DNA from: a virus
Virus record (IMG/VR): IMGVR_UViG_3300008218_000032
Coordinates: 1 to 30,602 of that record
Length of the DNA stretch: 30,602 nt
Reading direction: 5' to 3' (one strand)
Position 1 is the first letter of the stretch; the number at the start of each line of letters is the position of its first letter. Shown piece by piece: positions 1 to 30,602 of this stretch. The position numbers were made by a program, and so were the translations under genes. The notes beneath the pieces were generated by a model. It did no database searches. It was not told where the DNA came from and was given only the letters and a program-made list of their open reading frames with translations.

Positions 1-22
1 GGTGGGGATTGTAGGTGGGGAT
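1..22. repeat. Short G-rich direct repeat at window edge
   Basis: The nine bases GGTGGGGAT occur at 1-9 and again at 14-22, a 13-base period, and another G-run follows. They lie downstream of the primase-helicase stop. Only 63 bases separate that stop from the window edge, so I cannot tell whether the repeat continues outside. No gene or terminator is visible in 1-63. Confidence 0.35.
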
Positions 23-63
23 CGGGGGATGAGAAAGGGTGACGGCTGCAAGGATGTAGAGCA

Positions 64-2394
64 TTAGTTCATCACCGGGTCTGGTAGGTTCATCATGCGC
101 TGGATGGCTTCAGATGCTCGCTGCTGCTCTGCTTCGGCAGCGTGTATGGTAGCCATGGGTATCCCATCGAAACCGCGCAGTCGCTTCTTGCCGACCTGCC
201 GCTGCTTTGGCACGATCTTAATCTCTCGCTCCGCAAAGACATAGCTGATGGTGTTCATCAGGTCAGGTGTTCTCACCGAGAACCGGATGGCGTTCTGCCG
301 GCACCAGAACTGGTAGACCTCGCTCATCGTCAACGATGGAACAAACCCGTGCTGCTGTAGGTAGAATGGGCCATCCCTACCCTTGCGCGCTGCCTCGGCT
401 ATCCAATCCTCAGCGAGCGAATTGAATCCATCCTCGATGATGGCCAGGGCGAACGTCTCATGGCTCGGCCGGCCGCTCTCAATGAGGGCAGTGCGCCAAG
501 CAGTCTCCAGTGGAAAGCCCACATCATGAGTTATCTGTCGCTCCAGCAGGTGGTGGTAGAAGCAAGCTGCAGTCGGCCAGTTGGTATCGTTCTCCAGTAT
601 AAGCGCGTTTAGGAGCTCTCTGTCGTGTCCTAGCACCTTATCCGCCCTAAGTATCGTATAGCGCCTGTCTGAGGCTTCTAGGCGTATCGGAGCGGTGTGG
701 TTGGAGGTGATTACCATGTTGAAGTGTACTGGGAATTGCATGGCCGCTATACCCATGCGTCGAATTGAAATGAAGTCGTCAGCTATCCAGTTCTTCATGG
801 TGTTGAGAACCTTAGCGTCTCTGAGCGTGGAGTCGGAGACTTCGTTGGCCACCATGAACAGGCAGTCAGCCAATCGAACCGGGTCAAACGAGTCCTCCAG
901 GTTCTTGTAGTTCACGCCCAGGTGGTAGTCGCCATAGAGGACTCGCATCAGTCGGTCAAAGAACAGTCCCTTGCCCGTTCCCTGGGCGCCGAACACCACG
1001 AGAGCCGTGCGGTTTCTTTGCATACGTCCCCGGTGGAGTGACTGGAGTGGTCGGGCCAGCCAGTCCAGAACGTAGTCATAGATCCGCTGGTTGTCTCCGC
1101 AGAGCTGCCTGAGCAGGGTCTCGATGACATCGAATGGCCCAAGCACCGGTCGGATGGGGAGCCCGCGCCAGGTGTTGAGGTACGTGTTGCCGTCCTTCAG
1201 CACTGTCCGGTCGATAGTTGACGGGTCGAAGCACAGGTCGCGTGCCGGCGGGAGGTTTGAGGCCATCGACTTGGCCGTATCAGGCACGTAGCCTGCCTGC
1301 CTGAGCCTAGCCTCCATTGACGCTTTGCTGTTGGCAATGTGCCACCGGTCCCCCAGGAAGTAGACGTACTTCCCGTTGTCGAGGATGTAGAACATGCGGT
1401 GCTTGGCTTTGGCCGCGTGGAGGTACTGCAGGACTGACTTCATGCCCCCCTGGACCATGACATCGGTGAGGTCCATGTCTTCAGACAGGGGCACCCTGCT
1501 GGACATCGGGAAGGCCATCGCTGCCCGCTCGTAGTACTGGTCGCCCGCCTCATCCGCATCAAAGACGGTGACCACGTTCTGCGCCTCGCCGGTGTCTCCG
1601 ACCAGCCTGGCTGTGTCTCTCCACCACTTGGCTGTCTTCGCGGCGCTCCCCGGTGCTCCGATGACAGCGCCGGAAATCTTGCCCAGTTCACGCAGGGCAA
1701 CCATCAGCAGCGTATCTATCTCACCCTCGCAGATCCACAGGATAGAGCCCTTGGCCTTGTCGGCAACTTCAGCCGGGTTGTCACCGAACCACACGCTGGT
1801 CGATTTCTTGATACCCATGGCCGCGTTGGGCAGGCGCTTTGACTTGGGGCCATGGGTGTCGGTGGTCAGGCGCCTAACTCCGCTGATTGCCTCACCCTCG
1901 CTATTGTATAGTGGCACCAAGAGATGATGGCTCCGGCCAAAGTAGGGTCGGGGGAGAGCCTGGGTCCAGCCGACCATACCCTTGACCAGTGCGCCGACCC
2001 GGCTGTCGCCCCATCTTGAGTCCAGGTAGACACTCAGGGCGTGAGACTTCAGCGCCTCTTCCTGCGCCCGAACCCATGCGGTTGCGAAGTCGAGCGGCTC
2101 CACCTTGGCTTTGGCTGTGACTTCTTTCTTGGGGGCACTGGATGGGGTCAGCCCCTGCTCGACTGCAAGTTGGATAGCCAAGCCCTTGGCCGACCAGTTC
2201 TCACCGCAGTTGTGGCAGATAAATGTACCCGGATCGTCTTCGGATGGTGGATGGCAGGAAGCCGAACCGTAGGATGCAGATTGATTCTTGTGCGGCTGCA
2301 CCGGGCACGGCAGGTTTGTGACCAAACTGTCGCCCACTATTCGCGATATAGCTTGGTAGTTTGCCGCACGCAGTACGTCGATTACAGTGTACAA
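64..2394 (-). CDS. Primase-helicase (CHC2 zinc finger, TOPRIM, D5-like helicase)
   Basis: Replication protein expected to prime and unwind phage DNA in the cytoplasm. Numbering from an upstream GTG at 2424, residues C40, H45, C70 and C73 form a CHC2-type zinc ribbon. A TOPRIM domain follows, with the acidic CEGEID (about 232-237) and FDADEAG (288-294). The C-terminal half is a P4/D5-type superfamily-3 helicase: Walker A GAQGTGKG (479-486), Walker B-like LFMVANE (522-528) and arginines in SDRRY (585-589). I prefer the TTG start at 2394 because AAGGGGG lies six bases before it. The GTG at 2424 has no Shine-Dalgarno and would fall at or before the start of a transcript from the promoter at 2429-2458. 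From 2394 the protein is 776 residues. It is the only replication gene in the window, and it follows the lysis cassette rather than lying in an early region. Function is confident; the start is less so. Confidence 0.93.
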   Translation of the reverse strand: MYTVIDVLRAANYQAISRIVGDSLVTNLPCPVQPHKNQSASYGSASCHPPSEDDPGTFICHNCGENWSAKGLAIQLAVEQGLTPSSAPKKEVTAKAKVEPLDFATAWVRAQEEALKSHALSVYLDSRWGDSRVGALVKGMVGWTQALPRPYFGRSHHLLVPLYNSEGEAISGVRRLTTDTHGPKSKRLPNAAMGIKKSTSVWFGDNPAEVADKAKGSILWICEGEIDTLLMVALRELGKISGAVIGAPGSAAKTAKWWRDTARLVGDTGEAQNVVTVFDADEAGDQYYERAAMAFPMSSRVPLSEDMDLTDVMVQGGMKSVLQYLHAAKAKHRMFYILDNGKYVYFLGDRWHIANSKASMEARLRQAGYVPDTAKSMASNLPPARDLCFDPSTIDRTVLKDGNTYLNTWRGLPIRPVLGPFDVIETLLRQLCGDNQRIYDYVLDWLARPLQSLHRGRMQRNRTALVVFGAQGTGKGLFFDRLMRVLYGDYHLGVNYKNLEDSFDPVRLADCLFMVANEVSDSTLRDAKVLNTMKNWIADDFISIRRMGIAAMQFPVHFNMVITSNHTAPIRLEASDRRYTILRADKVLGHDRELLNALILENDTNWPTAACFYHHLLERQITHDVGFPLETAWRTALIESGRPSHETFALAIIEDGFNSLAEDWIAEAARKGRDGPFYLQQHGFVPSLTMSEVYQFWCRQNAIRFSVRTPDLMNTISYVFAEREIKIVPKQRQVGKKRLRGFDGIPMATIHAAEAEQQRASEAIQRMMNLPDPVMN

Positions 2395-2428
2395 GTCACG
2401 CCCCCTTGATGAATATGTTGGCACAATG

Positions 2429-2458
2429 ATAATGGGGTTGTGCTTTTACTTTCGTCAA
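2429..2458 (-). promoter_or_regulatory. Candidate sigma70-type promoter for the primase-helicase gene
   Basis: Reading leftward, TTGACG (2458-2453, five of six matches to the -35 consensus) is followed after 18 bases by CATTAT (2434-2429, four of six to the -10 consensus). Transcription would begin near 2422, giving a leader of about 28 bases before the TTG start at 2394, with AAGGGGG inside it. The promoter overlaps the last bases of the preceding small gene. It could let replication genes be expressed separately from the late operon. Identified by eye only. Confidence 0.45.
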
Positions 2459-2637
2459 GAACTTTCGGTTGTTTTTTTCCGTCTCCGCCCCGGTGCGCCG
2501 TTCAGGCGGGCGGCTGCAGCTTTTCTCAGGGCATCCCTTGGGGCTTGCAGTTTCTTCCCTGTCTTCTTGGCATATTGCTTTGCTTCTCTGTAGCCCTCTT
2601 TGCTGTACGCAAAGTGCTTTCCGCCAACTTTAGGCAT
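2455..2637 (-). CDS. Small, highly basic protein of unknown function
   Basis: A 60-residue protein rich in Lys, Arg and Ala. It begins MPKVGGKHFAYSKEG, has a helical middle with repeated AKK/GKK clusters, and ends in an RRRKK run. The style (MPKVGGKHF followed by Tyr, Lys and Ala) matches a class of short proteins I have seen encoded near lysis or structural genes of environmental phages, but no function is assigned to them. The charge suggests nucleic-acid or envelope binding; that is inference. The ATG overlaps the preceding gene's stop by eight bases, and GGGGA precedes it, so it is probably translated by coupling. It is the last gene before the primase promoter. Confidence 0.7.
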   Translation of the reverse strand: MPKVGGKHFAYSKEGYREAKQYAKKTGKKLQAPRDALRKAAAARLNGAPGRRRKKTTESS

Positions 2638-2869
2638 CGTCTTGTCCCCAGTCTATTTCAGCGGTGGCCTCTGCTGTGTCTTCAAGCAGAACCTTGATCG
2701 CCTCAGGTTTCAGTTGTCGCAAGAGCCAAACGGCCCCGCGCTTTATGGCCGCTTCAGCAAGCAGTCGATACTCTTCTGGTACATCTTTAGGCACGGCACC
2801 CATCCCAAATCCAATAACGGCCTTCAGTAATTCTGCTGCGCCTTCTTCGATCTCTAGCGGGGTGGGCAT
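2630..2869 (-). CDS. Small helical protein of unknown function in the lysis cassette
   Basis: A 79-residue protein beginning MPTPLEIEEGAAELL. An open frame extends upstream to 3016, but that extension is only a frame-shifted reading of the preceding lipoprotein-like gene. The ATG at 2869 has AAGGGG upstream and lies within the last 16 bases of that gene, the usual coupled arrangement here. The protein is mostly predicted helix, with a mildly hydrophobic stretch (LLKAVIGFGMGAV, about 14-26) that could associate with membrane but is short for a transmembrane span. The C-terminus is acidic (ending DWGQDDA). I do not recognise the family. Its position suggests a lysis accessory role, but nothing in the sequence proves it. 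Confidence 0.7.
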   Translation of the reverse strand: MPTPLEIEEGAAELLKAVIGFGMGAVPKDVPEEYRLLAEAAIKRGAVWLLRQLKPEAIKVLLEDTAEATAEIDWGQDDA

Positions 2870-3255
2870 TGGCAACACCCCTTGATGTCCAGGTCTTTCG
2901 GGCCTTCCTGGGTGTAGACCACTTTGCCGTCCACAGTGCAGGTCACCTTGTGTGGAGCTTTGACCTTGAACTTGCAGTGTGCAGCGTCTTTCGCTTTGAT
3001 ACTGAGCGTACCACAACCCACCAGAGCTAGGACTACAACGCCGACGATGATGGAGGCTGAAGTAAAACGCCCCTTTTTATCGCGCCGAGGGCCGCCAATT
3101 GGCAGCGCCGTGATGGCTCGAAGGAAGACGACTAGAGCGCCGATGACAGTGGTCTTCAGGTCCATCCAGTTGCTCGACTGGAGGTACTCAAGCACTCCCA
3201 GTACGGCCACGATGACCCCCATCCAGACTGTCTTTGACTTGTACCACTTCTTCAT
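2854..3255 (-). CDS. Holin-like membrane protein fused to a lipoprotein-like (o-spanin-like) domain
   Basis: A 133-residue protein with two halves. Residues 1-55 carry a basic start (MKKWYKSKTVW), a hydrophobic span (about 11-26) and a second (about 36-52). This resembles small phage holins that begin with KSKTVW-type motifs and end in an LRxITxxPI-like segment, here LRAITALPI. Residues 56-133 look like a complete lipoprotein precursor: positive stretch RRDKKGR, hydrophobic SIIVGVVVLALVG and a perfect lipobox LVGC (78-81), then a small Cys-rich domain (C81, C94, C106, C127, C128, C130). In many phages of diderm hosts a holin and an outer-membrane lipoprotein spanin are separate genes; here one frame encodes both. 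The start overlaps the upstream gene by four bases (ATGA). Alternatives are an internal start, proteolytic separation or a sequencing frameshift. Function is inferred. Confidence 0.8.
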   Translation of the reverse strand: MKKWYKSKTVWMGVIVAVLGVLEYLQSSNWMDLKTTVIGALVVFLRAITALPIGGPRRDKKGRFTSASIIVGVVVLALVGCGTLSIKAKDAAHCKFKVKAPHKVTCTVDGKVVYTQEGPKDLDIKGCCQCPPR

Positions 3256-3476
3256 TGCTGACTCCCGTTGCTTTGAACCTTGGCCTCGATTCGAGCGACA
3301 CAGATTTCAGTCTGTGATACGCGCTGACCAAGCTCTTTCACGTCTGACTTGATTTCTTTTACGTCGCGGCTGAGTTCACGCGAGGTGTTACTATCCTTGC
3401 CGTAGCGAAAAGCCAACGATAAACCGGCCACTAAAAAGCCGCCCAGCAGGCTGGCCCATGGCAATGCTTCATGCAT
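3252..3476 (-). CDS. Small membrane-anchored coiled-coil protein (inner-membrane spanin-like)
   Basis: A 74-residue protein with one N-terminal transmembrane segment (LPWASLLGGFLVAGLSLAF, about 5-23), then a charged heptad-like region (ELSRDVKEIKSDVKELGQRV, about 34-53) that should form a coiled coil. One membrane span plus a coiled coil is the layout of inner-membrane spanins (Rz-like) and also of XhlA-type hemolysin accessory proteins. Both belong in lysis cassettes, and this gene lies directly after the endolysin. Its ATG overlaps the endolysin stop by eight bases, and AAGGAG is 10 bases upstream. A lipobox protein in the next gene makes the spanin reading attractive, but length and topology cannot exclude a holin or antiholin. 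Confidence 0.75.
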   Translation of the reverse strand: MHEALPWASLLGGFLVAGLSLAFRYGKDSNTSRELSRDVKEIKSDVKELGQRVSQTEICVARIEAKVQSNGSQQ

Positions 3477-4296
3477 CTTCTAATTTCTCCTTGGCGTACT
3501 CTACAATATAGCCCCCATCGGCGTGAGCAAAATATGTGTGCGCCCAGATTCCCGGCTGCTTTGGGTCGCGCAAGTCGCGCGGCAGTCTACCCATTCTCAT
3601 GGTGTTATTGGCCTTTAGGCCCAGCCACCTCTGCGGGATGGTTTCTACAACGTCACATAGATAAGCGATAAGGTCAGTCGCGGAATCCAGCGCCTCTTTC
3701 GTTGGCACAACATAACGTTTCTTATGTGCCCACTTTGCGGAGATGATTCGCTTCTTTTCTTCTCCCCGAGCCAGGTGACCGTAATAAATATTCTCCACCT
3801 CAAGGCCGAGCGTATGCTTATTCCACCGCCCCGCATGACCCAGCCTATCGTGGGTATCTGCGTGCTGTGTGATTGTGCCCTCAGACGAGACGATAAAGTG
3901 GACGCCGAGATGCCGTCTTGAAAGTATGTTGACTATCCTGGAGACCCCGCGAGCCACCGGCTCATGAACTACTATGCCAACAGGGGTTATCTTCCGCCTT
4001 GCCTTGAACCGGTGAACCACGGGGCTCAGGTAGTTTATGACAGGGATGCCCGGTGCCTGAGCCAGCGTGCCATCGGTAATGATGTAGCCCTTCTGGAATT
4101 GCTGCACAAAGGCATTGACTGAGTTACGCCAGAACAGGCCATCTATAGCCCCATCGTAGTGCTTTAGCTCTGCTTGCAGTCTCTTGAGCCCATCCCGGTC
4201 ATCCCAGCTAAACACATTGGTTAGCATGGTGAATGGGATGTTGGCCGCAGTGCAATGCTTGAGTGCCAGTTGGCCGGCCCGGGTCTCAGGCTTCAT
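3469..4296 (-). CDS. Endolysin: N-acetylmuramoyl-L-alanine amidase with N-terminal peptidoglycan-binding domain
   Basis: Cell-wall hydrolase that releases progeny by cutting the bond between N-acetylmuramic acid and L-alanine. Residues about 36-69 (LKRLQAELKHYDGAIDGLF then VNAFVQQFQ) match the PG_binding_1 pattern. An Amidase_2/PGRP-type domain begins near 105. IVVHEP supplies the first likely zinc histidine (H111). GVHFIVSSEGTITQHAD (131-147), GHAGRWNKHTLGLEVEN (153-169, with E166) and the late AHTYFAHADG (252-261) contain the other expected ligand and catalytic positions. A substrate-binding domain at the N-terminus fits a diderm-host endolysin, but this is not decisive. No signal peptide or SAR anchor is evident, so export should depend on a holin from the next genes. 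The start overlaps the previous stop as ATGA. Confidence 0.92.
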   Translation of the reverse strand: MKPETRAGQLALKHCTAANIPFTMLTNVFSWDDRDGLKRLQAELKHYDGAIDGLFWRNSVNAFVQQFQKGYIITDGTLAQAPGIPVINYLSPVVHRFKARRKITPVGIVVHEPVARGVSRIVNILSRRHLGVHFIVSSEGTITQHADTHDRLGHAGRWNKHTLGLEVENIYYGHLARGEEKKRIISAKWAHKKRYVVPTKEALDSATDLIAYLCDVVETIPQRWLGLKANNTMRMGRLPRDLRDPKQPGIWAHTYFAHADGGYIVEYAKEKLEDA

Positions 4297-4559
4297 TTGA
4301 TGATTTCTTCAGCGACACATCGCGGCGAGAGACCAAGGCTCTCCTTGATCTTCTTTTTCTGGCCGTTTGTCGGACTGCCCTTCCACCGTTTCTTCTTGGC
4401 GTAGTATTCCGCAATCCCCGCAATCTCTGCGCGTTTCTTTTCCTTCTCGATACCCGCTTCGATTTCAGCCAACTCGTCTGTGCAATCAATGCCAGCCGCC
4501 GCCATTGCGGTAAAGACCAATTTGCGTTCGGTAAGTTTATAAAGCCTGCCCTTGCTCAT
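4293..4559 (-). CDS. Small charged protein of unknown function upstream of endolysin
   Basis: An 88-residue soluble protein, very rich in Lys, Glu and Ala. A helical region (about 24-58) contains DELAEIEAGIEKEKKRAEI and may form a coiled coil; a basic stretch WKGSPTNGQKKKIKE follows. It contains no hydrophobic span, signal peptide or recognised enzyme motif. It is joined to both neighbours by four-base ATGA overlaps, so it is almost certainly translated as part of the run leading into the endolysin. I do not recognise the family. A virion accessory or a lysis-timing factor are possible from position alone. Confidence 0.72.
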   Translation of the reverse strand: MSKGRLYKLTERKLVFTAMAAAGIDCTDELAEIEAGIEKEKKRAEIAGIAEYYAKKKRWKGSPTNGQKKKIKESLGLSPRCVAEEIIK

Positions 4560-5107
4560 GTCACATTCTCCACTTGGCTGGCGTCATATCTGACGATTTC
4601 AACATTGATATAAAGCGGCCCGCCGCCGGTTATCCCGTCATGGTTTCCGCTATTTGTCGCACTGTAGAGTCGTATGGCTTTTTCTGTCCCCATAAGTGCG
4701 GTCGCGTCGTATTCTGGCCCCGCTTCACCCATCTCGTCATTGAGTCCAAGCCCACCTACGACATCGGAATGATGGCCGGCGTCATCGTAGTTGCCCGCTG
4801 ATGTCACAGCTTGTTGAGAGTAAAGCCCTGCGTGCTCTGCCGCCCAGCCCACTTCGGCGTAGAGATTTGGACCCCCGGTGAAACTTGCAATGGTTCTAAA
4901 CCAGATCCAACGTATGCCCTCGTTAGCTGCAAGTGTGAATATGGCGAAGTCAGCGGAGGTGACTCCGCCCTTGGCTGCGATTTGAGCCTGGGTTAGCTGA
5001 AAGGTTCGGGTGTAGATGGTGCGCCCGTCTGCCGTGCCGCCGCCGCCGATAGAGTCTACCTGGCTTTTTTTCAGGCTAAGTCTTGTGCCGTATCTTGTTA
5101 TTCCCAT
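4556..5107 (-). CDS. Unknown, probable beta-rich virion-associated protein
   Basis: A 183-residue protein without transmembrane segments. After a Gly-rich stretch (SIGGGGTADG, about 19-28) the protein alternates short hydrophobic strands with Gly/Asp/Asn turns (for example GIRWIWFRTIASF and YAEVGWAAEH), typical of beta-sandwich surface proteins of virions. The C-terminus is YINVEIVRYDAS, again a beta strand. The ATG overlaps the preceding stop by one base (TAATG), so it is probably co-translated with the 148-residue protein before it. A tail-tip, fibre or capsid-decoration role is plausible by composition and position, but the family is not recognised. Confidence 0.78.
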   Translation of the reverse strand: MGITRYGTRLSLKKSQVDSIGGGGTADGRTIYTRTFQLTQAQIAAKGGVTSADFAIFTLAANEGIRWIWFRTIASFTGGPNLYAEVGWAAEHAGLYSQQAVTSAGNYDDAGHHSDVVGGLGLNDEMGEAGPEYDATALMGTEKAIRLYSATNSGNHDGITGGGPLYINVEIVRYDASQVENVT

Positions 5108-5553
5108 TAGCTTATCACCACTGTGGTGGTATCTGCCGATGCCACGTATGCGCCGGTCGATACGTCTTCGAGTGTTCTATACGCCTTCACTTTGAGTTCT
5201 GTGAGATGTGCGCCAGAGCCAGCGCATGTAACCTTTATGGACGGGTTAGTGGAATCGATTGTGACTTCAAGAACGCCCCCTGTATTAAAGTCCGAGTCGG
5301 CATGACCGCCCAGGCCCACATTTGTAAACGGGCTTCCGTCAACGTGGATCGCGTGGCTATCTTCATCGACCGTTTCGATAGATATGCTCATGTCTGCATC
5401 GTTATTCGACCTCATTCTGAGTTGCCACGTATGAGCGCCAAAGGGAGGCGTAAATATTGCGCTCTGGAAATCGCTCACCCCCGTCGAAAGCACGAAGGCT
5501 TCCCCAGATTTTTTGTCCAAAGACACCGCGTACATCGATCTTGAATTTGCCAT
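5107..5553 (-). CDS. Unknown, probable virion-associated beta-rich protein
   Basis: A 148-residue protein beginning MANSRSMYAVSLDKKSG. It consists mainly of predicted beta strands separated by Asp/Gly/Ser/Asn turns, with no signal peptide or membrane span. The start has a clear AGGAG six bases upstream, and the 35-base gap before it is the largest within this part of the operon, so it may be translated independently of the giant protein upstream. It lies after the ejection-type proteins and before the lysis cassette, where T7-like phages carry tail fibre genes. A small fibre-associated or decorating role is a guess from location. Confidence 0.8.
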   Translation of the reverse strand: MANSRSMYAVSLDKKSGEAFVLSTGVSDFQSAIFTPPFGAHTWQLRMRSNNDADMSISIETVDEDSHAIHVDGSPFTNVGLGGHADSDFNTGGVLEVTIDSTNPSIKVTCAGSGAHLTELKVKAYRTLEDVSTGAYVASADTTTVVIS

Positions 5554-5588
5554 CTTAGTCTCCTATCGCTCCATATATACAGTGTTAA

Positions 5589-8500
5589 TTATGGCTCTTC
5601 TACCTCAATCCTTCCACCAAAGTATACTTCCTCTGTTTGGAATTTGGGATCTATCTCTCGCAAAATATCCTCAAACCCGGCCTTGCCTACCCATTCCCTC
5701 AAGTACGCAAGGAACCCGCCAACGGCTAGACGTGCAGAGGTGAGGTAGAGCCCCGGCTCCGCGTCCGTCGCATCGTCAGACTTGACTATCCAGCCGGCAT
5801 CCGCAAGTGGTTTGAGTTTATCAAACGCATCGATGTAGTACATCATCTCAGGGCCAGGCTCTCTGGTCTGACCAGCGGTGATCGTATTGCTGAGACCCTC
5901 CATGTCAGCGTAGTATCCCTTGAGGGCCTCTGCGATGTGCTGCTGTGACCGGAGCCTTCGAGAGGCAGCGACCTCACCCCATGTATGCGGACTGCCCTCG
6001 AACATAGGCTCGTGACTCTTTTCATCCATTATGCTGTAGGCCGGGAGCCTCGGGAGGCCAAATTGCTTCGCCGTTTCATCATCCGCATCCTCTTTGGCGA
6101 CGTGCATCTTATTGAAGTTATGCCGCACGTCTACAAGTGCGCTCCGCTGCATCCCTTGCGGCTCCAGCGTCATACCAGCCGTCTTTGCCCACTTCGCCAT
6201 CCCCGGAATGTTCTCGCCCCAGATATCCATCACCCTTGTGATTGTCGGCGGCACAGCCTGCTCTTTCCCAATGTGCAAGAGCACCCTGCCCAGTGTAATC
6301 TCATCCCCATCAAAATATCTTTTCGAGAGCTCCCTTCTCGTCCGGGGGCTCTTCTCAGTTAACCACTGCAACGCTCGGCTTATTTGACCTGGCATCCAGT
6401 TGTCCTGCGGGTCGAACGTAAACCCTGTTGCAGCCTCCAGCAACAGACTGGCCAGACCCACGTCATCTTCATCACCTCTCTGCCCAAGGAACGACTTGAG
6501 GGTAAACGGCTGAAGCCAGCCGACATTGACCCCAGTCCACCAGACATCCTCGGGGGCACCGGAGGCGCCAAACTTGGCCTTGATGGTCCATGGCGTTGCC
6601 ATATACCGCAGGCGCCAAGACATAGGCGAATTGCTCCTGATTGCCCGCCACTCATCTTCAGAGACGCCGGCCTGGGAAACAGACAGTGCCGTCAGATAGT
6701 CCCAGGTGTTCATCATGGCGGCTATCGTCACAGCCTGGACCGGGTTGTCTAAATTCCGCTTCAAGCCCCTAGCGGCCTGTACACCATAGCGCATAAATGG
6801 AGTGACAACGCCGACCGGAGATAGGAAGTGGGCTGTGGACAGCCTGCTCGGGTAAGGAGATGAGAGGAAGTTTACTGCCATTGGGGCATGAGCATAGTTC
6901 TGGCTTATCTCTCGCCCGTCCAGCGAGGCCTGGAACATGTCGGTCCTGGTCTTGCCGCCCCTGTGGTGATCCGGCATGTACGACTTGAAGAACTTCGCGG
7001 CCCGGTAGAGCTGATCGTTAAAGCCATATATGGCATTAGGTAAGTCAGACATGACAGCATGCAGCGCCAACGCCCCTTTGTTTCGTTTGCTGATCCTGCT
7101 CATCAAGTGGTAGGGGAAGGTGTGCATGTTGGTAAAGATGCGCCGAGTGTCACTAAAGTTCTTCCCGTAGATGATGTCGTAGAAGGAGACCCGCGCGTTG
7201 ACCATCAGGTCGGTGCGAGAGAAGTCGCCGCTCAGGGTTTGGCTCTCAAGCAATAGCTTACCCATTGGGCTGTGGGGGTTTGCCATCGCCTGACGGGCAA
7301 GTCCAAGGTAGTGCTGGCCCTCTTTGGTCATTGGATTTACGCCATACATCGGCCCGTGATACAGCCATTGGGTCACATAGTTACGGAAGGCAACTGGCAA
7401 GTTATAGACAGTGCGTAGGCGCTTCCACCACACCACCGTCTTGGGTAGAAGCTTTCTGGCGTACTCGTTGAACTTATGCTCCCAGACCCAGATGCGCTGT
7501 ATATCTCCCCGAACATACTTCCCGGCCAGCCCGCCGAACACATTGATAGTAGTGCCGGGGTATTTCATGTCTGGCATGATCTCATAGCCGGCAGCCCTGG
7601 CCGATTTGGCATCGGGAAAGAAGCTGGCCTCTCGCCATACGCCTGGGAACTGTTTCATTATCTGGCGGAACGCCTTGTGTCTGTTGACGAGGTTTTCAAG
7701 CGAGGCCAGGTCCGCCACCATCATGCGGTCAAACGACACCGGGTCTGTTATAAGGCCGCGCTCTATTTTTGAAATCTCCTTGGGGATACCCATCCGCTTG
7801 TCCCAGTTCGGCATCATCTGACCTGCGGCCTTAGCATGCGCTGCTATATCTTGCGCTGCACCATTGCGCTCAGACCTTAGCAGAGCAAAGTATTCCTTCG
7901 TGTCAATCCGGCCCTCCTTCAGGTCGCGAGTGAGTTCTAAAATGCGGTTTCTCAACTGCACCGTCCGGTCATAGGACTGGGGCATCGCATAGTTGGTTAG
8001 ATTCGCCGGGTTGTCCGCCAAACCTTCGGCCACTACGCCGTCATGGACCATCTGGAACCGGTCTGCAAGTGGACGCGCTGACACATCGCGGTTGAGGAAG
8101 TCAACAACCTGCTCAACGTGTCGCAGCAGAAGGGGTGAAAACTCTGACGCGACGGTGCGGAAGTTTGAGTCAACCTCATAGCGTTTGTGGAGGGGGTTAT
8201 ACCGGTAGCCTGAAACAGCATCATGCACCACCGGAACGACTGGTCCGGTGTACTCAGATGATGTGCGAACCCCTATCTTCCCTGGGCTCAGGCTATCGCT
8301 GTATGTCTTTATGCGAGACGGGTCCAGGGCAGGCATGACCTCAATATCTGGCTTCGGCACATCAATCTTAATCGGCTTGCCTTTTGCGTCATAGGTAACT
8401 TTCTCGCGGCCGGTGACGTGAGGATATGTCTCCCGAACCGTAGTCTCCTGCTTGGGGGTCAGCCTGAACTTCTTTTTGCGCTCTCCCTCATAGTGCTCCC

Positions 8501-11500
8501 GCCGGCTCCCCTTGCGGTAGAGCTGCTCACCGAGCGCCTGAAGGGCTTGATTGATTTCACCAACGCTGGGCAAATCGGTATAGAACAACTCTCTGTAGAA
8601 CTCTGGCGCCCGGATTCGGCGCAGGTTCTTATCCGAGCCCATAGGCCCATTCTTGGCCTCCCAGGCTGTCACGTAGGGCTGCCAGAATGCGGGCAGCGGT
8701 ATGCGCTCTCCGTCGCGTTGCGCGATGAGTCCGGGCAGGTCACTTTCAACACGAGCCTTCAGCTCCTTTGGCCCACTGGAAAGATTCCTGTGGTTAGACG
8801 CTCTGTATTTCGCGAGCTCCCCGGCATTCAGGCGGGAGAGTTGCTCAAGCCCCGACCTCCAGCCATCGAAGACCACCACGTTCCACGAGTATGACTGGGC
8901 TTCCATTGTCATGGCGTCAAAGACTGTCGGCTTGAGTGCGTCCGGGAGGGCTCGCACTGCGTCCCAGGATGCTGCTGTCCCCTTGTTTGTGGTCCTGTTG
9001 GATTCAAACAGTATGTTTGAGAGAGCCTCTGGGATGACTTGGTCTCGGTAGAGAAACATTGCCTTTGACCAGGCATGGAGGGCGCCGGGGATAGTAATCG
9101 CCTTGCCGGTGCCGGGGATTTTCACCCTGTAAGCAGACGGAGCGCCGGTTGTGAACTTTCGCATGACGAGGGATGCGAACTCAATCGGCGCCATCAGCGG
9201 TAAACCTTGCGGTCCTAGGGCCAGCGAGCCAAGCAAATGCGGCAAGAAATCGCTATAGAACTTGGCGGCGATCCGGCGACCCTTCCCGTAGAGCGGGCTG
9301 GGTATTAGTTCCATGTCGCCCTTCTCACCGAACAGGCGTTGCTGAAGGAGCTCTATACCCTCGGTGTGTCGCTTTATGCCATCGTTGACGTGTTTTTGCC
9401 GAGCAGACCACTCCTTCTTGAAGTTCTCAGCATTCTTCCACCCTTCCACTCCCCTCCCGAACCAATTGACAAACATGTTCGAGTCTTTGCTCATTCGCAT
9501 AACGGTCCATTGGATGCCGCTTTTGGGGTCAGTCCACATGAGCCTCAAGGGCTCATTGCCTTTCGGGAAGACGGGCTTCATTTGATCGAGGTACATCCGA
9601 ACGCCGTGGCGTTGGTTGAACACGTATGGCCTGTTTGCCGTGTCTACCTTGACATCGGGGACGCCGCTGGAAAAGTTTGCCAGCTCGGAGACCAGAACAT
9701 GTCGAGCCTCTAGCAGCGCAGAAAGCGTCCGGTGGACAGCTTTGGTGCTGCCTTGCTGAAAGACAACTTCTGCGATGGCATCTGGCTCGCCCATCCGCCT
9801 AAGGTCTCCCACTCTCAGGGAGGGCAAATCGGCCACCTCCAGGGGAGCTCGGCCGCCAGGTCTAAAGAACTGTCCACGGGGCACATACGGAGTTGGCTGG
9901 TAGCCTTCCGGGACTGTGCCGTTTGCAATGGCCTCGGCCAGCAGCTCACCGGACACTAGGACCTTGTTGACAGCGCCCACGTAACTTTTGACTGCCCCCT
10001 TCAGCTTCTTGCCCATGCCATATCCAACAAAGAGTGTTGGCAGGATACCCACTTCCTCGGCAACCTTTTGCATGGTTTCCGGCTGCCCTATAAGCCCCCG
10101 GACGGCCCCGTAGGCCACAAGCGGGCCTGTCGCCACCAAGACATTGGCAGTATCAGCCAGCGACTGGGCAACCTCGTTCGGGCCGTAGGCTGGGTCAGTC
10201 ATCATCAACATATGGCGACCGACTTCCAGCGGGATTATGACCCTGTGGGCTGCAAGGTAGAGCAGTTGCTCTGGGATGGTTTCGTAGGAACGTTCCATCC
10301 AGTCGTCGCTGGGCTTATCCCCTCCGAACATATGCGTTGCCCATCGAAAGTATTCAATGCCGGGGTCTCTGCGGCCACGCAAAATTTCCCCCGTAGTCCA
10401 GTCCTGGTCCCAGACGAATTGTTTGATGCTCTCTTTTACTCCGTCGCCTACCCAGTCCGGCCACATATCAACCATGCCATACATGAATTTGCGCCGCAGA
10501 TCGTTCGCAATGCCCCAGGGCACCTCCACCATGCTCTTACCGAATGTGAACCAGGTCCCGGTCTGCAGTTGGCCCGCCGGATAAACATCCGGGCCAGGGT
10601 CGGTAGCAAGGAATCTCTGCCCCCCCTGCCCAAGGACGTAGTTCAGCCCAACCTCTTCGTATAGTGCTTTGGCGACACCCACCGGGAGCATGAGCGAGCT
10701 ACCCATGAAACGATCGACTTCGTCGCTGTCAGGCATCGGAACCCAGTCTCCTGTGATCATGTGCCTGTGCATGCCCCGCCGGTGCTCTACCTCTTTATAG
10801 GGCGGCCGGTCCTTGTATTCCCGAGCCACCGTGGGCTTGCCGGTCTCTTTATCCACACCGTGGACGGCAGAATAGTCGGGATAGCGGCGATCATACTCCT
10901 CTATGGACAGCTCTATCTTTTTCCCCTTGTCGTTCAGCAAGGGCTTACCATCGGGGTCCACTAAAATGCGCGTGCGCCTGACTGCCATGGCTTTCGCATC
11001 TTGACCGTGCCAAAGAGGCCACCCGGCCAAGACATGCGGCGGGATCTTCGAGTCTTTGGCCTGTAGCAATATTGCTTTCTGCTCCTCTGGTGAGATAACG
11101 GTGCGCCATGCGGATGCAAGCCCCTTGTGGACTATGGGATTCGGTGAAAGTCGCTCGCCAATGCTTATTGAGCTATGGTCGGCGCTCCTCGGCTTCCGGT
11201 ATGGGAATAGCCCGTTGAGGTCGAGTGAATAACCATACATCACATGAGACATGTATTGAGCATCGCCAGTGCCAGGCTCCCAGCCAGCCGCCTCCTGGAT
11301 TTCCGGCATCCACGCCTTCTTCGCTCTCTTGAACTCTTTGTATGGTCCCGGCCGCTTTGACTTTAGATACCCGGTCTTCTTTGCCCAGGCATTTGTACCT
11401 ATCGGCGGATCAACGAGGCTCAGGAGGTTTGCCGCCCGCTCCCCCGGGTTCTTCATCGCAGGGGTGCCAGGCTCAACATAAATAGGGGGGAACCCAAACT

Positions 11501-13286
11501 GGTGTTCGCCCCCGAACCCCGGCTTGGCGGCTCGTCCCAAGTAAAGCCCGTGGCGGTTTACCTCTGGAACGCCTTTATATATCAATCCCCATTCCTTCCT
11601 GCTGTAATTGGCGATTGGCCAGCGGGTTAGCAGCGCATCGACTTTCCAGAAGCCGGGGTGCTTGATGTCTTCTTTCAGCCCAAGCTGAAGCTGCCCTGTT
11701 CGCAGGGTTTTCTTGATCCGGTTCAACTGGTGGATGATTGCGACAACCCCGCCAGATTCCGCATGATCGCCGTCTACCCCCTTGTAGTACTTTGACCGCG
11801 TGGGGTCGAGCATCTTCCTCATATCCAGGATGAGCCTGATGTCCTTACCGTAAAGCTTATTCACCGCTCGACTATCTGAACGCAAGATTTCACCAAGGCT
11901 TTTTACTAGGTGATCGACCTGCGCGCCCACTGTGTCAAACAGCTTCTTGCGAGCTGCCGGATACTGCCCCTGGCTCTTTGCGAGCTCTAAAATCAGTCGG
12001 GCTCGGGGGGAAAGATCTGCCTCGAAGAGCTTTGCTGCAGCATTCTCTGCCTGTGCGCCACCTGGACCCTGCGAGACAACCCGAACCACAGCCGCACGCT
12101 GAAGGCGCGGGTCTTTACTTATCATATCGACATCGACAGGCTGCTCACCCCCACCTTCCCGATAGAACCGCTCCCAGGCATGCTTGGCCCTGATGTGAAG
12201 GTTCAGCTCCGAAAGCACCGAATCCCCGTCAGTTCTGTAGCTCTGGAATGACGTGTCTTTCCCATAGAGGTCATCGAATATGGATATGGCATAATCCACC
12301 GCCTCAGCCACGCCGCCGCGCTCAAGCTCTTCGTGCTCCCCCTGGAACTTCTCCTGAGTGAACTCATACCCGGCCATTGTGGTGTGCATGCCTCCACTTA
12401 GGTAGGGCAGAAGAATATAAGGCGAAGACTCATACGACCCGCTCTCGTAGAGACCCTTCAGGAAGTCCAGCACCACCTCGCCGCCTGGCCTACCGCCAAG
12501 GGGGTTGAACGCCATCCTACCTGGGGTGGTAAAGTCCGGGGTTGGATATAGCCGGTTGCCGAAAGTTACTTTTTCAGGCTTCGGCGTCCAGAACGATGTG
12601 TCCGCCGCCTGCATCTGAGCCGTCCACTCCCACATGCCCACCGCAGGCGCCAGCGGAGCCCTCCTTCCCTGGGACCAGGCAACAACCCCGCCCATGGCCT
12701 GGATGGCTTGGATTGTGAACGGATGATTCGCTCCCCAGCCCTTCCACAGGTAGTCAATGGCCACCTCCGGGAACTTCTGCCTTGTGGAGCCGTTCGGGTT
12801 CCACAGGGCCGGGCTAAGTCGCTCTACGACATCACCCTTATCCCGACCCTCAAAAGGGTAAACCTGCGAGAACGTCTGCTCTCCGGTAGCCGAATCAACC
12901 CCTGACGACACATAGGCTTCATGTACAGCGGGAGTCCCGCTGGCCGTATCTGGCGCCCCGTCTATTACATAAGCCCCCGCAACACTCCCGGCCTCATCCA
13001 GAAAGGGTTGGCTGACAAAGCGCGGCGAATAGCCCTCAATTGGTTCGGGGGGAGGGATGCTCTGCTGCCACTGCTGCTCTTCTTGTGCTGGCGGATAGGG
13101 GAAGTCTTGTTCGGCCATTGGCGGCGCACCGATGGGCTGAACGGGCTCCACCGTGGGATAGGAAACGGGCTCTACCAGCGCAGGGGCAATGGGGGCCAGC
13201 GACTGCGTAACTGCAGGCTGAGTGCCATCCTCAAAGCTATTGAGGTGGCTATTTAGATCAACACCAAACGGATCTGTTCCCGGCAT
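5589..13286 (-). CDS. Giant 2565-residue virion/ejection-type protein with LPD38-like C-terminal region
   Basis: By far the largest gene here. Residues 1-95 are Pro/Gln-rich and probably unstructured. Mostly soluble alpha/beta sequence follows. Around 1035-1092 is a hydrophobic pair (LVATGPLVAYGAVRGLIG and ILPTLFVGYGMG) that could enter membrane. The C-terminal part (about 1950-2260) contains YNLPVAFRNYVTQWLYHGP, FNDQLYRAAKFF and VTPFMRYGVQAARGLKRN. From memory of the family this resembles the large polyvalent protein-associated domain LPD38 of very large phage and mobile-element proteins; that match is unverified. It begins directly after the TAG of the 777-residue gene, with GAGGA before the ATG. 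Following two other long proteins and the tail genes, it occupies the place of T7 gp16, suggesting a protein carried in the head and injected with DNA. I see no HExxH protease, lytic transglycosylase or RNA polymerase motifs. Confidence 0.9.
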   Translation of the reverse strand: MPGTDPFGVDLNSHLNSFEDGTQPAVTQSLAPIAPALVEPVSYPTVEPVQPIGAPPMAEQDFPYPPAQEEQQWQQSIPPPEPIEGYSPRFVSQPFLDEAGSVAGAYVIDGAPDTASGTPAVHEAYVSSGVDSATGEQTFSQVYPFEGRDKGDVVERLSPALWNPNGSTRQKFPEVAIDYLWKGWGANHPFTIQAIQAMGGVVAWSQGRRAPLAPAVGMWEWTAQMQAADTSFWTPKPEKVTFGNRLYPTPDFTTPGRMAFNPLGGRPGGEVVLDFLKGLYESGSYESSPYILLPYLSGGMHTTMAGYEFTQEKFQGEHEELERGGVAEAVDYAISIFDDLYGKDTSFQSYRTDGDSVLSELNLHIRAKHAWERFYREGGGEQPVDVDMISKDPRLQRAAVVRVVSQGPGGAQAENAAAKLFEADLSPRARLILELAKSQGQYPAARKKLFDTVGAQVDHLVKSLGEILRSDSRAVNKLYGKDIRLILDMRKMLDPTRSKYYKGVDGDHAESGGVVAIIHQLNRIKKTLRTGQLQLGLKEDIKHPGFWKVDALLTRWPIANYSRKEWGLIYKGVPEVNRHGLYLGRAAKPGFGGEHQFGFPPIYVEPGTPAMKNPGERAANLLSLVDPPIGTNAWAKKTGYLKSKRPGPYKEFKRAKKAWMPEIQEAAGWEPGTGDAQYMSHVMYGYSLDLNGLFPYRKPRSADHSSISIGERLSPNPIVHKGLASAWRTVISPEEQKAILLQAKDSKIPPHVLAGWPLWHGQDAKAMAVRRTRILVDPDGKPLLNDKGKKIELSIEEYDRRYPDYSAVHGVDKETGKPTVAREYKDRPPYKEVEHRRGMHRHMITGDWVPMPDSDEVDRFMGSSLMLPVGVAKALYEEVGLNYVLGQGGQRFLATDPGPDVYPAGQLQTGTWFTFGKSMVEVPWGIANDLRRKFMYGMVDMWPDWVGDGVKESIKQFVWDQDWTTGEILRGRRDPGIEYFRWATHMFGGDKPSDDWMERSYETIPEQLLYLAAHRVIIPLEVGRHMLMMTDPAYGPNEVAQSLADTANVLVATGPLVAYGAVRGLIGQPETMQKVAEEVGILPTLFVGYGMGKKLKGAVKSYVGAVNKVLVSGELLAEAIANGTVPEGYQPTPYVPRGQFFRPGGRAPLEVADLPSLRVGDLRRMGEPDAIAEVVFQQGSTKAVHRTLSALLEARHVLVSELANFSSGVPDVKVDTANRPYVFNQRHGVRMYLDQMKPVFPKGNEPLRLMWTDPKSGIQWTVMRMSKDSNMFVNWFGRGVEGWKNAENFKKEWSARQKHVNDGIKRHTEGIELLQQRLFGEKGDMELIPSPLYGKGRRIAAKFYSDFLPHLLGSLALGPQGLPLMAPIEFASLVMRKFTTGAPSAYRVKIPGTGKAITIPGALHAWSKAMFLYRDQVIPEALSNILFESNRTTNKGTAASWDAVRALPDALKPTVFDAMTMEAQSYSWNVVVFDGWRSGLEQLSRLNAGELAKYRASNHRNLSSGPKELKARVESDLPGLIAQRDGERIPLPAFWQPYVTAWEAKNGPMGSDKNLRRIRAPEFYRELFYTDLPSVGEINQALQALGEQLYRKGSRREHYEGERKKKFRLTPKQETTVRETYPHVTGREKVTYDAKGKPIKIDVPKPDIEVMPALDPSRIKTYSDSLSPGKIGVRTSSEYTGPVVPVVHDAVSGYRYNPLHKRYEVDSNFRTVASEFSPLLLRHVEQVVDFLNRDVSARPLADRFQMVHDGVVAEGLADNPANLTNYAMPQSYDRTVQLRNRILELTRDLKEGRIDTKEYFALLRSERNGAAQDIAAHAKAAGQMMPNWDKRMGIPKEISKIERGLITDPVSFDRMMVADLASLENLVNRHKAFRQIMKQFPGVWREASFFPDAKSARAAGYEIMPDMKYPGTTINVFGGLAGKYVRGDIQRIWVWEHKFNEYARKLLPKTVVWWKRLRTVYNLPVAFRNYVTQWLYHGPMYGVNPMTKEGQHYLGLARQAMANPHSPMGKLLLESQTLSGDFSRTDLMVNARVSFYDIIYGKNFSDTRRIFTNMHTFPYHLMSRISKRNKGALALHAVMSDLPNAIYGFNDQLYRAAKFFKSYMPDHHRGGKTRTDMFQASLDGREISQNYAHAPMAVNFLSSPYPSRLSTAHFLSPVGVVTPFMRYGVQAARGLKRNLDNPVQAVTIAAMMNTWDYLTALSVSQAGVSEDEWRAIRSNSPMSWRLRYMATPWTIKAKFGASGAPEDVWWTGVNVGWLQPFTLKSFLGQRGDEDDVGLASLLLEAATGFTFDPQDNWMPGQISRALQWLTEKSPRTRRELSKRYFDGDEITLGRVLLHIGKEQAVPPTITRVMDIWGENIPGMAKWAKTAGMTLEPQGMQRSALVDVRHNFNKMHVAKEDADDETAKQFGLPRLPAYSIMDEKSHEPMFEGSPHTWGEVAASRRLRSQQHIAEALKGYYADMEGLSNTITAGQTREPGPEMMYYIDAFDKLKPLADAGWIVKSDDATDAEPGLYLTSARLAVGGFLAYLREWVGKAGFEDILREIDPKFQTEEVYFGGRIEVEEP

Positions 13287-15620
13287 CTATGTCCTCAGCT
13301 TGTCCGCATAAGCCAAAAGTGCGCGCCGCTTCTTAGAGGCCGGCCAGCCCTGCTGTCGAATCAGACTCGCTGCCCGAGCCAATCGACCCTTTGGAGCCTC
13401 CTGTGTGCCTGCCTTGCCCCATTGGGTGCCCATCACTCCCTTAAGTTCCTGTATCCACTGGTAGACCTTTCTGCCCTCTACCCCGAAATGCTGATCGAAC
13501 TGCTGCTGGGTCCAATTCATATACTTCTTAAATCTGGAGTCGATGCGTTTGATAAGCGCGGCCCGCCCCTTTATGTTTTTCCTCTCAAATCGCTTCCCAA
13601 TGCCAGGCTGCTTCTGTAGCCATGCCTCATTCGGCGTGTAGCCCGCGCCCTTGAGATCTTTGATCTCCTTCGGTAACTTATGCTTGTCAAAGCTCCCATC
13701 GGTGGACCACCTCCATCCGGTCAAACCACCGCCCCTCAGCTTACTGCCAATTACCTTCTTGCCCCCTATAGTCAGTTCAATTCTGCCTGCCTTAATCATC
13801 GCCTTGGCGTGCTTTTCGAGTTTGTCGGTATAATCCTGGCCTTTGCTGTAGAACCCCAGTTTCTTCTTAATGTTGTCGTAGTCGACCTTCACCCTAGCAA
13901 AGCTCCTTGCAGGCGTTGCCGGCTTGAAGTTTCGGTATCGACGGTATGCCGCACGATACTTCCTCTTGCTCGAAGCGGCTTTGGCTTTCTTCTTAGGCAG
14001 CCTGGCCAGTTCATCAAGCAGAGGGCCGTCCTTGGGGTTGTATTGCGGAGAGCTTTTGTATGCCTGCAGATTCGGCAATCCGGCACCCTTCGGTCCGAAT
14101 GCCACCGTGCCCTTGATGGTCGCTTTTGGCGGACTAAACAGCTTGTAGCCCGCATAGGCCTCTTTGTAGGGGCTTTTCTGGACTTTGGTCTGCGCCTGAG
14201 CTTTGGGCAGCCCCGCAAGTTCATTTAGCAGCGCCACGTCCCCCGGCGGAAGGCTTTTATTCTTGTAATACCCCTGAAGGTTTCGCATCCCCGTCCCTTC
14301 CGGTCCGAGTAATACAGGCTTCACCGGGCGCTGTTTCATTCGAGAGAACTTCAGGGCATCCTCGATGATTGGGCCATACACCGAATCTTTCTTCAGGGCA
14401 TTTACCCTTGCGTTAGCATCCCTTGTCTCCATGTGTATAATCGAACTAATCACCTTATATTTCTGATCAGCCTGGTTGAACCCGTGCTTCGTAGCCGCCC
14501 TATCTACGCCGTTAGCCCACTGCCCAGCGTTAATCCCTTTAAGCCCATACTTCTTTGCCCTGTTCCTGACCGCCGCAGAGATCCGCGCTGCCTTGATAGT
14601 CGCCTTTCCGCGTTCTGTGGCCTGCCTCTCCATGATGTAGTAGTAGTTGACCCACAGATCCTCATGCACCTTCATCTCTTGCTTGGTTAGAGATCTCCGG
14701 TATGCAAAGTCCCCGGTTGCCTTATAGCTCGCCTTTTGAGCCGGGGTTACCAAGAGACCCTTGAGTTCCGCCTCGGACACCAGCCCGCTTACCAAGTCGT
14801 CAGCATAAGATCGCATTGCCTTAACATTGGCCCGAGAATAGTCCCTGATGGGTTTCCCGTTGGCGTGTGTAGCCGTATGGTCCCAGTCCTTAACAAGTGC
14901 CGCGACACCCCGCCTCAACGTGCTCTTGGCGGCGGCAGCCTGGAGTTGCTCCTTCTCTCGCTGGCGCCCCGCCGCTGCCTGACCAGACTTCCACTGTTCC
15001 AGCAGTAGCCGCTTTCTCGGGCTCAAGTCTTTATAGTGCTCAGGCTGTGTCCCCCAGCCAGGCGGCGGTTTCACCGGAGCGCCCACGGGCGCGCCCTTGA
15101 TCCTCTCTTGCAGTCCGCGTAGCGTTGGCTTTCGCACCGGAGGGGCGGGCGGTGGTGGTGCAGTTGGGCCTCCCACGGGCGCACCCGCAGGCGGGGCCGT
15201 TGGTCCCCCAGCAACTTGCGTAGGTATTGGTCCTGGGCCTGGGGCGGCTTTCGTATCCTGGATAACATCTTGCCGCATTTGCTCAAAACGCTGCCGCGCC
15301 CTGTTGAAGTCTTCCACCTCGGACGGCACTGCGGGCTGCTGACCGATAGCCTCCCCAACGCCAACACCTCGCTCCCCCGCTTTGTAGGCTCGCTCAGTGG
15401 CGACTGCCATTGACTCTTCTGGCGCCACCTGGGGGATAAACTTTAGTGCCACTTGTGAGCCAAACTGCAAAAGTGGATCTGTAAAGGTCCTCATTTTGTT
15501 CCAGGAGAGCTGCTCTTGCGCGAGAGCATTCGCCGCCTCCTGCTGCATTCTTTGCGCTGCCATTTGGCGAGCCTGGCCGTACCAGCCCTGGCCTATGTGT
15601 GTGGGTGGTCTGTAAGGCAT
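13287..15620 (-). CDS. Large basic internal-virion-type protein with tandem 70-residue repeat
   Basis: A 777-residue Lys/Arg-rich protein. The N-terminus is helical and Gln/Ala-rich (QARQMAAQRMQQEAANALAQ). A Pro/Gly/Ala linker follows (about 128-190, runs such as GGPTAPPPPAPP). The middle is long, charged and helical. Two copies of a roughly 70-residue module lie at about 435-572, and a basic C-terminal domain contains GRKVYQWIQELKGVMG. No catalytic motif is evident. A near-perfect TAGGAGGAAAAA precedes the ATG. Its size and its position between the 537- and 2565-residue genes match T7 gp15 in an ejection-protein trio; this is an analogy from gene order, not detectable homology. The basic charge could reflect packing against DNA inside the capsid. 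Confidence 0.88.
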   Translation of the reverse strand: MPYRPPTHIGQGWYGQARQMAAQRMQQEAANALAQEQLSWNKMRTFTDPLLQFGSQVALKFIPQVAPEESMAVATERAYKAGERGVGVGEAIGQQPAVPSEVEDFNRARQRFEQMRQDVIQDTKAAPGPGPIPTQVAGGPTAPPAGAPVGGPTAPPPPAPPVRKPTLRGLQERIKGAPVGAPVKPPPGWGTQPEHYKDLSPRKRLLLEQWKSGQAAAGRQREKEQLQAAAAKSTLRRGVAALVKDWDHTATHANGKPIRDYSRANVKAMRSYADDLVSGLVSEAELKGLLVTPAQKASYKATGDFAYRRSLTKQEMKVHEDLWVNYYYIMERQATERGKATIKAARISAAVRNRAKKYGLKGINAGQWANGVDRAATKHGFNQADQKYKVISSIIHMETRDANARVNALKKDSVYGPIIEDALKFSRMKQRPVKPVLLGPEGTGMRNLQGYYKNKSLPPGDVALLNELAGLPKAQAQTKVQKSPYKEAYAGYKLFSPPKATIKGTVAFGPKGAGLPNLQAYKSSPQYNPKDGPLLDELARLPKKKAKAASSKRKYRAAYRRYRNFKPATPARSFARVKVDYDNIKKKLGFYSKGQDYTDKLEKHAKAMIKAGRIELTIGGKKVIGSKLRGGGLTGWRWSTDGSFDKHKLPKEIKDLKGAGYTPNEAWLQKQPGIGKRFERKNIKGRAALIKRIDSRFKKYMNWTQQQFDQHFGVEGRKVYQWIQELKGVMGTQWGKAGTQEAPKGRLARAASLIRQQGWPASKKRRALLAYADKLRT
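13905..14318 (-). repeat. Coding tandem repeat: two divergent copies of a ~70-residue module
   Basis: Inside the 777-residue protein, residues about 435-503 and 505-572 align end to end. Shared landmarks are GPEGTGMRNLQGY versus GPKGAGLPNLQAY, then ALLNELAGLPK versus PLLDELARLPK, then PYKEAYAGYKLFSPPKA versus KYRAAYRRYRNFKPAT. The period measured between the two GP dipeptides (439 and 509) is 70 residues, or 210 bases. The copies have diverged well beyond DNA-level identity, so this is an old protein duplication rather than a recent slippage product. Confidence 0.8.
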
Positions 15621-15629
15621 TTTTTCCTC

Positions 15630-17243
15630 CTAATATGGTGGTTTTCCGGTCACAGGGTACTTCACGTAATCCTTACCGCCTGCATACTTATAGTGTTGGC
15701 CGGTGCCACCCGGCTCCATGTGGTATTTGTACATGTCATCCAGCTCTTTCCGGTCTTCCCCGCTCAACTTATCCTTCCATGCGTCCCAGAAACTCCAGAA
15801 AACCCCGCCTTCGTCATCCTTCTTTGCTGCGCCACCCGCATGCGGATCCCAAGCGTCCCCGAATTTCGAGTACCTGTGCCACCACATTGCCTTCTTCCAT
15901 TCAGGCATCATCTCCCACACATCATCACCGTGCTCCCAAGTTGGAGGCGCCATGGGCGGCGGAGGACCTGTAAAGTCGTACTCCATCTTGCCGTCTTTAC
16001 CTTTTCTGAAGTACTGGGCGGCTTCATCGTAGGTCATTTCAGAATTGTCCATGATGTGTTCAATAGCCTGGGCCGACTTTCCACCCCAGCCCTCACCGCC
16101 AGCCTGGTACGCCACATCTTGCCGCATAGCAAAGCCCTCGGTCTTACTTCCGACCCCCTCTTCCATGGCGAACATCTCTTTCTCAAGCTCTGCCCTCTTA
16201 TCTTGCAGCGCCATGACAGTCTCAGCGTTGAGCTTGGCGCCGTACATCTGAAGCATCCGGTCAATATAGGCAATCTTCTCCTGGACGGCTATCTTGGCAT
16301 TCTCAACGAAGAGTTTCTTCAGCTCTTGAGCCGCTCCCGCTCCCGCTCGCCCGAACCCCCTGGCTAGAAGTCCACCCGCTCCCGCACGTCCACTCCAGGC
16401 CATCTCTTCGGCAATCTGGGTGAATTGGTCATACATCTGGGAGGTGATGACATCTTTCGCTTGCTGGAGCTCTTCCTCGCTCATCCCGTAGCCCTCATGG
16501 CCACGTTTCTCAAGCATGGCCAGAGCCTCGGCCTGGATGTCCTGAGATGCAACCTCTCCACCGCCGGGGATTAGTTCTTTATATGTCCCCGTCTTTGGAT
16601 CGTAATACTGACCAGGCTGCGCCCATTTCTGATAGAACTCTGGGGAAGTGACACCGGCGAGCTTTTCCTCAGTCGTAACCGGAGGCTTCTCAAGCTGCAG
16701 GTCGGCTGCCCCAGGCGCCTGCTGAGGCATGCCCATCACACCCGGATCTGGCGGGCCATAATCTACCCCCGTTGGGGCAGGCGTAGCACCCGGCGCCCCA
16801 CTACCCATCCCTAACGGCTGATATACCTGCTCGCCCCTTGGCGGCGGCGGGGCCGCTGGTAATGGCACTGCAGGCCCTCTGGGCTGGGTCGGGGGAATAG
16901 CTGGCGCAGTGGGTTGCAGCATTCTTGTCGCTGCCTGGCTGGCCATCTGTTGCCTCGGCTGGCCTGCCCCGCTTGCTCCCAGTGCTGTCTTCATTGGCGG
17001 CTGTTGGATCGCACCCATGGTTCTGGGCGGTGTCTGCGGTACAGGCGGAGCTCCTGTTCGCGGCGCTTTCGCCCTGGCCATTGCCGCATCCCTCAGAGCA
17101 GAGCCTGCCACGCGCATAGGAGCGCCAGGAGGCTGGGCCGCCTGAGAATAAGACGATGACGGCGGCTTTACGCTCGCCCCCAACGTAGCCTGCCCCTTCG
17201 GGATAGTTGGATTCTTGTATCGTTTCTTGTCTAAGTAAGGCAT
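15630..17243 (-). CDS. Pro-rich and coiled-coil internal-virion-type protein
   Basis: A 537-residue protein. The first 200 residues or so are low-complexity Pro/Ala/Gly/Gln, with runs such as PAAPPPPRG. A helical central region follows, rich in Ala, Glu and Gln (about 230-370, for example EELQQAKDVITSQMYDQF). Within it a Gly/Ala-rich stretch GRAGAGGLLARGFGRAGAGA could be membrane-active. The C-terminal 150 residues are Trp- and Asp-rich (WEMMPEWKKAMWWHRYSK). The start codon has GGAG upstream and lies just after the preceding gene's stop. First of three consecutive long proteins, it is placed like T7 gp14. I do not recognise a family; the virion role is inferred from neighbours and composition. 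Confidence 0.86.
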   Translation of the reverse strand: MPYLDKKRYKNPTIPKGQATLGASVKPPSSSYSQAAQPPGAPMRVAGSALRDAAMARAKAPRTGAPPVPQTPPRTMGAIQQPPMKTALGASGAGQPRQQMASQAATRMLQPTAPAIPPTQPRGPAVPLPAAPPPPRGEQVYQPLGMGSGAPGATPAPTGVDYGPPDPGVMGMPQQAPGAADLQLEKPPVTTEEKLAGVTSPEFYQKWAQPGQYYDPKTGTYKELIPGGGEVASQDIQAEALAMLEKRGHEGYGMSEEELQQAKDVITSQMYDQFTQIAEEMAWSGRAGAGGLLARGFGRAGAGAAQELKKLFVENAKIAVQEKIAYIDRMLQMYGAKLNAETVMALQDKRAELEKEMFAMEEGVGSKTEGFAMRQDVAYQAGGEGWGGKSAQAIEHIMDNSEMTYDEAAQYFRKGKDGKMEYDFTGPPPPMAPPTWEHGDDVWEMMPEWKKAMWWHRYSKFGDAWDPHAGGAAKKDDEGGVFWSFWDAWKDKLSGEDRKELDDMYKYHMEPGGTGQHYKYAGGKDYVKYPVTGKPPY

Positions 17244-17246
17244 CTA

Positions 17247-17753
17247 TTACTCCGCTACTCTATGCGTGGCTTGAGCCCATATTGTGACAGTAATTGGTCC
17301 GGTTATTGTCCCGCTATTGGTCAGCACCACATGCAACTCATCGCCACCGGACAGCGTTCCAGAGGTCACTGAGCTTGTTGAATAAATTGTGTTCGCAACG
17401 GTACAGGTGAGGGCTGCGGCAGCGATTATCGTTGTTGTTGACCCGCCGGATTTCTTATCAACCCTCACCGTGAAGTTCGTACCGCCAAGCAATTCCATGT
17501 ATGCCGTAGCAAAGACAACGGTGAAGTTAGATATGCTTGCGGGCAGCTTTGTCTTTAGCTGCTTTGCCCCGCCGAGGGCGTCGTCATAAACGAACGTAAG
17601 GCACATATCACTCTTGTTTGTTGAGTAATTGTTGGTATCTGCCGTCCCGTCATTGATGAAGGCTTGCAAACTATTGATGCAAGTGCTGATGTCATCCGCA
17701 TCAACCTGATTGCCGTTTGCAATATTCGTCGTGTCTGCTGTTACTGTAGCCAC
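17247..17753 (-). CDS. Small probable tail-fibre or virion surface protein
   Basis: A 168-residue protein starting with GTG at 17753; GGGAG lies six bases before it, and the start overlaps the preceding TAG by one base. The N-terminus (TTNIANGNQVDADDISTCIN) resembles the short helix-forming start of many phage fibre proteins, in which a Gly-Asn-Pro/Gln-Ala/Val-Asp-Ala motif precedes an N-terminal attachment helix. The remainder is Thr/Ser/Gly-rich with alternating hydrophobic residues (for example FTVRVDKKSGGSTTTIIA), suggesting a beta-sandwich. It follows the beta-helix gene, so both may contribute to host-surface contact. Inference from composition and context. Confidence 0.82.
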   Translation of the reverse strand: MATVTADTTNIANGNQVDADDISTCINSLQAFINDGTADTNNYSTNKSDMCLTFVYDDALGGAKQLKTKLPASISNFTVVFATAYMELLGGTNFTVRVDKKSGGSTTTIIAAAALTCTVANTIYSTSSVTSGTLSGGDELHVVLTNSGTITGPITVTIWAQATHRVAE

Positions 17754-18499
17754 TATCTGCTCCCGTCTACCTGTCCAACGTTTGCCGTCACAGCCATATT
17801 CGCCGCAGTCGGCTTATAGGAATATGCCTTTGTAATCGAGGTATCTGCCACATTACCCACAATCATAGAGTCGGACACATTATCGTCCAAATAGATACCA
17901 TATCCACCGCCCGGAAACACCTTGAACATGTTGCCCCGGTAAGCCCCCATCTTCGATGTGCCAGTGATATAGATGCCCGCCTGATTGGAGTCTAGAAAGT
18001 GACAGTTCTCTATCGTCAGGTAATCAATGCCACTGGCATACACCCCGATGTTTACATCTGCGAACACGCAGTTCCGCACGACGCACAAATCCCCGCTCAC
18101 GTCAACTGTTTTATCATCAGCCGTCGTAGACCCATCACTGAAGCGGATCCCCTCTAGGACACACTCCTGGCCTGACAGTAAAATGGCAGGTCGTCCGCTT
18201 GTGGATTTCTTCTTGAAGACCGTATTACCTGGCGATGTGGAGATGAGCTGCACATTCGCCTGCGTTATGTCGAGGGTGTTTGTAAAATTCCAGATCCCCT
18301 CTGAGAGCAGCAGCCTGCCGCCTTCCTTCCCGAGCCCCGCCACAGCCTCAGCTATGGTGGTCTTCGGCGTTATAATCGGACCGCTGTAGAGTTGGCGTTG
18401 TGCAATCTGCTCAACACGCGCCATAACCCCCCTGAACCGCTCATCCTGGCCCGAGAGGTCGACGGGCATCTTCTGGCTGTGGGTTCTAAAGTAGCTCAA
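17753..18499 (-). CDS. Right-handed beta-helix (pectate-lyase-like) tail spike or fibre protein
   Basis: A 248-residue protein. Residues about 48-70 (IAEAVAGLGKEGGRLLLSEG) match the entry segment of pectate-lyase-fold spikes: a helix followed by a GGxLLLxEG strand. Repeating rungs follow, containing Asn/Gly/Asp turns and short aliphatic strands, for example VLEGIRFSDGS, CVVRNCVFADVN, LTIENCHFLDSN and GIYLDDNVSD. Such proteins bind or cleave host surface polysaccharide, but I see no clear catalytic pair. At 248 residues it is short for a full tailspike and may be a small attachment module. The start is TTG at 18499 with GGGAG seven bases before it, overlapping the previous TGA as TTGA; no better ATG lies nearby. 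Confidence 0.88.
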   Translation of the reverse strand: MSYFRTHSQKMPVDLSGQDERFRGVMARVEQIAQRQLYSGPIITPKTTIAEAVAGLGKEGGRLLLSEGIWNFTNTLDITQANVQLISTSPGNTVFKKKSTSGRPAILLSGQECVLEGIRFSDGSTTADDKTVDVSGDLCVVRNCVFADVNIGVYASGIDYLTIENCHFLDSNQAGIYITGTSKMGAYRGNMFKVFPGGGYGIYLDDNVSDSMIVGNVADTSITKAYSYKPTAANMAVTANVGQVDGSR

Positions 18500-20412
18500 C
18501 GGAAATCTCCCGCATCGGTCTCAACGGAATAGTCCCTTATGACTAGGTATGGCCCGAGTGTTGTCTTTGCTGGATCTAAAACGCCAACCCGGAAACTCCG
18601 ACTCTTCACCGCACCCGGCTCCGCCTTGAATGTCATCCATGAGGAGCCCTCATAGTCAGCCACGGCGTCAGTGTCATCCTCACCGTACACGCCGCCGCCC
18701 GAGCTGTTGTAGAAGTTGTTAGAGTCCTCGTTTGGGTGGAAATCAAAGTCGCCACTGGTCGCCTGCCTGTCGGCAGTAAGCACCCGCCGAACAGTTGACG
18801 CTCCCTCAATCATTTTGGAGTCTGTCGCCTGCTCCTCGCCTTCCATGAACCAGCGCGGCCTATTAGAACTTGCCGTTGGCGTCTTCCCTCTGGTTAGGAT
18901 TTTGAATCGCAGCGGCCTATATGTACTAACACTGTCGCTGGTTCTAAACATCCGGCTGGACTGCCAAACCATCTCCGGCGACTTATAGTTCGTGCCATTG
19001 TAGTCCCTGAGCTCCATCCCGTATCGGTAGAGCTTCCCTGTCGAAGAGAGCGTATAAACCCGCTCTTCTGCGCCAACTGTAATTGTGTCGCCAGAGAAGA
19101 ACTTATGATTAAACGCGCCACCTCCGTATTCACCGGTGAACACGGTCCATGCCTGGTTTCTGTAGTCCCACACCAGTGTGGTGCTAAAATCACTGGAAGC
19201 GATGGCCCCTGTGCCTACCGGCAAAGACCACCAAATCTGCTGCCGGCTCTTGATGTGAAGCGCCTTGGCATGACGAAGAAGGTTCCTGTCTACATAAAAG
19301 GGGTATCCCAGTGCCCTAAGATTTGTCTTAACCTCAAAGGGGAGGTGTGTCTCTGCGGCGCGGTGGGTAAACATCGAGTCCACTCCGCTTGATATTTTCT
19401 TTACCGCTCCCTCTGTGGCTTGGCCGGCATAGCTGTAGACGCCATCGTATGAGAGGAAGTAAATCAACCCACCGACAGCAATCACGCTGTCAGGGGCAAC
19501 ACATCCCACTCCATCAACTGCTTTAGATATAGTTCGCGTGTCCGCCGACTGGCCGTGGAGATTGTAGATTGCGCGGTCTGTAAATGCGACCAACATCCCC
19601 TTGAAGCTCACCAGCCCAGTGATCCGCTCTCGTTCGTCAACGAAGAACATGTTATCGGCCTTGATGTCTGCAAACTTCCAGAGGTCCGAATGCATCACAA
19701 GCGCCGGGTCCAACGTAAAGATTGACCGAGCCTCATCGAGGCGCCACTTCGGCACAAGGTTTTGTTTTTCTTCCAGGGTGTCTGTAAAGTCAACTTTATC
19801 GTACAGCCTGAACCCGGCGTAGAAATAAAGAGAGTTATGCCTGACAGCGATAGTCCCTCTCGGCGCCCCGTCCCAGTAGGAGACGTTGAGCTTCCCGAGT
19901 TGGTCCACATCCTGGGTCATATCCACCGCACGAAGGTTTGCGCTGTCACGCACTGCGTCATAAACGTAGGTTGTGTACTTCGTACTCACCACGGTGATGA
20001 AGTGGGTGTCCTGGACGTTCCCATTCTCATCAAAGGTGGGCAGAGTGCAGTCGATGAACGAGCACTCAAATTCAGTTGGATCTTCACTTGGGTCGAACGG
20101 CTCACCCAAATCGGTAGAGACATCCTGCATGGTGGTCAGATTGCCATCTAGATCTGCCGTCTGAAACTGCACCTTCCCACTCTTTTTACCCATCATTAGG
20201 ATGCGCGGAGGAAGGTTACGTGGCTCACAGACGTGGATCTTACCTGTATCTAACCCGGTATTGGCCAGATGGGTAAAGCCAAGGCGCGGCTCAATATAGC
20301 CCCTGGCATAGTCCACATTCACAGAGATTGAAGCGTGGCGCTCCGTTTGATAGTTCTCTCGCTCTTCAATCCCCTGGTATGGGCCAGGGTAGGTGAACAG
20401 TTTTGTAGCCAC
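18496..20412 (-). CDS. Tail stabilisation / tail tubular protein B-like protein
   Basis: A 638-residue beta-rich protein with no membrane segments. It begins with a segment typical of podoviral tail hub proteins (LFTYPGPYQGIEERE then a YIEPRLGF strand). Propeller-like blades follow (for example ILMMGKKSGKVQFQ, GLIYFLSYDGVYSYAG, RVYTLSSTGKLYRYGMEL). In T7-like phages tail tubular protein B (gp12), and in P22 the gp10 needle-proximal protein, have comparable roles in forming and closing the short tail after DNA packaging. The start is GTG at 20412 with AGGAGG six bases before it. The gene follows the adaptor-like gene closely, the usual order in podoviruses. Family assignment is by pattern and context, without a database search. 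Confidence 0.85.
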   Translation of the reverse strand: MATKLFTYPGPYQGIEERENYQTERHASISVNVDYARGYIEPRLGFTHLANTGLDTGKIHVCEPRNLPPRILMMGKKSGKVQFQTADLDGNLTTMQDVSTDLGEPFDPSEDPTEFECSFIDCTLPTFDENGNVQDTHFITVVSTKYTTYVYDAVRDSANLRAVDMTQDVDQLGKLNVSYWDGAPRGTIAVRHNSLYFYAGFRLYDKVDFTDTLEEKQNLVPKWRLDEARSIFTLDPALVMHSDLWKFADIKADNMFFVDERERITGLVSFKGMLVAFTDRAIYNLHGQSADTRTISKAVDGVGCVAPDSVIAVGGLIYFLSYDGVYSYAGQATEGAVKKISSGVDSMFTHRAAETHLPFEVKTNLRALGYPFYVDRNLLRHAKALHIKSRQQIWWSLPVGTGAIASSDFSTTLVWDYRNQAWTVFTGEYGGGAFNHKFFSGDTITVGAEERVYTLSSTGKLYRYGMELRDYNGTNYKSPEMVWQSSRMFRTSDSVSTYRPLRFKILTRGKTPTASSNRPRWFMEGEEQATDSKMIEGASTVRRVLTADRQATSGDFDFHPNEDSNNFYNSSGGGVYGEDDTDAVADYEGSSWMTFKAEPGAVKSRSFRVGVLDPAKTTLGPYLVIRDYSVETDAGDFR

Positions 20413-20422
20413 CGCTCACCTC

Positions 20423-21112
20423 CTAATAGTGCCCCAGCACCTTGACCGACCAGGGTTCATCGACCTGCCTGGATTCGGCATTCATTTCAATATAAACGAC
20501 CGCCTCATCCCACAGCTTTTCAATCATAGGATTGTTGCCGTTCTGCTTGATATTCATCAAGTAGGCAAGGCGCTTGTAGACCGCATCGTGGAACATATCC
20601 GCCCTACCGCCGAGCACTGCCGTACCATCAGCCGCCATGGCATCCAGGTGAGCGATACTGTAGGCCGTTACGTTGAGGGCAGCACCTGTGAGCGGCGCCA
20701 TGTACATATACTGCCCCTGGGTGGCGTAATAGTGGGGATTTCCCCCATAGAGGGCATCGGCCTCCAGGTGGTACTTCTGGCGCTCGCTGAAACGAAACGG
20801 CATCCACTTTCGGGGTAGATTCGAGGTGGTTATGCCGCCGGCAGAGCTGTAGTCCTCAACACCTATAATCTTATATGGCACTTTGGTGAAGATACTCGCA
20901 TCTTCCATATCGATGCGCTCTGTATTGGCTGGCCAGGTGAAGGTATCAACATTCAGAAAATGCTCTGGGCTGACCCGGATAATCTCCCGCCACACGTCTC
21001 TATTGGCCTCATCCGACAGCGTATTTAGCAGCGAATCGGTCCAAAACAGCGAGCCCTTCTCGTCGAGAAGGTTTTTGGCCAGAGACTTTACGTTGGTACG
21101 TGTCAGAGTCAT
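20423..21112 (-). CDS. Head-tail adaptor / tail tubular protein A-like protein
   Basis: A 229-residue protein. The first 45 residues are helical (VKSLAKNLLDEKGSLFWTDS then LLNTLSDEANRDVWREII). A beta-rich middle with many Tyr and Trp residues follows, then a C-terminal helical region (MFHDAVYKRLAYLMNIKQ, about 178-195). This is the pattern of adaptor or tail tubular A proteins that bind below the portal in podoviruses. The ATG overlaps the previous gene's TGA (ATGA), with AGGGG upstream. The order capsid, two small genes, adaptor, stabilisation protein supports the assignment. I cannot see a motif that distinguishes T7 gp11-like from P22 gp4-like adaptors. Confidence 0.8.
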   Translation of the reverse strand: MTLTRTNVKSLAKNLLDEKGSLFWTDSLLNTLSDEANRDVWREIIRVSPEHFLNVDTFTWPANTERIDMEDASIFTKVPYKIIGVEDYSSAGGITTSNLPRKWMPFRFSERQKYHLEADALYGGNPHYYATQGQYMYMAPLTGAALNVTAYSIAHLDAMAADGTAVLGGRADMFHDAVYKRLAYLMNIKQNGNNPMIEKLWDEAVVYIEMNAESRQVDEPWSVKVLGHY

Positions 21113-21618
21113 GCCACATTCCCCTGGATGAAGTGGTGTTTCTGGAAGGTGTTGACTCTAGGCACATAACCGCACAGCCTCTCTGCCTCTGGCTTCAGGC
21201 GTTTGTAGAGGTCTTTGCTTCGATTGTAGATGTCATCGAGCTCGCTTCGGTCGCGCTGCTCTTCCTTCCACTCTTCATCTGTGTATTGCTGCAGGTAAGC
21301 TGCTGTACCCATGCGCCAGAGGTCACATCGCCGGATGTACTGACACAGCCGAACATCTCGGATCGGGAGGAAAGAACCATCATCGTCTTCCCACACCTTC
21401 CATATGTAAGGCACAGTCTCCCTGCTTGGTATGGTCTTTACTCCGAACTTGACTTCAACAGTGGCGGCCACAAGACGCGCAATCACCCATCGCTTTCGCT
21501 GGTTACAGAATCCGACAATTAACTTGTCGTCATGCACCCGCTCTTTGATGCGCTTGGTCTCATGCTTGTCCCAGCGGATTGCCTTGAGCAACCGCCACTG
21601 TTTTTCAGTCAATACCAT
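21109..21618 (-). CDS. Unknown basic protein in the neck gene cluster
   Basis: A 169-residue protein rich in Arg, Lys and Trp, beginning MVLTEKQWRLLKAIRWDKHE. The N-terminal 25 residues look like an amphipathic helix, and the C-terminal part is a charged helix (EEWKEEQRDRSELDDIYNRS). There is a Cys-containing segment RLCQYIRRCDLW but no standard zinc motif. The ATG lies two bases after the preceding TAA with only a poor Shine-Dalgarno, so translation is probably coupled. Its place between the capsid-proximal gene and the adaptor suggests a neck, connector or assembly role. A DNA-binding role is possible from its charge. Not recognised. Confidence 0.82.
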   Translation of the reverse strand: MVLTEKQWRLLKAIRWDKHETKRIKERVHDDKLIVGFCNQRKRWVIARLVAATVEVKFGVKTIPSRETVPYIWKVWEDDDGSFLPIRDVRLCQYIRRCDLWRMGTAAYLQQYTDEEWKEEQRDRSELDDIYNRSKDLYKRLKPEAERLCGYVPRVNTFQKHHFIQGNVA

Positions 21619-21620
21619 AA

Positions 21621-22241
21621 TTACTGCACGTTCTGCGGTGACGCATTGTCATTGACCTGCGGCCCATCAGTCAGCTTAGGTATGTACGCAATCTGCACGC
21701 CAAGCAGACCCTTGTCTTCGCTCAGCCCAGCAGCAAACGCATCCATTTCAACGTCAACCGTGATGAAGTTTGTATCATCAGGCACCAGCGTGGAGGCGAT
21801 CAGCGTGCCCCAGCGGGTGTACTGAACAACATTCGCCGCAGCTACCGTGTCCTGGGCAATAGGGGGGCCTAGCGGGACGGCTGCGCCGGTTGGCGCTGTG
21901 TCCGAGCCCGTCCGCCCAAGTAGGACTTTCCAGTCAATGGTGTCTGCCGTTGTGCTGCTACCGCTTGTCCAAATGACTCGGAAAAAGATGTCATTTTCCC
22001 AGTCCATGTAAGTGGGCGAATACAAAAGATGTCGCACCAGGCGGCCAGCAGTTGTCATTTTCCAACCCACGAGCCCGGCAGAGCCGAAAGTAGTCAGCAG
22101 GGCATCCGCATTGCTTCCGGCAGGGTGGATGAAGTCAGCATCACCATCCTCCGTACCAACAAGATTACCCATGCTGGTCATCGCAGACGCATGAATCGTC
22201 TCAATGCGGTACTTATAATCGATATTTCTGTCTTTGATCAT
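21621..22241 (-). CDS. Probable head-decoration or head-completion protein, unknown family
   Basis: A 206-residue protein. The frame is open back to 22307, but the first 22 codons would be read through the terminator hairpin. The ATG at 22241 has GGAG ten bases upstream and gives a sensible start, MIKDRNIDYKYRIETIHA. The rest alternates hydrophobic strands and Gly/Asp/Ser turns (for example FFRVIWTSGSSTTADTIDW and FITVDVEMDAFAAG), consistent with a beta-sandwich or jelly-roll. Directly after the capsid gene, it could be a capsid decoration or head-fibre protein. It is also the first gene behind the strong terminator, so its expression must rely on readthrough or on a promoter not identified. 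Confidence 0.85.
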   Translation of the reverse strand: MIKDRNIDYKYRIETIHASAMTSMGNLVGTEDGDADFIHPAGSNADALLTTFGSAGLVGWKMTTAGRLVRHLLYSPTYMDWENDIFFRVIWTSGSSTTADTIDWKVLLGRTGSDTAPTGAAVPLGPPIAQDTVAAANVVQYTRWGTLIASTLVPDDTNFITVDVEMDAFAAGLSEDKGLLGVQIAYIPKLTDGPQVNDNASPQNVQ

Positions 22242-22280
22242 TGGTCTATCACTCCACAGTTTTCCCCCCGAAGGGATACT

Positions 22281-22306
22281 AAATAAAGGGGGGCCGAAGC
22301 CCCCCA
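22281..22306 (-). terminator. Intrinsic terminator with UUCG loop after the major capsid gene
   Basis: Read leftward, GGGGGGC-TTCG-GCCCCCC (22305-22288) forms a perfect seven-base-pair, all G-C stem capped by the very stable TTCG loop. TTTATTT (22287-22281) follows. The hairpin begins seven bases after the capsid stop codon. A second short hairpin, CCC-TTCG-GGG, lies just downstream (about 22275-22266), and its G-run could compete for the C-run of the first. Expected effect: high capsid transcript with reduced expression of downstream tail genes. Confidence 0.9.
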
Positions 22307-22311
22307 TAAAA

Positions 22312-23583
22312 CTAGAAAATAAGGTTACTGACGCTAACGTCGCTCAACACGCCGTGCGTGTTACGTCGCTCACAACCCAAGTTTCCATACCAACACATGA
22401 ACGCTTCCCACTGGTCTTTGCCAGTTACTCGGGAAAGCACCGAACCATCTTGGTCCGCCCAGCCCCAGTCTTTTTGGACATAGAGCTTCAGGTCGCCTGT
22501 GCTTAGGAAGAATAACTTGTTGTAGGTTGCGTGCTTATCGAACTCGATTGTGATCGGGTTCGAACCACCAGCATACGTCAACTTCTGGAAACCACCACGC
22601 AATTGCTCAGGAGCATAGCGCACATCGCTTGTCAAAAGATTGATGTACTCTCGACGAAGCGAGTGATGGCCTATGATAAGGTTCGGCTCGTCGCCGCCCT
22701 TCTCATCGATTGCATCAATGGTAAGTTGCATCAACTCAAGAGACAACGGACGGTCCGTACCGGCATTGCCTTCGTTGTGCGCCTTCCAATCCGCATTAGC
22801 CCCAACATCAACACCCTGCAAGTCGAAATCGCTGTCGTCTTGGACGATGTGATCGATACCAGTAATCTCGTTGTTAAACGAGTTACCATTAGCGTCACCA
22901 CGAACAATAAGGTCGTTATCAACAATTGTTGCGCTGGCCATCGTGAACGTGGTTCGACTTGGGACAGTCAATGCTTCTGCAAAAATAGGCGTTCCACTCG
23001 TCAATTCGGCAACAGTGCCAATAGCAAGCGCATCGCCTACCTTGACGTACCGACTGCCGGGATTATCACAAGTCACCGTGGTAACAGTTCCGACAGGAGT
23101 TGTAACCAGCGACATGACGCCCGTTTTACCACCATGACCAGCACCTAGCGCCGCGTCATTGAGGAAGTTGCCGTAGCACTGACGGTTCATGTCGTTACGC
23201 AAATCGCGGCGCATACCGTCGATTTCCGTCTTCATTGCCGTAGCGAATGCGCCGGCTGAACCCTGTGATGCTGCGATAACAGCGCCCGTCAAAGTAATCC
23301 GGCCGTACATATATTTAGCCAGAATGTTTGACGTGACGAAACCCTGTGATCCAGCAGCCGGAAGCGAAGACGTTTCACCACGAGCGCCAACGCCCGAGTT
23401 ACGAGTCAAATGCACCGGGAACTGAACCCGCCGACCTGTCCAGCTTCGCTTGGACTTTTCGACGTATTGCAGAAGTGTAACCTTGTTGTTGAGGTGCTCC
23501 CGAACAGGACCCTCATAAAAATCCTTGAGAACAACATCAAAATTGCTGCCGCCCCCAACTGTTCCGATCTTTTGAATAGCCAT
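22312..23583 (-). CDS. Major capsid protein (HK97-fold type)
   Basis: A 423-residue protein that assembles the icosahedral head. The N-terminal 60 residues (DVVLKDFYEGPVREHLNNKV then SWTGRRVQFPVHL) resemble the N-arm and E-loop start of capsid proteins from environmental podoviruses. A central helix (MKTEIDGMRRDLRNDMNRQC, about 116-135) fits the HK97 spine helix. The C-terminal third is beta-rich, with a segment KLYVQKDWGWADQDGSV. Codon choice, position after the scaffold gene and the strong terminator right behind it all suit the most highly expressed virion gene. AGGAGGG lies seven bases upstream of the ATG. No protease-cleaved propeptide is evident, and no maturation protease gene is visible nearby. 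Confidence 0.93.
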   Translation of the reverse strand: MAIQKIGTVGGGSNFDVVLKDFYEGPVREHLNNKVTLLQYVEKSKRSWTGRRVQFPVHLTRNSGVGARGETSSLPAAGSQGFVTSNILAKYMYGRITLTGAVIAASQGSAGAFATAMKTEIDGMRRDLRNDMNRQCYGNFLNDAALGAGHGGKTGVMSLVTTPVGTVTTVTCDNPGSRYVKVGDALAIGTVAELTSGTPIFAEALTVPSRTTFTMASATIVDNDLIVRGDANGNSFNNEITGIDHIVQDDSDFDLQGVDVGANADWKAHNEGNAGTDRPLSLELMQLTIDAIDEKGGDEPNLIIGHHSLRREYINLLTSDVRYAPEQLRGGFQKLTYAGGSNPITIEFDKHATYNKLFFLSTGDLKLYVQKDWGWADQDGSVLSRVTGKDQWEAFMCWYGNLGCERRNTHGVLSDVSVSNLIF

Positions 23584-23600
23584 GAGCTACCCTCCTAAAA

Positions 23601-24338
23601 TCAACCTATTGATTTCAGGAACTCAATCGCACCAGCCTCAGCGTCTTCAAGGTTATCACCATAATCCCGTGCCCGTGGAGCCGCGACATTTCCACCACGT
23701 TGCAAAGAACGCGGAGGCACCTTCATTCCCCGAGTGCCAGCCCGTTTCTCGAACTTTTTACTCTCGGAGCGGTGTGAACGCTTCGCCAACTCTCCTACAG
23801 AAGCATAGGGATTTACTCGGATCCCCTCTAGGATGTCTCGCCTCTCCGCCCAGGGATACTTAGCCTGGGCATCAGAAATCTCCGATTCAATGCGGCGCTC
23901 CTCTTTCTCAAGAAGAGCCTCTTGGCGCCACTTGGCCGCCTCACTGAGTTGCCGTTGCGACTCCTCGTACTTCCGCTCTAAACTGGTAACCTTCTGTTCT
24001 AATGGATCGGCAAACTCATCGTACTCACTGGCCTGCTGCGGTTGTGTTACCTGATTTATTCCTTGTTGTAACTGACCATGCGCCCACTGCGCGTAGTTAT
24101 TCAGTTGGTCCTTTTCAGCCTCTAACTGACGGAGCCTCGCCTCCAAGTCCCCCTGCGAGTCTCGGACAGTTCGCAATTGCTCGCGACTCTCCTTGAAACG
24201 CTCATAAGGAACCGCTTGCGGCTTTCCGTCCTCGCCAATCTCAGGTTCAAATTCGTCAATATCGCTTGACTCCGCGTTAAGATCGGCTTCCTCGATGGCC
24301 TGCGATTCCATCGTGTGGTCTGTACCAGTATCGCTCAT
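23601..24338 (-). CDS. Capsid assembly scaffold protein
   Basis: A 245-residue acidic, highly helical protein. After an acidic N-terminus (about 20-45), heptad-rich charged stretches (RLRQLEAEKDQLNNYAQWAH then LEQKVTSLERKYEESQRQLS, about 85-170) predict a long coiled coil. A basic C-terminus (about 190-225) would contact capsid protein, as in P22 and T7 scaffolds. The gene lies between portal and capsid genes, the standard scaffold position. I start at the ATG at 24338 because GGGAG (24351-24347) lies eight bases before it. An upstream in-frame GTG at 24353 would place that Shine-Dalgarno inside the coding sequence. Stop to capsid start is 17 bases. Confidence 0.9.
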   Translation of the reverse strand: MSDTGTDHTMESQAIEEADLNAESSDIDEFEPEIGEDGKPQAVPYERFKESREQLRTVRDSQGDLEARLRQLEAEKDQLNNYAQWAHGQLQQGINQVTQPQQASEYDEFADPLEQKVTSLERKYEESQRQLSEAAKWRQEALLEKEERRIESEISDAQAKYPWAERRDILEGIRVNPYASVGELAKRSHRSESKKFEKRAGTRGMKVPPRSLQRGGNVAAPRARDYGDNLEDAEAGAIEFLKSIG

Positions 24339-24346
24339 CTTTATAT

Positions 24347-24351
24347 CTCCC
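24347..24351 (-). promoter_or_regulatory. Ribosome binding site that fixes the scaffold start
   Basis: GGGAG eight bases before the ATG at 24338. A GTG five codons upstream (24353) is in frame, but it overlaps this motif and has none of its own, so the ATG is preferred. Confidence 0.7.
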
Positions 24352-24355
24352 ACGC

Positions 24356-24373
24356 ACTGACTATCGCGTCAGT
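24356..24373 (-). other. Small inverted repeat between portal and scaffold genes
   Basis: Within the 41 bases separating the portal stop from the scaffold start, ACTGAC (24356-24361) and GTCAGT (24368-24373) are perfectly complementary around a six-base loop. The hairpin ends four bases before the scaffold Shine-Dalgarno on the transcript. No T-run follows, so it is not an intrinsic terminator. It could stabilise or delimit the scaffold-capsid message, or be a processing site. Confidence 0.5.
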
Positions 24374-24379
24374 AGGCGT

Positions 24380-26536
24380 TTACCGTGGTCCTGTTTCAAA
24401 ACCATATTCATACTCTGCAACACCTGGCCCGCGAGTCCCCATTGCCTGGTTCATCTCGGGAGTGCCGCCTCCCATAAGCCCTGGAGGTGGACCTCCACCT
24501 TCAGGAGGCCCAGCTACCGGTTGAGGCACCTGGACCAATTCCCCCACTTCCTCCGGCGGAGTCCCTGGGGGCATACCGGGCGCTCCAACGTACTCTTGCC
24601 ACCAAGGTACGCCCTGTTGCGCCTGTGATTCATAGTAGTAATGCATCGCCAGATGCTGCACAAAATTAGATTGAATGTCTGGCGACAGCAGCCTGTAGTC
24701 CACTGACTTCATGAAATTCATCAGCTCATCGATATGCACCACATGGTCTTCCCATGGCTGCACCTCGGTCTGCCTGCCATTCATGAGCACATGGTTCTCT
24801 TCCCGTGCGTATTGACGGTCCTTCGAGTCATCACCCTCGAACTCAGAGCCGCCGAACTCCATCATCTTGCGAGCTGCCATCTTGGTCTGCGGGTCGTTCG
24901 GATCGCCCAGGATACCCACCTGAAACATCTGCATGATTTGTTCGCGCCGGTAGCTCGGATGCTTTGGTAGCATTGAGTTGGCCACAATACGCACATCGGT
25001 AGAGCGCACCTGGCTGGCGTGGAAGCTGAAGACCTCCGGTATATTATCCTTGCCGGCAACCTTGATTGTCTGCTCGATGGGCATAAAGTCCCGCCAGTAC
25101 ATCAGCATAAGCCGAGCAATCTTCTCAACAGCCGCTTCGAGCTCCCGCACCGTTGGGCCAAGCTTCGTCTGGTCTAAATCAGAAAGAAGACCGACAAGCC
25201 GGCCAGAAGAGCCAGCAGCGGCCTGACCCCTGGATACATCACTAATGCCACTAATCGCTTCAATGTGGTCAATCTGCTCTTTCTCTATCAACCTGTGCTC
25301 AGGAGATAGGGGCGGGGGAGGTAATGGCTCCGGCGGTCTGGTCGCAGTTCGGTTGTATACGATAATCTCACCCGGTTGGTCGGTGATTTGCGATTTATCG
25401 ATACTCCCCTTCTCCGCTCGCCACTTGGGCATCGCATGAAGGTCCTTATTTTCAATACGCTGCGAGACCGCCTTATTAAGCGCCTTCTGTGGTGCGATTA
25501 TGTGTTTGACGATGCCATCGCCACTGAATCGCCCCGGCGCTGTGATGTGGCGGGCCATCACAAATGGGAAGTCGCCATACGGGAGCTCCTCGGACTCCTC
25601 CATGAGCAAACCGCCGCATGTGATCGCATAGTACCCGTTAGGATGGCGAGGGCTGGGTCGCTCAAAATACTCTAAGCACAGCACTCTATCTGTGTTCTTT
25701 TCCTCGTAGCCCACGTTGTAGGAGAAGTCTTTTAGCACCTGGGCGCTGTATTCATCGGCCACATAGGTGTAGTCGGCTGCCACATGCTTGGCTTTTTTCC
25801 ACATGGCGCGGACCTGATCGATATGCATCGGGTTGGCGTGAACCATCCAACGGGCAGTCTCAATGTCTTTGGCCCCCGGATCCCAACCCACATCCAACAC
25901 ACTAAGAACATCAACAACCGGAGCCCCTGTCTTCTGATACAATCGCTTTGTCTTCTTAGGCTCCGGGGCATCTTCATCCGTCAGCTCTTCGTAACGCTCA
26001 ACAGCTTCATCAAGCTCGATTGCCTCACTCTCATATTCAGAGCCCGCCTCCGGATCCCACCACACCTTAAAAAATGCAGTGCCACTGGTAGCCATCCACT
26101 TGGAGGCTTCGTGGAGCTTCACTTGCATGTTCAAGTCATGCCACAGGTGCTCAATCAGCCGCTCAGATTGCCTCGCCGCTTCAATATCATCATCATCCGA
26201 TGAGGCGGGAAGCACCGTAACCCCAGGGCGATTCTCCACCAACTTGCCACATAAGGTCTCAACGGTCGGCAGAACATAGTTCAAAATCATCCGAACACGC
26301 CAGGATGGCGGCTGCGGCTCTTCCAGCAGGCGTGTCACACGATTATACGTGCTCCACTGGCGCCCGCTGAAGAATGAGACCGCCAACCAAGTGTCCTTTA
26401 CAACCCGTAGTTTCGCCGCCTCACTGAGCTGATACTGCTCTTCAACGTAAGATACGCGCTCTTTTTCCCGAATCGATGGAATATAGGGCTTTTTAGAACC
26501 CTTGTCCTTGTACTCTTTGGCAATGGCGCTGCTCAT
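24380..26536 (-). CDS. Portal protein
   Basis: A 718-residue protein forming the dodecameric DNA entry and exit channel and the docking point for the terminase. The N-terminal third is helical (LRVVKDTWLAVSFFSGRQW) and contains VRMILNYVLPTVETLCGKL, a segment typical of P22-like portals. A mixed alpha/beta wing domain follows. There is a long acidic/basic region near 150-200 and a stem/crown-type helix around 450-480 (DQTKLGPTVRELEAAVEKIA). The last 65 residues are Gly/Pro-rich (GPPEGGGPPPG) and probably disordered. Size fits P22-type portals (around 700 residues) better than siphovirus portals. The start overlaps the previous small gene by four bases, with AAGGA upstream. Confidence 0.93.
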   Translation of the reverse strand: MSSAIAKEYKDKGSKKPYIPSIREKERVSYVEEQYQLSEAAKLRVVKDTWLAVSFFSGRQWSTYNRVTRLLEEPQPPSWRVRMILNYVLPTVETLCGKLVENRPGVTVLPASSDDDDIEAARQSERLIEHLWHDLNMQVKLHEASKWMATSGTAFFKVWWDPEAGSEYESEAIELDEAVERYEELTDEDAPEPKKTKRLYQKTGAPVVDVLSVLDVGWDPGAKDIETARWMVHANPMHIDQVRAMWKKAKHVAADYTYVADEYSAQVLKDFSYNVGYEEKNTDRVLCLEYFERPSPRHPNGYYAITCGGLLMEESEELPYGDFPFVMARHITAPGRFSGDGIVKHIIAPQKALNKAVSQRIENKDLHAMPKWRAEKGSIDKSQITDQPGEIIVYNRTATRPPEPLPPPPLSPEHRLIEKEQIDHIEAISGISDVSRGQAAAGSSGRLVGLLSDLDQTKLGPTVRELEAAVEKIARLMLMYWRDFMPIEQTIKVAGKDNIPEVFSFHASQVRSTDVRIVANSMLPKHPSYRREQIMQMFQVGILGDPNDPQTKMAARKMMEFGGSEFEGDDSKDRQYAREENHVLMNGRQTEVQPWEDHVVHIDELMNFMKSVDYRLLSPDIQSNFVQHLAMHYYYESQAQQGVPWWQEYVGAPGMPPGTPPEEVGELVQVPQPVAGPPEGGGPPPGLMGGGTPEMNQAMGTRGPGVAEYEYGFETGPR

Positions 26537-26772
26537 GCCTCTAAATCCTTACGAATAAGCATCAATGCGGCGATTTCACGCGGACTCATGATCCGATTCC
26601 CCGAGCCAATAGGCGGTCTCACTATATCCTTTGGTGAGGCCCCCAATCCGCTCTCAAATCCACCCTGACGCAGCCTCTTTGCTGCCAAAACCCGCAACGC
26701 ATCCTTCATAGGATCCCCATATGGATGGCGCATCCGGTCCTGCTCGTACTGAGCCCTGGGGGTCAAGAACAT
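26533..26772 (-). CDS. Small protein of unknown function upstream of the portal gene
   Basis: A 79-residue protein beginning MFLTPRAQYEQDRMRHPYG. It is basic in the first half, with an amphipathic helix at the end (MSPREIAALMLIRKDLEA). I chose the ATG at 26772, which overlaps the previous TAA as TAATG, over a TTG at 26784 without a suitable Shine-Dalgarno. It contains no membrane span or known motif. The ATGA overlap with the portal gene implies translational coupling. Similar short proteins often lie between terminase and portal in podoviruses. The role is unknown. Confidence 0.72.
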   Translation of the reverse strand: MFLTPRAQYEQDRMRHPYGDPMKDALRVLAAKRLRQGGFESGLGASPKDIVRPPIGSGNRIMSPREIAALMLIRKDLEA

Positions 26773-27134
26773 TAGGCCAACCAACTCTTCTGTTTAGCGT
26801 AGGCCTGCCTTGGATTGTAGCCACCTATCGGAGGCGGGGGAGTATATCTCGGCTGTTCCGGCAAGGCATAATCCGATTGCACCTGAGATGTGGCCTGAAG
26901 CGGCGCGATAATCTGTGGATTTACCGGATAGTCCGAGAAAGACTGCCGCTGAGTGGGCGGCTCAATATAAAGCTGCCCCCTAGCGCCCTGGGCCATTTGC
27001 TGCTCCATAAGCTGCATGCGCTTCTTACGCTCCCTCTCTTGGTCAGACAAACCCGACCACTGCGCCCCAGCACCAATCGACCCGAAAAGGGCCGCAAGAC
27101 CGAGCCCGATTCCCTCCGCAACACCAAATGGCAT
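26772..27134 (-). CDS. Small protein with Gly/Ala-rich hydrophobic N-terminus
   Basis: A 120-residue protein. Residues 4-27 (GVAEGIGLGLAALFGSIGAG, then AQ) form a Gly/Ala-rich hydrophobic helix that could insert into membrane. A charged helix (SDQERERKKRMQLMEQQMAQ, about 30-49) and a Pro/Gln/Tyr-rich tail follow. Such N-termini occur in small internal virion proteins and in some holins; position in the head gene cluster favours a virion component. GGGAGG precedes the ATG, which overlaps the upstream TAA as TAATG. No family recognised. Confidence 0.72.
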   Translation of the reverse strand: MPFGVAEGIGLGLAALFGSIGAGAQWSGLSDQERERKKRMQLMEQQMAQGARGQLYIEPPTQRQSFSDYPVNPQIIAPLQATSQVQSDYALPEQPRYTPPPPIGGYNPRQAYAKQKSWLA

Positions 27135-27547
27135 TACACACCTCCCATCGGAGGACCACCTCCCATTGGGGGAGGACCGCCCATACCCATCGGACCGGGA
27201 CCCTCAGCGCCTAGCATGGCGCCGGCAGCCTCGGCCCTCATGGGCGGACCCGCCATCTCTGGACCAGCAGGACCCATCTCATCCGCACCGCCGGCCTGGG
27301 CGGAAATTGCAGCTTTAAAAATCATAGCCAGCACCGGCGGAGGAAATCGCGCCAGGAAGCTGACAATGACAGCGAGTTTATCTGCAATCTCGGGAGGTAG
27401 AGCGCCTGCTTCCATAGAAGCGGGACCGCCCGGCCCCGGTGGGGCACCAGGACCTAGGTTGCCGGCCATTTCAGGCGGTCCCGTTGGAGGCGGGCCGCCC
27501 ATAGGCGCACCCATGTCGGGGGGAGGCGGAGGGGGAAATCCTGGCAT
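27134..27547 (-). CDS. Pro/Gly/Met-rich low-complexity protein
   Basis: A 137-residue protein of unusual composition. The first 50 and last 50 residues consist mostly of Pro, Gly, Met and Ala, with repeats such as PPPMGGGPPMGG. A single ordinary helical segment lies between (LPPEIADKLAVIVSFLARFP, about 51-70, then PVLAMIFKAAISAQ). AGGAG lies eight bases upstream of the ATG, and the gene is tightly packed between neighbours, which argues for real translation. A long opposite-strand open frame here is a by-product of the GC-rich repeats. No function recognised; disordered tails around a hydrophobic core could mediate assembly. Confidence 0.72.
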   Translation of the reverse strand: MPGFPPPPPPDMGAPMGGPPPTGPPEMAGNLGPGAPPGPGGPASMEAGALPPEIADKLAVIVSFLARFPPPVLAMIFKAAISAQAGGADEMGPAGPEMAGPPMRAEAAGAMLGAEGPGPMGMGGPPPMGGGPPMGGV

Positions 27548-27548
27548 T

Positions 27549-27752
27549 TTATTGACTCCTATCGTCAGCGTATACTTTCTCGAAATCTACCTTATGTTGA
27601 CTGTCGAACACTTCCCAGTTGCTGTCGTGCTCAACTTGCATCCGCCGGCGCTCCATTTCAAACAACCGATAGGCCCCATAGGCCAGAAAAGACGCAATAA
27701 TCGTCAGCAGGAAGAGAATGAGGATCCCAACGGTAGCCATTAGTATTTGCAT
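27549..27752 (-). CDS. Small single-span membrane protein in the head gene cluster
   Basis: A 67-residue protein with one strong transmembrane helix (LMATVGILILFLLTIIASFL, about 4-23), then a charged cytoplasmic or periplasmic tail (RLFEMERRRMQVEHDSNWEV). The ATG at 27752 overlaps the terminase stop as TAATG, with GGGAA upstream. A TTG six bases further up also fits the frame but has no better signal. It is distant from the endolysin cluster; a second holin-like or spanin-like function, or a membrane-anchored packaging accessory, are both possible. Nothing in the sequence decides between them. Confidence 0.7.
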   Translation of the reverse strand: MQILMATVGILILFLLTIIASFLAYGAYRLFEMERRRMQVEHDSNWEVFDSQHKVDFEKVYADDRSQ

Positions 27753-29503
27753 TACCAATTGTTCCCAAGATGAGGATCCAGTCTCTCTTCAGGTTGGTTC
27801 TTCAATAGTCTAGCCACCGAGTTTCGCGAGTATTCCCTTTTAGGGGATGCCACGCTATGAGTGTTAACATCTCCATACTCTTTGTCAACATATATGGCAA
27901 TGGCACATGCCATCACCGCATCATCATGACTTCCGGGCAGAGCCTCCGGTTTGCCGCCCTGATTATAGATAAACGTAAGACATTCCTTGAGAAATCGCTT
28001 TGAGTAGAACCGGCATGAGCCTATCCGAATAGCAGTAGCTAATTCTGAGATAGAAGAGGCGCGAGACTGCTGACTGGTTTTCCATCCCCACGCCTGCGTC
28101 CAGGCCGTAGAGTTCGAGCGGCGATAGATGTCCGGGTAGTCATCGAGCAACAGCCGCAGCAAAGCCAGCCCCGGTCCATCTACTTCAGGCACCAGCAGCG
28201 CATTATTATAAAGCCGGCCAGCGGACATAGTCTGTTCAGCCAAAACATCAGGCGGCATCTTCGCATAGTATTCAGCCACCTGTTCTTTGTCCGTCCGGTC
28301 AAACACCTGTATGCAGGCATAGTCTCCTTCAATAATACCAGCGGCAGCATCGATCGCGATTATATATTCATGCCCCTCAACCGGTTCTTTGTAAATCTCC
28401 CACTCATCCCCACCACGTATCCGGCGAAAGTCACTGCCAAACATCATGAACTTATCCACAGGTTCGGGAGAAGAAGCGATGAGGTCTGTGATTTGAGTGG
28501 AGTCAAATACACTACCACCAGAAGACTGGAAACTGATTTGCCAGGAGAGCGGGTATTCGGTATCGAACCGCCGGATGTCGCCGCCGAACTTTGTGGCCAT
28601 CGTGCGATGTGCCCACCGAACCTGACAAGGCTCCAGGCTAAACTCCTTCATCCGCTCCTGCCAGGTCGCGTTGAATCCGAACTCATCCATGATAGAGGCG
28701 GTGAAGTCTTCGTCGCCCAGCGTCCAGGCTGCGCGGAGTTGCTCCATTAGGCTCTCGTCTTTCTCCAGCGGTTCGAGGCGATACTTGTCATGGTCCTGCC
28801 AGCCAAAGAACATGGGCTTGAATAGATTACCCGGCGAGTCATCTACTGCCGCTTTCCACCTGTCGTAAAATGCGCCCCTGGGTCCGTTGGCCGTCGACTC
28901 AATGATGACGTAGGTTCCGGGCTCATCCTCAATAGAGCCAAAGGTGGACTGGAGGACATCCTCAGCAGAGGTGGTCTGCCGATTGCGGTCCCACAATCCG
29001 AGCTCGGAGAGATGAAGAAAAGACGGGGTGGAGCCCCGAGCCGCATCGGTCGAGCCCTGAGTCATCACCTCCAGGATGGAGCCGTGTTTGAACTTGACCA
29101 GATTCTTCAGCGACCGCGACGGTGCGATGGATGCCAAGCCGGGGTGCATATTGTCATGGTAGCGTTTGGTGATTTCAAAGATACGCTCCGTCGCTCCCTG
29201 AAGGTGTGCTACAACAATCGCATGGGCGTTGCGGTTAAACATGCAGTAATGATACGCCAGCCCCTCGATGAGGGTGGAGATGCCTACTTTCCGCGACTTA
29301 TCGATGATGATGCGGACCGGCCTTCCGGCGTATTCCATATCTTCTATAGCGACAAGGGTCTCATCTTGTTCTCGGTTGAGGATGAGGGGTTCCAGTTTAT
29401 ACTGCCCATCGACTAGGGTTCGTATTCGCAGAAACTCCGAGAAGAAAAACCGGCGGTCCTCTTTCGCCCGAAACCACAGCTCCTCGGCGTTACGCTCTTC
29501 CAC
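27752..29503 (-). CDS. Terminase large subunit (ATPase-nuclease)
   Basis: A 583-residue DNA-packaging motor that translocates genome DNA into the prohead through the portal and cuts it. The ATPase domain has a Walker A variant SRKVGIST (70-77), Walker B FLHLSE (162-167, catalytic E167) and a coupling motif IIESTANGP (200-208). The RNase H-like nuclease domain follows, with D385 in IIAIDAAAG, E440 in LVPEVDGPG and D527/D528 in GSHDDAVMA, the expected acidic triad. Length and domain order are normal. The start is GTG at 29503 with GGAG seven bases upstream; it overlaps the preceding gene by 14 bases, implying coupled translation. Confidence 0.95.
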   Translation of the reverse strand: MEERNAEELWFRAKEDRRFFFSEFLRIRTLVDGQYKLEPLILNREQDETLVAIEDMEYAGRPVRIIIDKSRKVGISTLIEGLAYHYCMFNRNAHAIVVAHLQGATERIFEITKRYHDNMHPGLASIAPSRSLKNLVKFKHGSILEVMTQGSTDAARGSTPSFLHLSELGLWDRNRQTTSAEDVLQSTFGSIEDEPGTYVIIESTANGPRGAFYDRWKAAVDDSPGNLFKPMFFGWQDHDKYRLEPLEKDESLMEQLRAAWTLGDEDFTASIMDEFGFNATWQERMKEFSLEPCQVRWAHRTMATKFGGDIRRFDTEYPLSWQISFQSSGGSVFDSTQITDLIASSPEPVDKFMMFGSDFRRIRGGDEWEIYKEPVEGHEYIIAIDAAAGIIEGDYACIQVFDRTDKEQVAEYYAKMPPDVLAEQTMSAGRLYNNALLVPEVDGPGLALLRLLLDDYPDIYRRSNSTAWTQAWGWKTSQQSRASSISELATAIRIGSCRFYSKRFLKECLTFIYNQGGKPEALPGSHDDAVMACAIAIYVDKEYGDVNTHSVASPKREYSRNSVARLLKNQPEERLDPHLGNNW

Positions 29504-29906
29504 GACGAGTCTCCGTCTCCGTCTTGACGGCGGTCAGCTTATCTTTGGCCATAGCATTGGCGTACTGCTTGTTGACGGGCGATTCGCCCCAGGGGTCAAA
29601 CGATGATTTGCCGCCGGCACTTTTCTCCAGCATCTCACCTATCTTGCGGCGGACCGTCACATAGGATTCCACCGAGCGCAGCGCCGCCCGAAGCTCGCGT
29701 GGGTCTTCATTGAAGTTAGCCACCGCCCAATGGAGCATCTGTTCGCTCCCCAGAGCGGCCCCCTCGTAATAGTCGGACACCGAATCGGACTTCACCATAT
29801 CCGGCATGGGGATCGGGAATGGAGAACCCATGGGCTTGGCAACCCCGACCGACTTGGCTATGTTAGGATTGTCTTTTACTTTTCTCTCTTTAGGAGCCTT
29901 AGCCAT
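29490..29906 (-). CDS. First gene of the leftward operon, candidate terminase small subunit
   Basis: A 138-residue protein beginning MAKAPKERKVKDNPNIAKS. The N-terminal 45 residues are basic and Pro-rich; the middle (about 55-105) is helical (LGSEQMLHWAVANFNEDPRE, then LRAALRSVESYVTVRRK). Immediately upstream of and overlapping the large terminase, it occupies the place of a small terminase subunit, which recognises packaging sites, but I see no clear helix-turn-helix. The frame remains open up to 30326; I use the ATG at 29906 because GGAGGG (29918-29913) lies six bases before it and because the upstream part is antisense to the plus-strand gene. Its ATG overlaps the ATG of that divergent gene. 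Confidence 0.82.
   Translation of the reverse strand: MAKAPKERKVKDNPNIAKSVGVAKPMGSPFPIPMPDMVKSDSVSDYYEGAALGSEQMLHWAVANFNEDPRELRAALRSVESYVTVRRKIGEMLEKSAGGKSSFDPWGESPVNKQYANAMAKDKLTAVKTETETRRGRA
29836..29864 (+). promoter_or_regulatory. Candidate rightward promoter for the ribbon-helix-helix gene
   Basis: TTGGCA (29836-29841, five of six to the -35 consensus), a 17-base spacer, then TATGTT (29859-29864, four of six to the -10 consensus). Transcription would begin near 29871, giving a short leader that contains AGGAG (29892-29896). It lies entirely inside the coding sequence of the leftward first gene. Found by eye. Confidence 0.4.
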
Positions 29907-29918
29907 GAAAAACCCTCC
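29892..29918. promoter_or_regulatory. Overlapping divergent translation starts with interlocked Shine-Dalgarno sites
   Basis: The tetranucleotide CATG at 29904-29907 supplies a plus-strand ATG (29905-29907) and a minus-strand ATG (29906-29904). AGGAG at 29892-29896 lies eight bases before the plus start and within the minus gene. GGAGGG at 29918-29913 lies six bases before the minus start and within the plus gene. Both sites are strong, which is my main evidence that both genes are real and that longer in-frame extensions are not used. Confidence 0.75.
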
Positions 29919-30330
29919 AGTCAGTATCAACATCGATGACCTGTGCCATACACTTCTATCTAAAGTCTCGGACCGAGCAGGCGTCTCTGTCAAGCAACTC
30001 GTTAGCCTGGCCGTCGAAGCCGGCATCAATAGTCTGCTGAAAAGACTGCCCACTACCCCAAACCACTTCGGCGGCAACGACATTAAACGCACCTGCCCAA
30101 CAGGAAACAAGAAGGTTATGCTCGATAAAAGCCTGTGGCAAACCGTCAGAGACTGCTGCGGAGCTCTCGAAATCCCACCACAGGACTTCCTCAGAGACTG
30201 TATCCTCGCACAGAAAGCTAACTTCGATAGACTACATCCAGTCAACGCAAGGAACTTTAGCTCCGCCAGGATCAGACTCTTCCAGCTAGAGAACCACAAA
30301 CGCCCCATGCAGGCCGGCAACAACAACTGA
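29905..30330 (+). CDS. Tandem ribbon-helix-helix-like DNA-binding protein
   Basis: The only plus-strand gene, 141 residues. Residues about 5-46 (PVSINIDDLCHTLLSKVSDR, then AGVSVKQLVSLAVEAGI) and about 69-104 (KKVMLDKSLWQTVRDCCGAL, then EIPPQDFLRDCILAQK) each show a short polar strand, a helix, a turn and a second helix. That is the Arc/MetJ ribbon-helix-helix pattern, twice in one chain. Such folds normally dimerise to bind DNA with paired strands; two in tandem could make an internal pseudo-dimer. The frame is open upstream to 29806, but the ATG at 29905 has AGGAG at eight bases. Divergent from, and overlapping the start of, the packaging operon, it is well placed to repress or time late transcription. 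Fold assignment is by eye. Confidence 0.8.
   Translation: MKNPPVSINIDDLCHTLLSKVSDRAGVSVKQLVSLAVEAGINSLLKRLPTTPNHFGGNDIKRTCPTGNKKVMLDKSLWQTVRDCCGALEIPPQDFLRDCILAQKANFDRLHPVNARNFSSARIRLFQLENHKRPMQAGNNN
30082..30110 (-). promoter_or_regulatory. Candidate leftward promoter for the structural operon
   Basis: Reading leftward, TTGTTT (30110-30105, a weak three of six to the -35 consensus), a 17-base spacer, then TTTAAT (30087-30082, five of six to the -10 consensus). Transcription would begin near 30075, leaving a leader of about 170 bases before the start at 29906 that is antisense to the ribbon-helix-helix gene. A phage-specific promoter further right (30387-30602) is equally possible. Confidence 0.25.
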
Positions 30331-30334
30331 AGAG

Positions 30335-30386
30335 AACCGGGCTGACAGAACTGACAAAACTGACAGAATGGCCTAATCGGTTTTTT
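30335..30386 (+). terminator. Weak candidate terminator after the ribbon-helix-helix gene
   Basis: AACCG (30335-30339) can pair with CGGTT (30378-30382), extended by GGC (30340-30342) with GCC (30371-30373) across a four-base bulge, and a T-run reaches 30386. The loop of 28 bases holds most of the 9-bp repeats. The T-run favours a terminator; the long loop and short stem argue against it. Confidence 0.25.
30342..30368. repeat. Three tandem 9-bp direct repeats (CTGACARAA)
   Basis: CTGACAGAA (30342-30350), CTGACAAAA (30351-30359) and CTGACAGAA (30360-30368) follow each other without spacers, differing at one base. They start 11 bases after the ribbon-helix-helix stop codon. Possible roles are an operator array for that protein, iterons for replication start, or a packaging-site recognition element. 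The sequence does not decide. Confidence 0.8.
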
Positions 30387-30602
30387 GGTGTCTGGTGGTC
30401 AGGGGGTGTCATATATAGCACGCGCGCGCCAACTCTAAGGTACCCCCCTTGGGTATTGGGTCTTGCAGTTGCAACAAATATACCATACTCCAGGGCTCGA
30501 TAACATGGCACGCCCCTTGCTAGGTAGTATAGTATACCCCCTATTTTTCTCGCCTCTTTGGGGGGTCAAACCTCATTCGATACCTCTCGCTACCCAATCC
30601 GA
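30387..30602. other. Non-coding right end with several short sequence elements
   Basis: I see no convincing gene. The stretch contains GGTGTC twice (30387-30392, 30405-30410), an alternating ATATATAGCACGCGCGCGC tract (30411-30429), the inverted repeats TACCC/GGGTA (30441-30455) and TTGCA-GT-TGCAA (30463-30474), and ACCCCC/GGGGGT around a 19-base loop (30536-30566). Leftward TATACT boxes (about 30526-30536) resemble -10 elements but lack a matching -35. The density of symmetric motifs suggests control or origin DNA upstream of the leftward operon. Confidence 0.4.

Follow-up and report, generated by a model that had tools for sequence, protein, structure and literature searches.

Overlapping back-to-back start codons of a ribbon-helix-helix gene and a packaging operon, and the spacing of the same junction in related phages

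Introduction

The window analysed here (the whole stretch of DNA, 30,602 bases, from a linear IMG/VR virus entry) carries leftward genes for a large terminase, a portal, a major capsid protein and further products; its left end holds a primase/helicase-like gene. At its right end, a 138-amino-acid (aa) gene (29906-29490) opens the leftward operon and adjoins the large terminase gene, and a 141-aa gene (29905-30330) runs in the opposite direction. How are two genes expressed when their start codons occupy the same four bases? The original prediction for this locus was that transcripts antisense to each other over both ribosome binding sites (RBSs) could enforce mutually exclusive expression of a regulator, encoded by the plus-strand ribbon-helix-helix (RHH) gene, and the packaging genes.

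Anatomy of the junction

The junction and the genes on either side of it comprise the following features:

29904-29907, both strands: CATG containing both start codons (plus ATG 29905-29907, minus ATG 29906-29904); sequence TTTAGGAGCCTTAGCCATGAAAAACCCTCCAGTC
29892-29896, plus strand: Shine-Dalgarno (SD) sequence AGGAG of the RHH gene, within the putative small terminase coding sequence; spacer 8 nt; duplex -6.5 kcal/mol
29913-29918, minus strand: SD sequence GGAGGG of the putative small terminase gene, within the RHH coding sequence; spacer 6 nt; duplex -9.8 kcal/mol
29905-30330, plus strand: tandem RHH protein gene (P0001), 141 aa, identified from its open reading frame (ORF), homologues and AlphaFold2 fold
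29490-29906, minus strand: putative small terminase subunit (TerS) gene (P0002), 138 aa, directly upstream of the large terminase gene; homologues 27-44% identical
27752-29503, minus strand: large terminase subunit (TerL) gene (P0003), 583 aa; phrog_2 terminase large subunit, E 2e-22; relatives 44-72% identical

Direct reading of 29904-29907 confirms that both start codons lie on one CATG, with a coding overlap of 2 bp (29905-29906, where the plus coding sequence 29905-30330 meets the minus coding sequence 29906-29490). Each SD is indeed located inside the other gene. Because a duplex energy of -6 is reached by approximately 16% of all ATGs in the window, we regard the minus SD as strong and the plus SD, also described originally as strong, as only fair. 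When the 146 CATGs of the window were compared by anti-SD duplex energy, the two-sided SD at 29904-29907 was first by its weaker side among the matches listed. Since each SD is inside the opposite gene, the minimal mRNAs of both genes must share 29892-29918: if both RBSs are used, the window's two transcripts are bound to be antisense to each other over at least 27 nt, and to this extent the predicted antisense relationship across both RBSs holds.

An SD-CATG-SD motif by itself is weak evidence for a gene pair, as chance alone produces it in viral DNA. When IMG/VR was scanned for the bare motif AGGAGG-CATG-CCTCCT, 80 sites were assessed. Six of these open ORFs of at least 60 aa in both directions, which is no more than among ordinary CATGs of that DNA (12%), and none of these six two-way sites looks like a convincing gene pair. 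We judge both genes of the window to be real because homologues exist for both proteins. Sequence comparison also supports both start positions: in most members of the RHH family the chosen ATG sits shortly before the first strand, and the similarity of the putative TerS to its counterparts in relatives L015 and L016 (VGVA...P) starts upstream of 29831, the next possible start. It is very improbable that the minus gene begins elsewhere (for example, at ATG 29933 or 29831), which would leave the CATG to the plus gene alone. The open minus frame does extend as far upstream as 30326, and the N-terminus is shorter in most relatives, but the SD energy is -9.8 at 29906 versus -3.9 at 29933 and -5.7 at 29831, in-frame ATG, GTG and TTG codons are absent between 29906 and 29831, and the L015/L016 homology extends upstream of 29831. 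The arrangement of overlapping back-to-back starts in the window is thus both real and unusual.

The description of the leftward operon as a packaging operon is borne out by the TerL, portal and major capsid genes. P0002 matches no known TerS family in either Pfam or PHROG, and its assignment as TerS is therefore made from its position; its homologues in relatives likewise lie upstream of TerL. P0002 and TerL overlap by 14 nt, and neighbouring operon genes in the window likewise overlap by a few bases. The putative TerS proteins of several relatives (L017, L018, L021, L022, L026 and L027) end in a helix-turn-helix-like segment, VELYKAGLSYKEIIDKTGLSRRQVEKAIKKAG, that is missing from those of the window, L015 and L016.

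The ribbon-helix-helix protein

P0001 has homologues with 21-48% identity in eight other sequences of set A5. No curated RHH family was recovered in Pfam for P0001, for the eight relatives scanned or for the RHH alignment, and P0001 has no PHROG match. An AlphaFold2 model built with nine aligned sequences (mean pLDDT 80) predicts two strand-helix-helix units in a single chain (E6-10 H12-25 H29-45 and E69-73 H75-88 H92-102). The best Foldseek/VIA matches to this model are F plasmid relaxosome chains (Z 8.3), which we take, by fold, to be TraY; the model also matches permuted single-chain Arc (1u9p; Z 6.5), DndE and the archaeal viral regulator AvtR. The predicted fold and its structural matches bear out the original call of an RHH protein, with two units rather than one. 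TraY and single-chain Arc resemble P0001 in having two RHH units per chain, but are only approximately 12-15% identical to it, and P0001 has a conserved C-terminal stretch, NFQRMQPVNARxMxSVR.

A regulatory role for P0001 is suggested by its fold and its position. In the distant relatives L080-L082, whose TerL proteins are 44-45% identical, the RHH homologue is co-directional with the late genes, directly behind the portal gene (around 5983-6405), so the protein does not have to be separated from late genes, and it may belong to a packaging or head module rather than being an opposing regulator.

Three 9-bp direct repeats, CTGACAGAA CTGACAAAA CTGACAGAA, are found just past the RHH stop codon (30342-30368, plus strand); nowhere else on the plus strand of the window do three TGAC fall within 36 nt. 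Similar repeats lie past the RHH stop codon in L071-L073, and copies are found inside the RHH coding region of L077/L078. These repeats may serve as binding sites for the RHH protein or as a packaging signal.

Conservation of the junction in relatives

Searches of GenBank phage records matched neither the DNA around the junction nor the proteins P0001 and P0002, so only IMG/VR relatives, gathered by deeper TerL and RHH searches, could be used. A scan of GTDB genomes returned a single distant TerL match, and one more TerL search, using the branch of the window, added no new members. The head-to-head pair is present in 18 junctions: the window, its nearest relative with a junction (L063, on the same contig as L013 and L015) and 16 others. 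Because these relatives fall into few clades, counts of junctions given here are not counts of independent events.

The pair is kept, and the shared CATG is not: it occurs in none of the 17 other junctions. It is absent from all 16 of the further head-to-head junctions, in which the gap between the two starts is 17 nt (ten junctions), 18 nt (five) or 19 nt (one). In L063 a CATG is present with its minus ATG out of frame, and the best in-frame TerS start is a TTG (SD -8.2 kcal/mol), giving an inferred overlap of 6 bp. The overlapping-start state is thus represented by two junctions, those of the window and L063. These two are joined in the TerL tree with 100/98 support, followed by L016, whose sequence (L003/L016) ends before the junction. 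Midpoint rooting of the tree and the long branch of L025 make the direction of change uncertain. Two substitutions separate the window from a near-identical contig (L012/L014) over the stretch compared; as both fall outside the junction, this contig tells us nothing about constraint. In L025 (1288-1878 and 1840 onwards) no TerS gene was seen between the RHH gene and TerL, which are divergent with starts 34 nt apart.

Start-codon spacing and promoter-like elements

A gap of 17 nt corresponds to 18 bp between the initial bases of the two start codons. Counted from these bases, positions -11 and -7 are A and T, respectively, on both strands of all ten gap-17 junctions, and this pattern recurs in three unlike sequence groups (TATTCT/TATTGT, TACTAT and TAATCT). 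Bacterial bidirectional promoters, as described in a Salmonella start-site study, typically initiate at sites separated by 18 bp, with reciprocal pairing of positions -7 and -11 (PMC10268837). The terminase starts of the ten gap-17 junctions are all without an SD, and nine of the ten RHH starts have an SD of -3.8 kcal/mol or weaker (the exception being L026, with a fair SD of -6.1). In the gap-18/19 group (n=6), an SD (-6.8 to -10.9) precedes the RHH start, and no SD precedes the TerS start. Four of these six junctions contain the box AGGAGAATA, which reads as an SD in one direction and, in the other, as TATTCT located six bases ahead of the terminase ATG; a variant of this box occurs in L075, and L022 has none and also lacks T-7 on the TerS strand. 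A TATAAT match scoring at least 4.5 lies just before the RHH start in 12 of the 14 non-overlapping junctions scored for it, compared to 14% of 147 control starts (other ORF starts in the same loci). In the junctions of L066, L067 and L074, a TGTCA-N12-TGACA inverted repeat is centred on the spacer, and may be an operator or a coincidence with the start codons.

In the window and L063, both starts are preceded by an SD and the symmetric -10 box is missing: in the window, positions -12 to -7 read GGAGCC and GGAGGG, with no -11A/-7T box. Two candidate promoters lie nearby instead, scored by sigma70 rules that may not apply to the phage's host:

29836-29864, plus strand: candidate sigma70-type promoter of the RHH gene, TTGGCA-17-TATGTT; start at approximately 29871, inside the putative TerS gene
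29957-29993, minus strand: weak candidate promoter of the packaging operon, TTGACA-18-GAGACT; start at approximately 29957, inside the RHH gene

The plus candidate was found by a consensus scan, and in a weight-matrix scan it had the top score on either strand between 29650 and 30150. The minus candidate comes from the weight-matrix scan and was not found by the stricter consensus scan; other minus candidates start near 30075 and 30106. The best plus and nearest minus candidates face each other, with a predicted overlap of approximately 87 nt. No convincing inverted-repeat operator was found at the window's junction.

Interpretation of the junction

The 17-19-base spacing of the relatives suggests a compact two-way promoter rather than an antisense switch. 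Our overall account, to which we give an even chance, is a conserved head-to-head junction that serves as a bidirectional promoter in most relatives and carries nested SD-led starts in the window's branch. In most relatives, the spacer would hold a single near-symmetric -10 box read both ways, and transcription would begin at or next to the start codons, leaving one or both mRNAs leaderless. In most of the family, the balance between the packaging operon and the RHH gene would then be set by the choice of RNA polymerase at the shared -10. The spacer promoter may have been lost in the window's branch, where the starts came to share 2 bp (6 bp in the sister L063), presumably as a derived state. 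As both window genes are SD-led with overlapping starts, the promoter of each has to be within the opposite gene, or beyond it. Expression would probably be balanced mainly at the DNA level, by competing or face-to-face polymerases, and binding of the RHH protein near the junction could add to this balance through autoregulation. The RNA overlap would be a by-product of SD-led overlapping starts, although it may add some interference. We hold slightly less firmly, at a little under even, the more specific proposal of a minimal two-way switch with a single symmetric -10 box for both strands, transcription from the two start codons at a distance of 18 bp and two leaderless mRNAs, with other branches having one SD-led gene (through the box AGGAGAATA) or two with overlapping starts.

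That the shared CATG and nested RBSs make regulator and packaging expression mutually exclusive, in the manner of an excludon, now appears improbable. The window itself would allow it: if both RBSs are used, the two mRNAs overlap by at least 27 nt across both sites, the candidate promoters face each other with an overlap of approximately 87 nt, and mutual inhibition by divergent overlapping transcripts is known from excludons. The arrangement is not conserved, however. Clearly separated starts, 17-19 nt apart, were found in 16 junctions, ten of which appear leaderless on both strands, and even the sister junction in L063 uses a TTG start with a 6-bp overlap in place of the shared CATG. If both mRNAs are leaderless, separated starts leave no antisense RNA over the start-codon regions. 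Mutual exclusion by antisense overlap therefore cannot be the general mechanism of the family, and its enforcement, as originally proposed, is unsupported. The RHH homologue of L080-L082, which lies within the late operon, also argues against it, and both genes could stay active despite a short 5' overlap. We consider neutral compaction unlikely, though less so than exclusion by antisense RNA. By this reading, start codons shifted in a dense phage genome without regulatory meaning, and ordinary promoters and factors set the timing; the spacing does vary by branch (-6, -2, 17, 18 and 19 nt, and 34 nt in L025), adjacent operon genes overlap by a few bases as well, and symmetric SD-CATG-SD motifs turn up by chance in viral DNA. 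The recurrence of 17-nt spacing with reciprocal A-11/T-7 in three unlike groups argues instead for constraint outside the window's branch. If neutral compaction is nevertheless true, the junction of the window is a minor curiosity.

Under a bidirectional promoter with branch-specific translation signals, the relatives form an apparent natural series for one divergent gene pair: two leaderless genes, one leaderless and one SD-led gene, and two SD-led genes with overlapping starts. This series makes it possible to test how promoters and translation signals share a few bases, and whether a 5' antisense overlap has any effect in compact phages.

Comparison with known systems

Excludons are defined in the literature as divergent overlapping transcripts with mutual inhibition. 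The window resembles them in having divergent genes whose 5' transcript ends are necessarily antisense if both RBSs are used; it differs in that the overlap is predicted from sequence, where an excludon is recognised by its transcripts and their mutual effect, and in that the window's relatives would have no overlap. Short divergent overlaps in compact genomes likewise involve start codons that overlap by a few bases, but in the window the SD of each gene lies within its partner, and the junction is conserved with a series of spacings. In some restriction-modification control regions (PMC5333194), as in the window, the gene for a small DNA-binding protein is divergent from an effector gene: EcoRV has a divergent control region with overlapping polymerase sites, and AhdI has a leaderless C transcript. 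The proteins are unrelated to those of the window, and the two features occur in separate examples (the AhdI genes are convergent and the EcoRV C transcript is not leaderless). Compared to bacterial bidirectional promoters (PMC10268837, PMC12825309), the gap-17 relatives match both the 18-bp spacing and the near-symmetric -10, if transcription starts on the start codons; they differ in that the predicted start sites are the start codons of two protein genes, and the window itself differs in having no such box. Short divergent overlaps, bidirectional promoters, leaderless mRNAs, excludons and divergent control regions are each already known singly; what is new is their combination, together with a series of spacings, at one conserved gene pair.
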